The position numbers and the translations under genes are program-made. From Oscillospiraceae bacterium (GTDB taxonomy: Bacteria > Bacillota > Clostridia > Christensenellales > Aristaeellaceae): a DNA stretch of 64,000 nucleotides. The DNA lies in NCBI GenBank assembly GCA_031255415.1, contig JAIRSO010000066.1, forward strand, positions 24,163-88,162. The letters are read 5' to 3'. The notes under the pieces were generated by a model. It was not told where the DNA came from, searched no databases, and saw only the letters and a list, made by a program, of their open reading frames with translations. Numbering within the stretch: position 1 is the first letter of the stretch; each line of letters opens with the position of its first letter. Positions 1-64,000 of the stretch are shown here, in pieces.

Positions 1-600
1 ATCGTAGCCGAACTGCAGGAGTTGAGTTATTTCGACTTAGCTCTGCCCAGGAAGGGCGTGCTGGCTGGGAACCGCGTGCGCAAGCTCTGCGGGCAGGTGG
101 TGCGGAATCTGGCGTTTGAGGAAGCGTCCAAGCCATGCGCGGTGGTGGCGTGCGCGCTGGATACGGGCGAGGAAGTGGTGTTTAAGAATGGATCGATGGA
201 GGACGCGATAAGGGCGAGTATATCGATCCCGGGGGTGTTCGTGCCGCACGAGATCAACGGGAGGCTGTATGTGGACGGGGGGTTGGTGAACAGGGTGCCC
301 GTGACCACCGCGCGCGAGATGGGCGCGAAGCTGGTGATAGGCGTGGACGTAGGGTATCGGGGGGAACCGGTACAGCCGAAGGGTGTGATAGGGGTGATGA
401 TGCAGGCGTTTGACATAATGGAGTGGCATCTAGCGCGGATGAAATTCTCGACCGCCGATCTGATGATCATCCCGGACGTGCGGGAGTTGAATCCCGTGCA
501 CATGAATCACGCGGCGAAGGCTATCGCCAGGGGGAGGGAGGCCGCGAGGGAGGCGCTGCCGCGTATCCGCGAAATGCTGGGCGAAAACGTCGGAAATTGA
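1..600 (+). CDS. Patatin-like phospholipase, C-terminal part (truncated at window edge)
   Basis: Frame is open to base 1; [29 protein letters not shown] resembles the patatin DGG motif region. Confidence 0.8.
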
Positions 601-671
601 CGCGCGCCTTCCCAATCATTCGCGGCTGTGATATACTTTCCTCATTCAATAATATCGCAAGGAGGACTCCA

Positions 672-2486
672 ATGGCCACTGCGTCAGCGTTTACAATTAA
701 TCCGCCGAGCGACAGGATGGCGGGCGGACTGCCCAAGATAGGTATCAGGCCGGTCATAGACGGTCGCCGTAGAGGCGTGCGCGAATCCCTAGAGAATCAA
801 ACCATGAGTCTGGCGAGGTTGGTAGCGTCGTTTATCAGCGAGAATTTGAAGCACAGTTGCGGTTTGCCGGTAGAATGCGTTGTAGCGGATACGTGCATAG
901 GCGGGGTGTACGAGGCCGCGAAGTGCGCCGAGAAGTTTGACGCGAACAATGTAGGCGCGACAATAAGCGTAACGCCGTGCTGGTGCTATGGATCAGAAAC
1001 AATGGATATGGATCCATCAAGGCCGAAGGCGGTTTTCGGGTTTAACGGAACGGAGAGGCCAGGCGCGGTGTATTTAGCCGCCGCGTTAGCCGCCCATAAC
1101 CAGAAGGGGTTGCCCGCTTTCGGGATCTATGGAAGGGATGTGCAGGACGCGTCAGACGTAAGGCTAGCAAGCGATGTGCAGGAGAAGCTGCTAAGGTTCA
1201 GCCGGGCAGCGCTAGCGGTAGCGTCAATGCGGGGAAAGAGTTATTTATCGATGGGTGGAACGTCCATGGGGATAGCGGGCAGTATGGTCAATCCAGGGTT
1301 GCTAGAGAAAACGTTTGGAATGAGAAGCGAATCGGTAGATATGTCGGAGTTCGTGAGAAGATGGGATGAAGGGATATACGATAAAGAAGAGTATCAGCGG
1401 GCTGTCAAGTGGGTTGATGAGAATGTGAAGTTCGGGTTTGATAAGAATCCGCCAGAGGTAAGGCACAGCGAGAATGTAAAGAGAGACGCGCTGCTCACCA
1501 ATATAAAGATGACGATAATAGCGCGCGATCTGATGATAGGAAATAAAAGGCTGGCAGAGTTAGGGTTCGAAGAAGAAGCCATGGGGCATAACGCGATAGC
1601 GGGCGGGTTTCAAGGTCAAAGGCAATGGAACGATCATTTCCCGAACGGGGACTTTTTGGAAAGCTGGTTGTGCTCGTCGTTCGACTGGAATGGGATAAGG
1701 GAGCCGTTTGTAGTAGCGACAGAAAATGATCATTTGAACGGGTTAGCAATGCTGATGGGGAAGCTGCTAACTAACACGTCGCAAGGGTTCGCGGATGTAA
1801 GGACGTATTGGTCGCCGGACGCGATAAGGAGGGTGACAGGTTGGACCCCGGACGGGGTGGTTGCAGGCGGGATGATACATCTGATTAACTCCGGGGCAGT
1901 GACGTTGGAGGCGTCAGGGCAATGCGAGATAGAAGGAAAGCCAGGGATTAAGCCATGGTGGAAAGTAACGCCGGATGAAGCCGCAAGATGCGTGAACGCC
2001 ACGCAGTATGATTACGCGGATTTAGGGTATTTCAGGGGTGGTGGGTATTCGTCACAGTTGTTAAGCAAAGGCGGGATGCCTATTACAATGAGCAGGTTGA
2101 ATCTAGTGGATGGGTTAGGGCCAGTATTGCAAGTGGCTGAAGGATGGAGTGTGGATGTGCCCGATCATGTATTCGATGTGATCAATAAGAGGACCGATCC
2201 GACATGGCCGACGACGTTCTTCGTGCCAAGGGTGACAGGGAAGGGTGCGTTCAGGGATGTGTACGCAGTGATGGAGAACTGGGGCGCGAATCACGGCGCG
2301 TTCAGTTATGGGCATGTGGGCGCGGATTTAGTGACGTTGGCGTCGATGTTAAGGATTCCGGTTAACATGCATAATGTGTCTGAAGAGATGTTGTACAGGC
2401 CGTCGGCATGGGCGGCGTTCGGGACGAGGGATCCAGAGGGCGCGGACTACAGAGCGTGCGAGGCGTTCGGGCCGCTGTACGGCTGA
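672..2486 (+). CDS. fucI: L-fucose isomerase
   Basis: ATG at 672 after AGGAGG; protein resembles FucI throughout ([66 protein letters not shown]). Confidence 0.95.
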
Positions 2487-2601
2487 GCGAGGTATTTAAG
2501 AGCGGCGAAGCGCATACAATGCCGCAAGCGCGCGGATCGAGGCGGTATAACCGCGCGGTTCGCGCGCTTTCTAGCGTAAGCGAACCAACGCAGGAAAATC
2601 C

Positions 2602-2625
2602 TCACAGCGGCACATGGGTCCAGCG
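2602..2625 (+). repeat. 24-nt dispersed repeat, copy A: TCACAGCGGCACATGGGTCCAGCG
   Basis: Exact match to the reverse complement of 53155-53178; lies between fucI and the next ORF at a GC-skew flip. Confidence 0.95.
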
Positions 2626-2646
2626 GCACGCGCTAGGAGGCTGACT

Positions 2647-3609
2647 ATGCCGATCAACAACTTCCTTCGACATGGCAACACTCTTGTCGAGGCGCTCTCT
2701 GACGACTCCAACTTTGTTGACGACGTCCCTTACACCGACGAATCCTCCGAATCCTTCTCCGTCACCGAACCTGCTGGCGACGCTTCCGATGTTCAGCGCA
2801 TTATCCAGCAGAAGCTCAGCGGCATCGAGATAACCAGCCCTGTTGGCACCCCAATCTCTCCGGACGTTACCAACGACTTCGAGATCAAATCTGTTGCTGG
2901 CGACTCCGGGCTCCCCTTCTTCGCGGAGTTCCGGCTCCAGGGCGAGAGCGACGTTCAGATGACCACTAAAAAGCGCAACCAGCGCACCCGTATCGATCTT
3001 ACTCTTTCTACCGATTCTGACGGCATACTTCGCGCCACACTCCCCCCTGGCTCTTTTGCGATCACCCAGCAGTCCACCCAACCTGGGTACCTCCTTAACG
3101 CCTTGCATCATGATCTCCAGGTCGGCACATCGGGCTACGTCATTGACGGCGTATATTTTGATGAAACCCCTGGCATTATTACACCAAAACTATCGCAGCC
3201 TTTCAAGATCCGCATCCTCACCCCTGACGATACCCCTTCTCTTTCAACCTACATCGTAGCCGGTTACGCCAATACATATCTGGGCGAGACCGACGTTGAG
3301 CTAACCATATCCCCTGACGCGGACGGCTATGCTTCTTTCGATCTCCCGGTCGGACACTATTCGCTTATCAATCCCCTATCTGCCGACACTATCCTCCTTG
3401 ACCTTGACGTACAACCCACCTCCCCTAACGCAACCACTCTCCTTGAATACACGATCACGGAAACCCCCGCTCCCCCTCCCACCCAATACCCTACCACTCC
3501 CGCCACCCCCGACGAAGTATCCTCTCCCGGCGACTTGCTCGAATTATACACCCCCTTAAGCTCATTACAACCTCCCCCCACCCCTGCTCCGCAGCCGCCG
3601 AAACTCTAA
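2647..3609 (+). CDS. Hypothetical protein with prealbumin-like beta-sandwich repeats and Pro/Thr-rich C-terminus
   Basis: ATG at 2647 preceded by AGGAGG; two segments of the type DGILRATLPPGSFAI / DGYASFDLPVGHYSL; unusual pyrimidine-rich codon usage. Confidence 0.7.
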   Translation: MPINNFLRHGNTLVEALSDDSNFVDDVPYTDESSESFSVTEPAGDASDVQRIIQQKLSGIEITSPVGTPISPDVTNDFEIKSVAGDSGLPFFAEFRLQGESDVQMTTKKRNQRTRIDLTLSTDSDGILRATLPPGSFAITQQSTQPGYLLNALHHDLQVGTSGYVIDGVYFDETPGIITPKLSQPFKIRILTPDDTPSLSTYIVAGYANTYLGETDVELTISPDADGYASFDLPVGHYSLINPLSADTILLDLDVQPTSPNATTLLEYTITETPAPPPTQYPTTPATPDEVSSPGDLLELYTPLSSLQPPPTPAPQPPKL

Positions 3610-3614
3610 AAGAA

Positions 3615-3638
3615 GCGCCCTCTCGACCGAGAGGGCGC
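3615..3638 (+). terminator. Intrinsic hairpin terminator
   Basis: GCGCCCTCTC-gacc-GAGAGGGCGC immediately after the stop at 3609. Confidence 0.7.
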
Positions 3639-3663
3639 TCATCAACTAACTCAACCCAACCCC

Positions 3664-4821
3664 TTAAGGCTGCCTGCTTCTCCAGTGCCATTTCTCTACC
3701 AAGAGCGCTGTGCCCGCCATGATAACCACTACCAGTATCCACGGCGCGGCGATCGTTATAAACACAAGCATATCCATGAAGTAATTACCCACCGCGCGAG
3801 CCGACATACCGAATTGGGTGCGCATCCTGCCCCATAGCGTAACCCCTAACGCTTCTATCGGATCGGCTGTTTCGGTCATCGCGATATCAATCTGTGAGAA
3901 CAGCGCTCTCGCGTCCCAGTTCTCCAGCGTGGCCTGTATGGAGCTGATCTGCGCTTCCGTGTCGGATATACCGCGCTCGATCGTCATCTTTTCCTCTATA
4001 GACGAGGTTTCCCCCAGCAGCTGAATAAACCTATCCAACTGGTTCTTGCAGGAAGCCAGCTTGGTAGTCATTTCAGCGTACTGATCGGTATAATCCTGCT
4101 GTTGCAGTTCGGAGTCCTCCACGTCCACGATCGAGTCCAGCGCGCGCAGGAATCCTCCCAGCGACTTTTCCGGCATCCTGATCTGGAGCGAGCAGAACCT
4201 GCCGCCCTTACCATCGCGCGTAAGCGGCAGACCGCTGACCGCCTCATACTGCGCCCAGCCTCCATACTGCAGCGTTAACTTCAGTATAGCGTCCTTATCG
4301 TCGTCGAAGTTGTTCGTTTTGACTGTATACGATCCGCTTCTCAGCCGTCTTTGCGCGTCAGCGACCGACTGGATCTGCTGCGCGTCCCCTTCCGCCAGCA
4401 AACCGCCCTGATCCGCGTTGGTATACACGGTATCGCTGCCCGGTGGGAACAGCCCGTCCGCGCCGGCGTTTTCGACCCTAGCCGCGCCTGGAATGAGTCC
4501 CACGTGAACCAGCGTCGCGCCGCCGAACAGGATCGCGACCAGCGCGGCGACCGCTATGAATATCCTGACATTCGTATCTATCCGCCTCTTGCTTGGCTTT
4601 TCCATCCGGATCATCTGCCGCCAGGCTATAGACAGTTCGTCGGGAGGCTCTATATCAGCGTCCAGCGTGTGAAGATGCTGTACTAGTTCGTACATTTCCT
4701 CACGATAAGCCGCGCACACAGGGCATCCGGCTTCGTGTTCCACCATTTCCTGCATAGTCCGGCGTGGCATCTGTCCGTCCAACAGCTCATGTAAAAGGAG
4801 GCGGTACTTTTCACAGGTCAC
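3664..4821 (-). CDS. Anti-sigma factor-like protein (zinc-finger N-terminus, DUF4349-like C-terminus)
   Basis: N-terminal CEKYRLLLHELLDG...HEAGCPVC; TM segment; adjacent to ECF sigma factor. Confidence 0.75.
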   Translation of the reverse strand: MTCEKYRLLLHELLDGQMPRRTMQEMVEHEAGCPVCAAYREEMYELVQHLHTLDADIEPPDELSIAWRQMIRMEKPSKRRIDTNVRIFIAVAALVAILFGGATLVHVGLIPGAARVENAGADGLFPPGSDTVYTNADQGGLLAEGDAQQIQSVADAQRRLRSGSYTVKTNNFDDDKDAILKLTLQYGGWAQYEAVSGLPLTRDGKGGRFCSLQIRMPEKSLGGFLRALDSIVDVEDSELQQQDYTDQYAEMTTKLASCKNQLDRFIQLLGETSSIEEKMTIERGISDTEAQISSIQATLENWDARALFSQIDIAMTETADPIEALGVTLWGRMRTQFGMSARAVGNYFMDMLVFITIAAPWILVVVIMAGTALLVEKWHWRSRQP

Positions 4822-4859
4822 TAAATTTCCTCCTTTCTCCTGTGTTGGACGAATCTCCC

Positions 4860-5489
4860 TTAGTTTTGTTCCCTTTCATCATCAATTCTATTTCCGCGTT
4901 GTCTGGCGCGGCGTTTCCCGGACGCGGAAGGCTCGTCCGCGCCGTAGGAATAGAGCATCCGGCGCAGGCGTTCGCGCGCGCGGCTGATGCGTGATTTGAC
5001 GGTGCCTAGGTTAAGCTTGAGCACCGAGGCGACTTCCTCATAAGTCAGCCCCTGGACGTCGCGCAGGATGATAGCCGTGCGCATATCCAGAGGCAGACGC
5101 GCAATGCATTCGCGCAGCGCGCTGTTGAGGTCGTTCCTTTCGAGTTGTTCCTGAGGGTTATTCGCGCGATCCGTGACGGCGAAGCCCGCGTCCATCATAC
5201 CTTCCAGGGACACGAACGGCTTGATGCGCCGGCGGCGGATCATATCCAGGCATACGTTGGTGGTGATGCGGTATATCCATGTGGCGAACGAGGCGTGGAA
5301 ACGGTACTCCCCTATCGACCGGTACGCGCGGAGCATTACCTCCTGCGCGCAGTCAAACGCATCCTCCCTGTTATTGGTAATCCGATAACACAGCGTATAG
5401 ATACGTTGCTCAAGAGGCAGTATCAACTGCTCGTAAGCCTCCGCATCGCCGTTTTGGGCGCGCTTAATTAACCGGTCGGAATCTTGCAA
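4860..5489 (-). CDS. RNA polymerase sigma factor, ECF subfamily
   Basis: ITNNREDAFDCAQEVMLRAYRSI and MRTAIILRDVQGLTYEEVASVLKLNLGTVKSRISRARERLRRML. Confidence 0.93.
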   Translation of the reverse strand: MQDSDRLIKRAQNGDAEAYEQLILPLEQRIYTLCYRITNNREDAFDCAQEVMLRAYRSIGEYRFHASFATWIYRITTNVCLDMIRRRRIKPFVSLEGMMDAGFAVTDRANNPQEQLERNDLNSALRECIARLPLDMRTAIILRDVQGLTYEEVASVLKLNLGTVKSRISRARERLRRMLYSYGADEPSASGKRRARQRGNRIDDEREQN

Positions 5490-5689
5490 AGCGCAACCAC
5501 CTCCCCAGGGTGAGTACCATACCGCGCCGCGCGGTATTTATAGAGGAGGCGATTGCACCTCCCTTTCGTAATTTTTCGGCCAAGCCGTCAAGAGTGTTGC
5601 AGTATCAGTCGCGTGTAGTCAGTTTACCCGGGTAGAGCGCGCTGTCCGTTCGACGGGAAAGAGCGTATAGTCGACGAGGCGCGCGCGCG

Positions 5690-7183
5690 TTAATTATCGA
5701 TCCAGCGCGCGGCTCGATCGACCGCCTTACGCCAGCCGCGCATATGATCGGCTCTTGCGGTCTCGTCCATGCCGGGCGAGAAAGTCAGGTCGGCGCGCCA
5801 CAGCCGCGACAGCTCGCCGAGTCCCGAATACATGCCCGATCCCAAACCGGCCATCCAAGCCGCGCCCAGCGCGGTCGTCTCCGCGACGGCAGGCCTTTCC
5901 ACGGGCACGCCGAGTATATCCGCCTGGAACTGCATCAGGAACCCGTTCGCGCTCGCGCCGCCGTCCACTCGAACGGCGTTCACACCGCCGGACTCCGCCA
6001 TCAGGCTGATAACGTCCGCGGACTGGTACGCGATCGATTCCAACGCCGCGCGAGCCAGCTGCGCGCGTCCCGTGCCCCGCGTTATGCCCAGCAGCGCGCC
6101 GCGCGCGTACATATCCCAGTGCGGAGCGCCCAGCCCCGTGAACGCCGGAACCAGGTACACCCCCTGGTTATCCGGGATCGAGCGGGCAAGCGCCTCCGTC
6201 TCGTCAGCGCGGGAGATTATGCCCAGCTCGTCGCGCAGCCACTGAACGGCGGCTCCGCCGACGAACACGCTGCCCTCCATCGCGTAGGCGGTTGAACCGC
6301 GCCAGCGCCACGCCGGACATGTGAGCAGGCCCCTCCCGCCTCGAACGGGATCGGATCCCGTGTTCTTTAGCAGGAAGCAGCCTGTGCCATACGTATTCTT
6401 AAGCATGCCGGGGGTGAAACAAGCCTGCCCAAACAGCGCGGCTTGCTGATCCCCCGCGACCGCCGTGACGGGCACGCGCCGACCCAGTATCGACGGATCG
6501 AGCGCGCCGAAACAGCCGATGGTGTCCCGCACCTCGGGCAGTACGCTGGATGGAATATCCATCCCGTTCAATAATACACTATCCCAGTCCAGGCTGTCCA
6601 GTCCCAAAAGCATGGTTCTTCCGGCGTTGGACACGTCCGTTAGGTGCGGGCGGCCTTCCAGCATATGCCACATTAGGAACGTATCCACCGTGCCGAAACA
6701 CAGCTCGCCGGACTCCGCGCGCGCGCGAAGCCCGTATGTATCGAGCATCCATTGCAGTTTCGTGGCGGAGAAATACGCGTCGGGGATCAATCCGGTGCGC
6801 CGCTCGATCTCGTCCGCGAGTCCGTCGCGGCGCAGCCTCTCGACCAGCGGCGCGGTGCGCCTACACTGCCACACGATAGCGTTGCATACCGGCTCCCCTG
6901 TCGCGCGATCCCATAACAGCGACGTCTCCCTCTGGTTCGCGATCCCGATAGCCTCTATGTCCCCGGCTCCGCCAGCCATGCGCACCGCTTCGCGCAAGGC
7001 CTCCAACTGGCTGGACAGGATAGCCTTAGGGTCATGCTCGACCCAGCCGGGGCGCGGGTAAATCTGTGGGAAAGGAGCCGAACACAGCGAGACGACCCGT
7101 CCCGCGCGGTCAAACACGACGGCGCGCGAACTTGTCGTCCCCTGATCCATAGCCGCGATCAAGCCCGACATTGCAGCCTCCAA
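5690..7183 (-). CDS. glpK: Glycerol kinase
   Basis: AAMDQGTTSSRAVVFDRAG, NTYGTGCFLLKNTG, VDGGASANGFLMQFQADILGVPVERP. Confidence 0.95.
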   Translation of the reverse strand: MEAAMSGLIAAMDQGTTSSRAVVFDRAGRVVSLCSAPFPQIYPRPGWVEHDPKAILSSQLEALREAVRMAGGAGDIEAIGIANQRETSLLWDRATGEPVCNAIVWQCRRTAPLVERLRRDGLADEIERRTGLIPDAYFSATKLQWMLDTYGLRARAESGELCFGTVDTFLMWHMLEGRPHLTDVSNAGRTMLLGLDSLDWDSVLLNGMDIPSSVLPEVRDTIGCFGALDPSILGRRVPVTAVAGDQQAALFGQACFTPGMLKNTYGTGCFLLKNTGSDPVRGGRGLLTCPAWRWRGSTAYAMEGSVFVGGAAVQWLRDELGIISRADETEALARSIPDNQGVYLVPAFTGLGAPHWDMYARGALLGITRGTGRAQLARAALESIAYQSADVISLMAESGGVNAVRVDGGASANGFLMQFQADILGVPVERPAVAETTALGAAWMAGLGSGMYSGLGELSRLWRADLTFSPGMDETARADHMRGWRKAVDRAARWIDN

Positions 7184-7252
7184 GTATTCCAGTATTCTTT
7201 TTTAGCAGCGCTTGCAGCGCCTGTTAGGCGGAGCGCCTATGCGGCTGTTTCT

Positions 7253-9895
7253 CTATTTGATTTGTATGCCGTAGATCTTCTGCTCTTTAGTGCCCACGAC
7301 GAGCATGTCGCCGTAGACGGCTGGCGTAGCCTCGATGTTGCCTTTGAGCGTGACGTGACCCAGTTCCTCCCCGGTCAGCCCGTCGTAGAGCGCGAGTTTT
7401 CCTTTTGAGTTGCCCTGTATGATCCAGCCCTTGCCGTCCTCGTTATACACGGCTACGGGCGAGCTCCACGAGTATGAACCCAGCGACGCGCGCCAGCGCA
7501 GTTCGCCGCTCTTTTTATCTATAGCCAGCAGCGTGCCGCCGTCCCCGGTGCGCGCAGCCGTGAAGTATACCAGTTCGTCAAGGGAGCCTTTGCCCACGAG
7601 GGGGGAAGCCATTATGCCGCCGGTAATGTTCGCGTTGTAGGTGCAGGGGATCGTGTATTTCCATTCCTCGTCCCCGGTAAGCGCGTTCAGGCGGCGGATC
7701 GTAACGTCGGAGTCGCGCTGGCGGTAAGTCACGGTATTGCCCGTATACAGCGCGGCGCGCCCGTCCTGCTCGATCTCCAGCGCGACGGAAGCCGCCACTT
7801 TGTCCTCCGTATCCACAACCCAAACCGGCTGCATCGAGGACATATCAACGCACTGCACGCGTCCGCCGTTGTCGCCGTAGTACGCGTACTGCCCGTAAAC
7901 GGCGACGCTGGACTCGGTGCCGACCAGCTTGTCGTCCGTGTCGTAACGATAGTTGACGGTGGATGGAGACGCGGTCAAACCGCCGGCGGAATCCAGTCTC
8001 AATCCCAGATCGGTGGTATAGAACAGCCCGTTGCCGCCGGCTGTGATCATCGTGTTGGTAGCGGGGTCGATGACCGCGGAGCCGTTGAACGTGCCGTTGG
8101 TCAGTTTCGCGTTTTTGTTCGATCCGTCGATGAGGAACATCTCGGATTGGTCTATCAGGTTGAACCCGCGCATCCCGATGGGACCGGGGGTATTGTTCAA
8201 AACAGAGATGCCCTGCCCTATCAGCAGGAACGGGTATCCGCTGGGATGCACCACCGCCGATCCCTTGATGGGATAACCGATCCGGATGGGCGGGCGGGTC
8301 TGCTCGCCGTCGTCCAGGTCGTAAAAGTACACGTTGCCGTCGAGCGCGGCGTATATGACTTCCTTGAGCGCGGTCTTGGCCTTCTTCTCCTCGTTGATGT
8401 TCATCATCTCGCGGATGTCGGAGGGCCAGGTGACTATGGCTGCCTGGCCCGTCCAGCCCACGCCGTTGAAGTAGCCCAGGGAGCCTATCGAGTGCTCCCA
8501 GGCGACCGACAGCGCGTTATCCGTTATATCGACCGTACCATACGCGGAGTTCTGGCGGAACGGCCCGCCGCGAAACGTGGACACCCCGCGCAGCACCGTC
8601 CTCCCTCCGACTTTGTTGTAATCCTCCGGCGCGCCCATCTCCACCTTCTTGCCGCGCGAGTAGGTGGGCACTGCCTGGCCTTCGATGAGCACGTCCATTT
8701 CCGCTAAGAATTGATCCGGGGCGGCAGTCTGCGATCCTACAGCTGGCTGCAGTACGAACGGGTTGGGGGTGGCGGTAGGCTCGGGGGTAGGCTCCGGGGT
8801 GGCGGTGGGTTCGGGCGTAGCGGTAGGCTCGGGGGTTGGCTCCGGAGACGGGGTAGGCGCGGGGGTCGGGGTCTCCAGCGGCAGCCCCACCCGGATGTTG
8901 ACGCTGCGGATGCCCGTATCGCTCCACTCGCTGCCTATGCCGGCCTGCGCGCGGATGATCCCGTCGTAAGGCTCGGCGAACGTGACGCTCATCGTCCATG
9001 TGCGAGAGTCGTCATGCTCCAGCCCCTCTCCGGCCTGAACCGCGATCTCCTCGCCGTTCTGGTTCATGAGCCGGACGCACGTCGCGGCCGCGTCGGTGCG
9101 CAGGGTGAACTGCACCGGCTCCGCCGCGTCGGACAGATCCCGCGAGTCGATGAACAGCTCCAGCACGCTGGCGCTGATTCCCTGCGGCTGCTGAAGCGGC
9201 GTGGGCGTTGGATCGGCGGGGTTGCCGCCGTTCCCGTCGGGCTTGACGAGCCTGGAGACGTAGTCCAGCGCGTCGCGCGTGATGAAGGTCACCGCCCTGT
9301 CCTTCCATTCGGGCAGGAAGAACCACACCGCGCCTACGCCGATGACCGCTATCAGCAGCAGTATCAGCAGTCTGGACAGGCATCCGGATCGTCTGCCGCC
9401 GCGATCCGGGCGCGTGTCGGGGCTCTCGTCGCGGATTGGATCGGCGTCGTCCGCGTCGAGTCCGCGCGATTGCTGAGCCTGTCCACGCTCGTAGTACGCG
9501 TTCGGGTCGCGCTCGCGCAGAGGCCGGGGCGGCCTCACGGACGGCGCGGAACGCTGGCGCTGGAGTCCGCGCTCCTCGCCGCGATCCCGCGCGTAATCGT
9601 CCGGCGGCTGGTACGGGCGGCGCGGCTGGGCGGCGGGAGGCGCGTAAGAGGACGCGCCACGCGACTTCATTTCGCGGGCATAGGAGTCCGCGGCGGCGGT
9701 ACGCCTAGGCTCGCGCGCTGGAGAGGCGTCTTCCTCCCCGCGCAGGCGGAGCGCCTGGGTGCGTCTGCGCCTGGGCGTATCCACAGGCGTGTATACGCGC
9801 GTCTCCTCGGATTCGCCGGTCTCGTAGCGCGGAGCCGGCGCGGTCGATACGCCGGATCTGCCGACCGGCTTTTTGCTGCGCGAATCGCTGTTCAA
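7253..9895 (-). CDS. Membrane-anchored protein with PQQ-like beta-propeller repeats
   Basis: Single TM segment, TPEPTATPEP linker, then GELRWRASLGSYSWSSPVAVYNEDGKGWIIQGNSKGKLALYDG-type repeats. Confidence 0.8.
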   Translation of the reverse strand: MNSDSRSKKPVGRSGVSTAPAPRYETGESEETRVYTPVDTPRRRRTQALRLRGEEDASPAREPRRTAAADSYAREMKSRGASSYAPPAAQPRRPYQPPDDYARDRGEERGLQRQRSAPSVRPPRPLRERDPNAYYERGQAQQSRGLDADDADPIRDESPDTRPDRGGRRSGCLSRLLILLLIAVIGVGAVWFFLPEWKDRAVTFITRDALDYVSRLVKPDGNGGNPADPTPTPLQQPQGISASVLELFIDSRDLSDAAEPVQFTLRTDAAATCVRLMNQNGEEIAVQAGEGLEHDDSRTWTMSVTFAEPYDGIIRAQAGIGSEWSDTGIRSVNIRVGLPLETPTPAPTPSPEPTPEPTATPEPTATPEPTPEPTATPNPFVLQPAVGSQTAAPDQFLAEMDVLIEGQAVPTYSRGKKVEMGAPEDYNKVGGRTVLRGVSTFRGGPFRQNSAYGTVDITDNALSVAWEHSIGSLGYFNGVGWTGQAAIVTWPSDIREMMNINEEKKAKTALKEVIYAALDGNVYFYDLDDGEQTRPPIRIGYPIKGSAVVHPSGYPFLLIGQGISVLNNTPGPIGMRGFNLIDQSEMFLIDGSNKNAKLTNGTFNGSAVIDPATNTMITAGGNGLFYTTDLGLRLDSAGGLTASPSTVNYRYDTDDKLVGTESSVAVYGQYAYYGDNGGRVQCVDMSSMQPVWVVDTEDKVAASVALEIEQDGRAALYTGNTVTYRQRDSDVTIRRLNALTGDEEWKYTIPCTYNANITGGIMASPLVGKGSLDELVYFTAARTGDGGTLLAIDKKSGELRWRASLGSYSWSSPVAVYNEDGKGWIIQGNSKGKLALYDGLTGEELGHVTLKGNIEATPAVYGDMLVVGTKEQKIYGIQIK

Positions 9896-10144
9896 TCAGG
9901 GACACCTCGTTTCGACCGTATTATACATAATCCCAACGATTGAAACAAGGGTATTGATCCTCTTTTTTGCGCGAGTAAAAAAATACCTTCCGCTTTCGAT
10001 ATTATTCGCCATCGCGCGGCGCGTCCGCGCGTCTTTGAGCCCGTCCGGGACGTAAAAACATGCTGGAAAAAGCTCCGGCGTTGTGGTAGAATAATCAAGC
10101 CGCGTTTTGAGAAGGTTACGCGCGCGGCGGGGAGCGGTGGACTG

Positions 10145-11227
10145 ATGAGCGCAACGGCTAACATTATCGCCCTGAACGAGCTGCTGGATCAGCTGGCGGA
10201 GATAGGGCTGGACGGCGCGATACTGCATAAACGGGAGAATATCCGCTACTTCAGCGGATTTACGGGAGAGGGGCTGCTGCTGGTCGCGCGAGGGAAGCGC
10301 GCGATCGTGACTGACTTCCGCTACATCGAACAGGCGGGACTCCAGGCTCCCGATTGGATCGCCGCGTCCGTCGCGCCGGAGCGGAGCCATATCGCAACCG
10401 CGTTCGCTCTGCTCAGCGGCGAGAAGCGGCTCGCGTTCGAGGACGACTACGTGTCCGTCGCGGCTATGAGGAAAATCAACCAGGAAATGCCGGGCATAAC
10501 GTTTACGCCTATCGAGCGCCGGCCGGAGAAACTGCGCGAGATCAAAACCCCCGTCGAGATCGAGAACATCGCCAAGGCGTGCGCGATAGCGTGCGCCGCG
10601 CTCGAATCGATACTGGGCGAGATCAAGCCGGGGCGCACGGAGCGAGAGATCGTCTGGACGCTGGAGCGAGCGATGCTCGAGCGCGGCGCGGAGAAACCGT
10701 CGTTTGAGACGATCGCAGCGTCCGGCCCGAACGGCTCTTTGCCGCACGCCGTGCCAACCGACCGCAGGCTGGAGAAGGGCGACTTCCTCACGCTGGATTT
10801 CGGCGCGATGTACAACGGCTACTGCGCGGACGTGACGCGCACCCTCGCGATAGGCGCGCCGTCCGCCGATAAGCGCAAGGTATACGAAACCGTGCTGTCC
10901 GCGCAGCTTATCGCGTTGGACGCGATAAAACCGGGCAGACTATGCACGGAGATAGACTCCGCGGCCAGAGACTATATCTACGCGGCTGGTTATGAGGGGA
11001 TGTTCGGGCACGGGCTGGGGCACTCGCTGGGGCTTAGGATCCACGAGGATCCCAGGTTCAGCCAGGCGGCGGGGGACGCGGTTGTGAAGGTCGGGCACGT
11101 GATGACGGTCGAGCCTGGGATATACCGCCCCGGCACGGACGGAGTTAGGATCGAGGACACGGTAAAGATCACCGAGAACGGCGCGGTGCGCCTTACGAAT
11201 ATGTCCAAGGAACTGATCACGCTGTAA
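10145..11227 (+). CDS. Xaa-Pro aminopeptidase/dipeptidase (M24 family)
   Basis: LTLDFGAMYNGYCADVTRTLAIG, GHGLGHSLGLRIHEDPRF, TVEPGIYRPGTDGVRIEDTV. Confidence 0.93.
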   Translation: MSATANIIALNELLDQLAEIGLDGAILHKRENIRYFSGFTGEGLLLVARGKRAIVTDFRYIEQAGLQAPDWIAASVAPERSHIATAFALLSGEKRLAFEDDYVSVAAMRKINQEMPGITFTPIERRPEKLREIKTPVEIENIAKACAIACAALESILGEIKPGRTEREIVWTLERAMLERGAEKPSFETIAASGPNGSLPHAVPTDRRLEKGDFLTLDFGAMYNGYCADVTRTLAIGAPSADKRKVYETVLSAQLIALDAIKPGRLCTEIDSAARDYIYAAGYEGMFGHGLGHSLGLRIHEDPRFSQAAGDAVVKVGHVMTVEPGIYRPGTDGVRIEDTVKITENGAVRLTNMSKELITL

Positions 11228-11277
11228 CGCCGCGGCAATGGCGCGCGCGTAAGAAGGATTGACGGGGAGGCTGATTT

Positions 11278-11835
11278 ATGCTCACGGCGGGCGAGTTTCG
11301 CAAGGGGATAACGGTGGAGTGGGACGGCGGCGTGTGGAATATCGTGGAGTTCCAGCACGTCAAGCCGGGCAAGGGCGCGGCGTTCGTGCGCACGAAGATC
11401 AAGAACGTCATGACCGGGGCGGTGGTTGAGCGCTCGTTCAACCCGACCGACAAGATGCCGCGCGCGATCATCGAGACCAAGAAGATGCAGTACCTGTACA
11501 ACGATGGGGAGTTGTACTACTTCATGGACGTGGAGACGTTCGAACAGGAGCCGCTAAGCCGCGATCAGGTCGAGGACGCGATCCAGTTCGTCAAGGAGAA
11601 TACGGCGGTGGACGTGCGCTACTTCAAGGGCAAGGCGTTCTCCGTGGAACCGCCCAACTTCGTCGAGCTTGAGGTCACGCAGACCGAACCGGGATTCAAG
11701 GGCGACACAGCCAGCAATACCACCAAGCCCGCGACCGTCGAGACGGGATTCCAACTATCGGTGCCGCTGTTCATCAACCAGGGCGAGATGATCCGCATCG
11801 ACACACGCACGGGCGAATACATGGAGCGCGCGTAA
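11278..11835 (+). CDS. efp: Elongation factor P
   Basis: [43 protein letters not shown]. Confidence 0.97.
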
Positions 11836-11844
11836 GGGGGCAGC

Positions 11845-12282
11845 ATGCAGGTAATATCCGACCGGGTCGCGTATCTGAAGGGGCTTGCCGAGGGTCTGGA
11901 CGTAGGCGAGGAGTCCAAGGAAGGGCGGCTGATAAGCGCGATCATCGACGTGCTGGGCGACGTAGCCAGGGCGCTGTCGGAGCTTACGCTCAAGCACAGC
12001 GAGCTGGACGAGTACGTCGAGAGCATCGACGAGGATCTGGCGGAACTGGAAGAGGTTCTGCTGGACGACGAGAGCGGCGAGGACGACGAGGAAGAGGACG
12101 ACGAGGAAGACGACGACGACGAAGGCTACGACGGGCTGATCGAGTACGACTGCCCGCACTGCGGGCACACGGTGTATTTCGACGCTGAGACGTTCGATAT
12201 GCAGCAGGACAACGTCTGCCCGAACTGCGGCAAATCCATATTCACGCCGGAGAACGGCGCCAATCCTGAACCGAAGGGATGA
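11845..12282 (+). CDS. CD1247-type N-terminal domain protein with C-terminal zinc ribbon
   Basis: VAYLKGLAEGLDVGEESKEGRLISAIIDVL, acidic linker, two CxxC pairs. Confidence 0.7.
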   Translation: MQVISDRVAYLKGLAEGLDVGEESKEGRLISAIIDVLGDVARALSELTLKHSELDEYVESIDEDLAELEEVLLDDESGEDDEEEDDEEDDDDEGYDGLIEYDCPHCGHTVYFDAETFDMQQDNVCPNCGKSIFTPENGANPEPKG

Positions 12283-12291
12283 AACGAGCGT

Positions 12292-13677
12292 ATGCAACTG
12301 ACGATGGATAAACTCGTCGCGCTGTGCAAGAACCGCGGCTTCGTGTTCCCCGGCTCCGAGATATACGGCGGGCTAGCCAATACGTGGGATTACGGCCCGC
12401 TGGGCGCGGCGCTCAAGAACAACATAAGGCGCGCGTGGCAGCGCAAGTTCGTGCTGGAAAGCCCAACCAACGTCGGGCTTGACAGCGCGATACTGATGAA
12501 CCGCAGGGTATGGGTCGCGTCGGGGCACGTGGGGAACTTCAACGATCCGCTTATGGATTGCAAGGCGTGCAAAGCGCGCTTCCGCGCCGATAAGCTGATC
12601 GAGGAGTATACCGCAGCCAAGGGCGGATCGGTACAGGCGGACGGCTGGACCAACGAGAGGCTGGAGCGGTTCATCAAGGACGAGGGTATCCCCTGCCCCG
12701 CGTGCGGCAAGAGCGACTTTACCGGCATACGCAAGTTTAATATGATGTTCAAGACGTTCCAGGGCGTGACGGAGGACGGCGCGGCGGAGTTATACCTGCG
12801 TCCCGAAACGGCGCAGGGGATATTCGTTAACTTTAAGAACACCCTGCGCTCGACGCGGCGCAAGCTGCCCATGGGCATAGCGCAGATAGGCAAGGTGTTC
12901 CGCAACGAGATCACGCCGGGGAACTTCATATTCAGGACGCGCGAGTTCGAGCAGATGGAGCTGGAATTCTTCTGTAAGCCGGGCGAAGATCTGGAATGGT
13001 TCCAATACTGGAGGGAATTCTGCCGGGGTTGGCTGCTCAAACTGGGTATAAAAGAGGAGAACCTGAGGCTTCGCGATCACGACAAGGAGGAGTTGTCGCA
13101 TTACTCCAAGGCGACGACGGACTTCGAGTATAGATTCCCGTTCGGGTGGGGCGAGCTGTGGGGCGTCGCGGACAGGACGGATTTCGATCTGAAGGCGCAT
13201 CAGGCGGAGTCCGGCGAGAACATGGAGTATCTGGATCCGGTCTCGGGCGAGAGGTATGTGCCCTACTGCGTGGAGCCGTCGATGAGCGTTGAAAGGGCGG
13301 CGCTGGCGTTCCTGTGCGACGCGTATGACGAGGAAACGCTGGAGGGGAACGATAGCAGGGTGGTATTGCGTCTGCATCCGGCGATAGCGCCGTTCGCTGC
13401 GTGCGTGCTGCCGCTTCAGAAGAATAAGCTGGGCGCGCTGGCGACGGAAATATATAACGGGCTGTGCAAGCGTTTCGCGTGCGATTACGACGAGACGGGA
13501 TCGATAGGCAAGCGTTACCGCAGGCAGGACGAGATCGGCACGCCGTACTGCGTGACGGTGGATTTCGATACGGCGGAGCAAGGCGTGGTTACGGTCCGCG
13601 ACCGCGATACGATGCGGCAGGTGAAGCTCAAGACGGAGGATGTGCCCGCTTACATCGAGGCGGGGATGGAGTTTTAA
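12292..13677 (+). CDS. glyS: Glycyl-tRNA synthetase
   Basis: Class II motifs: [37 protein letters not shown]. Confidence 0.95.
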
Positions 13678-13704
13678 GGGGGGGACGCCATTATCCTCCC
13701 CCTT
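13676..13704 (+). terminator. Intrinsic terminator after glyS
   Basis: AAGGGGGGGA-N7-TCCTCCCCCTT followed by a T-run. Confidence 0.7.
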
Positions 13705-13772
13705 GTTTTTCGCAGCGCGGATATGCCGCGCAGGCTCGCGCATAGACTATCCCAACGAATGGTATCGGAGGG

Positions 13773-15092
13773 ATGGTCATGCAATCATCAGCGGCGGACG
13801 GTGCGGTCAGGTTCAGTATAGTTATACCGGTATACAATGTCACGATGTTTATCGAACGATGCGTCCAGTCGGTGGTCGATCAGATGGGCGCGGACGACGA
13901 AGTAATCCTTGTGGACGACGGCAGTACGGACAACAGCGGGCAGTTGTGCGATTGGTTCAATAAATGCTACGGCGACAGCGTCAAGGTTGTTCATCAGGAG
14001 AACAAGGGACTCAGCGAGGCGCGCAATACCGGTATCCGCGAAGCGTCCGGCGAGTACGCCGTGTTCCTGGACAGCGACGACTGGCTCATCCGGGGCGCGC
14101 TGGCGCAGGCCAGAGCCATACTAACCCAGCGCCGCGCGGACGTGCTCATCGGCAAGTTCCGCGCGTACCATATGCCGCCCAAGGACAGCGTTATCAACGA
14201 TCCGACCGACTTTGTCAAACAGCTGGGCGGAGACGAGCTGGATACCGAAAAAGTCCGGCGCGGCATATTCGAGAACAATATGGTGTTCACGGCCTGGCGC
14301 AACATCGTAAGCCTGGATTTCATCAAACGAAACGCGCTGATGTTCGAGCCGGGCATTCTGCATGAGGACGAGGAATGGTGCCCCCGGCTGTTCACGGCGG
14401 CGCGGTCGTTCGCGTTCAATCCCAGGCCGTTCTACGCGTATCGGCTTAGGGAGGGCAGCATCGTTTATACAAAGTCATGGCGCAAGACGCTGGGCTTGTT
14501 CGCCGCCGCGCAGACGGTTAGCGGACTGATGAAACAGTATCGCGAGTTGGGCGCGGGGTTGGCGCGCAAGTATAGCGAGCTAGCCGGACGCGCGCTGCAG
14601 ACCCTGCCGCAGTTCGACGACGAAAACCGCGCTCTCCTGTTCGAGGCGCTGCCGCGATACCCCGCCGTGTCGCGGTACATATTGCTGCTTAAGAGCAAGC
14701 TCGATAAACAGACGATCGCGGACGCGGCGGGCGAAACGGAGCGTCCGCTGGATATGTCGGTCATGGCTAGCGACGACGGCGATATGCTGGCGAAGCTGGC
14801 GATAGAGGCTTATCAAACGATGACGCGCGGCGCTCGGGAAGCGGCGGTCAGGCGCGCCGCCGCTCCGGATCGGCAAGCGGGCCGCGCCGGGGTATCAGCC
14901 ATGCCCAACCGCCGCGCGTTGATCGAATCGATGGAAAGGATGATGCGCCAGGCGCGCGTGCCGTCGCTGTCGAACGCGCAGCCCGCGCCCGGCGCGGACG
15001 GATCGCCGCGGCTCAACGCTCGGGATAATACTCGTCCAGCGTCCGCTCCGCAATCCGAACCCAATCTATCAGGTTCCCCGGCTTGTAACTGA
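13773..15092 (+). CDS. Glycosyltransferase family 2
   Basis: FSIVIPVYNVTMFIERCVQSVVDQ, EVILVDDGSTDNSG, FLDSDDWL. Confidence 0.9.
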   Translation: MVMQSSAADGAVRFSIVIPVYNVTMFIERCVQSVVDQMGADDEVILVDDGSTDNSGQLCDWFNKCYGDSVKVVHQENKGLSEARNTGIREASGEYAVFLDSDDWLIRGALAQARAILTQRRADVLIGKFRAYHMPPKDSVINDPTDFVKQLGGDELDTEKVRRGIFENNMVFTAWRNIVSLDFIKRNALMFEPGILHEDEEWCPRLFTAARSFAFNPRPFYAYRLREGSIVYTKSWRKTLGLFAAAQTVSGLMKQYRELGAGLARKYSELAGRALQTLPQFDDENRALLFEALPRYPAVSRYILLLKSKLDKQTIADAAGETERPLDMSVMASDDGDMLAKLAIEAYQTMTRGAREAAVRRAAAPDRQAGRAGVSAMPNRRALIESMERMMRQARVPSLSNAQPAPGADGSPRLNARDNTRPASAPQSEPNLSGSPACN

Positions 15093-16263
15093 CCGTGCTG
15101 ATATCCTTCAGCACGAACTCATACGGGCATCCGTTCTCTTTGCACGCCTCGACGGTTTCGACGACGTCCGCGCGGATCGCGGCGTGATCCAGCGTTCCGG
15201 CGACAAGCGCGGGGTTGGGTTTGCGGGCGAATACATAATCCCCGCCGATCTGCTCCGCGCTTGAGCGCACGTTCGCCCACGGGCTTACGCCTATCTTGCG
15301 CAGGTTGCGCGTTCTTTTCAGGTATGGGATAACCCTGTCCAGAGGCTCGCAGCAGCCGTAGTATGATAGACCGCACATCTCCATCAGCGGACGCATATAG
15401 GCTATGTCGAACTCCTCCTGCATGGCGGGCGACGCGGCTGCGAACAACTGCGCCATGCCCCGGAACCATACGTCTTTCAGCCGAAGCGGACCGCCGTCCC
15501 AATCCGGCGCGGGCAGCTCGTCCGTGAACGGAGGCGTGCAGTGCAGGCTGGGCTGCTCGGTGGTCAGCAGGTTCAGTTTCTCCATCTGCTCAAGCCGCGC
15601 CAATCCTATCCGCGTAAACTTCTTGACGATATGGTGTATGAACTCCGGACGCTCCGCCATGTCGATCAAGCAGTTCTCGACCCCGCGCAGCCTGCCGATA
15701 ATATCCCACGGCGCGTAGTATATCTGATGCCCGCGCAGCCTTACGGGAAGGATATCGCCGAAAATTTCCTCCGCTTGCGCGACTGCGCGCGCGTCCTGAT
15801 CGGGATCGGCGCGGAGCGCGGGTATCTTCAGCGCGTCAACCTTCTCCGGCGTGTCGAGCTGGTCTATGTAGCGGTGGGATATGATGTTGTTGGATTGATC
15901 GGTCGCGAGAACGTCCTCTTGCACGTCCAGGCCGATCCCGCTGTCCGTATACGCCTTGTCGATGTAATAATATGGAGGCACGACCATATCCGCCTGGAAA
16001 TAATCCCATCTCATCAGCGTGCGGCGGAATCCCGTCTCGATCGCGCGCGCGTCCTCCGTCTCGCATCGCGGGGTAAGCAGCCCGTCGAAATCCATCTCGT
16101 GCCAGGGTATCTCGTCCAGCCAGACCAGGGGGCGGACGGGCTTTAGCGAGTGCGTGTCTTTGGCGCGCGCCACGCGCTCGGCGTTCGAGGGCGACGCGGC
16201 GATTTCCGCGATTCGTTTGGCTAACCCGCGCAGTACCGCGCGGTCGTTCGCGCTTATGTTCAT
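15013..16263 (-). CDS. Uroporphyrinogen decarboxylase (URO-D) family protein
   Basis: C-terminal YVFARKPNPALVAG and KDISTVSY; start chosen at MNISANDRAV. Confidence 0.7.
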   Translation of the reverse strand: MNISANDRAVLRGLAKRIAEIAASPSNAERVARAKDTHSLKPVRPLVWLDEIPWHEMDFDGLLTPRCETEDARAIETGFRRTLMRWDYFQADMVVPPYYYIDKAYTDSGIGLDVQEDVLATDQSNNIISHRYIDQLDTPEKVDALKIPALRADPDQDARAVAQAEEIFGDILPVRLRGHQIYYAPWDIIGRLRGVENCLIDMAERPEFIHHIVKKFTRIGLARLEQMEKLNLLTTEQPSLHCTPPFTDELPAPDWDGGPLRLKDVWFRGMAQLFAAASPAMQEEFDIAYMRPLMEMCGLSYYGCCEPLDRVIPYLKRTRNLRKIGVSPWANVRSSAEQIGGDYVFARKPNPALVAGTLDHAAIRADVVETVEACKENGCPYEFVLKDISTVSYKPGNLIDWVRIAERTLDEYYPER

Positions 16264-16286
16264 TGGATGATACCTCCCGATGACAC

Positions 16287-17468
16287 TCATCCCTGTTTGG
16301 ATATCTGCGTTATCCAGAATTTCAGGTACTCTGTTTCCCTCGCGCCCATCAGGACGGGGTGATCGCGTCCGGCTCCGCGTTTCTCCAGCACGCGCATGGT
16401 TCGTTTCGCGTCCCTTGCCGCCGCGTGGAGCATCGCGCCGAACTCGTCCGCGGACACGTGTTGCGAGCACGAGCACGTGATCAATATGCCGCCGTCCGCC
16501 AGCAGTTTCATCGCGCGCAGGTTGATCTCCTTGTATCCGCGCAGAGCGGAGTCCAGCGCCGCGCGGGATTTCGTGAACGCCGGGGGATCCAGTATGATTA
16601 CTTCGAGCGCGCCGGACTGCCTCGCGCGCAGATAATCGAACGCGTTCGCCGCCTCGAACCGAACCCGATCCTCCACCCCGTTAAGCCTCGCGTTCTCGCG
16701 CGCGAGATCCAGCGCCTCCCGCGATACGTCCACGCCCATGACCTCCGCCGCGCCATACCTCGCCGCGTGGATCGCGAACGAGCCTGTATGCGTGAAGCAG
16801 TCCAATACCCGCGCGCCGCCCACGTATGGCGCGATGGACGCGCGGTTCTCCTTCTGATCCAGGAAGTAGCCTGTCTTTTGTCCGTTCTTCACGTCGGCGA
16901 GCATGTTAAGGCCGTTCTCGCTGAACCTAACCGTATCGGGCACGCTGCCGCTTAGGATGGCGGACGTCATCGGCAATCCTTCCAGCGCGCGAACGGGCGC
17001 GTCGCTGCGTTCCCATACGTTCGCGACTCCGGTCTGGTCGATCAACGCGGCTGTGATCCAACCTTTATACGGCTCAATGCCTAGCGCCAGCGACTGCACC
17101 GCGATAACCTCGCCAAATCGATCGGCGATGAACGCGGGCAGGCCGTCCGACTCGGCGAACACCAGCCTGCACGCGTCGAAGCCGGAGAAGCGTCTGCGCA
17201 GGGACACCGCGCGCTCGACCCTTTTTTGGAAAAACCGTTCGTCTATCGGCTCGTCCTCGCGCGATAGCACCCTCAGCGCGATTTGCGAGGCGGGGTTGTA
17301 CATGGCGCGCGCGAGGAATCTACCGTTAGACGCGCGGACTTCGGCTAGCGGCGCCGCGGCGCTCCAGTCTGAATCGCGGGCGGTGGCGGCGATATCGCTG
17401 CGGAATACCCAGGGGTGTCCGCCCTGGACGCGTTTTTCTTTGCCGGGGGCTAGAGTGGCGGTCAGCAT
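16287..17468 (-). CDS. Class I SAM-dependent rRNA methyltransferase (RlmI-like)
   Basis: PUA-like N-terminus KRVQGGHPWVFRSDI; VLDCFTHTGSFAIHAA; VIILDPPAFTKS. Confidence 0.92.
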   Translation of the reverse strand: MLTATLAPGKEKRVQGGHPWVFRSDIAATARDSDWSAAAPLAEVRASNGRFLARAMYNPASQIALRVLSREDEPIDERFFQKRVERAVSLRRRFSGFDACRLVFAESDGLPAFIADRFGEVIAVQSLALGIEPYKGWITAALIDQTGVANVWERSDAPVRALEGLPMTSAILSGSVPDTVRFSENGLNMLADVKNGQKTGYFLDQKENRASIAPYVGGARVLDCFTHTGSFAIHAARYGAAEVMGVDVSREALDLARENARLNGVEDRVRFEAANAFDYLRARQSGALEVIILDPPAFTKSRAALDSALRGYKEINLRAMKLLADGGILITCSCSQHVSADEFGAMLHAAARDAKRTMRVLEKRGAGRDHPVLMGARETEYLKFWITQISKQG

Positions 17469-17727
17469 GCGCGGCGCGGCTCCTTAGACGATCATTCTGA
17501 TTGGATAGTAGCATAGATTGCCTCGCGGCGCAATATGCCAAGGCGCGCGGCTGTTGGATTGAGCCGCCGTACGGATCGCCGCAAGCGAGGATATACCGGG
17601 TCTCGTTCTGGAGTACGGCTGCATTGACGCGCTGATGGAACACCCGCGCTCTACCGCGCCTGAACCGCTCGCGCTAAACTGCTCTTGACTCCGTTGCCGA
17701 AACATAGTATACTACATCGGATACCGC

Positions 17728-17811
17728 CCGGGCAGGGCTTTGAAGGCGCGCGTCCGCGCCGCCCGAGCCGGCGAGTTTGGACGTTCGCGTCCATATTTTA
17801 GGAGGAATACC
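17728..17811 (+). ncRNA. Candidate L21 ribosomal protein leader
   Basis: GC-rich foldable segment with CCGGCGAGTTTGGACGTTCGCGTCC directly before rplU; resembles the known L21 leader type. Confidence 0.5.
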
Positions 17812-18120
17812 TTGTACGCAGTCATAGCAACCGGCGGTAAGCAGTACCGCGTCCAGGAAGGCGATACCGTCTATGTGGAGAAGATCGACCAGGAGTCCGG
17901 ATCGTCCGTCGTGTTCGACGCGCTGATGATCGGTGGCGATGGCGGAACCGTCGTCGGTTCGCCGACCGTTCCCGGCGCGAAGGTCGAGGCGACGCTTGTC
18001 GGCCAGGTGAAGGGCGAAAAGATCATCGTCTATAAGTATAAGGCTAAAAAGAACTATCGGCGCAAACAAGGCCATCGCCAGCCGTATTCAAAGCTGGAGA
18101 TTAAATCCATCCTCGCATGA
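17812..18120 (+). CDS. rplU: 50S ribosomal protein L21 (TTG start)
   Basis: [31 protein letters not shown] upstream of TTG 17812. Confidence 0.95.
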
Positions 18121-18515
18121 CGCAGGCGGTCGTATACGTCACGCGGCGGGATAGGATCACGGGATACTCGGTCGTGGGCCACGCGCAGAGCGAAAACACG
18201 GGCGGGGACGTCATCTGCGCCGCCGTTTCGGCGCTGGCTCAATCGACGGTTAACTCGCTCGCCGGAGTGGCCGGGGTGACCCCGCACGTGCTGCGCAAGC
18301 CCGGCATGCTCGTGGTGAGGATATCAAAAACGTCCGGCATGCGCTGGCACGACGCGCAGATAATATTAAGGTCGTGCACGCTCGGGCTTACGCGGTTGGC
18401 GGATCAGTTCCCGGCGTTCGTGCGGGTCCGGTGCAAACTGGACGAACCGGCGGCCTCCGGCATTAATAAAAGAAGGAAAGAGGCACGTTATGGCGGATTA
18501 CATAATCGACATTGA
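18117..18515 (+). CDS. prp: Ribosomal-processing cysteine protease Prp
   Basis: [11 protein letters not shown]...[20 protein letters not shown], located between rplU and rpmA. Confidence 0.9.
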
Positions 18516-18792
18516 CATTCAGTTATTTGCCCATAAAAAAGGCGTCGGCTCCTCGCGCAACGGCAGGGACAGCAATTCCAAACGCCTGGGCGTGAAGCGC
18601 GCCGACGGGCAATTCGTGCTGGCTGGGAATATCTTGGTTCGCCAGCGCGGCACGCATATCCATCCGGGGATCAACGTGGGAATCGGCAGCGACGACACGC
18701 TATTCGCGCGCGCGGACGGGGTCGTGAGATTCGCCAGGCTGGGCAAGTTCCGCAAGCAGGTAAGCATCCTGGAGGCCGCGCCGCGTGCGTAA
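18490..18792 (+). CDS. rpmA: 50S ribosomal protein L27 with Prp-cleavable N-terminal extension
   Basis: [34 protein letters not shown]. Confidence 0.96.
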
Positions 18793-18810
18793 GCCCGGCA
18801 GCGGTTCCGT

Positions 18811-19542
18811 TTGACCGGAACCATTGTAAACGTTCTGGCGATACTCGCGGGCGGCGGATTGGGTCTGTTGCTGCGCGGCGTGTCGCCGGAGCGGTTTCGC
18901 GTTACGATTATGCAGGCTCTGGCATTGGCGGTCATATTGATCGGCGTGCGGGGCGCGCTCAAGACCAACGATATCATGTGCGTTATAACGTGCTTGGTCG
19001 CGGGCGGGCTGATAGGCGAATCGCTTAGGATCGAATCGAGGCTGGAATCGCTGGGCGAGTCCGCGAGGCGATTGTTCGAGTGGATCGTGTCTATTCGATC
19101 GCCTAAAACGGACGGGTCTGCCGCGCCGCGCTCCGCTTTCGCGGAGGGATTCCTTACCGCGTCGCTGGTCTACTGCGTAGGCGCGATGGCGATAGTAGGC
19201 TCGCTGGAGGACGGCCTTTACGGAGCGGGCGCGACGCTGTTCGCTAAAGCCTCGCTGGACGGGGTGAGCGCGGTGTTCTTCGCGTCTACGCTGGGGCCGG
19301 GGGTGCTGCTGTCGGCTCTGCCCGTGTTCGCGTATCAAGGCGCGATAACGCTGCTGGCGCGGGTGGTCGCGCCGCTGCTCTCGGACGCGGTGATGGCGGA
19401 GACCTCCGCCGTCGGCGGGCTGCTGATAGTGGGGATCGGTATAAACCTGCTGGGCATAGCGAAGATAAGGGTGGGCAATCTATTGCCCGCCGCGCTGCTG
19501 CCCATGGCGTACCTGCCTATCGCCGGTTTGTTCGCGCGCTAA
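18811..19542 (+). CDS. DUF554 family membrane protein
   Basis: TGTIVNVLAILAGGGLGLLL; multiple TM segments; family-like sequence. Confidence 0.8.
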   Translation: MTGTIVNVLAILAGGGLGLLLRGVSPERFRVTIMQALALAVILIGVRGALKTNDIMCVITCLVAGGLIGESLRIESRLESLGESARRLFEWIVSIRSPKTDGSAAPRSAFAEGFLTASLVYCVGAMAIVGSLEDGLYGAGATLFAKASLDGVSAVFFASTLGPGVLLSALPVFAYQGAITLLARVVAPLLSDAVMAETSAVGGLLIVGIGINLLGIAKIRVGNLLPAALLPMAYLPIAGLFAR

Positions 19543-19551
19543 CGATTTTGC

Positions 19552-19580
19552 TTTACAATCGGTTCGGAATGGGGTATAAT
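19552..19580 (+). promoter_or_regulatory. Sigma-A type promoter TTTACA-N17-TATAAT
   Basis: TTTACA 19552-19557, 17-nt spacer, TATAAT 19575-19580. Confidence 0.8.
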
Positions 19581-19587
19581 ATTATCG

Positions 19588-19708
19588 TGGGCCCACTGTG
19601 GAACAGCCTCTACGATCCTCCCAGGTCTTTGGTGCAATGCCGGTGATCAGGAGCGTTGGGTTGGTGATCATCGGTATGGGTGCCAAATAGATTTATGGAG
19701 GATCACAC
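19588..19708 (+). promoter_or_regulatory. Structured 5' leader with SD-sequestering complementarity
   Basis: GATCCTCC (19614-19621) is perfectly complementary to GGAGGATC (19697-19704, containing the SD); internal hairpin TTTGGTGC...TGCCAAA between them. Confidence 0.6.
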
Positions 19709-20002
19709 ATGTATCAAGACAAGACGCTGACATGCCGCGAGTGCGGCGCGGAGTTCGTTTTCTCCGGTTCCGAACAGGCTTTCTACGCTGAAAAGGGCTT
19801 TCAGAACGAGCCCGGACGCTGTCCCAGCTGCCGCGCGCTTCGCCGCAACGGCGGGAGCATGGGTCGCCCGGATCGCCAGATGTACGAAGTGGTTTGCGAT
19901 CAGTGCGGCGTGACGACGCAGGTGCCGTTCCAGCCGCGCGGGGATCGTCCGGTGCTGTGCCGCGAGTGCTTCGACCGCCAGCGCCAGATGAACCGCTATT
20001 GA
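19709..20002 (+). CDS. Small zinc-ribbon protein
   Basis: CRECGAEF..CPSC..CDQCG..CREC cysteine pairs. Confidence 0.85.
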   Translation: MYQDKTLTCRECGAEFVFSGSEQAFYAEKGFQNEPGRCPSCRALRRNGGSMGRPDRQMYEVVCDQCGVTTQVPFQPRGDRPVLCRECFDRQRQMNRY

Positions 20003-20018
20003 TCGATAATTAAACGAT

Positions 20019-20045
20019 AAGGCCGCCGTCTGGCACGGCGGCCTT
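20019..20045 (+). terminator. Intrinsic terminator
   Basis: AAGGCCGCCGT-ctggc-ACGGCGGCCTT followed by T-run. Confidence 0.85.
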
Positions 20046-20059
20046 TTTATATGACGACG

Positions 20060-20389
20060 TCAGTTAGCCGCCGGGGATACCACGCTGTACGGCGCGAATC
20101 CCCTGAATAGCCGCCCGTTCACATCGCTTCCCTCGATGTACGCGAATATCTGCCCGCCGTTGTGTATCACGCCCAGCATCGTCGCCCTCGCGCCGTTGCG
20201 GTACCGCGCTATAACGGTGGAGGAGGTGGACTCCCGCGAGTACAGCGGCGCCGCGCCGGACTTGTCCGCGGTATCCACCACCGCGGCGTATGAGTCCGCG
20301 CGCGCGGCGCGGGTCGGACAGAGCAGTACCAATACGCATACCGCGAGTATCGCCGCCAGGATCGCGTCCAAGCCGCCGCGCATATCCAT
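20060..20389 (-). CDS. Small secreted SH3-like protein
   Basis: Signal-like N-terminus, then SH3b-like APLYSRESTSSTVIARYRNGARATMLG. Confidence 0.6.
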   Translation of the reverse strand: MDMRGGLDAILAAILAVCVLVLLCPTRAARADSYAAVVDTADKSGAAPLYSRESTSSTVIARYRNGARATMLGVIHNGGQIFAYIEGSDVNGRLFRGFAPYSVVSPAAN

Positions 20390-20539
20390 CCCTCCCGATC
20401 GATGCTAATTTCTTCCAATCGTTCCGGTTAATTAACGCGCGCGGAGGATAAATTCATTCAACGCGGGGTAAAATGCTTACGGTTCATAATGACGGAAACG
20501 GCGGGATAAGCGTTGATAGATACGCCAAGGAGCGCTCTT

Positions 20540-21469
20540 ATGAGTCGTATAAGAACCGATCTCGCGCTGGAATCCAGCGCGCTGCAGAACGCGTCGGGGG
20601 AGATCGCGGGCATAGCCATGCGCCAGCAGCAATACGGACAGGTGATGGAAACCGTCGTTGAGATTATCAACGAGCAAGGCGCGAAGATACTGGGTCGCGC
20701 GGTGGGGCGGTATGTGACGCTGGCGTGCGGCGCGCTGTCGGCGGACGAGGTGGAGCCGCGCGATATATTGGTGTCGCGGCTGCGCCAGACGATAACGTCC
20801 ATGATCCCAGACTGCGGCGACGTGCTGGTGATAGGGCTGGGCAACAGGAGGATCACCGCCGACTCGCTGGGGCCGAAGGTGATAGACCGGGTTATAGTTA
20901 CCCGGCATATGCGCGAACAAACGCCGCAGAACTTGAAAGGCCGCTTGCGGTCGGTCAGCGCGGTCGCGCCGGGCGTGCTGGGCGTGACGGGAGTGGAGAC
21001 TGCGGAGGTGGTTCGCGGCATCGTGGAGCATATCAATCCGTGCGCGGTGATCGCGATAGACGCGCTCGCCGCGCGCGAGACACAGCGTATCTGCACGACG
21101 GTGCAGATCGCGGATACAGGCATCGATCCAGGATCGGGGATAGGCAACCACCGCATGGCGCTTAATCGAGAGACGCTGGGCGTGCCGGTAGTGGCGCTGG
21201 GCGTGCCGATGGTGGTATACGCCGCGACGATCGCCAGGGACGCGCTGTCGTTGCTGGCGGGGGATTTGGGTTTTGATTGCGATAAGCACGCGCAGGCGCT
21301 GGACGCGCTGGTGCAGCGGGTAGTGGATGAGCAGTTGGGGGACATGGTGGTAACGCCGCGCGAGGTGGATGAACGCGTGGAGAACATAGCCGAGGCTGTC
21401 GCGCTAGGCATTAATAAGGCTCTTCAGCCCGATCTGCATGAGGACGAGATCCCGCTGCTGATGCATTAG
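20540..21469 (+). CDS. gpr: GPR endopeptidase (spore germination protease)
   Basis: IRTDLALESSAL, VLVIGLGNRRITADSLGPKV, DTGIDPGSGIGNHR. Confidence 0.95.
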   Translation: MSRIRTDLALESSALQNASGEIAGIAMRQQQYGQVMETVVEIINEQGAKILGRAVGRYVTLACGALSADEVEPRDILVSRLRQTITSMIPDCGDVLVIGLGNRRITADSLGPKVIDRVIVTRHMREQTPQNLKGRLRSVSAVAPGVLGVTGVETAEVVRGIVEHINPCAVIAIDALAARETQRICTTVQIADTGIDPGSGIGNHRMALNRETLGVPVVALGVPMVVYAATIARDALSLLAGDLGFDCDKHAQALDALVQRVVDEQLGDMVVTPREVDERVENIAEAVALGINKALQPDLHEDEIPLLMH

Positions 21470-21612
21470 CGGGGGAAGGGAGGAGCGCGCCTTTGCCGCG
21501 AAACGGCGCAGGCGCGTCCTTTTCGGCAGCCGCTCGCCAATTTCAGGTCTAACCGCGGAGCGCCTCGCATATACTGATACATCATGCTGAGCGTTTATAT
21601 CGAACAACCGTC

Positions 21613-22674
21613 TTGCGGAAAGATTCATATATGAAACGCCGAAACTCCGATCCGCTCACACGCTGGGACGCTGTGCGCATACTCGCGGCTGCGGCGCTGT
21701 GCGTTGCGGCTGTGTTCGCGTTCCGCGACCAGGGAGGATTCTCTCCGGGCGCGATCCTTCCCGACTGGGGCTTGAACGGCGATCCAGCCGAGTCGGCAGC
21801 CGCCTCGGACGGCGCGTCCGGCTATCTATCGGAGGACATGACCGTATTGTCGGACGGCGCGTCCGTCGCGGAGCCTACGCCCTCGCCGCCCCCGTCCGTC
21901 AGGCTGAACCTGCTCGATCCGGAGGATAACGTCGCGCTGCAAGACCCGGCTGGCGAGCACTACGGTTCCGACTCGCCCGAGGCTAGCGAGGTCGTGCCGG
22001 AAAACGATCTGCGCATCGACACCATCATCCGCAAGCGCGAAGGCGCGCTTCGCGTGCTGATCTACCATACCCACACCGAGGAGGCTTACACGCCCACCCC
22101 GGACTACACCTACCGCACCCACGGCGAATGGCACACGCAGAATCTATCGTGCTCGATCGCGCGGGTGGGAGAGGAACTGGCGTTCATCCTATCGGAGGAA
22201 TACGGCTGGGAGGTCGCGCACGAAACGACCGACTTCGAGCCGCCCGACTTCGACACGGCTTACACCCGATCTCTGCAGGGAGTCGCCGCGTACGCCGAGC
22301 GCGGCGAGACGTTCGATCTATATATAGACATGCACCGCGACTCGTATTCAAACGGTTTCGCCAGCAATACGGTCTCCATCGGCGATATCGAGGCCGCGCG
22401 GCTGCGGCTGCTGGTCGGCAAGGGCGGCGATTTTTCCCAGAAACCCGACTGGGAGCGGAATCTCAGTCTCGCGCAGTCCGTCACCGACCGCCTGAACGCT
22501 ATCGCGCCCGATCTAGCCGCGCCCATCTATCTATCGCCGCGCAACCGTTACAATCAACACGTGTCCGTCAACGCGGTACTGATAGAGGTCGGCAACAACC
22601 GCAACACGATGGAGGAGGCGCTGGCGGTCATGCCGTTCCTAGCCGAGGCGCTCGACGCGGTGATGAGCGAATAA
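21613..22674 (+). CDS. spoIIP: Stage II sporulation protein P
   Basis: VLIYHTHTEEAYTP, DLYIDMHRDSYS, NAVLIEVGNNRNTMEEAL. Confidence 0.93.
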   Translation: MRKDSYMKRRNSDPLTRWDAVRILAAAALCVAAVFAFRDQGGFSPGAILPDWGLNGDPAESAAASDGASGYLSEDMTVLSDGASVAEPTPSPPPSVRLNLLDPEDNVALQDPAGEHYGSDSPEASEVVPENDLRIDTIIRKREGALRVLIYHTHTEEAYTPTPDYTYRTHGEWHTQNLSCSIARVGEELAFILSEEYGWEVAHETTDFEPPDFDTAYTRSLQGVAAYAERGETFDLYIDMHRDSYSNGFASNTVSIGDIEAARLRLLVGKGGDFSQKPDWERNLSLAQSVTDRLNAIAPDLAAPIYLSPRNRYNQHVSVNAVLIEVGNNRNTMEEALAVMPFLAEALDAVMSE

Positions 22675-22677
22675 CGA

Positions 22678-24102
22678 TCACCCGGCGGTTGAAGCCCGCG
22701 CGCCGCGCTCGAGCCGCGTCAGCATGCTCCATTGCGTTAACATAAACGTTACGAAACAGGCCGTACTGCCCAGCACATCCGATATAGGCTCCGCGATGAA
22801 CACGCCGGATACGCCCAGCCCGATCCGGGGCAGCAGTAAGGCCATCGGTATCACAATCGCGCCCTTGCGCAGGAACGAGAAAAAGATAGAGTGCTTCGCC
22901 TTGCCCAGCGCGACGAAACCATTCTGGCCGACCATCTGCAGGCTGATGACGAAGAATAACGCGAAATACTGCCGCGCCGAGGCCACGCCCGCGGATATCA
23001 ATTCGGCGTCCTTATTGAACACGCGGATCAGCGCGGCGGGAGCGAACATGGTCGCCGCCCACGCGAGTGTGGTGTATGAGAAACATCCGATCATCAAGAA
23101 CCTCACCGCGCTCTTGACGCGTCCGTATTGTTTCGCGCCGTAGTTGAACCCTATCACGGGCGAGGCGGCCTGTCCGAACCCGGATATGGGCAGCATCACC
23201 GTCTGGCGTATCGAGTTGACCACCGTCATGACCCCGACGTATAGATCGCCGCCGAACAGCGCCAGGGTGCTGTTGAGCGTCAGCTGCACCGCGCTTTCGG
23301 TCAGCGACATAACGAAGTTGCTGAACCCCAGCGATAATATCCGCTTGATCACCGCCGCGTCCGGGCGCATGTCGCGAGGGTTGAGCCTTAGCGTGGTGCG
23401 TCCGCTCGTCAGGAAGCGCATAGCCCACGCCGCGCTGATATACTGGCTGATGACGCTGGCTAGCGCCGCGCCGCGCACGCCCATCCCGAACGCGAATATA
23501 AATAGCGGATCGAGAAGCGTGTTGAGCAGAGCGCCTATCGCGACGGTCAGCATGCCGATTTTCGCGAATCCCTGCATGTTGATGAACGGGTTCATGCCCA
23601 CCGCGACCATGACGGCAGGCGTGCCGATCAGGAATATCGATAAATAAGCGTCGGCATACGGCAGTGTGACGGCGCTCGCTCCGAACGCCGTGAGCACGGT
23701 TCGCTTAATACTGAAGAACAGCGCGGTGCAGATCACGCTGAATAACAGCAGCAGCGTGAACGAGTTGCACATGATCCGCCGCGCGCGGTGGAGGTTGCCA
23801 GCGCCGCGCTCTATCGCGGCCAGCGGCGCGCCTCCGTTTCCCGCCAGCACGGTGAACGCGTTTATCAGGGTAATGATGGGGAAGCATACGCCAAGCCCGG
23901 TCAGAGCGTCGCGACCCGATCCGGGTATGCGTCCGATGTACATCCGATCCACGATGTTATACAGCGCGTTGAGCGTCTGCGCGCATATCAGCGGGAACGC
24001 CATGCGCAGTATCGCGCGCGGTATACTGCCTTGAGAGAAATCGTTGGGATCTTTGCGCGGGGATTCTTCGGTAATGCCGGGTTCGTCTGGTTCTGTCCGC
24101 AT
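22678..24102 (-). CDS. MATE family efflux transporter
   Basis: MYIGRIPGSGRDALTGLGVCFPI; GFGQAASPVIGFNYGA; 12 TM-like pattern. Confidence 0.92.
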   Translation of the reverse strand: MRTEPDEPGITEESPRKDPNDFSQGSIPRAILRMAFPLICAQTLNALYNIVDRMYIGRIPGSGRDALTGLGVCFPIITLINAFTVLAGNGGAPLAAIERGAGNLHRARRIMCNSFTLLLLFSVICTALFFSIKRTVLTAFGASAVTLPYADAYLSIFLIGTPAVMVAVGMNPFINMQGFAKIGMLTVAIGALLNTLLDPLFIFAFGMGVRGAALASVISQYISAAWAMRFLTSGRTTLRLNPRDMRPDAAVIKRILSLGFSNFVMSLTESAVQLTLNSTLALFGGDLYVGVMTVVNSIRQTVMLPISGFGQAASPVIGFNYGAKQYGRVKSAVRFLMIGCFSYTTLAWAATMFAPAALIRVFNKDAELISAGVASARQYFALFFVISLQMVGQNGFVALGKAKHSIFFSFLRKGAIVIPMALLLPRIGLGVSGVFIAEPISDVLGSTACFVTFMLTQWSMLTRLERGARASTAG

Positions 24103-24170
24103 AGGCCACCTCCATTCATAATGCCTTGTCCGTTATTAACAGTATATATCCGCCGTCTATAACGCCTTAT

Positions 24171-25253
24171 CTATAACGCCTTATCTATAATGGCTCCGCC
24201 CAGGCACGTCTCGCCGTCGTAGAACACGACCGACTGGCCTGGCGTGAGCGCGCGCTGTTCTTTGTCCGCTTCCACCGTTAGGCCGTCCGGCTCGACTATG
24301 ACGCGCGCGGGCTGATCATCCTGCCTGTACCGGAATTTCGCGGTACAGCGGAATTCATTAGCCGGAGGCGTTCCATCGATCCATGCCGGATCGACGCACA
24401 GCGCCGCCCTTGAGTATAACTCCGGCGCGTCCGCTCCTTGCGATACCCACAATGTATTATCCTCAAGATCCTTGCCCACGACAAACCATCGCCCCGCGCG
24501 ATCGGACTTCCCGCCGCCGACGCCCAGCCCGCGACGCTGGCCTAGCGTATAGTACATTAATCCGTCGTGCCGCCCTACCGTTTCGCCCGTCGACCGGTCG
24601 CGGATCGAGCCGGGCCGCGCGGGCAGATAGTTTTGCAAAAATTCCTTGAACCGCCTCTCGCCGATGAAACAAACCCCCGTCGAGTCGCGCTTATCCGCGA
24701 CGGGCAAGCCCGCCTCCCTCGCGATGGATCGCACCTGGCTCTTTGTCATCCCTCCGACGGGAAACCGCGCGAACCGCAGCTGTTCGCGCTTGAGCATATA
24801 CAGGAAGTAGCTTTGATCCTTCAACGGATCGAGTCCGCGGAGCAATTCGCCGCGCTCGTTTGTCCGGCAGAAGTGTCCCGTCGCGAGCCCGCCGCCTCCC
24901 GCCTTCAGCGCGTACTCCAGGAAAACCTTGAACTTGATCTCCCGGTTGCACAGCACGTCCGGGTTGGGGGTGCGGCCTTTGCGGAACTCGTCCAGACAGA
25001 GCGCGAACACATTATCCCAGTATTGCCTCGCGAAATTTGCGCTGTAATACGGTATGCCGATACAGTCGCACGCCGCGCGCGCGTCCGCCCAGTCCTGATC
25101 GGACGCGCAATGCCCGTCGGGATCCCGCTCGTCCCAATTCTTCATGAATACGCCGGCGACCGGTATGCCCTCGCGGCGCAGTAACAAAGCCGCGACTGCG
25201 GAGTCCACCCCGCCCGATATCCCGACTATTATGGGTGGCGAGGGGTTAGACAC
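24171..25253 (-). CDS. mnmA: tRNA 2-thiouridine(34) synthase
   Basis: GISGGVDSAVAALLL, TPNPDVLCNREIKF, DSTGVCFIGER, YYTLGQRRGLGVGG. Confidence 0.96.
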   Translation of the reverse strand: MSNPSPPIIVGISGGVDSAVAALLLRREGIPVAGVFMKNWDERDPDGHCASDQDWADARAACDCIGIPYYSANFARQYWDNVFALCLDEFRKGRTPNPDVLCNREIKFKVFLEYALKAGGGGLATGHFCRTNERGELLRGLDPLKDQSYFLYMLKREQLRFARFPVGGMTKSQVRSIAREAGLPVADKRDSTGVCFIGERRFKEFLQNYLPARPGSIRDRSTGETVGRHDGLMYYTLGQRRGLGVGGGKSDRAGRWFVVGKDLEDNTLWVSQGADAPELYSRAALCVDPAWIDGTPPANEFRCTAKFRYRQDDQPARVIVEPDGLTVEADKEQRALTPGQSVVFYDGETCLGGAIIDKAL

Positions 25254-25926
25254 TTAACGTACCGCCTGGCGCGGCGTTAAGCTGGCTGATCGGCGCGCGT
25301 TTGCTCTGATAGGTCTTCCAATCGGGAGAGTAGTCCATATTAGCCTCGTTTCCCCATAGCGTCCAGTTGTCCCGAACGCCCCGCGCGAACAGCTCCAGAT
25401 ACGGCGCGCTGCTGCAATGCTCGATGATGCTGATCGCTTCGTCCTGCTTGCGGGAGTGCTCCCTCTTTTGGGAGCGCAGAAGGTTCACCTGCCTGCGTCC
25501 GGGAGCCAGCGTGCGCGCGTTGCGGCCTTTCACACCGAACAGCAGCAGCTCGGTCACGTTCCTGAAGTAGAAACCCACGCCGCGACCGTCCGGCTCGCCG
25601 TCTTTGCGGACCTTCTCCCACACCAGATTGGATTTGTAATTGAATCCCCATGCCCGCATCACTTCAAGAGCGTCGGGAAGCAGCGCGTTCGGCGCCCATA
25701 GGTACAGATGGCACGGATCGTCGGCCACTTCGGCGACCGGCAGCGCGATGATGTCCCGCAGATTCATTGTGGCGTATCTGTTCAAACGCCTGTGTTCCGG
25801 AGCCATCTTCCCCGTCCTGTTCTGAAACTGCCACGGGGGATCGGCGAGGATGGTTCTGAACCGCCGCCCGTCGCAGAACTTGATCAGGTCGTTTTCCAAA
25901 TGGTAGTTTGGATCGTGAGCGGACAT
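25246..25926 (-). CDS. MT-A70 family DNA adenine methyltransferase
   Basis: TILADPPWQFQNRTGKMAPEHRRLNRYATMNL; DPPW motif; start MSAHDPNYH at 25926. Confidence 0.88.
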   Translation of the reverse strand: MSAHDPNYHLENDLIKFCDGRRFRTILADPPWQFQNRTGKMAPEHRRLNRYATMNLRDIIALPVAEVADDPCHLYLWAPNALLPDALEVMRAWGFNYKSNLVWEKVRKDGEPDGRGVGFYFRNVTELLLFGVKGRNARTLAPGRRQVNLLRSQKREHSRKQDEAISIIEHCSSAPYLELFARGVRDNWTLWGNEANMDYSPDWKTYQSKRAPISQLNAAPGGTLSV

Positions 25927-26360
25927 TATAGCGCCTCCCCGCCCGCGATTGTTTCGGGCGTAACGCCGACTACCAATATCGGACAGCCTCCGTGCCTGCG
26001 GGCTTGCAATCGCGGAATAAGCTTGCCCGTCCAAGTGGTGCTCGCGCCGTATTTCCTCATTATCCCCAACTCCTTGAAAACCGGGTTCAGCCGCGCGCTT
26101 CTGGCTATTATAACGCCGCACGATATGATACCGCATTCATGGAACGCGCGCAGAGCGTATAGATCCCTGTCGAACGTCTGATCCTTGCTGTTCCATTCCA
26201 GGTCGAGCGCTATCCTGTTCTTAACGTAATCTATGTTATGGCTCTCGATGAAGTCGGGTATCATCTTTTCCACGACTTGCGACGACGACCTTACGTGGAG
26301 CTTCACCATCAAGTCGCCCGTTATGCGAACCTCCTGCCAGCCCGGCGCGCCGCCTATCAT
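25926..26360 (-). CDS. Type II restriction endonuclease, BglII/BstYI-like family
   Basis: NIDYVKNRIALDLEWNSKDQTFDRDLYALRAFHECGIISCGVIIARS and KYGASTTWTGKLIPRL; adjacent adenine methylase. Confidence 0.82.
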   Translation of the reverse strand: MIGGAPGWQEVRITGDLMVKLHVRSSSQVVEKMIPDFIESHNIDYVKNRIALDLEWNSKDQTFDRDLYALRAFHECGIISCGVIIARSARLNPVFKELGIMRKYGASTTWTGKLIPRLQARRHGGCPILVVGVTPETIAGGEAL

Positions 26361-27721
26361 GGCCGATCGTCCCCCCGCCCGTCCTCAGTCTCGCGGGGGC
26401 GAGGGCTGGAGTCCAGATGCGCTCTTAGAGCGGCTTCCGTTAATCTAAGCGCGTCGCGCGTGACCTCTTCCACCGATTGGCTCGCGTCGATGAACTTCAC
26501 CCGATCCGGCTCCTCGCGCCCGATCGCCACGAACGCGTCGTACACGCGCGTGAAGAACGCCTCGCCGGCGCGCTCCAGACGATCCAGACGCGTCGCGCTG
26601 CCGCGCCGAAGCAGAGACTCGGCTGGATCCATCAGGAACAACAGCGTCAGATCGGGCACGCACGCGCCTACCGCCATTTCGTTGATCCGCTGAACCCTGC
26701 CAACGCCCAGCTCGCGCCCACCGCCCTGGTACGCGACGGACGAATCCACGAACCGATCGCTTATCACCACCGCGCCTCGAGCCAGCGCCGGGGCTATTAA
26801 CTCGCGCACATGCTGCGCGCGGCTCGCGGCGAACAGATACGCCTCGGCCTCCGCCGTCATGCTCGAGTTCTCGGTATCCTTGAGCAGATCGCGGATCCGT
26901 TCCGTCAGCGGCAATCCGCCCGGCTCGCGCGTCGCCACTACCTCGAAACCCATCCGCTCCAGCCGCTCCGCCAGCATCGGCATTTGGGTGGTCTTGCCGG
27001 AGCCGTCGAGGCCTTCCAGCGTGATGAACAGTCCCTCCGACGATACCTCGCCCCCGCATAACGCGCGCGAGAGCGCGCTTACGTCCTCCGCTACCGCGTC
27101 CGCGCCGGAGCCGATCAATTCCGGACGATCCCCATAACCGTAAAGAACGCCTATCGCGTCGATATGATTCGCTTTAGCCGCGCGCATGTCGTAATGCCGA
27201 TCCCCAACCATCGCGGCGCGGCGGTAGCGCGCGGGCAGCGCAGCCCTTACGATATCGGCCTTATCGTGCTCGCGCTCGTCCAGCTCAACGCCGACCACCG
27301 CGTCGAACATCTCCAGCAGCCCGAAATACTCCAGCACGCGCCGCGCGTACACGGTCGGCTTCGATGTGGCGACGATCAGCGCCGCCCCCGTCGACTTGAG
27401 CCGCCGGAGCAGATGCGGTATACCCGTATACACCCGGTTATTGTATATGCCGTTCACCGTGAAGTCGTCGCGGTACAGCGCGATGCAGTGCTCCACCTGT
27501 TCGCTGGTGAGGTGGGTGTATACCCTCTTGAACGACTCGGATAACGGCGGACCAATGAACGTGCGCAGCGTCTTTACGTCAGGTTGATCCAGACCCATCC
27601 CTTCGATCGCCGCTATGACCGAACCGGTCACGCCGGGATACGAATCGGTGAGGGTGCCGTCCAGGTCGAAGAGTATCGCGTCATATCTGGGAGATGGCAT
27701 AATACAGGCCTCCAAAATCAT
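26357..27721 (-). CDS. tmk: Fusion of HAD-superfamily phosphatase (N-term) and thymidylate kinase (C-term)
   Basis: HAD: AILFDLDGTLTDS...MVGDRHYDM; Tmk: LFITLEGLDGSGKTTQ, REPGG, DRFVDSSVAYQGGGR in one uninterrupted frame. Confidence 0.93.
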   Translation of the reverse strand: MILEACIMPSPRYDAILFDLDGTLTDSYPGVTGSVIAAIEGMGLDQPDVKTLRTFIGPPLSESFKRVYTHLTSEQVEHCIALYRDDFTVNGIYNNRVYTGIPHLLRRLKSTGAALIVATSKPTVYARRVLEYFGLLEMFDAVVGVELDEREHDKADIVRAALPARYRRAAMVGDRHYDMRAAKANHIDAIGVLYGYGDRPELIGSGADAVAEDVSALSRALCGGEVSSEGLFITLEGLDGSGKTTQMPMLAERLERMGFEVVATREPGGLPLTERIRDLLKDTENSSMTAEAEAYLFAASRAQHVRELIAPALARGAVVISDRFVDSSVAYQGGGRELGVGRVQRINEMAVGACVPDLTLLFLMDPAESLLRRGSATRLDRLERAGEAFFTRVYDAFVAIGREEPDRVKFIDASQSVEEVTRDALRLTEAALRAHLDSSPRPRETEDGRGDDRP

Positions 27722-28706
27722 CAGGCTCGTCGGCGACGGTCGCGATCAGCACGATCCGCCGCTCGTCAGCCAGCTCAATATCTACGCCCAGCGCGGCAAG
27801 CCGCCTTTGCGCCTCGAACCCGGTCAGCCCGCGTCCGGTTACGTCCAGTACTATCCGCGTCGGATCGAAAGCCGTTCCGCTCCCGGCGCGCGGATCGACT
27901 ATACCGTCCGGCCATCGCGAAGGGATCATATCTTTCAGCCGCGCGAGCGCGTCCGCGCCGAAGCCGTCCATCCAGTCCCGCGCGCAGTCCAGCGCGGTCA
28001 TGAACAGATACGACGGGCTGGAGGTTTGCGTGCGCGCCAGTATAGCCCGCGCCAGGTCCGGATCCTCTGCGGCGGACATGTGCAGCCACGCGGTTTGACC
28101 GGGGGCGGGCAGCGTCTTGTGCGCGCTCTGCACCCACATGTCCGCGCCGGACAGCCCCGCGCGGACAGGCGAATCCCACCAGTTCCAATGCGCGCCGTGC
28201 GCTTGATCCACCAGCAGCCGCATGCCCAGCCGCCGCGCTTCCTCCGCTATAGGCGCGAGAGGGGTAACGATGCCGTAATAATCCGGCGAGGTGACGAACA
28301 CCGCGCGCGCGTCCGGGTGACGGCGCATCGCGTCCAGCGTCTCGCCCGGATCGATAAACACCGGCTGTATCCCCGCCAGCTTGCACGCGTTCGCCGCGCT
28401 GCGGTGCGCGTTTCGAGGGAGAAGCAGCTTCCCGCCGTCCGGCGCGGCGTACATGACCATCGTCAGTACCCCGGCGGTAGAGCCGTTCGTCAGCATGATC
28501 GTGTGTCCGGCGCGCGCGCTCCTCGCGGCGGCGGACTGCGCGCGGGCGATCGCTCCGGACGGCGCGTACAGGTCGTCCGTGCCGGGTATCTCCGTCAAGT
28601 CGCAGGATATGTCCAGCGGGTATGGCAGAGGCTTGCCCTTGTGTCCGGGCATATGGAAACGCAGCCGCCCGGCGCGCGGTTTTGCCAGTTCGGTCATCGC
28701 GGTCAA
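27681..28706 (-). CDS. Orn/Lys/Arg decarboxylase-family PLP protein
   Basis: RFHMPGHKGKPLPYP...EIPGTDDLYAPSGAI; LLVDQAHGAHW; SAHKTLPAPGQTAWLH. Confidence 0.9.
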   Translation of the reverse strand: MTAMTELAKPRAGRLRFHMPGHKGKPLPYPLDISCDLTEIPGTDDLYAPSGAIARAQSAAARSARAGHTIMLTNGSTAGVLTMVMYAAPDGGKLLLPRNAHRSAANACKLAGIQPVFIDPGETLDAMRRHPDARAVFVTSPDYYGIVTPLAPIAEEARRLGMRLLVDQAHGAHWNWWDSPVRAGLSGADMWVQSAHKTLPAPGQTAWLHMSAAEDPDLARAILARTQTSSPSYLFMTALDCARDWMDGFGADALARLKDMIPSRWPDGIVDPRAGSGTAFDPTRIVLDVTGRGLTGFEAQRRLAALGVDIELADERRIVLIATVADEPDDFGGLYYAISQI

Positions 28707-29917
28707 AACATCATCTCGTATGCCGCGGATATAATCGCGCGCGCGATCCTCGCCACCGAGTTAAACGTCGAATCGTCGCATCCGTTGGTCAGCAGCACCA
28801 CGCCGGATTGATCCAAAGGATCAAAGTAGGCTGCGCATATAGCGCCGTAAGCCTTGCCCTGATGCCCGTACATCGTGCGCCCCCTAACGATTACGTCCGT
28901 ATATATATTGAGATCCAGCCCGCGGTTGGTGTCGATGTACACGGAGCCGACCGTGTTCTGAGGCGATCGTATCGCCTCGACGGTGGACTCGTTGAGCACG
29001 CGTATCCCGTTATACGTGCCGTCGCCCATCAGCACTATCAATATCTTCGCCAGGTCGATGGCGCGTATCGACAGCGAGCCCGCCGTGCTGGTGTAATGAT
29101 ACAGCGGATCGTCCACCATATCGCCGTCGGTCAGCGACATGCTGTCCAGCGTCATATCGGGACCGTTGTATATCCTCGCTATCTGAGTGCCCTCGGGCAG
29201 GTTCGGCGTGAAGTACGACGCCGTGATACCCAGTTTGCGGTACATCGTCTCGCACATCCATTCGTCCGCGGTCATGCCTGTGAACAGCTCCACCATCGAG
29301 CCTAACAGCGAGCCGCCGAAGTTCGAGTACGAGTAATACGTGCCGGGCTTGCGTCGCTGGAAGTCGGTGGTCGAGTATTTGCCCGTGAACACGCTCTGCA
29401 GACTGACCGCGTCGCCGTTCAGCGCGCGGTAATAATGCCCTCCGTCCAGCAGCGACGCGGTGTGGGTCATCACCTGGCGGATGGTCACTGGATCGTCGGG
29501 GTAATATGGATTGCGGATAGGGAAGCCGTAGTGGTCGCCGATCTCGTCGTCGAGGTTGAACGCTCCGGTCTCCCACAGGCGCATGAACCCGACCATCGTG
29601 ACCATCTTGGTCAGCGACGCGACGCGGAATAGCGTGTCGTCCGTTACCGGTATGTTCTCGCCGCGATTGGCGCGCCCATAGTTGTATACGTCCATGACGC
29701 GCCCGTCCTTTATCAGCACGACGGACGCGCCTACGGCCTGGTATTCGCGCAGTATCGCCTCGAACCGCGCCATATTGGACGCGTGCGAGGCCGTGCCGTA
29801 CCACGGCAGATCGGAGCCGCGCAGGGATACGCCCGGCGCGGATTGCGCCAGCCCCGAGCCGGACAGTCCCAGCGTTATACACAACGCGAGCGCGATTATC
29901 ACATCAATGCGGCGCAT
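28703..29917 (-). CDS. Serine hydrolase (beta-lactamase family)
   Basis: LFRVASLTKMVT (SxxK), YSYSNFGGSLLG (YxN), signal peptide. Confidence 0.9.
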   Translation of the reverse strand: MRRIDVIIALALCITLGLSGSGLAQSAPGVSLRGSDLPWYGTASHASNMARFEAILREYQAVGASVVLIKDGRVMDVYNYGRANRGENIPVTDDTLFRVASLTKMVTMVGFMRLWETGAFNLDDEIGDHYGFPIRNPYYPDDPVTIRQVMTHTASLLDGGHYYRALNGDAVSLQSVFTGKYSTTDFQRRKPGTYYSYSNFGGSLLGSMVELFTGMTADEWMCETMYRKLGITASYFTPNLPEGTQIARIYNGPDMTLDSMSLTDGDMVDDPLYHYTSTAGSLSIRAIDLAKILIVLMGDGTYNGIRVLNESTVEAIRSPQNTVGSVYIDTNRGLDLNIYTDVIVRGRTMYGHQGKAYGAICAAYFDPLDQSGVVLLTNGCDDSTFNSVARIARAIISAAYEMMF

Positions 29918-30073
29918 ACACCCTCCGTATCATTCAGTTTAACCGATATCGGCGGAGGAATCAAGCGGGAACGGCGAAACCTGGCGTTTGCCGCATGAAT
30001 TCCTGTCGAATGGGGAAATATGCCATCATAGGCCGGATGGATTAATTATATGAAACCATAACGGAGGTGGGCT

Positions 30074-30640
30074 ATGGCTGCGTTCTTAATCACGCTGATT
30101 GCGGTGGGGCTGGCGCCCGTTCGCCTTAGGCTGGAGCTGCGCGTCACGCCGGAGGGACGCGTGCGCGCGCTGGCGGCCTGGGGCGTGTTGTCGAAAGAGT
30201 TCGATATCGGGGATGGCGCGCTGGGGATCAAGTGGCTGGCGGACTTAATCCGGGGGATAGATGATCCACGCCCGTTCATGGCTCTGCCCGCGCTGGCGCG
30301 GATGAACCTGGACGCGCGGCGCGTCAGCGTGCGGTGCAGGCTGGGGGTAGCGGACGCGGCTCAAACCGCGATGCTGTCCGGCGCGGTCTCGATACTGCTG
30401 CGCGCGCTGTGCGGATGGTTCGCGTCGTGGAGCGCTGGCGGGCGCGGCGCGACGGAGCCGGAGGTGGTGGTCACCCCCGTGTTCAACCATCCCGTATTCG
30501 AGCTGATCGCCGCGGTGGAGCTGCGCGCGCGGCTGGGCAAGTTCGCGAACCTGGGGGCTAGATTCGCCGCGAGGCTGCTCTCGCGCGGTATAAATAGGCG
30601 TAAACCTACGCAGATTATAAAGCGAGCGCAAACGGCGTAA
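30074..30640 (+). CDS. DUF2953-like protein
   Basis: Position directly upstream of ytfJ, single TM N-terminus, family-like composition. Confidence 0.55.
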   Translation: MAAFLITLIAVGLAPVRLRLELRVTPEGRVRALAAWGVLSKEFDIGDGALGIKWLADLIRGIDDPRPFMALPALARMNLDARRVSVRCRLGVADAAQTAMLSGAVSILLRALCGWFASWSAGGRGATEPEVVVTPVFNHPVFELIAAVELRARLGKFANLGARFAARLLSRGINRRKPTQIIKRAQTA

Positions 30641-30688
30641 GCGGCGCGTCGAAGCCGCTGGGCGGTATTGGAAAGGAAGGATTCACAA

Positions 30689-31285
30689 ATGGATAAGCAT
30701 CCCATTCAAAGCCTGATGTCCACGACGATGGAGAACATCAAGGACATGGTCGACGTTAACACGGTGGTGGGCGATCCGGTGACGGCAGGCGATGGCACGA
30801 CGATCATACCGATCTCGCGGGTGTCGTTCGGGTTTGTGTCGGGCGGCGGCGAGTATAACGCCTCGCGCGAGGATTCGGACGCGGGAGCCGGATCGGGGTA
30901 CTCGGGCGACGATATGCCATTCGCGGGAGGCACGGGCGCGGGCGTATCGGTGCATCCGATGGGGTTCCTGGTGGTCGGGCAGGGGCAGGTCAAGATGCTG
31001 CCCACGAACTACGCTACGCCTATCGACCGCGTTATGGAACTGCTTCCGCAGGTGATCGGCGAGGTGAAGGATATCTTCACGGACGACAGCCAGCACGCGG
31101 CGGGGAGCGTCTCGCAATCGACGGCCTCGCGTCCGCGTCACGGCAAGTCTATTCCTATTGAGGGGCGCACTATTGGTTCGGGGCTGGACGCGCAATTCGA
31201 CACAAAAGCCGGAGCGAACCTGAACGGTTCGACGAGCGCGGTATCCGACGGCGCGGGCGCGTCCGGCATAGGCAGGAACACATAA
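30689..31285 (+). CDS. ytfJ: GerW/YtfJ family sporulation protein
   Basis: VVGDPVTAGDGTTIIPISRVSFGFVSGGGEY, FAGGTGAGVSVHPMGFLVV. Confidence 0.93.
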   Translation: MDKHPIQSLMSTTMENIKDMVDVNTVVGDPVTAGDGTTIIPISRVSFGFVSGGGEYNASREDSDAGAGSGYSGDDMPFAGGTGAGVSVHPMGFLVVGQGQVKMLPTNYATPIDRVMELLPQVIGEVKDIFTDDSQHAAGSVSQSTASRPRHGKSIPIEGRTIGSGLDAQFDTKAGANLNGSTSAVSDGAGASGIGRNT

Positions 31286-31324
31286 CCGCAAAAGATTGAC
31301 AAGCTTCGCGCGCCATGATACGAT

Positions 31325-31700
31325 GTCACGCGAGTATGCTGAACGGTCGCATGCTGGTGCATGAGGAAAGTCCGAGCGCCATAGAGCGGGACGCAGGGTA
31401 ACGCCCTGTGGAGGCGACTCCAAGGAAAGTGCAACAGAAATAAACCGCCGCGCGCGGCGGCGCGAAAGAGCGCCGCCGCTTACGGCAAGGATGGAAAGGC
31501 GAGGTAAAAGCTCACCCGGGGGTTCGGCGACGAATCCCCGCTGTAAACCCCGTCCGGCGCAAGATTGATGGGGGCGTATGCGGTTGCTCGCCGCGCCCCG
31601 AGAATCGCTTGAGCCCGGCGGCAACGCCGGGCCTAGATAGATGACCGTTCAACGGCGCGTAAAAGCGCCCGGGACAGAACTCGGCTTATAGGCATACTCG
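31325..31700 (+). ncRNA. rnpB: RNase P RNA component
   Basis: GAGGAAAGTCCGAGCGCCATAGAGC near 5' end; AGATAGATGACCGTTC and ACAGAACTCGGCTTATAG near 3' end. Confidence 0.95.
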
Positions 31701-31755
31701 ATAGATTGGGTTCCCTTCGCTTCGCACGGTATCTTCCCCTGGGAACGCCCCCTCT

Positions 31756-31892
31756 GTCGCTTTGCGACATCTCCCCCTAGGGGGGCGACAAGGGGTGGTA
31801 CCTTCCTACGCGTCGCCTTCTCATGTTGGCGGAACGCACGGAGGGTACCACCCCTTGTCGCCTCCTTAGGGGGAGATGCCGCGAAGCGGCGG
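31756..31892. repeat. Large imperfect inverted repeat (possible MITE-like dispersed element)
   Basis: Left arm GCGACATCTCCCCCTAGGGGGGCGACAAGGGGTGGTACC pairs with right arm GGTACCACCCCTTGTCGCCTCCTTAGGGGGAGATGCCGC; ~43-bp arms with few mismatches, short loop. Confidence 0.85.
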
Positions 31893-31916
31893 ATCACGCC
31901 TACCCTCGCGAGCGTC

Positions 31917-32630
31917 TCATTTCACCCGGCGAAATGGACGCTCGTATCCGTCGAAGAACATCTTGAGCATCGCCCACGCTCCGGATATAAACGGCGGCAG
32001 ATCGTCGTCCAGATCCGCGCGCTCAGCCGCGCGCAGCCACTCCAGCGTCTCCGACCGCACGCGCCTCCCATACGGCGCGCACCCCGCGCAGCATATCCCT
32101 CCGTCGCGCGTCGATACCCTAAGCCCCGAGGCCGGAGTATCCCCTGCGATATCCTTACCGCACCGCGCGCATACGCGAATCGCCGGCGCGACTCCCTCGC
32201 CCCGCATCAGCATAAACAGGAACCGCGCCAGCAGTTCGTCCCCGGCGCGGCTGGAGTAAGCCAGCCTCCCCAGCGTCCTTTGCAATAACGCGAACAAATC
32301 GGGATCAGGCGCGGACGGCTGTATGATCCTCCCGCACGCGTCAAGCGCGTATGAAGCCAGCGTCAGCCGTTCGTAATCCTCCCGCAGCGGATAGAATCCC
32401 TCCGTCAGCTCGAACCCCGCTAGAGTCGCGCGCCCCGCGCTGATCGTCAAAGAGGCTTGACCCGTCGCGAACGGCTCGCCAGCCGCGCGCATGCGCGCCG
32501 TTGGCTTGCGGATACCGCGCGCCGCCGCGCTGATCATACCGTGATCGGGCGAGAATAACGTCAGCATGCGATCCCAATCCCGGTAATCGCTGCGGCGCAG
32601 TACGATGACCGTGGTATCCAGTTCCTGCAC
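31917..32630 (-). CDS. recO: DNA repair protein RecO
   Basis: TTVIVLRRSDYRDWDRMLTLFSPDHGMISAAARGIRKP; CARCGK zinc site. Confidence 0.93.
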   Translation of the reverse strand: MQELDTTVIVLRRSDYRDWDRMLTLFSPDHGMISAAARGIRKPTARMRAAGEPFATGQASLTISAGRATLAGFELTEGFYPLREDYERLTLASYALDACGRIIQPSAPDPDLFALLQRTLGRLAYSSRAGDELLARFLFMLMRGEGVAPAIRVCARCGKDIAGDTPASGLRVSTRDGGICCAGCAPYGRRVRSETLEWLRAAERADLDDDLPPFISGAWAMLKMFFDGYERPFRRVK

Positions 32631-32636
32631 GGCGGA

Positions 32637-33548
32637 TCAGCCGCGCTCCCGCGCGTAGCCCAGCGTGCGCAGATCGTCCGCGCGGTTGCGCCAATCCTCG
32701 CGCACCTTCACCCACAATTGTAACGATACGTGCGTCGCCAGCAGTTTTTCGATGTCCAGCCGCGCCTGCGTGCCGATCGCCTGCAGCATCCGCCCGTGCT
32801 TGCCCAGCACGATGCCCTTATGCGCGGCGCGCTCAACGTATATATTCGCGTGAATCTCCGTGAGCCCGGACGATATCTTCTCGACGCGCTGTACCTCCAC
32901 GCCTATGCCGTGCGGCACCTCCTCGCGTAGACGCGCCAGCGCCTTCTCGCGTATCAACTCCGCGCAGAGCATGTATTCCGGCTGGTCGGTGATCATGTCG
33001 TCGGGGAAGTACCTCGGTCCCTCCGGCATGCGCTCGAACAATAAGCCGCGCAGCGTGTCCACTCCGTCTCCAGTCATCGCGCTGAGCGGGAGCACCGCGT
33101 CATACTGATCGTATGGCGGCGCGTTGAACGACTGCAGATCCCGCGCGATCGTCTCGCGCGGCGCGCAGTCCGTCTTGTTCAGCACGAGTATCTTGGGCAG
33201 TTTCCGCTTGGCGAACTTCTCGATTATCGCGCGATCCTTCGGACCCACCGCGCCGCACGCCGCGACGATCACGATCGCGTCCGCGCCGGTCAGCGAGTCG
33301 TATGCCGCCGACTGCATGTATTCGCCCAGTTTGTTCCGAGCCTGCGTAAGTCCGGGAGTGTCCAGGAACACGATCTGCCCGCCAGGCATGGACATAACCC
33401 CTAGCACGCGGCTGCGGGTGGTCTGCGGCTTGTCCGACACGATCGCGACCTTCTCGCCCACCAGCGCGTTGAGCAGAGTCGACTTGCCGACGTTCGGCCT
33501 GCCCAGTATCGCCGCGAAACCCGAACGGTACCCGCCGTCACCGCTCAT
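32637..33548 (-). CDS. era: GTPase Era
   Basis: GYRSGFAAILGRPNVGKSTLLNALVG, LDTPGLTQARNKLG, NKTD, C-terminal KH region. Confidence 0.97.
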   Translation of the reverse strand: MSGDGGYRSGFAAILGRPNVGKSTLLNALVGEKVAIVSDKPQTTRSRVLGVMSMPGGQIVFLDTPGLTQARNKLGEYMQSAAYDSLTGADAIVIVAACGAVGPKDRAIIEKFAKRKLPKILVLNKTDCAPRETIARDLQSFNAPPYDQYDAVLPLSAMTGDGVDTLRGLLFERMPEGPRYFPDDMITDQPEYMLCAELIREKALARLREEVPHGIGVEVQRVEKISSGLTEIHANIYVERAAHKGIVLGKHGRMLQAIGTQARLDIEKLLATHVSLQLWVKVREDWRNRADDLRTLGYARERG

Positions 33549-33933
33549 CGGATTTATCCAGCGCGAACCGCGCGGGTAGAAAACCGCCCAGCGTCCCGCG
33601 CTCCACGCTCGTTCCGCTGGCTGTGATTATCTCCATATCGTCCGCGCCGAACTCGCGCAGAACCTGCAGACACGCGCCGCAGGGATAGGGCATTGTGCCC
33701 TCCGCCGCGACCGCTATCCTCGTAAACTCCATCGCGCCGCGCGACACCGCCAGCGCGACAGCCGCGCGCTCCGCGCATATCGATAAACCGTATGACGCGT
33801 TCTCAACGTTGCACGCCTTGAACAGCCGCCCGTCCTTCGACTCCAGGCACGCGCCGACCGCGTAGCCGGAGTAAGGGCAATACGACTGCTCGCGCGCCGA
33901 TTGAGCCTCCCTGATCAATATATTGTCGTCCAT
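33538..33933 (-). CDS. cdd: Cytidine deaminase
   Basis: CNVENASYGLSICAERAAVALA; PYPCGACLQVLREF. Confidence 0.95.
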   Translation of the reverse strand: MDDNILIREAQSAREQSYCPYSGYAVGACLESKDGRLFKACNVENASYGLSICAERAAVALAVSRGAMEFTRIAVAAEGTMPYPCGACLQVLREFGADDMEIITASGTSVERGTLGGFLPARFALDKSDER

Positions 33934-33948
33934 AACGATACCTGCCTG

Positions 33949-34461
33949 TCAATTTGTGCCGTCGCACTCGCAGTCGCGGGTCAGACCCAGATCAGCCATA
34001 GCCGATTCCTCCAGCGCGCGCATAGCGGCGCGCTCCTTCTTCCCGCAGTGATCGTATCCCAGCAAGTGGCATACCCCGTGCGCGAATAGATACCCAAGCT
34101 CCCGCTCCGGCGAGTGCCCGTATGCCCGCGCCTGATCCCGCACCTTATCCATACATATCACAACGTCTCCCAGCACGCGCAGACCCGTCTCCGGTTCCGT
34201 CAGCCGCCGCAGCCGCTGGGGATACTTCCTTGCCGTCCCGCCCGGGAACGCCTCGCCCGGAAAGGACAGCACGTCCGTCGCGCGATCCACCCCGCGATGC
34301 TCTCGGTTCACCCGCCGGATACCCGCCGCGTCCATGAAACATACGTCCACCGCGTACCGTCCGTCCAGCCCCTCGTGCGCCAGCAGCGATTCCGCTATCG
34401 ACTCCATCATCCCCATGGCGCTGGCGGACACGCCGCCCTCAACCCTTACCTTGACCGTCAT
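33949..34461 (-). CDS. ybeY: Endoribonuclease YbeY
   Basis: FMDAAGIRRVNREHRGVDRATDVLSFP; HGVCHLLGYDH. Confidence 0.95.
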   Translation of the reverse strand: MTVKVRVEGGVSASAMGMMESIAESLLAHEGLDGRYAVDVCFMDAAGIRRVNREHRGVDRATDVLSFPGEAFPGGTARKYPQRLRRLTEPETGLRVLGDVVICMDKVRDQARAYGHSPERELGYLFAHGVCHLLGYDHCGKKERAAMRALEESAMADLGLTRDCECDGTN

Positions 34462-36775
34462 CGGCGGGAGCCTCCTGTCCCGGCGGCAGTTCCGATACCG
34501 TCTCGCCGCCTGTATCCAGGGCGGGATACTCGATCCGCTGATGATACAATCCCGCCAGCGCCTCGCAGAACACCTTGCACACCGTGCTCACGTCCTTGAA
34601 CCGCAGCGGCGTATCGTCCATCTGTCCATCCTGTACCTTCTGGCGGACGACCGCCTGCACCGTCTGCTCGATCTTTTTCGCGGACGGCTGCGCGGTCGCG
34701 CGTACCGCCGCCTCGACGGAATCCGCCAGCATCAGCACGGCGGCCTCCCTCGTACGCGGACGCGGCTGATTGTACCTGAAGCGCGAGATCCGCGCGGCGT
34801 CGCCGTCCCGCTCGCGCGCCTTGTTATAGAAATAGAGCACCGGGGTGTCGCCGTGATGCTGGGATATCATATCGACGACCTGCCGGGGCAGACGATGCCT
34901 TTGCGCCAGCGCCGCGCCCTCGGCCACGTGAGCCATGATAAGCTGCGCGGAGGCGTAAGGGTCCATAGAGTCGTGGGGGTTGTCGGCAAGCTGATTCTCC
35001 TTGAAATACTGCGGGTGCGGCAGTTTGCCTATATCATGATAATATGCGCCGACGCGCACCAGCAGACCGTTGGCGCCGATAGCGTCCGCCGCCGCCTCGC
35101 CGATGTTCGCTACCATCAGCGAGTGCTGGTACGTGCCGGGAGCCTCCATCATCAGCCGCTGGAGCAGAGGCTGGTTGGGATTGGCTAGCTCTATGAGCCT
35201 GGCCGGCGTGACTACGTTGAACGCCCACTCCAGCACCGGCGCGAACCCCAGCGCCGCCAGCGCCGCCAGCAGTCCGCCGCCGCACGCGAGCAGCGCCTCG
35301 GAGAGTATCGACGACATGCTGTTGTTCGTAATGAACCCCAAAGCGAACATGCCGACCATATTGAACAGCGCGACATACGCGCCCGCGAACAGCGTCGTGA
35401 CGCGTTTGGATCGACCCGACATAACGAATATGCCCAGCGTGCCGCCCAGCATCCCCTGCGTTATCACGCGCGGCATCTGCTGCGCGAACGAACCCGCGCC
35501 TCGAGGCAGACATCCCAATAGCACGCATAGGAAAACGTTGAACGCGAAACCCGTTTGAGGCGATATCAGCGCGGCGGCTAACAGCGCGCCCAGCGCGAGC
35601 GGCGCTAGGTTCGGGGATATACCCTGCAGAGCCAGAGTAGCGCCGATCGTTATCAGCGCCAGAGTCGCAAGCAGAATCAGCTGCCTGGGCTGGCCTAACA
35701 GCTGTCTGTCAAACATCCGCAGGTACAGTATGAACACCATCAGCGTCAGCCCCACCAGCAGGCACACGCCGCCCAGCAGAGCGCGGTCTACAGGCCGCCC
35801 GCGCAGCATGCCCAGATCGTTCAGCAGTTTGATTTGATCCGCCGTCACGCGGTTTCCCGCAAGCACGATGTTCTGCCCCTGCTTGTAGTAAACCGGCTCG
35901 ACCGACTGGCGCGCTTCCTCGCGCCGCTGTTCGATCTCCTCCTGATTGAGGATCATGTTGGGCTGGATACTCGCGCGGATGGCGGGCATAGCGATGTTGT
36001 AGCATACGTCCAGAGGCATGTTGACGCTCAGTTGGCGCTGGATGCGGGAGACCGCGCCGTCGGTCTGGCCTTCGACGATCATAGCGTCCATGGCGTCGGA
36101 GAGCGCGCGCCGCGCCTGATCCGCCGCGTCCGCCAACTCCTGCGCCGACAGCCCCAGCAGTATCGTGGTCTGCCATGTGCTAAGGCTTAAGTCCGGGATA
36201 TATTTAGCCGCAGCGTCGTACTGCCCGCGCTGAAGCACGCCGTCGGGAGCGCGCGTCACCGCCGGACGCGCCGTAGCCGGAGGCGGCGTCGATCCGTCCG
36301 GAGCCGCGTCGCCCGCCTCCTCTATGTTCGCCTGTCCCGGCTCGGCGGACTCCGGCGCGGGAGGCGTATACGGCAGGGAGAACGAGCCGGTTCCATACTT
36401 CAGCGCCTCGCCGAACGCGCGCGCTTCCTCCAGTTGAACGAATATCGCGTCCAGCCGCGCCAGCGACTTCTCCCTCGCCCCGGCGGCCTCCATATAGCTG
36501 GGCGCGACCGCGGCTGCGGCGCGCTCGCGGTTGGCGTTCGTGGCGGCCTCGTCCAGTATATCCTTGTTAGCCGCTATGGTTTGGGGAGCGATGTCCCCAG
36601 CGCGTAAATCAAACTGCTTAGGCGACGACGACAGCGCGATGACGGCGGTCACGGCTACATACGCCGCGGCTCCAATCAGCGCGCACAAAACCGCGCTGCC
36701 CGTCAGCAGACGCTTTAACGCGCGCGATATACCGAGCCAGCCGGCATTGCCGCCGTTACCGTCCTCCACGATCAC
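34439..36775 (-). CDS. 7TM receptor with HDIG hydrolase domain (PgpH-like)
   Basis: Extracellular N-domain, TM cluster, GTYQHSLMVANIGEAAADAIGAN and YYHDIGKLPHPQYFKENQ. Confidence 0.93.
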   Translation of the reverse strand: MIVEDGNGGNAGWLGISRALKRLLTGSAVLCALIGAAAYVAVTAVIALSSSPKQFDLRAGDIAPQTIAANKDILDEAATNANRERAAAAVAPSYMEAAGAREKSLARLDAIFVQLEEARAFGEALKYGTGSFSLPYTPPAPESAEPGQANIEEAGDAAPDGSTPPPATARPAVTRAPDGVLQRGQYDAAAKYIPDLSLSTWQTTILLGLSAQELADAADQARRALSDAMDAMIVEGQTDGAVSRIQRQLSVNMPLDVCYNIAMPAIRASIQPNMILNQEEIEQRREEARQSVEPVYYKQGQNIVLAGNRVTADQIKLLNDLGMLRGRPVDRALLGGVCLLVGLTLMVFILYLRMFDRQLLGQPRQLILLATLALITIGATLALQGISPNLAPLALGALLAAALISPQTGFAFNVFLCVLLGCLPRGAGSFAQQMPRVITQGMLGGTLGIFVMSGRSKRVTTLFAGAYVALFNMVGMFALGFITNNSMSSILSEALLACGGGLLAALAALGFAPVLEWAFNVVTPARLIELANPNQPLLQRLMMEAPGTYQHSLMVANIGEAAADAIGANGLLVRVGAYYHDIGKLPHPQYFKENQLADNPHDSMDPYASAQLIMAHVAEGAALAQRHRLPRQVVDMISQHHGDTPVLYFYNKARERDGDAARISRFRYNQPRPRTREAAVLMLADSVEAAVRATAQPSAKKIEQTVQAVVRQKVQDGQMDDTPLRFKDVSTVCKVFCEALAGLYHQRIEYPALDTGGETVSELPPGQEAPADDGQGKG

Positions 36776-37866
36776 CCCTCCCGTCTGCGGCGTTCGTATT
36801 TCTCATACGCCTTGACCACCGCCTGCACCAGCTCATGGCGCACCACGTCCCTATGCGTCAGGTATGATATCCCTATCCCGTTCACCCCGCGCAGAGCCTC
36901 CACGGCCTCCACCAGCCCCGAGCGCTTCCCGTGCGGCAGATCGATCTGCGTAACGTCCCCGGTTATGACCATCCGCGATCCCAAACCCATCCGAGTGAGG
37001 AACATCTTCATCTGTTCGCCCGTCGTGTTCTGCGCCTCGTCGAGCACGACGAACGCGTCGGACAGCGTGCGTCCGCGCATGTACGCCAGCGGCGCGACCT
37101 CGACGGTTCCCCTCTCCGCCAGTTTCTGGTACGACTCAACGCCCAGCAGATCGTACATCGCGTCGTACAGCGGGCGCAGGTACGGATCGACCTTCTGCGC
37201 CAGATCGCCGGGCAGGAAACCCAGTTTCTCGCCGGCCTCGACGGCGGGTCGGGTTAATATGATCCGCTCGACCTCCTTATTGCGCAGAGCCAGAGAGGCC
37301 ATTGCCATAGCCAGGTATGTCTTGCCGGTGCCCGCCGGGCCGATCGCGAACACCATGCGCTGGCTTCGCATCGCCTGGACGTACTGCTTCTGCCCCAACG
37401 TGCGGCTGGTCACGGGCTTGCCCCTGTGCGTGATCGTTATCACGTCTGAGAGTATCTCTTCCAGCCTGTCCAACTGTCCCTCGCGCGCGAGCGACACGGC
37501 GTAGCGTATCCGCGCGCGGTCTATAGGTTCGCGCTTGCGCTGCATCTCAAGCGCTTTATTGAGCACCGACGAAGCCAGCGACACGGCCTGTTCCGATCCG
37601 GTGAACGTCAATTCCTCGCCGCGCAGCGCGACCGCTGCGCCTGTCTCCTGTTCCAGCGCGCGGATATTCTCGTCGTTTACTCCGAAAAGCTGGAGCGCCT
37701 GATCCAGGTTGTCCACGTCCAGCCTCACGCTTATCGATTCGGGCAAAGCATCCGCCTCCGCACCTTTGATACGCTCCGTCCCGTCGACCGCTTCCCGCAG
37801 CGCCGGACGATCCCCGTCTTCGCGCCGACCCGCCGCGTCCAAGCGGGCGCGCGGCTTAGCGGTCAT
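36772..37866 (-). CDS. PhoH family protein
   Basis: [62 protein letters not shown]. Confidence 0.95.
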
Positions 37867-39020
37867 TTGGCGATATTCTCCAGCACCTCCAATGTAAGAT
37901 GCGCCTTTATGCCGGGATTCATCCCCGATTCGGAGCTATTATCTATAATACTATATTCTACCCATTTGTCAATAATGGGCTTATCAAGTCCGGCGGCTTC
38001 GCGCGCCAACCTCAACGCGGCGAGAGCGGCCTCCTGCTTAACGTCCTCCTCGGCGCGCGGCCTGGATTCCAGCGCGACGGGCGCGTATTCCTCCAGCCGC
38101 ACCCACAGCGGCAGAACCGCGCCTATCAATACCGCGCGCGCCTGCGCGTCTACCGCTTGCGCGCCGTCGAAATCAGGCGCGGGATCCGGCGACCACTCCC
38201 CCCACGGCGTTACGAACACCTTGCGCGAGATAGGCTCGCCGTCGGGTACGGACGCGATTTCCGCCATCGGAACGATCGCCTCCGCCGTGTACCATACCCG
38301 CGCTATAGCCTCTCCCCTCGCGGCTACGGGATTCGTCGATCCCCCCCACCCGCGTTCCTCGCCCTTTATCAGCAGCTGGCCTTTGCGCACCGCGTCGCCC
38401 TGCTTGACCCGCGCCGCGCCCGCCGCCACCCGCATCGACTCTATCACCCCGTCCCGCGACGCGTATATATCCCTGGGTTGATCGGACAAATCCGACTCCG
38501 CGCGCGGCGCGCCCTGCACGCAGTATACCTTAAGCCGCACCCCGTCCAGCGATACGCTCACCCACGCCAGCCCGCTGAGCCTGCGGCTCAGCAGCGCGCG
38601 CAGTTCTTCAACGTCGATGTTCATGCTGAATCGGCCCGGCGTGATCTCGTTCTCCAGCAAAGCCCGGCGCACCTCGCCCAGATACGGCCCCGCGCCGTGA
38701 ATCTGTATCGACCAAACGCAGTTGCACATGTACCAAGCCACCGCTAGGAACACTATCACCCCTGCCGCCAGCGCGGCGCGCCTCCACGCGAAATCGCGCA
38801 GCCGGGGCAGTCCCGTCACCTTGCGGACGGTCAGCTTCCAGTCGTATTTTTTAGCCAGCGCCTTTATATGTTTGAACTGGCTGGAGGCTACCGCCGCCGT
38901 TATGACGCGCACCCTCGGGCGCCGCACATCCGATAGTATTACGCCCGTATCCACGCACTGGTTCAGCAGACGCTCCAGCGACAGCCCCTCAACGGCAAAC
39001 CGCACGGTACCGCCGTACAT
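37863..39020 (-). CDS. yqfD: Sporulation protein YqfD
   Basis: RFAVEGLSLERLLNQCVDTGV; followed by yqfC; family-like architecture. Confidence 0.88.
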   Translation of the reverse strand: MYGGTVRFAVEGLSLERLLNQCVDTGVILSDVRRPRVRVITAAVASSQFKHIKALAKKYDWKLTVRKVTGLPRLRDFAWRRAALAAGVIVFLAVAWYMCNCVWSIQIHGAGPYLGEVRRALLENEITPGRFSMNIDVEELRALLSRRLSGLAWVSVSLDGVRLKVYCVQGAPRAESDLSDQPRDIYASRDGVIESMRVAAGAARVKQGDAVRKGQLLIKGEERGWGGSTNPVAARGEAIARVWYTAEAIVPMAEIASVPDGEPISRKVFVTPWGEWSPDPAPDFDGAQAVDAQARAVLIGAVLPLWVRLEEYAPVALESRPRAEEDVKQEAALAALRLAREAAGLDKPIIDKWVEYSIIDNSSESGMNPGIKAHLTLEVLENIAK

Positions 39021-39023
39021 ATT

Positions 39024-39350
39024 CTATCGCTCCTTATCCGCGCGGCAGCGCGAACCAGCCGCGCCGGTCTCCGGCGCGCCGTCGAAACATATGGTCTGGA
39101 TCTCGCCGCGCAGCATCATATCGTGACGGCCCATGCGCGCCAGCGACAGATCGCTGCCCAGTATGGTCAGCGTTCCCAGGCCGGTGCGCATGCGAATCCG
39201 GGTCGAGCCGTACTCCAGCGCGCCGTGATGGTTCTCCAGCGTCATGCTGCTGTTGCCATGCAACACCAAGCGCGGCAAACCCAGCACTACGTCTTCCGGC
39301 AAACCCAGCTGCTGCGCGTGGCGGATCGTCCGGCGTTTACCTTTGCGCAT
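39024..39350 (-). CDS. yqfC: YqfC family protein
   Basis: LGLPEDVVLGLPRLVLHGNSSMTLENHHGALEY; directly upstream of yqfD. Confidence 0.85.
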   Translation of the reverse strand: MRKGKRRTIRHAQQLGLPEDVVLGLPRLVLHGNSSMTLENHHGALEYGSTRIRMRTGLGTLTILGSDLSLARMGRHDMMLRGEIQTICFDGAPETGAAGSRCRADKER

Positions 39351-39519
39351 GCCCCGCTCCCCTCACGCTGGCGCGCGCACGCGCGCGGCGGTAATTTAGG
39401 TATTAGGTATACTCTATGGCGGTTCGCGGAAAAGCATGTCATCTGATGCGGGCACGTCCGCCGGACGGCGCGCATATCTATATGCCGGAGTATACTTTAC
39501 ATCAACCGGAGGATTATGT

Positions 39520-39807
39520 ATGACCGCGTCAGCCGTATCGCACTGCGCCGCTAACGCCTGCCCGCCCGAAGCCGGCGAGTTGTTCGAGGGTTTGCTGGAC
39601 GGCTTCGCCCTGTTGCAGAACGGCGCGGCCTCGTATGTCTACGCTCTATGCGGCGCGCTGTCAAACGGCATTGATTACAGCCCGTCCGCCGGGCGTACGC
39701 TCGAGCTTAACCAACTCGCGCTGGAAGCCATGACCCACGCCGCCGGAATGGCCTCGTCCATAGGCCGATCCGTCTGCTGTATAACGCATTATATTACAGA
39801 TGTATGA
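39520..39807 (+). CDS. Hypothetical small protein
   Basis: ORF with GGAGGA upstream of ATG; no family recognised. Confidence 0.35.
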   Translation: MTASAVSHCAANACPPEAGELFEGLLDGFALLQNGAASYVYALCGALSNGIDYSPSAGRTLELNQLALEAMTHAAGMASSIGRSVCCITHYITDV

Positions 39808-39835
39808 CGGACAATGATGGTCACGGAACGCTTAT

Positions 39836-40046
39836 TTATCCACAACTGAAGCGGGGTTGTTGATAAGTTTGTGGATAACGGTTCGTTTCCATCCACATAG
39901 AGGCTTGGACTGTGCACAACGCGGTGGATTCGGTGATAAAATCCATTGTTTACGGGATGTTTGGCAAGCTGGTTATCCACAGCGCGCGGCAGGCGGGTTA
40001 TCAACATAGAGCGCGCGTCATATTTTCTTAAAATATTACCGCATAC
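39836..40046. other. DnaA-box cluster with adjacent AT-rich stretch (oriC-like or DnaA-titration site)
   Basis: Perfect TTATCCACA at 39836-39844 (+), 39870-39878 (-), 39973-39981 (+); TTATCAACA at 39858-39866 (-) and 39998-40006 (+); AT-rich TCATATTTTCTTAAAATATTACCGCAT at about 40019-40045. Confidence 0.7.
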
Positions 40047-40152
40047 GCGCGCAATCGCGGGATGATTCTGTCGGATGGCCTCGTTTATTGAGTGAAGTTT
40101 CAAACGCGGATCGCATACGCGGACAAGGCTCCCCCCTCTTTCCGAGCGCGCG

Positions 40153-40187
40153 CGGCGGACCCCCTCCCGCCGCGTGTTTTTTTTCGC
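40153..40187 (+). terminator. Hairpin with T-run
   Basis: CGCGGCGG-N-CCGCCGCG followed by TTTTTTTT. Confidence 0.55.
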
Positions 40188-40284
40188 GATAATAGAATGT
40201 TTTTTTGGAAAAGCCGGGATGAAAGAAGGATTCCCGAGCGTTGTATGATTGAAGTTTCTAAGACGCAGCGAGATCGCTGTAGAG

Positions 40285-40318
40285 CCGGCGCGAACCCCTC
40301 CGCGCCGGTGTTTATTTT
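40285..40318 (+). terminator. Hairpin with T-run just upstream of the ferritin-like gene
   Basis: CCGGCGCG-aacccctc-CGCGCCGG then tgTTTATTTTT; ends 18 nt before ATG 40336. Confidence 0.65.
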
Positions 40319-40335
40319 TGGTTAGGAGTCTGCGC

Positions 40336-40806
40336 ATGGCGGATCATGAATCCGGTTGGGTAGTCAACGCCATTGAAGTGGCGCGCGAGATAGAGCGGCG
40401 CGGGATCGCGCTGTATAAACGCGCGTCGCGCGTAGCGTCCGCGGAGGAGCTGCGCGCTCTGTTACTGCGCCTGATGGATGAGGAAACGACGCACCTTAAC
40501 TATTTTGAGTCGCTGGCTGATACGCGCGCGCGACTTGACGAAACGTCCGGATCGCTCGCGTCCGCGCTTGCGGCGGAGGCGTATCTCCCCGGAGGACTGA
40601 TGCAGATGGCGGGCGAGGGCGCGTTCGAGTCCGCGGATAAATTGCTGGACGCGGCTATCAAAGCAGAGAACGATTCCATTGAGTTTTACGGGAAACTAGC
40701 CGGCAGCGCGCCGGACGACGTCCGCGCGCGGATCGAGGAGATTCTGGATCAGGAACGCGCGCATCTTTCGGAATTGACCGGATGGAAGCAGGGAAACGCT
40801 AACTAA
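40336..40806 (+). CDS. Ferritin-like/rubrerythrin-type diiron protein
   Basis: AIEVAREIERRGIALYKRAS, LMDEETTHLNYFE, AENDSIEFYGKLA, ILDQERAHLSEL. Confidence 0.85.
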   Translation: MADHESGWVVNAIEVAREIERRGIALYKRASRVASAEELRALLLRLMDEETTHLNYFESLADTRARLDETSGSLASALAAEAYLPGGLMQMAGEGAFESADKLLDAAIKAENDSIEFYGKLAGSAPDDVRARIEEILDQERAHLSELTGWKQGNAN

Positions 40807-40824
40807 ATTGCGTCCGCGCGCGCC

Positions 40825-40907
40825 GATAATCGCGTTAAGATAATCCGTTGCGATAATCACGCGCCGATAAACCCGCCGCGATAATTACGCTTCGATAATC
40901 GCATACC
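40825..40907. repeat. Degenerate ~14-nt tandem repeat array, 6 units beginning GATAA(T)
   Basis: GATAA at 40825, 40839, 40852, 40866, 40880, 40894 (spacing 14,13,14,14,14). Confidence 0.75.
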
Positions 40908-40910
40908 GCT

Positions 40911-42101
40911 CTAACCGCCCTTGTTAGTCTTGCGCCTGGCTCTGCGGCGCGGCGAGGCCAGCCTGGGTATCGTCAGCACAATCTCCGGCTCGGCGATTGC
41001 GGGTATGGGCGGCTGGGGATCGGTCAGGTAGGTCAATACGGTCATGATCATCATCAGCAGGATTGGCCCGATTATCATCCCCGTCACACCTATCGCGCGG
41101 TAACTGGCGTACATGCTCATCATCGTAGCCAGCGGATGCAGGCCGATGTTGTGCCCGATAAGCCTAGGCTCCAAGGTTTGGCGCACTATGCCGATGATCA
41201 AGTATAATAACAGGCATCCCACCCCGCGCCGGAAGTCGGACGCGAAAAACCCCGCTAGCGACATAGGTATCAGGAACAATCCCGTTCCGATTATGGGCAG
41301 AGCGTCCAATATCGCGATCACCGCCGCCAGCAGAAGCACGTAGTTCATCCTTATCAGCGAGAACCCTATGGATAATTCAGTGAACGTGACGAGCAGCATG
41401 ATCAGCTGCGCGCGCATCTGCCCGACTAAACCCCTGAATAGATTGGCCTTGATCTGCGCGCCGCCCTGCCTCGCGCCCGCGGGAAGCAGCGACTTTAGGA
41501 ACTTGATGATCCGATCCTTATCCGCGCTTAAGTAAAACGTGCCCATGAACGTCAGCGTTGTAAACAACAGCGCTTGCGGCACCGTCACAGTCGCCGTGTT
41601 CCACAGTCCGCGCGCCAGCGACGAGGCGAACGTACTGGCTGCGCTCGTGATCGAGCTGCCCAGCGTGACGATCTGCTGCCATATCGCCGCGCGCGTCTCG
41701 TCCGTTATCAGGTCGATATCCTTGAGTCGATCGTCCAGCCAATCCATCGCGCCCGTTACCCAGTCGGTGACGTGGCGCGGGGTCGTCAGCGCGATATCGC
41801 GCAGCTCGCTGAACACGCGCGAAGATAAAGCCAGCGCGGCGAACAGTATCCCGGCCAGCAGAAGCACGGTGCATATCCCAGCCGCGACCGCGCGCCTCGC
41901 ACCCATCCCGCCGAATAATTTGGACAGCAGTTTCACCAGCGGCTCGATGGCGGCGGCGAACACCAGCGCCACTATAAACGGCGCGACATACGGCAGCAGC
42001 AGGCTCACCACCGCGACAAGCCCCAGCATCGTCAGCACGATGGCGGTCTTGCGCGGCAGATCGTTGAACCGCTTATTCAGCGCGGACAGCCGTTCCCACA
42101 T
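40911..42101 (-). CDS. AI-2E family transporter / sporulation integral membrane protein YtvI-like
   Basis: VVSLLLPYVAPFIVALVFAAAIEPLVKLL and DALPIIGTGLFLIPMSL. Confidence 0.88.
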   Translation of the reverse strand: MWERLSALNKRFNDLPRKTAIVLTMLGLVAVVSLLLPYVAPFIVALVFAAAIEPLVKLLSKLFGGMGARRAVAAGICTVLLLAGILFAALALSSRVFSELRDIALTTPRHVTDWVTGAMDWLDDRLKDIDLITDETRAAIWQQIVTLGSSITSAASTFASSLARGLWNTATVTVPQALLFTTLTFMGTFYLSADKDRIIKFLKSLLPAGARQGGAQIKANLFRGLVGQMRAQLIMLLVTFTELSIGFSLIRMNYVLLLAAVIAILDALPIIGTGLFLIPMSLAGFFASDFRRGVGCLLLYLIIGIVRQTLEPRLIGHNIGLHPLATMMSMYASYRAIGVTGMIIGPILLMMIMTVLTYLTDPQPPIPAIAEPEIVLTIPRLASPRRRARRKTNKGG

Positions 42102-42141
42102 CCCGTCTATCCCTCCCGCCGTTTATACCCGCTCAATAATA

Positions 42142-43233
42142 CTATCCCGCCTTGTATATCCCTATGTATAAAACGCCGCCCCCCGCGTATGTCTCGAACA
42201 TTATCGGGAAGCCGAAATCGTTGCGGAATCGAAGGTCAAGCGACGCGTTGCCCACCGCCGCGTCCACTCCGTGGGGCACATATACCGCGCCGCTGGGTCC
42301 GTGCGCGCGCCTTAACAGCACCGTTATGCCGCGCAGAGGCAGCAGCGCGTTGTATAATGTCGTCGAAACCTGGCACGTACCCCCGCCGTAGCCGGGCATC
42401 GTCGTGCCGTTGATCAATATTGGCGCTTCCATGTATCCGCGCATGCCGCTGTAGGGGCCTAGCCACTTATTGAATGATAACTCCTCGCCCGGGAGCATGA
42501 TCCGCCCCTGCATATAGTTGCACGCTACTTCTATGTTATTCATCCGCCCGATATTTAATTGATCCTCTTGAGTCGGGTACGCGGTGTTGAACGCGGCGAT
42601 CAGCCGCCCGGGTTTCGCCGCGAGCGCGTCGGGTGACACCGGCTCCAAATCCTTCAATCCCGACGCGTGCACGTAGCCGTACTGCCTGAAGTACGCGGTC
42701 TTTGCCCAGCCGTTGTCTATGGAGATGATCGACACGCGCGCGCCGGCGGGCAGGTTCATCAGCGTGGATGATCCTGTTGACGGGCCGTCGTACATCGGCG
42801 CGTCGTATATCACCGTCGCGGCGTGCCTGGACGGGGTCGCGCCGTAGCGGAGCGCGTCCGGATCCAACTGCCTGGTGACGTCCACCAAGTGGCGCAGTAC
42901 GTAACCCTCCGTCGATTCCTCGCCGACGGTCTTGCGCACGTACAGCCATTCCGGTTCGACGCGGAGGATGCGCACGGTATCCTCCGCTTCGTAGTATCCC
43001 AGCGGCTGCGCGCCTCGATCCGCGCTGGAGCGGATCGCCATGCTGACCAGAGCCTCCCCGGCGTACACAGGCTCGACGGAGGCCGCGCCCGCGCATAACG
43101 CCCGCGACAGTATCGCGGCCGCCAGCGCGAGGGAAGCCAGCCCCCTTCCGGAGCGGAGCGCCTCCTTTACCAGAAGGAGTCCGTGCTTGATTGGCGCGAT
43201 TGCGGACATAGCGTTACCTTCCTTTGTGCTCAA
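42142..43233 (-). CDS. VanW family protein with SH3-like domains
   Basis: IMLPGEELSFNKWLGPYSG... GYGGGTCQVSTTLYNALL. Confidence 0.9.
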   Translation of the reverse strand: MSTKEGNAMSAIAPIKHGLLLVKEALRSGRGLASLALAAAILSRALCAGAASVEPVYAGEALVSMAIRSSADRGAQPLGYYEAEDTVRILRVEPEWLYVRKTVGEESTEGYVLRHLVDVTRQLDPDALRYGATPSRHAATVIYDAPMYDGPSTGSSTLMNLPAGARVSIISIDNGWAKTAYFRQYGYVHASGLKDLEPVSPDALAAKPGRLIAAFNTAYPTQEDQLNIGRMNNIEVACNYMQGRIMLPGEELSFNKWLGPYSGMRGYMEAPILINGTTMPGYGGGTCQVSTTLYNALLPLRGITVLLRRAHGPSGAVYVPHGVDAAVGNASLDLRFRNDFGFPIMFETYAGGGVLYIGIYKAG

Positions 43234-43280
43234 CGCGTTCTGTGGGACGGCTGAGGCGCATATGATATCCTCAGATACTG

Positions 43281-44744
43281 TTGGACGAGTGGGGGGTGGC
43301 GCATACGGATACGGGATACAAACGCAGACTACTAATGCTCCAAGGCGCGCAGGGACAAACCGGGTTCGCGAACATAGAGCAGTCGGGATCGCGTGTCACG
43401 ATCCAACTGCAGGCCGTGGGGCTTGAACGCACCGCGAGCGATATACATGGGTACCTGGTCTCCCTGCGCAAACGCCGCAGGCTGGACTGCGGCAGGATCC
43501 GCGTGGACTCGCGGGGCCAGGGCGGTCTGCTGCGCGAATACCGAGGAGCCGGAGAGATGGACGGCGTTGAGTTCGGCGACTTCGACGCGATCGCGATTAC
43601 CGGCGGCGGCGACGTGCTGTTGGTCGGGAACCTGAACGCGGGCGGAGCGGATTGGAACGCTATCCGTTCCGTGTGCAGGCTGGAGCGCCGCCAGCGATCC
43701 GGCGCGCGCCAGTTCGAGCGCGTGGACGGAGTGGATCTATATGCCGCGGGGGAATCATCCAATCGCGAGCTCGAACCCGCGAGCGCGTCCGCCGCGTCCA
43801 TCATCGAGCGGATGCAGCCCAACGCGGTCGATCCCGCTCCCGCGCCTACCCCGATAGCCATCGCCTCGCCTACTCCTGCTCCGGTCATCGAGTCCGCTCC
43901 CGCGCGTGTTCCCGAGCCGGCTGCCGAACCGGTCAAACCATCAGAAATCAAACCCGTCTCCGCTGCAACCCCGCAGCCGCTGGCAGACCTGATATCCCTG
44001 CTAGCGTCCGCGCCTACGGAGACTATCATCGCCATGACGGACGCGCTTAAAGCGGCGCGTAAGCCCGTCGTCGAAAAGATCCTCGCCGTGGAGCGTGTCC
44101 CGGTTGCGGAACCGGTTCCGGTCGTTGAGTCCGTCCCGGCTGCCGAGCCTATCCCGGCACGCGAGCCAGTCGCCGCCGCGAAGATAACCCCTGCAGTGGA
44201 GCCAGTCGCCGCCGCAGAGATAATCCCTGCAGTGGAGCCAGTCCCAGCCGTCGAGTCAATCCCTGCTGCCGAGCCGTCGGTCGGCGCGACAATCAGCGTC
44301 GATTCGATCTGCCATAAACCGGCTGTCCAGCCCGGCGCGGCTGTCAAGCGTCCGGCTATCAGGCATCTGCTTCGCTCAAACCCAACCCCGGAACCCGGCA
44401 GGGATTGGCCTGTGTGGAGCGCGTACTGCAAGCCCGTGTGGGATTGGCCTGAAGAAGCGTCCGATCTGCGGGAGGTATTCGAGCGCGGTTCGCCCAGCGA
44501 CGACGTAAGCCTGCCCGGATGGATGTTTGTGCGCGCGCCGTCCGCGATCAGCGGCGAAGAGAGCCTGTTGGGCGTGATGGTGGAGGGCGACCGCGTGACC
44601 AAGACGGCGGCTCTCTACAGAGGCGACGACAACCCCGAACCGCCCGCCGGGCTTGCCGGATACACCTACGATGGCAGTCTGGGCGCGGGTTACTGGGTGC
44701 GCTGGCGCGATTACGGCAGAACCGCCGCCCGACCCGCCATATAG
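43281..44744 (+). CDS. Hypothetical protein with Pro/Glu/Val/Ala-rich linker repeats (start uncertain)
   Basis: Long ORF; N- and C-terminal folded-looking regions separated by PVPAxEPIPA-type repeats. Confidence 0.65.
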   Translation: MDEWGVAHTDTGYKRRLLMLQGAQGQTGFANIEQSGSRVTIQLQAVGLERTASDIHGYLVSLRKRRRLDCGRIRVDSRGQGGLLREYRGAGEMDGVEFGDFDAIAITGGGDVLLVGNLNAGGADWNAIRSVCRLERRQRSGARQFERVDGVDLYAAGESSNRELEPASASAASIIERMQPNAVDPAPAPTPIAIASPTPAPVIESAPARVPEPAAEPVKPSEIKPVSAATPQPLADLISLLASAPTETIIAMTDALKAARKPVVEKILAVERVPVAEPVPVVESVPAAEPIPAREPVAAAKITPAVEPVAAAEIIPAVEPVPAVESIPAAEPSVGATISVDSICHKPAVQPGAAVKRPAIRHLLRSNPTPEPGRDWPVWSAYCKPVWDWPEEASDLREVFERGSPSDDVSLPGWMFVRAPSAISGEESLLGVMVEGDRVTKTAALYRGDDNPEPPAGLAGYTYDGSLGAGYWVRWRDYGRTAARPAI

Positions 44745-44755
44745 AATGGAACCAA

Positions 44756-44787
44756 CCCCGCCGCGATAACGGCGGGGCGGTTTTATG
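44756..44787 (+). terminator. Intrinsic terminator
   Basis: CCCCGCCG-cgataa-CGGCGGGG followed by cggTTTTATG. Confidence 0.75.
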
Positions 44788-45924
44788 TTACGGCTTCTCT
44801 GGCGCGCCGCACACGCTGCACGGCTTGAGCTTCGAGTACTTGTTATCCTTTAACTGCGAGTACGTGAACGAGCTCATCTTCGACCAGTACCGCTGCGCGA
44901 TGGATGAGCAGTCCTTTTTGGTGTGGTACAACGCCCCGCCGTCGCTGTTGTACCATAGTTTCAGCGAAGGGCTGATCGATTCAGCCGGGGTGGGTTTGGG
45001 CGTGGCGTTCGGGTCGGGAGCGGGGGTAGGATCGGCTACAGGTATGACTCCCCTGAATGAATTGGGGTCGACATACCATTTGTCGTCCATGCGGTATAAC
45101 AGCGCCTCGTTCCGATAATTGTTCGTGCCCGTGCTGGTGGTTATGCGCGCCAGCACCGATACGGTTACTACGTTGTCCATTTCGCTGTACGCGGGCATGG
45201 TATACTCCCACTCGAGCAGTTTGCGCTGATTGGTGTTTGTATACAGAGTATAACTCGGGTTCTCGATCGACCGCCGCCAATCCGGCCAGGTATACTCCAC
45301 CATTTCGTTGGTTTTGTTGCCCTGCTTCCATAGGTTCAGGTACGCGTCGAGCGTCGTTTCCGCGGGCGACATGTCTTTGGCTTCGGCTTGATTGGCTTGA
45401 ACCGCCAGCGATCCATCCCCTTGCGGAGCCGCCGCGCCGATATCCGCGCCTGTATAATCGAGGTCTTCCACGCCGTCCGTCAATCCGCCGTCCGCCAGTC
45501 CGGAGTATACGCCGGACGGATCGGCAGCGCCGCCGGAAGGCAGTCCGCCCGCGTCCATGATCGGCGAAGCCAGCGCGCCGTAAACGGACAGCGCGATCAA
45601 TCCCGCCAGCACGGCGGAGGTTGCGAGCCGCGCGCGCGGCATGAAGCAGCGAAGCGCCCACATCGTAAGCAGCGACAGCGCCGCCGCCGCCGTGAATATC
45701 CATCGCATCGGCTGTATCAATATCGCGAACAGACCCAGTATCGGCAATACAAAGAACAGCAGCGCCAATACGGGCGTATCGCCGCGGCCTGAATTCTCCT
45801 CGTCCCTGTCAAGCGGCTCCAGCGAGTACGACCGTCCGCTGGCTCCCGCCGCCGAGAACCTGCCGGGCTTCGCGAACGAGCGGTTGTAGATCGCGGTATA
45901 CGTATAATTGGTTCGTCCCGCCAT
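44788..45924 (-). CDS. Membrane-associated hypothetical protein with C-terminal CxxC segment
   Basis: TM segments; GGALYHTKKDCSSIAQRYWSKM...KLKPCSVCGAPEKP; start at MAGRTNYTYT. Confidence 0.65.
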   Translation of the reverse strand: MAGRTNYTYTAIYNRSFAKPGRFSAAGASGRSYSLEPLDRDEENSGRGDTPVLALLFFVLPILGLFAILIQPMRWIFTAAAALSLLTMWALRCFMPRARLATSAVLAGLIALSVYGALASPIMDAGGLPSGGAADPSGVYSGLADGGLTDGVEDLDYTGADIGAAAPQGDGSLAVQANQAEAKDMSPAETTLDAYLNLWKQGNKTNEMVEYTWPDWRRSIENPSYTLYTNTNQRKLLEWEYTMPAYSEMDNVVTVSVLARITTSTGTNNYRNEALLYRMDDKWYVDPNSFRGVIPVADPTPAPDPNATPKPTPAESISPSLKLWYNSDGGALYHTKKDCSSIAQRYWSKMSSFTYSQLKDNKYSKLKPCSVCGAPEKP

Positions 45925-46196
45925 CGAACACTCACTCTCCTTTCGCGTACAAATATGCCGCTCCCGCGATAATCGCGCGCCCCGCGCGGATGATCCGCGT
46001 TCCGCGGCCTGTCGCCGAACCGATCCGCGTACCATCGCCGCGAATCGATACGACCACTCGACAATACAACTCATGAGCGGCGCGTTTTCGTGCGCCGCTC
46101 GCGAGTTGTTCAAATGATATAACACAATCTTCAGTTTTGCGTAACGGGTTGTTAAGATTTAAACCGAATACCGCGCGGATTCGCAATGATTCGCGT

Positions 46197-46985
46197 TCAG
46201 CCCACGTTCGCGCGCAGGAACTTGATGGTGCGATCGAACACCTCTTCATGATCCGCGCCGATCGTGCACACGTGCGGCGATTTGGTCAGCCACATCACTT
46301 CGCGCACGGAGCTGCTTATGCCCTCGCACAGCGTCTTGGGCACGTCGCGGTGCACCTGCTCGTCGAATCTGGACTGCACGATCAGCGCCGGGCACTTTAT
46401 CTTGCTAAGCTCCGGCAGGGTCTGTTTCTGCAGCGCGATGAGATCCTCCACCTTCGCCACGGGCAGCCCCAGGTATCCGATATTATATTCCTTCATGAAA
46501 CCCGGATCGCGCAGCCGATCGTTGGTCTTCCACGACATGTACGGGAACAGGTGCTTCACGACCGGCGCGAACTTGTTGATCGCGCGTCTGAACTTCAGCG
46601 CGGGCGCGTAGCACAGCAGACCGTTAACCGGGTGCGTCTCCGCCAGCCGGCACGCTATCAGCCCACCCATGCTCAACCCGCCGACCACCACTTTCTCGTG
46701 GCTGTCCCTCAGTTTCTTCAGCGCTTTCTCGGACGCGCCCAGCCACTCCGTCCAGTCCGTGCGCGACATCGCGGCTACGGTCTCCGCGTGACCGGGCAGG
46801 AGTATTCCGCGAACGGTGTACCCCGCTGCGTTCAGCGCCTCGCCCAGCGGCAGCATATGCGCCGGCGAGCCTGTGAACCCGTGGATCAACAGCACCGCCG
46901 TCGAGCCGCCCTCTAGGTAGAACGGCTTGCACTTCGCGTCCTTGAAATCCGGCGCGCTCGTCTTTTTTTTCGGTTTGTTCTCCAT
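46197..46985 (-). CDS. Alpha/beta hydrolase (carboxylesterase-like)
   Basis: VLLIHGFTGSPAHMLPLGEAL; VVGGLSMGGLIACRLA. Confidence 0.9.
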   Translation of the reverse strand: MENKPKKKTSAPDFKDAKCKPFYLEGGSTAVLLIHGFTGSPAHMLPLGEALNAAGYTVRGILLPGHAETVAAMSRTDWTEWLGASEKALKKLRDSHEKVVVGGLSMGGLIACRLAETHPVNGLLCYAPALKFRRAINKFAPVVKHLFPYMSWKTNDRLRDPGFMKEYNIGYLGLPVAKVEDLIALQKQTLPELSKIKCPALIVQSRFDEQVHRDVPKTLCEGISSSVREVMWLTKSPHVCTIGADHEEVFDRTIKFLRANVG

Positions 46986-46991
46986 ATCCCC

Positions 46992-47621
46992 TTACCTCGT
47001 TCCGAACAGCCTGTCGCCCGCGTCGCCCAGCCCCGGCACGATATAGCCGTGTTCGTTGAGCTTCTCGTCAAGCGCGGCGACAAAGACTTCCACGTCCGGG
47101 TGATCCCGCTGTATCCTTGATACCCCTTCGGGCGCGGCTATCAGGCATACCAGAGTGATATTCTTTCCGCCCCGGTTCTTTACGAACGTTATCGCGGCCG
47201 ACGACGATCCGCCCGTCGCCAGCATCGGATCGAGCACGAACAGGTCGCGTTCCTCGATATCCGGAGGGAGTTTGCAGTAATACTCCACAGGCTCCAGCGT
47301 CACGGGATCGCGGTACAGTCCGATATGCCCTATCCTGGCGTTGGGCATCATGCGCATTATTCCGTCTACCATGCCCAGCCCGGCGCGCAGGATGGGTATC
47401 AGACCCAGTTTCTTCCCGCTCAGCACGTAGGCTGTAGCGGGGCCGATCGGCGTGGTTATTTCCACCGGCTTGGTGGACAACCCTCGCGTCACCTCATATA
47501 CCATCAATGTGGATATCTCGTCCAGCAGCTCGCGGAAGTCCTTCGTACACGTGTTAACGTCGCGCATTATGCCCAGTTTATGCTGAATCAGCGGATGTTC
47601 CAGTACATGCAGTTCGCCCAT
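46992..47621 (-). CDS. upp: Uracil phosphoribosyltransferase
   Basis: [40 protein letters not shown]. Confidence 0.97.
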
Positions 47622-47833
47622 GCGTGTACTCCTTTCGGCCGCAGCGGTTTATTTACGCATTATACCATATCGGCTTGATATGTGTAAACCGTGGCGCGCG
47701 GATTGGCAAAAAGCAGCCGCCCGCGTTGGCATGGGAGCCTCTCCAACTTGCAATAATTCCCATTGAATCATACCGCGATGTATGTTATCATTTGACAAAT
47801 CAGGGAATATTTCGTAGGGTGGAGGCTTATGCC

Positions 47834-48451
47834 ATGCGCGTTAACAAACGGGTTTCATTATTGATGATTATCTTCATGGCGCTGTGGATCCCTTCGGTTT
47901 TCGCGGCGCAGACCGACCTCGCTCCGTCCATGCCCCTGGACGAGAACGGCGTCGTTGACCTGAACAGCCTGGAGGCGCTCGTCGGCACGACCAACGCGGA
48001 CGGGGTAGCCGTCTATCTCGCTCCAGGCGGAGGCGAGTTAACCATCATCCCTAAAACGGGTACTTTGGTATGCGTCTACGCGCTGGATGATCCGCTGGAT
48101 CCCGCTTGGTATCAAGCGGCGTTCGAGTCGGGCGGCTTTGTTTACAGCGGGTATGTCGAGTACGGCGCGCTGACTGTCGCGCCCGTCACCGACGCGCAGA
48201 ACATGATCGGCTCCGGAGCTTACGCCCTCGCGCTCAATAAACTGTACGACATGTCCGCCCTTGATCCCGATCAATTCCCCGACGGCTTATACGACGCTTT
48301 GCTTGCCGCCCATCCCGTTTACCTTAGCCGAACCGGAGCGAAGTATCACTATAACCCCGCCTGTTCCAATATGAAAACCCCGCGCGAGACTACCCTTGCC
48401 AGCGCGCTCAACGCCGATAAGGAGCCTTGCTCAAAATGCGTCAAGGATTAG
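47834..48451 (+). CDS. Secreted hypothetical protein with C-terminal CxxC motif
   Basis: Signal peptide MRVNKRVSLLMIIFMALWIPSVFA; C-term KYHYNPACSNMKTPRETTLASALNADKEPCSKCVKD. Confidence 0.7.
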   Translation: MRVNKRVSLLMIIFMALWIPSVFAAQTDLAPSMPLDENGVVDLNSLEALVGTTNADGVAVYLAPGGGELTIIPKTGTLVCVYALDDPLDPAWYQAAFESGGFVYSGYVEYGALTVAPVTDAQNMIGSGAYALALNKLYDMSALDPDQFPDGLYDALLAAHPVYLSRTGAKYHYNPACSNMKTPRETTLASALNADKEPCSKCVKD

Positions 48452-48496
48452 CGATCTGCGGTTGACCGACCGCGCCAAACCTGATACCCTTGGCAT

Positions 48497-50017
48497 ATGC
48501 GGACAAAAGGCGACATACTGCGCGGGGTGTTCGGGTTCGACGGGTTTCGTCCCGGGCAGGAGGATATCATCGACGCTACCCTGTCCGGGCGCGACGTTCT
48601 AGCGGTAATGCCAACGGGCGGCGGCAAGTCGCTGTGCTATCAGATTCCCGCGCTGCTGACTCGCGGCGCGACGTTCGTCATATCGCCACTGGTCTCGCTG
48701 ATGAAGGATCAGGTGGGCGCGCTCAGGCAGAACGGGGTCGCCGCGGCTTTCCTAAACAGCACTCTTACCCCCGGACAGTATCGCAAGGCGCTGGACAACG
48801 CCGCGTCCGGCATGTACCGTATCATTTATATCGCGCCGGAGAGGCTGTCCAGTCCCGACTTCCGCGCGTTCGCGGCGGCTCGTCCGCCCGAGCGGATCGC
48901 GGTGGACGAGGCGCATTGCGTCTCGCAATGGGGTCGCGATTTCCGACCCAGTTATCTGGATATAGGCCCGTTCGTCGAATCCCTGCCGTTCAGGCCTACT
49001 CTGGCGGCGTTCACCGCTACCGCGACGAATCGCGTCAGAACGGATATCGTCGAACTGCTGGGACTGCGCGATCCCGTGCGCGCGGTCGGCGCGTTCGATC
49101 GTCCCAATCTCTTTTTCGAGGTGATCAAAGGAAAAGGCGGACGCGCCAGAGACCGTCTGCTGATGGCTCTGATGGATGAACAGCGCGGACGCAGCGGAAT
49201 CATATACTGCGCCACGCGTAAGACGGTGGACTCGGTCTGCGATATGCTGCGCGGCGGCGGGATCGGCGCGGGACGCTATCACGCGGGGATGCCGGACGAC
49301 GAGCGCCGCGCGAGTCAGGACGCGTTCGCGTCGGACGACACGCCCGTATTAGTCGCCACTAACGCGTTTGGTATGGGTATCGATAAATCCAACGTATCAT
49401 TCATCATTCATTACAACATGCCGGGCGATTTGGAGAGTTATTATCAGGAGGCGGGGCGCGCCGGACGCGACGGATCGGACGCGCTGTGTCTGCTTCTGTT
49501 CGCGCCCGCCGATATAATGGTTCGCAAAAGCCTCATCGAGCACGGCGAGGACGCGCGCGACCCGGAGGCTCTGCGCCGCGCGAAACAGCGGCTTGAGGTG
49601 ATGATCTCATACGCGACGGGCGGAGGTTGCTTGCGCGCGCGGTTATTGCGCTATTTTGGGGAGAAACCTCCGGTCAGATGCGGATCGTGCGGAAACTGCG
49701 CCGGGCCGCGAATCGCGGAGTCCATCCTGGCGGCGGCGCAAGCCGAACCCGCCGTCCGCGCGGCGCGGGTCAAACCCAAGCGCGAGGCAAGCTCCGCCGT
49801 TGACGCGGAGTTGTTCGAGCGGCTGAAGGAACTGCGCCTTAGCGTAGCCAAGGCGCAGGGGATTCCGGCATACATGGTGTTCAGCAACGCTACGCTCGAG
49901 GATATGTGCCGCAAACATCCGCGCACGCTAGCCGCCATGCTGAACGTAGCCGGCGTGGGCGAACACAAGGTGAGGGCGTATGGCGCGCGGTTCCTGCAAG
50001 TCCTGCTGGATCAATAG
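48497..50017 (+). CDS. recQ: RecQ family ATP-dependent DNA helicase
   Basis: VLAVMPTGGGKSLCYQIPALL, DEAHC, QEAGRAGRDG, zinc Cys cluster, HRDC-like C-terminus. Confidence 0.95.
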   Translation: MRTKGDILRGVFGFDGFRPGQEDIIDATLSGRDVLAVMPTGGGKSLCYQIPALLTRGATFVISPLVSLMKDQVGALRQNGVAAAFLNSTLTPGQYRKALDNAASGMYRIIYIAPERLSSPDFRAFAAARPPERIAVDEAHCVSQWGRDFRPSYLDIGPFVESLPFRPTLAAFTATATNRVRTDIVELLGLRDPVRAVGAFDRPNLFFEVIKGKGGRARDRLLMALMDEQRGRSGIIYCATRKTVDSVCDMLRGGGIGAGRYHAGMPDDERRASQDAFASDDTPVLVATNAFGMGIDKSNVSFIIHYNMPGDLESYYQEAGRAGRDGSDALCLLLFAPADIMVRKSLIEHGEDARDPEALRRAKQRLEVMISYATGGGCLRARLLRYFGEKPPVRCGSCGNCAGPRIAESILAAAQAEPAVRAARVKPKREASSAVDAELFERLKELRLSVAKAQGIPAYMVFSNATLEDMCRKHPRTLAAMLNVAGVGEHKVRAYGARFLQVLLDQ

Positions 50018-50877
50018 GCGTACCTGTATGGGAAGCATTCTATCAGTTGTTCCTGCTTTAGGTTTACGTCGCCGCCGTCGATCCGGTATGATGATACTAT
50101 CTCGTCGGGAGTGGGCAGGGGATCGTCGTCCAAGTTGAGCGGCTTTATGTCCAGACCGAACGAGCCGTAGTAATCGAGGAATTTATTATCCCACCATTTC
50201 TGTCTGGTGTTGGTGACGCACCAGCGGTTGGGGATCCCGAACGCGTCCGCGAACACCGCGCCGTGCAGGCTGGTGGTGACGACGGTCTCGCAGCGGCGCA
50301 ATTGATCAAGGAATCGGCGGGGATCCATCTGTATATCCAGAACCATCGAGTGCGGATGCCGCTCCTCGAACTCCTCAAAGAATGGCAGATCCTTCTCCTG
50401 ATAGTGCGGGATAACGCCTAAGCGCACATCCTTATGAACGCGGGGCAGTCCCGGCAGTCTGGAGGCCAGCAGTCCGGGATCGGCCAGCGGGCAGTCTATC
50501 GTTTGCCCGGACGTGGCTTCAAGCCGCGCTTTAGTGAGCGGGCCGCGCAGCGCGAGCACGTCCAGAGGCCTAATCAGCGGCATGATGTAAGGCTCGTCGC
50601 GCAGGTATCCCGCTCCCCATACATACAGGGGATCGTCGCGGATCGCGGCGTGTTTGCGCGAAGCCGCGAAATGATCCAGTATGCTGCCTATCGCGACTAT
50701 ATCCGCTTGACCCTGCGTGCCCCACAGCGCTTTAACGTTAAACAACAAGTTCATCATCCATGGCGCGAACATGTCGCCAGCGTTCTGGTATCTGTAGAAG
50801 TATAGTTTGACCGTTTTCTGAAGAACGCGCGGTCCGCGCGCGGTCGATTCCATGTATGGTATCGCGGTCATAGGCAC
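50011..50877 (-). CDS. Polysaccharide pyruvyl transferase family protein
   Basis: NAGDMFAPWMMNLLF; TTSLHGAVFADAFGIP. Confidence 0.85.
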   Translation of the reverse strand: MPMTAIPYMESTARGPRVLQKTVKLYFYRYQNAGDMFAPWMMNLLFNVKALWGTQGQADIVAIGSILDHFAASRKHAAIRDDPLYVWGAGYLRDEPYIMPLIRPLDVLALRGPLTKARLEATSGQTIDCPLADPGLLASRLPGLPRVHKDVRLGVIPHYQEKDLPFFEEFEERHPHSMVLDIQMDPRRFLDQLRRCETVVTTSLHGAVFADAFGIPNRWCVTNTRQKWWDNKFLDYYGSFGLDIKPLNLDDDPLPTPDEIVSSYRIDGGDVNLKQEQLIECFPYRYAY

Positions 50878-50931
50878 ACCCTCCCGTCCATTACTTGTCT
50901 GGACAGGATATGCGCCGACTCGAGCGCGATA

Positions 50932-51675
50932 TTACAACCGGGTCAAAGCGCAAGCAGCCTCGCTACGGTTGGAACGCAGTTGGCGGATTCCAACGATTGC
51001 GTAAGATTGTTCCAGAGCGGCGCGGGCTGTTTTGATTATGCCAGGCCAAGAGGGCGTCGCGTTCGAGGGCAGTTTCAGCGTCATCAATGCCCATCCGGAT
51101 TGAGTCAATAGCGGCGCGCAGTCCAGCATAACCCTGCAGGAACGCGCCGCGTCCATCTTCATGTCGTTGACAAGAAGCGACGCGCGGCTGATGGGAGCGG
51201 TTTGAAGGTACTGTCCGGCGGTAGTGCGGATGTGGGTGACGGAAGGGTTGTCAGCCGCGAGCGGATGCAGAGCGCCAGGATCGACTGCAGTGACGAGTAT
51301 CCCAAGAGAGGCCAGCACGTATGACCAGCCTCCAGGCGCGGCTCCAAGGTCGACGGCGAGGGATCCGGGCGCGATAGGTATGCCGAACAGGTCGATGGCT
51401 TCTAAAAGTTTCATCTCCGAGCGGCAGATAGTGAATGGGTAACGCGAGGGTCGTTCAATGGGGAGGGAATCGCCGCGTATGGGTTGGACGTCGCGAGCAA
51501 ATACGGGCGGGTTGGACGACAGTATCCGCGTAAAGTCGTCAAACCCGCCGTCCCATTCGATTATACGGGAGATAGGCGAGATGGGATCGCCCGCGCGCAG
51601 TCCGGCAAAGCGCGAGGTTAGTTCGCGCATAGCAAGGCGTTCAGCCTCGCGATGGAAGAACGCAAGAGCTTTCAA
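50932..51675 (-). CDS. SAM-dependent methyltransferase (RlmM/FtsJ-like)
   Basis: GSLAVDLGAAPGGWSYVLASLGILVTAVDPG. Confidence 0.82.
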   Translation of the reverse strand: MKALAFFHREAERLAMRELTSRFAGLRAGDPISPISRIIEWDGGFDDFTRILSSNPPVFARDVQPIRGDSLPIERPSRYPFTICRSEMKLLEAIDLFGIPIAPGSLAVDLGAAPGGWSYVLASLGILVTAVDPGALHPLAADNPSVTHIRTTAGQYLQTAPISRASLLVNDMKMDAARSCRVMLDCAPLLTQSGWALMTLKLPSNATPSWPGIIKTARAALEQSYAIVGIRQLRSNRSEAACALTRL

Positions 51676-51680
51676 GAGTG

Positions 51681-53075
51681 TTAAAACTCAGCGGAGCCAG
51701 TGGTGCGGGGGAAGGGGATAACGTCGCGTATGTTAGACATGCCCGTAAGGAACATGATCAGTCTGTCAAATCCTAATCCGAATCCAGCGTGGGGCACGCT
51801 GCCATATGCGCGCAGGTCGAGATACCAACGATAAGGTTCAAGCGGCATGTTGAGTTCCAGCATGCGAGAGGTTAAGGCGTCCATGCGTTCCTCCCGCTGG
51901 CTGCCGCCAACCAGTTCGCCAATGCCCGGAGCAAGGAGGTCAGCCGCCGCGACAGTCTTGCCGTCGTCGTTCATGCGCATATAGAACGCTTTGATCTCCT
52001 TAGGGTAGTCATGGACAAAGACAGGGCGTTTGAAGTATGTTTCAGCGAGGTATTTCTCGTGTTCGGTTTGGAGGTCGCTGCCCCAGGAGACAGGGTATTC
52101 GAATGACAGCGGGGCTTTTTGGAGGATGGAGATTGCGTCCGTATAGGTGATACGAGCGAAGTTGGACGTAGCGACGTTTTCAAGGCGGTCAAGGAGGGTT
52201 TTGTCGAACATTTGGTTGAGGAAGCGAAGGTCAGGAAGGGATTCGGTAAGGATAGAGGTGACGATGTCCTTAGTGAAGGATTCCGCGAGATCCATGTCGG
52301 CATGGAGGTCAGCAAAAGCAATTTCAGGTTCGATCATCCAGAATTCAGCGGCATGGCGAGGCGTGTAGCTACGCTCGGCACGGAAGGTAGGGCCGAATGT
52401 GTAACAGTCGCGAAGCGCAAGACAGAATGCCTCGACGTTAAGCTGGCCAGAGACGGTAAGGAAAGCGGCGCGGCTGAAGAAGTCTTGAGAGAGGTCGGCA
52501 AGGCCGGAAGGGGTAAGAGGAGGGGTGTGTGGGTCAAGGGCAGTAACGCGGAACATCTCGCCCGCGCCTTCAGCGTCAGAGGTGGTAATAATAGGGGTGT
52601 GGACATAGATAAAGCCAAGGTCATGAAAGAATTTGTGGACGCGCTGCGCGGCAAGCGAGCGGATACGGAAGACCGCGCCGAATGTGTTGCTGCGAGGACG
52701 CAAGTGAGAGATGGAACGGAGGAATTCAAGAGAGTGGCCTTTCTTCTGGAGTGGGTAATCGGATGAGGAAGGGCCTGAAAGGGTGATGGAGGTTGCCTGC
52801 ATCTCGAAAGGTTGCTTGCGGTCAGGGGTGGGGATGATGGAGCCAAGGCAAGTGAAAGCAGCGCCGACGTTTTGCTTGGCGATATCCTTGTAGTTAGGGA
52901 TAGCGTCAGAAGCAGCGACGATCTGCAAAGGCTGCTGGTGCGTGCCGTCGGATAAGGCGATAAAGGCGAAAGCACGGGAGTCGCGGATAGAGCGCGCCCA
53001 GCCGGATACGGATACGTCAAGGAGCGGCTCGACGGGAGGCGCCGCGTAAAGTTCGCGCACGGTTAGTTTAGTCAT
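51681..53075 (-). CDS. asnS: Asparaginyl-tRNA synthetase
   Basis: MTKLTVRELY start after AGGAGG; FFSRAAFLTVSGQLNVEAFCLALRDCYTFGPTFRAERSYTPRHAAEFWMIEPEIAF. Confidence 0.96.
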   Translation of the reverse strand: MTKLTVRELYAAPPVEPLLDVSVSGWARSIRDSRAFAFIALSDGTHQQPLQIVAASDAIPNYKDIAKQNVGAAFTCLGSIIPTPDRKQPFEMQATSITLSGPSSSDYPLQKKGHSLEFLRSISHLRPRSNTFGAVFRIRSLAAQRVHKFFHDLGFIYVHTPIITTSDAEGAGEMFRVTALDPHTPPLTPSGLADLSQDFFSRAAFLTVSGQLNVEAFCLALRDCYTFGPTFRAERSYTPRHAAEFWMIEPEIAFADLHADMDLAESFTKDIVTSILTESLPDLRFLNQMFDKTLLDRLENVATSNFARITYTDAISILQKAPLSFEYPVSWGSDLQTEHEKYLAETYFKRPVFVHDYPKEIKAFYMRMNDDGKTVAAADLLAPGIGELVGGSQREERMDALTSRMLELNMPLEPYRWYLDLRAYGSVPHAGFGLGFDRLIMFLTGMSNIRDVIPFPRTTGSAEF

Positions 53076-53142
53076 AACATCCTCCTGGAATATAGCATTG
53101 ACAAGTGATGATCCTGGAGAGTCAACGAGCCGGGGCAAGGAA

Positions 53143-53163
53143 GGTCCAGCGGCACGCTGGACC
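53143..53163. other. Perfect 9-bp inverted repeat (3-nt loop) fused to 24-mer copy B
   Basis: GGTCCAGCG-gca-CGCTGGACC. Confidence 0.85.
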
Positions 53164-53178
53164 CATGTGCCGCTGTGA
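53155..53178 (-). repeat. 24-nt dispersed repeat, copy B
   Basis: + strand CGCTGGACCCATGTGCCGCTGTGA is the exact reverse complement of 2602-2625. Confidence 0.95.
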
Positions 53179-53186
53179 TGTTTTTG

Positions 53187-54473
<1,287 letters not shown>

Positions 54474-54476
54474 CTA

Positions 54477-54950
54477 TTATAATATTAACGCGGCTGCCGC
54501 TATGCCTAGCGCCGCCCCGGCCAATACCTCTACCGGCGTGTGACCGATCCATTCTATCAGCGTCTCTTGCTTAATCGGCGTGCCTTTCTCTATAAGGTTC
54601 TCTAGATCGGTCAGCAGCTGATTGATAACCTTCGCATGCCTTCCCGCCTGCCTCCTCACTCCTGACGCGTCATACATAACGATCAACGCTAACGCGCACG
54701 CCAGCGCGAATATCGGCTCCCCGAAACCTTCTTGCAAACCTACTCCCATCGCAAGCGCCGCGGCCATCGCGGCATGCGAGGACGGCATCCCCCCGGACTG
54801 AATGATCTTGCGGATATTCAAACGCTTCTCCGTAATCAACACTACCACTACCTTGGCGATCTGCGCGACGACCCACGCTAACAGCGCGACTCCTAGCACG
54901 CGGTTCTCGAAGATATGGCTCAAATGGGTGATGCGGGACAATTGCTTCAC
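54477..54950 (-). CDS. Divergent PAP2 family protein (DUF212-like)
   Basis: QSGGMPSSHAAMAAALAMGVG; DASGVRRQAGRHAKVIN; GHTPVEVLAGAALG. Confidence 0.9.
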   Translation of the reverse strand: MKQLSRITHLSHIFENRVLGVALLAWVVAQIAKVVVVLITEKRLNIRKIIQSGGMPSSHAAMAAALAMGVGLQEGFGEPIFALACALALIVMYDASGVRRQAGRHAKVINQLLTDLENLIEKGTPIKQETLIEWIGHTPVEVLAGAALGIAAAALIL

Positions 54951-54962
54951 TCCTTTACGCGG

Positions 54963-55847
54963 TCAGGCGAATTCCCTCATCATCTCCACGAACTGCGCCA
55001 GCGGCGCGCCTCGTCCTCCCAGCTTCCATAGGGCCGCAAGCGCGGCGCGTTCCCATTCTTCCGCTTTGCGTTTCGACTCGTTGATCCCGTATACTACAGG
55101 CCATGTTATCTGCCCCTTATCCGTATCCGCATCCTGCAGATCGTCTCGCAGTTGGTACAGCATGCCCAGTTTCAGACCGAATGATACGGCGGCTTCGATC
55201 TCGCTTTCCGACGCTCCCGCCAGCCTGAACCCGGCCTCCGCTGCGGCGCGGAACATCTCCGCCGTCTTCCTCCGATCTATATCCTCCAACAACGCCGCCC
55301 GATCCTCAATCCCGCCGTCCTTCCATCTAACCGACCCTGTTCCTACCATATCCAGATACTGCCCTACGGCTATACCGCGCATTCCCGCCGCGGTCAATAC
55401 CGCGCGCGCCGCGTCCACCCGGCGTTTCATTCGTTCGAATACCATGGCTTCGCTTGCTTTAACGATCATCCGCTCCGCCGCGATTGCTAGCAGCGCGTCC
55501 CCGGACAGCACCGCCATACCCTCCCCATACGCCTTATGATGAGCGGGCTTGCCCCTTCTTGTATCCGCGTCGTCCATCGAGGGCAGATCGTCGTGTATTA
55601 ATGAAAACGCGTGTATACACTCCAGCGCGGCGGCATAACGCAACGCCTCGCCATCTTCCCCATCGCCGCCCATCGTTTCATACGCGGCTAACAACAGCCC
55701 GCCCCGCAGACGCTTCCCGCCTCCTAGCAGCCCATAACCCAGCATCCGCGAGAATTCTTCATACTCCGGCGCTTCCGGCTCGCAGAACCCCGATAGCTCG
55801 CGTTCTATATCCTTTGCCCACGCCGCTAACCGTTCCTTCATACTCAT
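54963..55847 (-). CDS. ispA: Polyprenyl (farnesyl) diphosphate synthase
   Basis: GGKRLRG; FSLIHDDLPSMDDADTRRGKPAHH; YQLRDDLQDADTDKGQITWP. Confidence 0.95.
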   Translation of the reverse strand: MSMKERLAAWAKDIERELSGFCEPEAPEYEEFSRMLGYGLLGGGKRLRGGLLLAAYETMGGDGEDGEALRYAAALECIHAFSLIHDDLPSMDDADTRRGKPAHHKAYGEGMAVLSGDALLAIAAERMIVKASEAMVFERMKRRVDAARAVLTAAGMRGIAVGQYLDMVGTGSVRWKDGGIEDRAALLEDIDRRKTAEMFRAAAEAGFRLAGASESEIEAAVSFGLKLGMLYQLRDDLQDADTDKGQITWPVVYGINESKRKAEEWERAALAALWKLGGRGAPLAQFVEMMREFA

Positions 55848-56062
55848 ATATCATTCCCGTCCGTCCCGCCACGCTCGTCCACGCTCAGCGTGACCAACCG
55901 CTTCTCGGTCTGGTTTAATTGCTCGTCTAGAGCGCGGGCTAGGTTCATCCCGTCGGCGTATGTGCTCATCGCTTCCTCTAGCGTCAACTGCCTCGTCTCC
56001 ATGCGCTTGACCAGCGATTCCAATCGTTCCAATCCAGCTTCGAAAGTCGTGTCATCCGGCAC
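55844..56062 (-). CDS. xseB: Exodeoxyribonuclease VII small subunit
   Basis: FEAGLERLESLVKRMETRQLTLEEAMSTYADGMNLA. Confidence 0.93.
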   Translation of the reverse strand: MPDDTTFEAGLERLESLVKRMETRQLTLEEAMSTYADGMNLARALDEQLNQTEKRLVTLSVDERGGTDGNDI

Positions 56063-57356
56063 GCGTCCCGCTCCCTTCGTCCAGATCCACGCCGTCGGCG
56101 CTCGACCTTACCGCGCCGCCGCGCATGCGTATCATCAGCGTCATACCCGGTTCGACTTGATCCGCGCCGTTCAGCCACCGTCCATGTTCGTCCGACACCA
56201 TCGCGTAACCGCGTTCCAATACGTTCGACGGATTCAGCGTAGCCAGCCGCGCCTCAAGAGCGGTTAGCGCCGCGCGCCTTTGCGGTACGACCCGATCCGC
56301 GCACGCGAGTAACCTTTCGCGCAGTTCGACGATACGCTTGCGCCTCTCGTCAAGCGCGCGGCGAGGCTCGACGGCGTTCAGCCGCGCGGTTAGATTCGAC
56401 AGCCGCTCCCGCGACTGCTTCAGCCGCCTGTCCGCCGCGATCGACATCCTGGCGCGATACTGCCCGATCTGATCCGACAGCGCGGCACGAGAAGGCACTG
56501 CCAGCTCCGCCGCCGCCGATGGAGTCGGCGCGCGAACGTCCGCCGCGAAATCTGTCAGCGTGGTATCCGTCTCATGCCCGACCGCGCTTACTACAGGCGT
56601 ATTACAATCCGCGACGGCGCGCACGACAATCTCCTCGTTGAACGCCCATAGATCCTCGAGCGAACCGCCGCCGCGCCCGGTGATTATCACGTCGATAAAC
56701 GGCAGGCGATCCAGCGCGCGTATCCCGCGCGCGATCTCTTCAGCCGCGCCAGCACCCTGCACGCGCGCCGGAGCGAGATACAACGGCACGCCGGGATGCC
56801 TTCGCGCCGCGACGGTCTGTATATCGCGCACGACCGCGCCCGTCGGCGACGTGACAATTCCCACGCCTTTAGGCAGTAACGGCAGAGGCTTCTTGCGCGC
56901 CGCGTCGAACAGCCCCTCCGCCAGCAATCGCCTTCGCGTTTCTTCGTAACGCAGGAACAGCGCGCCTACGCCGTCTGCGCGCATCGATTCGACATAAAAC
57001 TGATACGCGCCGTCGCGGGCGAATAACGCGGCGCGACCCTCCGCCACGACCCGCAGACCATCCTCCGGAACGATTGCGCACATCTGCGCCTGCCCCCGGA
57101 ACATCACGCATTGTATCCGCGCGGACTCGTCCTTTAACGAAAAGTAGAGATGCCCGCTGCTATGGCGCTTTAGATTGCTGATCTCGCCGCGAAGAGCCAG
57201 CCCCTGCAGCATCGGATCCGCCGCCAGCGTCCGCTGGACGTAGGCGTTCAGTTCCGATACGGTAAGGACGCGGCCAGCGCGTGGCGCGTGCTCGTCCGGA
57301 GCGTCCGCCGCGCCCACTCGCGCCAGTTGCTCCAGCCGATCTATAAGGTTAAGCAC
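56052..57356 (-). CDS. xseA: Exodeoxyribonuclease VII large subunit
   Basis: LTVSELNAYVQRTLAADPMLQGLALRGEISNLKRHSSGHLYFSLKDE; GIVTSPTGAVVRDI; GRGGGSLEDLWAFNEE. Confidence 0.96.
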   Translation of the reverse strand: MLNLIDRLEQLARVGAADAPDEHAPRAGRVLTVSELNAYVQRTLAADPMLQGLALRGEISNLKRHSSGHLYFSLKDESARIQCVMFRGQAQMCAIVPEDGLRVVAEGRAALFARDGAYQFYVESMRADGVGALFLRYEETRRRLLAEGLFDAARKKPLPLLPKGVGIVTSPTGAVVRDIQTVAARRHPGVPLYLAPARVQGAGAAEEIARGIRALDRLPFIDVIITGRGGGSLEDLWAFNEEIVVRAVADCNTPVVSAVGHETDTTLTDFAADVRAPTPSAAAELAVPSRAALSDQIGQYRARMSIAADRRLKQSRERLSNLTARLNAVEPRRALDERRKRIVELRERLLACADRVVPQRRAALTALEARLATLNPSNVLERGYAMVSDEHGRWLNGADQVEPGMTLMIRMRGGAVRSSADGVDLDEGSGTRAG

Positions 57357-58216
57357 GATTCGGCGGCTTCCAATGTATTGCTCATCAGCATCGCGATGGT
57401 CATCGGGCCTACGCCGCCCGGCACGGGGGTTATCGCTCCGGCGACGCTGACCGCGCTGTCGAAATCCACGTCGCCATACAGCTTCTTATCGCCATCGACG
57501 CGGTTCACGCCCACGTCTATGACAGTCGCGCCCGGCTTGATCATATCCCCCTTGATCAAACCTGCTCTGCCCACAGCCGCGACGAGTATATCGGCCTGGC
57601 GGGTGATCGCGCCGAGATCGGGCGTTCGGGAGTGGCAGACAGTCACCGTAGCGTTTCGGCGAAGCAAGAGCAGGGCTATTGGCTTGCCGACTATGTTCGA
57701 TCTGCCGACCACGACGGCATGCTTGCCCGCCGGATCACAGCCTATGCCGTCCAGCAGAGCGACGATACCCTTGGGCGTGCACGGCTCCAGCCCCGGATCG
57801 CCCAGCAGAAGCTTACCCGCGTTGACGGGATGGAAAACGTCGACGTCCTTGCGCGGATCGACACGGCGCACCACCCTGCCCTCGTCAAAACCCTTGGGCA
57901 GCGGAAGCTGCACCAGCACGGCGTGAACGTCCGGGTCGACGTTCAGCCGGTCGATATGGTCGAGAAGCTCGGACTCGGGGACGCTGGAGGGGAGCCTCAT
58001 AACGCTCGAGCGGATCCCCAGCCTCTGGCACGCCTTGACCTTATGCTTAACATACACCTGGCTGGCGGGATCGTCGCCGACGACGATAACGGTCAGATGC
58101 GGGGTAAGCCCCCTGCCTATCAATGATTCCACGCGCGGAACGAGCGAGTCCATGATCCGCGCGGAGCCAGCCCTACCGTCGATGATCAGCGCCGGCTTAC
58201 GCTGCGTATTAATAAT
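57341..58216 (-). CDS. folD: Methylenetetrahydrofolate dehydrogenase/cyclohydrolase; likely non-AUG start upstream of the annotated ATG
   Basis: VIVVGDDPASQVYVKHK, VVGRSNIVGKP, PVPGGVGPMT; in-frame upstream ALIIDGRAGSARIMDSLVPRV matches the usual FolD N-terminus. Confidence 0.85.
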   Translation of the reverse strand: MINTQRKPALIIDGRAGSARIMDSLVPRVESLIGRGLTPHLTVIVVGDDPASQVYVKHKVKACQRLGIRSSVMRLPSSVPESELLDHIDRLNVDPDVHAVLVQLPLPKGFDEGRVVRRVDPRKDVDVFHPVNAGKLLLGDPGLEPCTPKGIVALLDGIGCDPAGKHAVVVGRSNIVGKPIALLLLRRNATVTVCHSRTPDLGAITRQADILVAAVGRAGLIKGDMIKPGATVIDVGVNRVDGDKKLYGDVDFDSAVSVAGAITPVPGGVGPMTIAMLMSNTLEAAESCLTL

Positions 58217-58227
58217 GACCAGCCCCT

Positions 58228-58698
58228 TTATTTGCTTCTTTTAATGCCAGCCAGCACTCCGTTGATAAACATCACGGCCTCGTCCGTCGAAAACATCCGC
58301 GCCATATCTATAGCCGACGCGATGGCTACCGAGCGCGGATCGGAGGCCTTGTCAACCGGTTCGCGCAGCAGCTCGTAGGCGGCGTAGCGCAGTATCATCC
58401 GATCGACGCGGCTGAGGCGATCCAGCGACCAGCCGCGCAGCAGCGGCGCGATATGCTTGTCCAGTTCGCTCTCGTTCATTTCGACCATACGCACCATGTG
58501 GCGGATGTATGGCATCTGGGGATCGTCCGGGGGCACGTCCAACAGATCGCGAAGCGTTTCCTCGTCTTCGCGGGTGAAGTCGCCGCCGGCGTTGCGCATC
58601 TCCCGCGCGTAAAGCAGGCGCAGCGCCGCGGCGCGCGCTTTACGGCGGGATCCTTTGTCTGCGGCGCTATCCTCGGGCAATGCGTTCATTTCATCCAT
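58228..58698 (-). CDS. nusB: Transcription antitermination factor NusB
   Basis: RRKARAAALRLLYAREM; SLDRLSRVDRMILRYAAYELL; MFINGVLAGI. Confidence 0.93.
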   Translation of the reverse strand: MDEMNALPEDSAADKGSRRKARAAALRLLYAREMRNAGGDFTREDEETLRDLLDVPPDDPQMPYIRHMVRMVEMNESELDKHIAPLLRGWSLDRLSRVDRMILRYAAYELLREPVDKASDPRSVAIASAIDMARMFSTDEAVMFINGVLAGIKRSK

Positions 58699-58933
58699 TG
58701 CGCTTCACGATCCTCCGCCACGCCTGGGAGGCGCGCTCGCGCATCGTCTTTGACCTGCCCAGCGCCCACCCGGCGATAAAACACGCCGCGATCAACAGCG
58801 TCTTCCATAACCCTATCGCCAGAAAACTAACGGCGAGCGCTACGCCTACCAGTCCGCATAGCAGCGCGCAAGCCGGCGTGCCAGGCCTGAACGCGTCCTT
58901 CCAGAATCCTCCCGGCTCATGATCCGCCGGCAT
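58691..58933 (-). CDS. DUF2273-like small membrane protein
   Basis: Two TM segments; between amaP-like gene and nusB. Confidence 0.65.
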   Translation of the reverse strand: MPADHEPGGFWKDAFRPGTPACALLCGLVGVALAVSFLAIGLWKTLLIAACFIAGWALGRSKTMRERASQAWRRIVKRNG

Positions 58934-59855
58934 TGTCGACGCCTCCTTCTGGCGGCGAATCCTCGCCGTTCCCGTCTTCCTCGTCTTCCTCGCCGTTCAC
59001 GGGATGAACCTCGATCCTATCGTCCATGCTGAACATGCGGTCAATCACAGGCTCGCCCTCGTTCTGGCCAGGCGTGATCTCGTCTGCCTCCCGCGCTTGG
59101 ATTGGTTCGTCTTTATCCCATTCCCCGCCAAACGGAGTGGACGCGGACGCCGGGATCGCCGGCTCGTCGTCCACGACCGCGCCTAACGGGATCGGGATCG
59201 CGTCCGGTTCGGTATGCTGTTCCCGCTTCAGTTCAGGCTGCGGGAGCGCGGGCCTGCGCGAGGGACGCGAGTCGTCCGGCAGCAGCGGCGGCGTGGTATC
59301 TTCGACGATAACCCGCACGCTGGACACGGATATTCCGGCGCACTCGGCCATGTATGAAATGATCTCCTTCTGCAGTGCGGACGATACCTTGGGCATGGAT
59401 ACGCCGGAGCGCATCGTAGCGCGCAGACGGATCAGCGCCTTGTCGTTCTCGCTGACGATGTTGATCTTGCTGACGGTTATTTCGGGATGCTCGGCTACGC
59501 ATTTGTGCACCAGATGCTCCAGCGCGGGCCTGGCGATGGTCAAGGTGCCGCGCTCGGCCTCCGTAGCGGTAAAGAACGCCTCGCGGCGCTGTTTGGGTAT
59601 CAGGCTGATCCACTGCCGGACTCCCCACAGCGCGAGTATCAGCCCCGATCCTATCAGCGCGGTTAGGGCATACCACTCCCCGGCGCGGATGCTCTGCGCC
59701 GCAGCGAACCCAAATGGAACCTGTATTAGTTTAACGCCCAGATCGGATACGGCCTTCGGCTCGCGAAGCCCGGTCATGACCAGCAGCGCGCCCAGCGCGA
59801 ACAGCAGCAGGCCGCTCAGCGCGAACAGGACGCGGTCGTACCACCTGATTCTCAT
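58917..59855 (-). CDS. amaP: Alkaline shock response membrane anchor protein AmaP-like
   Basis: Two N-terminal TM segments; adjacent to Asp23/Gls24 gene. Confidence 0.75.
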   Translation of the reverse strand: MRIRWYDRVLFALSGLLLFALGALLVMTGLREPKAVSDLGVKLIQVPFGFAAAQSIRAGEWYALTALIGSGLILALWGVRQWISLIPKQRREAFFTATEAERGTLTIARPALEHLVHKCVAEHPEITVSKINIVSENDKALIRLRATMRSGVSMPKVSSALQKEIISYMAECAGISVSSVRVIVEDTTPPLLPDDSRPSRRPALPQPELKREQHTEPDAIPIPLGAVVDDEPAIPASASTPFGGEWDKDEPIQAREADEITPGQNEGEPVIDRMFSMDDRIEVHPVNGEEDEEDGNGEDSPPEGGVDNAGGS

Positions 59856-59892
59856 GGAGCAACGCCTCCTTTTGAGTCAATACGCCGCATGG

Positions 59893-60672
59893 TTAAAGGG
59901 TCTCGTCGGCTAGGATGGCCTCGTCGTCTTCGTCGTCGTCCTCGAAGGTGGGAGACGCTGGCGCGGCTGGGGGTGTTTCCTCGGGTTTGTCCGCTTCGGC
60001 TGCCGGAACGCCTTCGCTCGAGTCCGGCTCGGCTGGAATGGATGATGGGGACGGTTTGCCGCCGTCGTCTTTGCCGTCGTCCTCGCCGGGATCGTCGATG
60101 GACGTTTCCGGTAGATCAACGTCCTCGTCGGCTCCGTCGGGGCGAGAGGCGCGTTCCGCTTCCGGTTCGGATTCTTTGCGCGGAGGCTGGCGCGAGTGGA
60201 CTATCTGGCCCAGCGGCCCGGTTGGTTCCGTCGCGCCGTCCGTCATAGCGGCGGCTGCGGTCGCGGCCTGCGCGAGATCGGCGGTCAGCTGGGCCTCTTT
60301 CTCGAAGCTTACGCCCAGCACGTGCACATCCACTTTCACTACGTGCAGTCCCGTCATCGTCTCGATCGACTTGCGCACGCTCTCCTGCACGTCGCGGCAG
60401 ACCTTCTGGATCGGTTTGCCGTATTCCACCGTAAATACCAGATCGACCGACGCTTCCTCCGATCCGACCTCGACCTTCACGCCGCGCGTTACGGGCTTGT
60501 TCTTGCGTCCCAGCAGATCGACGATCGAGGCGGAAGCGCCCATAGCGGCAACGCCGTCTATTTCAGCCGCCGCCATTCCCGCGATGATCGCGACGACCTC
60601 GCTGGCGTAGGTAATAGAGCCTATCTCCGTCATGCTTGTCGCCACGTGGGCGGGCAGGTTTTCGTTTGCCAA
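59893..60672 (-). CDS. Asp23/Gls24 family envelope stress protein with acidic C-terminal extension
   Basis: GSITYASEVVAIIAGMAAAEIDGVAAMGAS; VDLVFTVEYGKPIQKVCRDVQESVRKSIETMTGLHVVKVDVHVLGVSF. Confidence 0.93.
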   Translation of the reverse strand: MANENLPAHVATSMTEIGSITYASEVVAIIAGMAAAEIDGVAAMGASASIVDLLGRKNKPVTRGVKVEVGSEEASVDLVFTVEYGKPIQKVCRDVQESVRKSIETMTGLHVVKVDVHVLGVSFEKEAQLTADLAQAATAAAAMTDGATEPTGPLGQIVHSRQPPRKESEPEAERASRPDGADEDVDLPETSIDDPGEDDGKDDGGKPSPSSIPAEPDSSEGVPAAEADKPEETPPAAPASPTFEDDDEDDEAILADETL

Positions 60673-60836
60673 TTGGGATTACCCTCCTTCTTAGTTGGCC
60701 GGGGCGTTCGTCCCGATCCACCCTGCACGGCGCGGACTGGTATTCCGCGCCTGTAAGCCGCGCTGCCTTAGTATACCAGATCGATCAAGCTTTTACAATC
60801 CAGGCTCGCCGCATCTTTATAATGGCGGGATACGGC

Positions 60837-61658
60837 CTATTTGGTTAAGACTATCTTGACGTTGCCGGGGGACTCGCCCGTTTCCGCCGTGACCATATCC
60901 AGGATGCTAGCCATCTGCTGGTTGGATAGTTTATCCTGGCGCACGACCACGTTGACCGATCCCGGCCTTACCGTGACGTAGGAGTCGCCGAACCCGCGCG
61001 CCGCCATGAGGCTTTGCAAAGTGGCTTCCGTCGCGATGGATTTAGCCAGCGTTAGTTTCTCGCCGCGCGCCTGTTCCAGCGTCGCCGCGTCCGCGTTCAC
61101 GTCGGCTATCAGCGCGTCCAGCATCGTGATGGATTGTTCGCGCGCCGCGTCCATCTGCTGTTTATACGTCGCGAAGGAGCTAAGCGTGGTCAGCGTGGTC
61201 TCGCCGGCTCCAGGCTCGGGCGTGGACTCGGGCGCGGAGGCCGCGCCAGGCTCGGCGGTCGAGGACGCTTCAGGCACGTTCTGCCGGATCGTGACCGGGA
61301 GACCGACTATGCTGGAGAGGGGTTTGGATATAGCGGCCCACGCCCCGCTTGCGATAAGCAGCAGGCACAGCCCCGACATGGCGAGGATTCTCGACCGAGG
61401 CGGCGCGTCCGATTCGGTATCGACTCCGGGCAGTTTCGCGGGCTTGGCGGGACGCTCCCGCTTGGCGGGGCGGTCTTGTTTGACAGGCCGCGCGGGCTTT
61501 GACGCGAACGCGAGCAGCGTCAACGGCGAGCGAAGCCGCGCGGACGGTTTGGTTTGCGAGGAGTGGGATAATCGCGAGGGTTTGGGCGGTTTAGCGTACT
61601 CGACGGGTTCGGTCAGCGCGGCGGACGGCTGGCGCACGGTAAATAGGTTATGCGTCAT
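60837..61658 (-). CDS. spoIIIAH: SpoIIIAH-like protein
   Basis: TM segment; MLDALIADVNADAATLEQARGEKLTLAKSIATEATLQSLMAARGFGDSYVTVRPGSVNVVVRQDKLSNQQMASILDMV. Confidence 0.8.
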   Translation of the reverse strand: MTHNLFTVRQPSAALTEPVEYAKPPKPSRLSHSSQTKPSARLRSPLTLLAFASKPARPVKQDRPAKRERPAKPAKLPGVDTESDAPPRSRILAMSGLCLLLIASGAWAAISKPLSSIVGLPVTIRQNVPEASSTAEPGAASAPESTPEPGAGETTLTTLSSFATYKQQMDAAREQSITMLDALIADVNADAATLEQARGEKLTLAKSIATEATLQSLMAARGFGDSYVTVRPGSVNVVVRQDKLSNQQMASILDMVTAETGESPGNVKIVLTK

Positions 61659-61760
61659 CGGCGATACCTCCTAGCAGCAGTAGGACTTATAGGGCTTATA
61701 CTGATTGTACGGGCGGCGCGCGGTCTTGTATGCATGATATTTTGGCTGGGTATATAATCG

Positions 61761-61789
61761 TTGACAGGCTGGGCTGGATATGGTATGTT
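61761..61789 (+). promoter_or_regulatory. Promoter TTGACA-N17-TATGTT upstream of the T-box
   Basis: TTGACA 61761-61766; TATGTT 61784-61789. Confidence 0.65.
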
Positions 61790-61818
61790 ATGATCGTTTG
61801 ATTATCATAACAGGCTAT

Positions 61819-62152
61819 GAGGGAAAGAGTAGCGCGAGAGCGGCTCACAGAAAGCGGCCGGCTCCGGAAACGGAGGATCGGAAGCGCGGCTTTCGGTCAG
61901 GATGAGAGGCGCGGGACACGCGCGCGCGAATACACCCCTCGTCGGCGTTTGATTATGCCGGAAGCCCCGCCCCGAACCGTTTAGCGGCGTAGGCGGCGGC
62001 GTGAGGCGCGCGTTAAGCGCCTGGCGCGCTTTGGGTAGGCTGAACGTCTGCCGCGCGCCGTGAGGTCGCGTCTTTAACGCGCGGCAAACGCGGGTGGTAC
62101 CGCGAGCAACGCTCGCCCCGCGGGACAGGAATGTCCCGCGAGGCGGGCGTTT
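61819..62152 (+). promoter_or_regulatory. T-box leader with terminator/antiterminator; predicted UAC (Tyr) specifier
   Basis: GCGGGTGGTACCGCG at 62090-62104 matches the T-box core; Stem I base GAGGG (61819-61823) pairs with CCCTC; GAA-UAC-AC specifier-like loop at 61931-61933; terminator AACGCTCGCCCCGCGGGACA-ggaa-TGTCCCGCGAGGCGGGCGTTT. Confidence 0.85.
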
Positions 62153-62199
62153 ACGATTGCTCCGGTTGTTTGGATTAATGAAGAGAGGGATGGTCTGGC

Positions 62200-63828
62200 A
62201 TGCCTATCACCCAATTCCTGGAATCGAACGCGAGGCTTTGGCCTAACGACGCGGCGCTGGCGGAGATTAATCCGTCGCTGGCGAGGTCCGCCTCCGACTG
62301 GCGCGAGTTCTCGCTGGTGGAGACCGCTGCCGAGCCGGGTTACCGCAAGGAGCTGACGTGGCGGGAGTTCGACGAGCGCGCGAACCAGGTCGCGAACCTG
62401 CTGGCGAGCGCGGGGATCAAGCGGGGCGATAAGGTCGCGCTGCTGCTGATGAACTGCCTGGAGTGGCTGCCTATCTATTTCGGGATACTCAAGGCGGGCG
62501 CGCTAGCCGTGCCGATGAACTTTAGGTATACATCGTCCGAGATCGAGTATTGCCTAAAACTGGCGGATTGCCGCGCGCTGGTGTTCGGGCCGGAGTTTAT
62601 AGAGCGCGTGGGCGCGCTGTCGGAACAGTCGCGTCCGGAACTGATGTGGTTTGAGGGCGCGGGGAGCGTCGCGTTCGCGCGGGATATGGAGAGCGAGGCC
62701 GACGCTATGCCCGTATCGAGTCCTGGTATTCCGCTGACCGACGGCGACGACGCGGCGATATACTTTTCATCCGGCACGACGGGTTTTCCCAAAGCGATAC
62801 TGCACGATCACGGCGCGCTGGCGTTCTCGTGCGAGGTGGAGCGCGCGCATCATGGGCAGACGCGGGACGACGTGTTCCTGTGCATCCCGCCGCTGTATCA
62901 TACGGGCGCTAAGATGCATTGGTTTGGTAGTCTGATATCGGGCGGGCGCGCGGTTCTGCTGCGCGGCGCTAAGCCTGAGTGGATACTCAAGGCCGCGTCC
63001 GACGAGCGCGCGAGCATAGTGTGGCTGCTGGCGCCGTGGGCGCAGGATATAATGGACGCTATCGAACGCGGGGATATCCGGCTGGAGGATTACGATCTAT
63101 CGGCGTGGCGGCTGATGCATATAGGCGCGCAGCCCGTGCCGCCCAGCCTCATCAAGCGCTGGCGCGCGCTGTTCCCGAATCACGAGTATGATACCAACTA
63201 CGGATTATCCGAATCGACGGGTCCGGGCGCGGTGCATCTGGGCATAGGGAACCTGCGCAAGATCGGCGCGATCGGCGTGCCTGGAGAGGGCTGGCGCGCG
63301 AAGGTCGTAAGCGAGAACGGCGGCGAGGCCGCGATCGACGAGGTCGGCGAGCTGATCGTATCGGGCCGCGGCGTGATGAAGGAGTATTATAAAGACCCCG
63401 CCGCGACGGCCGCCGCGCTCAAAGACGGCTGGCTGTACACGGGGGATATGGCAAGGCGCGACGAGGATGGTTTCATCTGGCTGGTGGATCGGAAGAAGGA
63501 TGTGATCATCACCGGGGGCGAGAACCTGTACCCGGTGCAGATAGAGGATTTCCTTCGCGGCATGGCAAAGATTAAGGACGTTGCGGTGATAGGGCTGCCC
63601 GATAGGCGGTTGGGCGAGATAGCAGCCGCGATCATCGAGGCGAAGCCCGGCCAGACGCTGACCGAATCGGAAGTGGAATCGTTCTGCCAGGCGCTGCCCC
63701 GGTATAAGCGTCCGCGCAGGATCATATTCGACAGCGTGCCGCGCAACCTCACCGGGAAGATCGAGAAACCGAAGCTGAGGGAACGATACCGCGCGGCTAG
63801 ATTGGTTGAAACGGAGACTACCGGGTGA
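62200..63828 (+). CDS. AMP-forming acyl/aryl-CoA ligase (AMP-binding family)
   Basis: AAIYFSSGTTGFPKAILHDHGAL; YGLSESTGPGAVHLG; GWLYTGDMARRDEDGFIWLVDRKKDVIITGGENLYPVQIED. Confidence 0.94.
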   Translation: MPITQFLESNARLWPNDAALAEINPSLARSASDWREFSLVETAAEPGYRKELTWREFDERANQVANLLASAGIKRGDKVALLLMNCLEWLPIYFGILKAGALAVPMNFRYTSSEIEYCLKLADCRALVFGPEFIERVGALSEQSRPELMWFEGAGSVAFARDMESEADAMPVSSPGIPLTDGDDAAIYFSSGTTGFPKAILHDHGALAFSCEVERAHHGQTRDDVFLCIPPLYHTGAKMHWFGSLISGGRAVLLRGAKPEWILKAASDERASIVWLLAPWAQDIMDAIERGDIRLEDYDLSAWRLMHIGAQPVPPSLIKRWRALFPNHEYDTNYGLSESTGPGAVHLGIGNLRKIGAIGVPGEGWRAKVVSENGGEAAIDEVGELIVSGRGVMKEYYKDPAATAAALKDGWLYTGDMARRDEDGFIWLVDRKKDVIITGGENLYPVQIEDFLRGMAKIKDVAVIGLPDRRLGEIAAAIIEAKPGQTLTESEVESFCQALPRYKRPRRIIFDSVPRNLTGKIEKPKLRERYRAARLVETETTG

Positions 63829-63847
63829 GGGGATTATTACACGCGAA

Positions 63848-63888
63848 GGCATTGTAATACCGCCGCGAAGCCGCAGTATTGCAATGCC
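63848..63888 (+). terminator. Inverted repeat downstream of the CoA ligase
   Basis: GGCATTGTAATAC-N15-GTATTGCAATGCC, one mismatch. Confidence 0.5.
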
Positions 63889-64000
63889 CGCGAACCCGGC
63901 TGAAAGCGCCCTCCGCTAGGCTAGTAGTCTGCTAAGTCCAAACACTCAGTTATGAGCGGATCTTTTCGCCGCTCGCGTCGGTTCTTTCCGTCGACGGACC

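Follow-up and report, generated by a model that had tools for sequence, protein, structure and literature searches.

Strand-asymmetric mutational halos surround a dispersed inverted-repeat element in an uncultured genus of Oscillospiraceae

Results

The stretch of DNA analysed here (the window, 64,000 nucleotides) comes from the genome of a gut bacterium belonging to an uncultured genus of Oscillospiraceae. This genome, called here G000, is a 2.15-Mb metagenome assembly of 104 contigs that is 88% complete. A preliminary description of the window reported that one 24-nt sequence occurs at two distant sites and that a chance match of this length is very improbable. Both claims were borne out, as the 24-mer was recovered as an exact match at 2602-2625 on the + strand (copy A) and at 53155-53178 on the - strand (copy B), and the absence of any match in 100 shuffles excludes a chance repeat as the origin of the pair. 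Copy A is located between fucI, encoding L-fucose isomerase (423-2486, + strand, Pfam domains from residue 104), which is transcribed towards it, and a gene encoding a SpaA-like protein of the prealbumin fold (2647-3609, + strand, SpaA match slightly under the Pfam cut-off), which is transcribed away from it and whose coding strand is C-rich. Copy B is located between an asnS-like gene for a class II tRNA synthetase (51681-53138, - strand), directed away from it, and the gene of the obg GTPase (53187-54461, - strand), directed towards it and C-depleted at fourfold sites; both genes were identified by Pfam.

Several other features of the window should be mentioned. The fucI open reading frame starts about 76-100 codons ahead of the fucose isomerase domains (window 423-650), and this N-terminal extension matches short open reading frames in the related genome G003 (C40) and beside an element of the related genome G001 (C91, L217), not fucI orthologues. 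A gene encoding a RecQ-family helicase (48497-50017) is found 3 kb from copy B, a class A RNase P RNA gene lies at 31331-31704, and genes for a germination protease and SpoIIP (20513-22674) identify the bacterium as a spore former by gene content.

Alignment of the repeat copies placed the 24-mer in a larger structure. The preliminary description was right that the 24-mer is real, but it is only part of the feature: it forms the outer portion of an arm belonging to a dispersed, non-coding inverted-repeat element, and this arm also carries a longer leader and internal stems. In G000, 31 copies of the 20-nt core (at most one mismatch) and at least 42 element sites were found. The aligned unit consists of a roughly 20-nt leader, the core AGCGGCACATGGGTCCAGCG, the stems CACGCTGGTCAGGGGGTCAAGGGGGG...CCCCAGCG and more GC-rich repeats. 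In intact copies a second, inverted unit follows 280-480 bp off; in some copies a second arm type (R) is the partner of the first, and in many copies the loop contains a GC-rich inverted-repeat insert. Copy A consists of one arm, made of leader and core, AGCGGCACATGGGTCCAGCGGCACGC (2587-2631, + strand); its second arm is absent and no strong hairpin is left (folding z-score -0.6). Copy B (53134-53188, - strand) is a degenerate element composed of an L-type arm on the minus strand and part of an R-type arm, forming a GGTCCAGCG-TGC-CGCTGGACC stem. Many copies sit at contig ends because the assembly breaks inside the element. Long poly-G and poly-C runs were seen in elements at contig ends (L049, L053, L063, L065, L066 and L134-L136); they are absent from the fully assembled G001 copies and are probably two-colour sequencing artefacts at strong hairpins.

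The element was then compared among four species of the same genus, G000 to G003. All species compared are metagenome assemblies (78-91% complete within the genus, 91% for G001), and claims of absence hinge on this completeness. The G001 version differs from that of G000 and comprises 290-bp inverted repeats as well as minimal near-perfect palindromes of 81 bp, the hairpin of the 81-nt mini element being predicted at -50.5 kcal/mol (z-score -16). G002 and G003 share another version, present in at least 29-30 copies each and not found in the 27 other genera searched. The arm sequences are species-specific around a common GGTCCAG motif, and to date the element is known from a single Oscillospiraceae genus. 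GC-rich loop inserts of a similar type occur in a few relatives. Searches gave no match to an Rfam family and no match on plasmids. The exact core was also encountered in Comamonas, Sphingomonas and a betaproteobacterium, where no flips accompany it, and these occurrences were taken as chance.

To describe base composition around the two copies, GC skew was calculated in 300-bp windows. The flip reported earlier at each site was reproduced: the skew of the + strand stood at +0.37 on the left and -0.55 on the right of copy A, and at +0.39 and -0.55 on the two sides of copy B. According to the skew, the + strand has lost C at 1-2600 and G at 2632-4800 on the left and right of copy A, and C at 51000-53133 and G at 53189-55900 on the left and right of copy B. 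The AT skew, described as close to balanced, is slightly off, the G-excess strand being also A-excess (mean +0.14 beside elements).

The same association was observed throughout the genome. In a scan covering 1.01 Mb of G000, with 0.35 as the threshold for a strong flip, 9 of the 9 G-to-C flips lay at most 165 bp from an element, and the strong flips of the opposite sense (C to G) were all situated 1.6-2.6 kb from an element and correspond to the halo edges. At positions more than 4 kb from elements (n = 2,183), the flip statistic had a standard deviation of 0.088 and a maximum of 0.32. Eleven interior elements gave a mean flip of 0.53, compared to a maximum of 0.107 over 10,000 random draws. 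Nearly every copy examined was positioned on a G-to-C flip or on a one-sided remnant of one, the weakest flip among the core copies being that of L067, which upholds the proposal that the repeat marks skew flips genome-wide. Neither of the outcomes named beforehand as refuting this proposal, copies in regions lacking a skew change or equally strong flips being common away from the repeat, was encountered.

Around the G000 copies the + strand changes from G-rich to C-rich whichever way the copy points. The halo extends over about 2.5 kb per side, peaks at 0.2-1 kb from the element and decays smoothly, running across gene boundaries into unrelated flanking genes; on the 3'-ended strand the skew averages 0.26-0.37 within the first kilobase and reaches zero by about 2.8-3 kb. 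All 47 flanks bordered by an arm had a positive halo, with a mean of about 0.32, versus 0.07 for the five arm-less flanks. In half-elements the halo was mainly on the side of the intact arm (L050, L062 and L144 in G000; L125, L126 and L136 in G001). Copy A is an exception, with a two-sided halo that includes the arm-less side and no hairpin; therefore, either this halo is a fossil or halos do not depend on the palindrome as such.

Two candidate causes within the element were rejected. Hairpins of any kind do not produce a halo, as terminator-like palindromes with arms of 18-20 nt lack one, so that the halo must depend on arm length or on sequence. Nor is the GGGGCAGCGCCCC loop insert responsible, since arrays of it in G018, a genome of another genus, lack flips and insert-free mini elements of G001 show strong halos. 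These G018 repeats of the GGGGCAGCGCCCC type form direct arrays with a spacing of about 150-165 bp (C42 21567-22365, C5 55314-55853 and C31 10984-11667). Among the terminator-like palindromes that have no skew halo is a second dispersed palindrome of G000, with TTTTCTGACAGGCATACCG arms (L081 7330-7377 and L168 6456-6503).

The bases involved were determined by strand and codon position. On the strand with its 3' end towards the element, C decreased from 0.30 to 0.185 while A increased from 0.195 to 0.26 and G from 0.30 to 0.35, T remaining steady. The skew is carried mainly by third positions of intact conserved genes. At fourfold sites of genes called by a simple home-made method (some gene calls are approximate), genes directed towards the element showed a decrease of C from 0.355 to 0.12 and an increase of A from 0.08 to 0.25, and genes directed away from it showed the complement (G from 0.50 to 0.18, T from 0.09 to 0.30). 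The fourfold composition therefore flips with the strand, independently of gene direction.

Substitutions were reconstructed by parsimony in a small set of two halo genes, taking as ancestral the state common to two sisters. In fucI, 51 of the 71 fourfold C had changed (24 to G, 21 to A and 6 to T), versus 15 of the 61 G. In asnS, 43 of the 53 fourfold G had changed (20 to C and 18 to T), and C-to-T changes were also found at 15 of 61 sites. Both genes changed fast by the halo pattern in the element-bearing lineage only, and a control gene located 16 kb from the nearest element displayed no such base asymmetry. Compared with G001, fucI retains 88.7% protein identity for 75.8% DNA identity, the halo gene being intact, and the control gene 84.9% for 81.5%. 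The halo spectrum consists of C-to-A and C-to-G changes and is poor in C-to-T, so that plain deamination does not account for it.

As judged from these sequence comparisons, the results show that the strand running 3' into the element has lost C to A and G over about 2.5 kb per side, and that this loss is limited to lineages having the element at that place. The feature is a mutational halo and not a set of inverted genes, because the loss of C ignores gene orientation and the rapid change of fucI and asnS is restricted to the element lineage. The preliminary description had read the open reading frame downstream of copy A as reversed relative to normal; this reading fails, its C-rich coding strand being the right half of a two-sided halo. 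Gene inversion is ruled out by the complementary fourfold composition and by the size of the skew, which exceeds what simple inversion of ordinary sequence would give (background absolute skew at most 0.29).

Comparison of orthologous loci addressed the contribution of the element itself. In G001, where the stretches were chosen around elements, the halo was replicated with a different element sequence over a range of 1-1.5 kb. There, C was lost mostly to G, and the product spectrum therefore differs between species. Halos of G002 and G003 were weak, with means of +0.07 on the left and -0.09 on the right in a list that includes one G000 locus. No flip above 0.21 was detected in G008 and G018, the two other genera sampled for flips. 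Both asnS and fucI are unskewed in relatives devoid of the element at these places. The fourfold C content of obg is 0.14 in G000 and 0.17 in G002, both of which have an element by the obg 3' end, and 0.33 in G001, where the copy B site is empty. A fossil halo in the G001 obg was considered and dropped, as its fourfold composition is near the genus background. Because asnS and fucI are unskewed where the element is missing and C depletion of obg tracks its presence, it is the element, not the locus, that brings the halo.

Genes of the SbcCD nuclease were also looked for. Neither sbcD nor sbcC was detected in G000 (88% complete) or G001 (91%), and both are present in G002 and G003; the clearest halos are thus those of the two species in which sbcCD was not detected, and sbcCD appears to have been lost in the G000/G001 branch. 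It should be noted that several other genera of the family are also devoid of clear sbcCD hits and that G008, one of them, has no halos. That the loss of sbcCD lets long palindromes persist, and is thereby tied to clear halos, is a lead and not a result, drawn from four species with incomplete genomes.

Discussion

In yeast, loss of C on the left and of G on the right of the top strand has been assigned to bidirectional 5'-to-3' resection at breaks (PMC6786661), and the mutations left by mutagenic break repair in E. coli are densest in the kilobase nearest the break, on either side (PMC9239211). The yeast arrangement is seen here too, C being lost from the top strand on the left of the centre and G on the right. 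We consider it probable that each arm recurrently starts 5'-to-3' strand loss, from a break or a nick, followed by mutagenic refilling. The DNA at each arm would be broken or nicked again and again, the strand with its 5' end at the element would be removed outward from 5' to 3' over up to 2-3 kb, and it would be copied anew from the exposed 3' overhang, with characteristic errors. These errors would stem from lesions at template C or from misinsertion opposite it, leaving G-to-T and G-to-C changes in the refilled strand; they may reflect oxidised guanine in the complementary strand, or a polymerase that places pyrimidines opposite C or an abasic site. Over evolutionary time, the skew would thus come to flip from G to C with the element at the centre. 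A simple two-ended break accounts less well for the one-sided halos of half-elements than does an arm-specific nick, or a rearrangement that removed the arm together with its flank. Cutting by SbcCD was rejected as the initiating event, since neither sbcC nor sbcD turned up in G000 or G001, which makes the known palindrome-cutting route unlikely in these two species. That the element and a putative genus-specific enzyme constitute a dedicated, dispersed cis-acting device for local hypermutation, which would open the DNA outward from every arm and copy it back mutagenically, with species-specific arms co-evolving with the nuclease, is a tentative extension that we regard as rather unlikely.

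Somewhat less likely again is an origin in replication, whereby hairpins of the element would stall forks, or the element would act locally as a barrier to them, and mutations on both sides would arise during restart or gap filling. The long stable hairpins, such as that of the 81-nt mini element, would suit such a process, loss of sbcCD would leave them uncut, and in E. coli hairpin cleavage at a palindrome depends on replication (PMC4245961). However, a fork moves one way at a given locus and should leave a one-sided halo set by the direction of replication, yet intact elements are flanked by halos on both sides, roughly equal in size. We give no more credence to arm-polar nicking by a dedicated, sequence-specific nickase or HUH-type enzyme that would recognise each arm and start strand removal on one side, two-sided flips then reflecting inverted arm pairs. 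The halo on the intact outer-arm side of the six half-elements, the contrast between arm-bordered and arm-less flanks and the species-specific arms around GGTCCAG are in line with it. Nevertheless, the arm-less side of copy A has a halo too, a single rearrangement removing arm and halo together could explain a missing side, no Y1 transposase (PF01797) was found in G000-G003, and no candidate enzyme emerged.

Transcription and Chi orientation are able to skew strands. Yet asymmetric transcription or R-loops, or selection acting on codon usage or on Chi-like motifs, are very improbable sources of the halos: their sign is independent of gene direction, and the change occurs at fourfold sites, with one base accelerated, and decays with distance across gene boundaries. 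AGCGG is commoner than its complement in halos (211 versus 64), but this is the direction favoured by skew alone, and Chi-motif enrichment was discarded as no single 5- to 8-mer dominates beyond composition. Preferential insertion of the element at pre-existing flips would yield the same association; it is contradicted, and hardly credible, given that no comparable flips exist away from elements or in the other genera, that asnS and fucI are unskewed in element-free relatives and that the obg halo tracks the element. An artefact of assembly, binning or sequencing, which metagenome assembly and the many elements at contig ends with poly-G or poly-C runs might suggest, is the least credible of all, as the skew affects mostly third positions of conserved genes that are intact, is seen at interior elements with both flanks and was replicated in independent metagenome-assembled genomes.

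If recurrent strand loss and refilling at the arms is the true cause, these genomes preserve natural traces of tens of DNA-processing sites of long standing, and their halos would reveal how far strand removal and refilling extend in wild bacteria, how symmetric they are and which errors they make. A mobile repeat would then be able to alter synonymous codons locally in housekeeping genes unrelated to it, obg and asnS among them, an effect that would confound skew-based origin finding and codon-usage analyses.

Our literature search returned no earlier dispersed bacterial repeat with a centred, strand-asymmetric mutational footprint. The break-associated clusters of yeast (PMC6786661) and E. 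coli (PMC9239211) similarly affect C on one side and G on the other and decay on a kilobase scale, but they are single-episode and APOBEC-driven or Pol IV-dependent, unlike the fixed compositional change by C-to-A and C-to-G described here. Chromosomal palindromes cleaved by SbcCD in E. coli (PMC4245961, PMC4213011) are likewise long palindromes acting as chronic sites of DNA processing; the present element differs in being natural and multi-copy, in leaving a long-term mutational imprint and in occurring, in G000 and G001, where SbcC and SbcD were not detected.

The element also resembles two classes of dispersed repeats. Like the element described here, REP/BIME elements are short, non-coding, intergenic and hairpin-forming, often arranged as inverted pairs, and exist in tens of copies with species-specific sequences. 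They differ in having a RAYT partner (TnpA_REP, Y1_Tnp, PF01797), a domain detected in none of the six genomes searched here, which include G000-G003. To our knowledge, REPs have not been reported to be surrounded by mutational or skew halos. Like MITEs, the element has terminal inverted repeats, is non-coding and dispersed, and has an empty orthologous site. No target-site duplication was obvious at 10 G001 copies, whose exact ends are uncertain. In full G001 elements such as L128 (9825-10112), a duplicated CCAGCGTSACGCTGG borders the loop insert of the 290-bp form, an arrangement resembling the insertion of another small element into the palindrome.

What the first reader, a model, noticed from the sequence alone, without database searches (positions are those of the whole stretch)
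53143..53178. Second 24-mer copy with an attached perfect 9-bp hairpin, again at a skew flip
Between obgE and asnS the 24-mer appears inverted and abuts GGTCCAGCG-gca-CGCTGGACC, so half the repeat forms a tight hairpin. In the repeat's own orientation the layout matches copy A: upstream gene (obgE) reads toward it, downstream gene (asnS) reads away. + strand counts: 52501-52560 G28/C9, 52681-52740 G23/C8, then 53221-53280 G15/C22, 53461-53520 G8/C24, 53641-53700 G4/C30. asnS on the minus strand therefore has a C-rich coding strand, opposite to the other minus-strand genes in the window.
Basis: partly seen in the sequence, partly recalled or inferred. Interest (0 to 1): 0.85.

Follow-up and report, generated by a model that had tools for sequence, protein, structure and literature searches.

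The report
Mutation-scarred flanks of repeated DNA palindromes
The 24-letter repeat is the edge of a long hairpin-forming element present at dozens of places in this bacterium, and each copy sits at the centre of about 3 kb of strand-lopsided mutation, which looks like an evolutionary scar of repeated DNA breakage and error-prone repair at palindromes in a lineage where the hairpin-cutting nuclease SbcCD was not found.

Summary
The 24-mer at 53155-53178(-) and 2602-2625(+) is the outer edge of a repeated element with 31 core copies in this 2.15-Mb draft genome. Complete copies are long interrupted palindromes (87 bp of perfect stem in one, DNA folding z = -19.5). Most copies break the assembly. 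A and B are shortened copies, and B's "9-bp hairpin" looks like a collapsed palindrome.

Around the copies, composition on the strand pointing at the element shifts over about 3 kb. At 4-fold sites C falls from 0.42 to 0.08, A rises from 0.08 to 0.30, G from 0.38 to 0.54, T does not rise. The other side mirrors this, whichever way genes read. All 31 5' flanks and 10 of 11 3' flanks follow it. A second species of the genus shows the same signature around different insertions; there obgE-asnS lacks both element and skew. Both species lack detectable sbcC and sbcD. Two congeners with sbcCD carry diverged units, mostly tandem or single, with weak or no skew.

Best reading: recurrent palindrome-provoked breakage with strand-asymmetric, transversion-rich repair, as shown at palindromes in yeast. 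Footprint: strongly supported. Mechanism: inferred. No function is shown.

The parts
53155..53178 (-). 24-mer, outer edge of the element, copy B
   Evidence: exact match; one of 31 core copies in the genome
53143..53163 (.). 9-bp perfect hairpin with 3-nt loop, read as a collapsed inverted partner copy (deletion between direct CCAGCG repeats inside the full palindrome)
   Evidence: compare full palindromes and the intermediate form on C49
53179..53190 (-). remainder of the outer arm of copy B, abutting the obgE stop codon
   Evidence: alignment by eye with other copies (gacaaaacatcag type)
2602..2625 (+). 24-mer, copy A; the element is truncated just after it
53187..54461 (-). obgE, scarred flank (coding strand points at the element; C-poor, A- and G-rich silent sites)
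51681..53075 (-). asnS, scarred flank (coding strand leads away from the element; G-poor, T- and C-rich silent sites)
50700..53142 (.). approximate extent of the skewed flank left of copy B
53190..56200 (.). approximate extent of the skewed flank right of copy B
423..2486 (+). open frame 5' of copy A, looks like an L-fucose isomerase (by eye); scarred flank
2647..3609 (+). open frame 3' of copy A, unknown protein; scarred flank (third-position GC skew -0.52)

Best explanation
The repeat is the edge of a REPIN-like extragenic element: two inverted copies of a three-hairpin unit that together form a long palindrome. Such palindromes extrude hairpins or cruciforms and provoke recurrent DNA breaks (or an equivalent two-sided single-strand exposure). 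Repair re-synthesises up to about 3 kb on each side with strand-asymmetric errors: on the strand whose 3' end points at the element, C is replaced by G and A (G.C to C.G and G.C to T.A transversions), with some G to A. Over evolutionary time this saturates silent sites and gives the skew flip. Palindromes of this size are tolerated because this lineage appears to have lost SbcCD, the nuclease that cleaves such hairpins. Copies such as A and B are deletion remnants that keep the scar. Shown: the element, its copy number, the palindromic form of complete copies, the two-sided footprint, its dependence on the element between species, and no detectable sbcC/sbcD in either affected species. Inferred: breakage, the repair pathway and polymerase, which strand is damaged, and the causal role of SbcCD loss.
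For: Footprint in 31/31 5' flanks (sign test 9e-10) and 10/11 3' flanks; 4-fold-site gradient independent of gene direction; same footprint around different insertions in G001; no element and no skew at obgE-asnS in G001; polarised changes at the locus are mostly G.C transversions; 87-bp perfect stem, z -19.5; sbcC and sbcD found in G002/G003 but not in G000/G001, with the syntenic place occupied by another gene; a second palindrome family with shorter arms gives a weaker, shorter footprint in the same direction; yeast palindromes cause two-sided mutagenesis with G.C to T.A and G.C to C.G transversions (PMC3681665); human break hotspots show strand-asymmetric mutation within 2 kb (PMC7615360).
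Against: No break has been observed. Without SbcCD it is unclear what cuts the hairpins, and in yeast the mutagenesis needs hairpin opening by the SbcCD-related complex with Sae2 (PMC3681665). Most copies are cut off by contig ends, so the palindromic form is seen completely in few. The SbcCD correlation rests on four draft genomes and perhaps one loss; G002 also has at least one convergent pair, and many sbcD-negative family members have no such units. C80 has no 3' footprint.
Confidence: 0.65

Rival explanations
1. Strand-displacement model: the elements are nicked (for instance by an HUH/RAYT-type transposase) and synthesis runs outward from both sides, displacing the outward strand. That strand, exposed as single-stranded DNA, suffers guanine oxidation (G to T, G to C) and cytosine deamination (C to T).
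For: On the outward strand of asnS the changes are G to C (20), G to T (18) and C to T (15), as expected for damage of an exposed outward strand. REP-type elements have associated tyrosine transposases (PMC3116915).
Against: No transposase was sought or found; a weaker footprint at an unrelated palindrome family argues for structure rather than one specific site.
Confidence: 0.15
2. Transcription effect: the elements are bidirectional terminators and the skew reflects purine-rich transcripts, or R-loops, ending at them from both sides.
For: 25 of 31 copies lie a median 59 bp behind a gene reading toward them.
Against: Genes reading away from the element, or antisense to the predicted transcript, shift just as the others do (asnS; genes on the minus strand 5' of copies). 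G001 has the same gene order without the shift.
Confidence: 0.05
3. Fork-stalling model without breaks: hairpins stall replication, and gaps behind the fork are filled by an error-prone polymerase.
For: Hairpins of this stability plausibly block polymerases; the sequencing reads themselves fail there (poly-G/poly-C junk).
Against: A fork meets a given locus from one side, yet single loci are about equally scarred on both sides (A, B, C49, C86).
Confidence: 0.1
4. Insertion or selection bias: the element inserts where the skew already flips, or purine-rich Chi-like motifs pointing at the site are selected.
For: AGCGG (known to me as the Chi of Bacillus subtilis) is 4 times denser on the inward than on the outward strand near copies.
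Against: The change is wholesale base replacement at silent sites; no 8-letter word stands out, and the empty G001 site shows no flip.
Confidence: 0.05

Closest known systems
REPINs / BIMEs (inverted doublets of repetitive extragenic palindromes; PMC3116915)
   Same: Short extragenic repeats in many copies, arranged as inverted doublets that form a hairpin; species-specific amplification
   Different: Unit is larger (three hairpins, about 76 nt plus an outer arm) and complete copies have a near-continuous stem of about 90 bp or more; no transposase was tested; flanking mutation scars are not part of that description
Fragile-motif mutagenesis at inverted repeats in yeast (Saini et al. 2013, PMC3681665)
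   Same: Palindrome at the centre, mutations on both sides over kilobases, G.C to T.A and G.C to C.G transversions
   Different: Engineered yeast sites, Pol zeta and Sae2 dependence shown; here a natural bacterium, evolutionary time, polymerase and break inferred
Strand-asymmetric mutation at human meiotic break hotspots (Hinch et al. 2023, PMC7615360)
   Same: Mirror-image strand asymmetry within about 2 kb of a recurrent break site, including C>G and C>A
   Different: Programmed breaks by SPO11; all substitution classes rise there
246-bp interrupted palindrome in the E. coli chromosome (Darmon et al. 2010, PMC3315005)
   Same: Palindrome of similar size whose fate depends on SbcCD
   Different: Single engineered site; outcome without SbcCD and RecA is hairpin-capped ends and inverted duplication, no flanking skew described in the abstract and outline read

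Membership tests
REPIN / REP-BIME | many extragenic copies of a short palindromic unit | tested here: met
   31 core copies and 43-44 inner units in own genome, 157 in G001
REPIN / REP-BIME | doublets organised as inverted repeats forming a hairpin | tested here: met
   complete copies on C33 and C36, convergent pairs in G001; not true of most sampled G002/G003 units
REPIN / REP-BIME | associated RAYT (REP-associated tyrosine transposase) | not tested
   no search for Y1_Tnp was made in these genomes
REPIN / REP-BIME | GTAG/CGTC-type tag at one end of each REP | not tested
   no systematic comparison with tagged REP families
Known structured RNA (Rfam) | match above a family's gathering score | tested here: not met
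   only sub-threshold chance hairpin matches
Palindrome-induced fragile site | long inverted repeat able to form a hairpin | tested here: met
   87-bp continuous stem, z -19.5
Palindrome-induced fragile site | mutations on both sides over kilobases | tested here: met
   (as accumulated composition, not as a measured rate)
Palindrome-induced fragile site | physical breaks at the site | not testable with these tools
   needs END-seq or RecA ChIP-seq

The most novel reading that the evidence does not exclude
Loss of SbcCD let long palindromes multiply in this lineage, and each became a chronic break site that rewrites the silent sites of neighbouring genes with a fixed strand polarity; local skew flips would then be a readable genome-wide map of recurrent breakage and repair range in uncultured bacteria.
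Probability: 0.45. Interest if true: 0.85.

Novelty: new variant of a known kind. Interest (0 to 1): 0.78.

Why it matters
Palindrome fragility is known mainly from engineered reporters. Here a natural bacterial genome carries dozens of replicates with a quantified, strand-resolved footprint, plus natural controls (empty sites, sbcCD-positive congeners). If right, composition becomes a record of where chromosomes break and how far repair reaches, and nuclease loss is linked to repeat expansion. It also shows that essential genes such as obgE and asnS can be strongly recoded at silent sites by a neighbouring repeat, and explains why such assemblies break at these places.

Tried and rejected
Rfam scan: only chance hairpin matches. 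The 20-mer core in GTDB genomes: one real relative (G001) and one chance coding match in a Betaproteobacterium; none in viral contigs. Coding or terminator skew: rejected by the gene-orientation test. Chi enrichment: no specific long word. G028 gave weak model matches in divergent pairs with no skew, judged a different thing. The idea that contig ends mark physical DNA ends was dropped: repeat structure and poly-G/poly-C junk explain them as assembly and sequencing failure. My first reading that only outward-strand damage could explain the spectrum was withdrawn after reading the break-hotspot paper.

Full report
Observation. The 24-mer TCACAGCGGCACATGGGTCCAGCG occurs at 2602-2625(+) and 53155-53178(-); the perfect 9-bp hairpin is at 53143-53163 and the quoted base counts are exact. 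A chance 24-mer pair is not expected (about 1e-5). Scanning the window with paired 1.5-kb windows, the two strongest G-to-C flips are at 53191 and 2551 (z 4.3 and 4.2). The next, less than half as strong, lies about 0.2 kb from the longest local inverted repeat of the window, at 31753-31893. (An early notebook entry gives the 24-mer positions a few bases off; one search is the correct one.)

The element. The genome (2.15 Mb, 104 contigs) has 31 copies of the core AGCGGCACATGGGTCCAGCG, one of them with a mismatch. Most continue into a three-hairpin unit: CCAGCGGCACGCTGG, GGGGGGCTGAAGCCCCCC, CTGGGGCAGCGCCCCAG, then C-rich repeats. Twenty copies lie within about 415 bp of a contig end, always with the 3' side at the end, and several ends run into poly-G/poly-C junk. 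Complete copies that were assembled through are two units facing each other, such as C33:58030-58335 and C36:12188-12675, the latter with junk in its centre. The C33 copy folds with 87 bp of uninterrupted stem, -171 kcal/mol against -77 +/- 5 for shuffles. Copies A and B are shortened: A stops just after the 24-mer and a few more bases; B and C72 share a fused hairpin that would result from deletion between direct CCAGCG repeats inside the palindrome; C49 has an intermediate palindrome. This may be why the 88-kb contig assembled through A and B; that the collapse is real rather than an assembly artefact is not proven. 25 of 31 copies sit a median 59 bp behind the stop codon of a gene reading toward them.

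The footprint. In the element's orientation the 5' flank (-1500 to -50) has positive GC skew in 31 of 31 copies (mean 0.31; background 0.00, s.d. 0.11), and the 3' flank is negative in 10 of 11. At 4-fold degenerate sites the top-strand composition goes from A .08 C .42 G .38 T .13 at -5 to -4 kb to A .30 C .08 G .54 T .08 at -500 to -250, with the mirror image on the other side. Averaged over genes reading in and out, skew is 0.56 at 0.5-1 kb and gone by 3 kb. Genes on either strand shift the same way, so coding direction is not the cause. The exception on the 3' side, C80, is a half element whose 5' flank is scarred and whose 3' flank is not, as expected after a rearrangement (inference). 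On the inward strand C is most depleted after T (0.16 of baseline, against 0.34-0.39 after G or C); codon usage may contribute to that difference.

Natural controls. G001 (same genus; its contig with the core matches JAISWI01, MAG Oscillospiraceae bacterium Nc350_bin118, by length and position) has obgE and asnS 48 bp apart with no element. Its asnS is A .05 C .45 G .47 T .03 at 4-fold sites, ours A .07 C .48 G .11 T .34. Polarised with two same-genus relatives, our asnS kept 10 of 53 ancestral G (20 to C, 18 to T, 5 to A) but 41 of 61 ancestral C; obgE kept 8 of 19 C (9 to G, 2 to A) and 40 of 70 G (19 to A, 7 to T, 4 to C). Syntenic genes beyond about 3 kb show no comparable shift. G001 itself carries 157 copies of the inner unit at other places, often in convergent pairs, and 24 sampled copies show the same footprint at lower amplitude (0.31 at 0.5-1 kb).

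SbcCD. Full-length sbcC and sbcD are adjacent in G003 and (sbcC cut by the contig end) in G002, and undetected in our genome and G001. In G002 and G003 they follow an ABC-transporter ATPase gene; in our genome and G001 that gene (86-88% identical) is followed in contiguous sequence by an AraC-type gene instead. G002 and G003 hold many diverged units which in the sampled loci are mostly tandem or single, with skew about 0.2-0.27 confined to 500 bp in G002 and absent in G003, from small samples; one convergent pair was seen in G002 (C97). G018, also sbcD-positive, has mostly tandem units and skew of 0.1-0.2 within 1 kb. sbcD is missing from a sizeable minority of the family, most of which have no such units, so loss alone does not predict palindromes.

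A second palindrome. The 31753-31893 inverted repeat belongs to another family (18 arm matches in our genome, 175 in G002). Eight sites show the same direction of skew, 0.30 within 500 bp and 0.15 at 0.5-1 kb, without A enrichment. This points to palindromy rather than to one sequence, but the arm-length trend rests on two families.

Mechanism. [quoted passage not shown]). Human meiotic break hotspots show strand-asymmetric substitutions within 2 kb, ascribed to single-stranded DNA damage and translesion fill-in (PMC7615360). Both precedents match in range, two-sidedness and main mutation classes. In E. coli a 246-bp interrupted palindrome without SbcCD and RecA yields inverted duplications through a hairpin intermediate (PMC3315005). 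I therefore favour recurrent breakage with error-prone repair. Composition cannot say whether the damaged strand is the 3'-ended inward strand (C lesions bypassed with a pyrimidine inserted) or the outward strand (G oxidation plus C deamination). What cuts the hairpins without SbcCD is open.

Limits. Draft metagenome assembly, 88% complete; no reads, no long reads, no experiment; the two affected species may reflect one event; polarised substitutions come from one locus; no RAYT or polymerase search was made. Literature searches in the held library found no report of such a footprint in bacteria; the library lacks most subscription journals, so this is weak evidence of novelty.

Noticed in passing
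window 31753-31893; own contigs C13, C24, C28, C29, C33, C49, C88: A second palindromic repeat family (54-bp arms, GACATCTCCCCCTAGGGGGGCGACA); abundant in G002 (175 matches), 18 in own genome, 4 in G001; weak flanking skew in the same direction.
   Followed up: partly
G000:C80:11998 (L073): Half element with scarred 5' flank and unscarred 3' flank, suggesting a recent rearrangement at the element.
   Followed up: partly
L051-L076, -1200 to -50: On the inward strand, C at silent sites is most depleted when preceded by T; a possible context preference of the mutagen.
   Followed up: no
G028 (L249-L258): Divergent pairs of weak model matches about 0.6-1.3 kb apart in an sbcD-negative family member, with no skew around them; nature unknown.
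   Followed up: partly
window 2647-3609: The protein after copy A has a proline- and threonine-rich C-terminal tail in the zone of strong C enrichment; its composition may partly be a product of the mutational bias.
   Followed up: no
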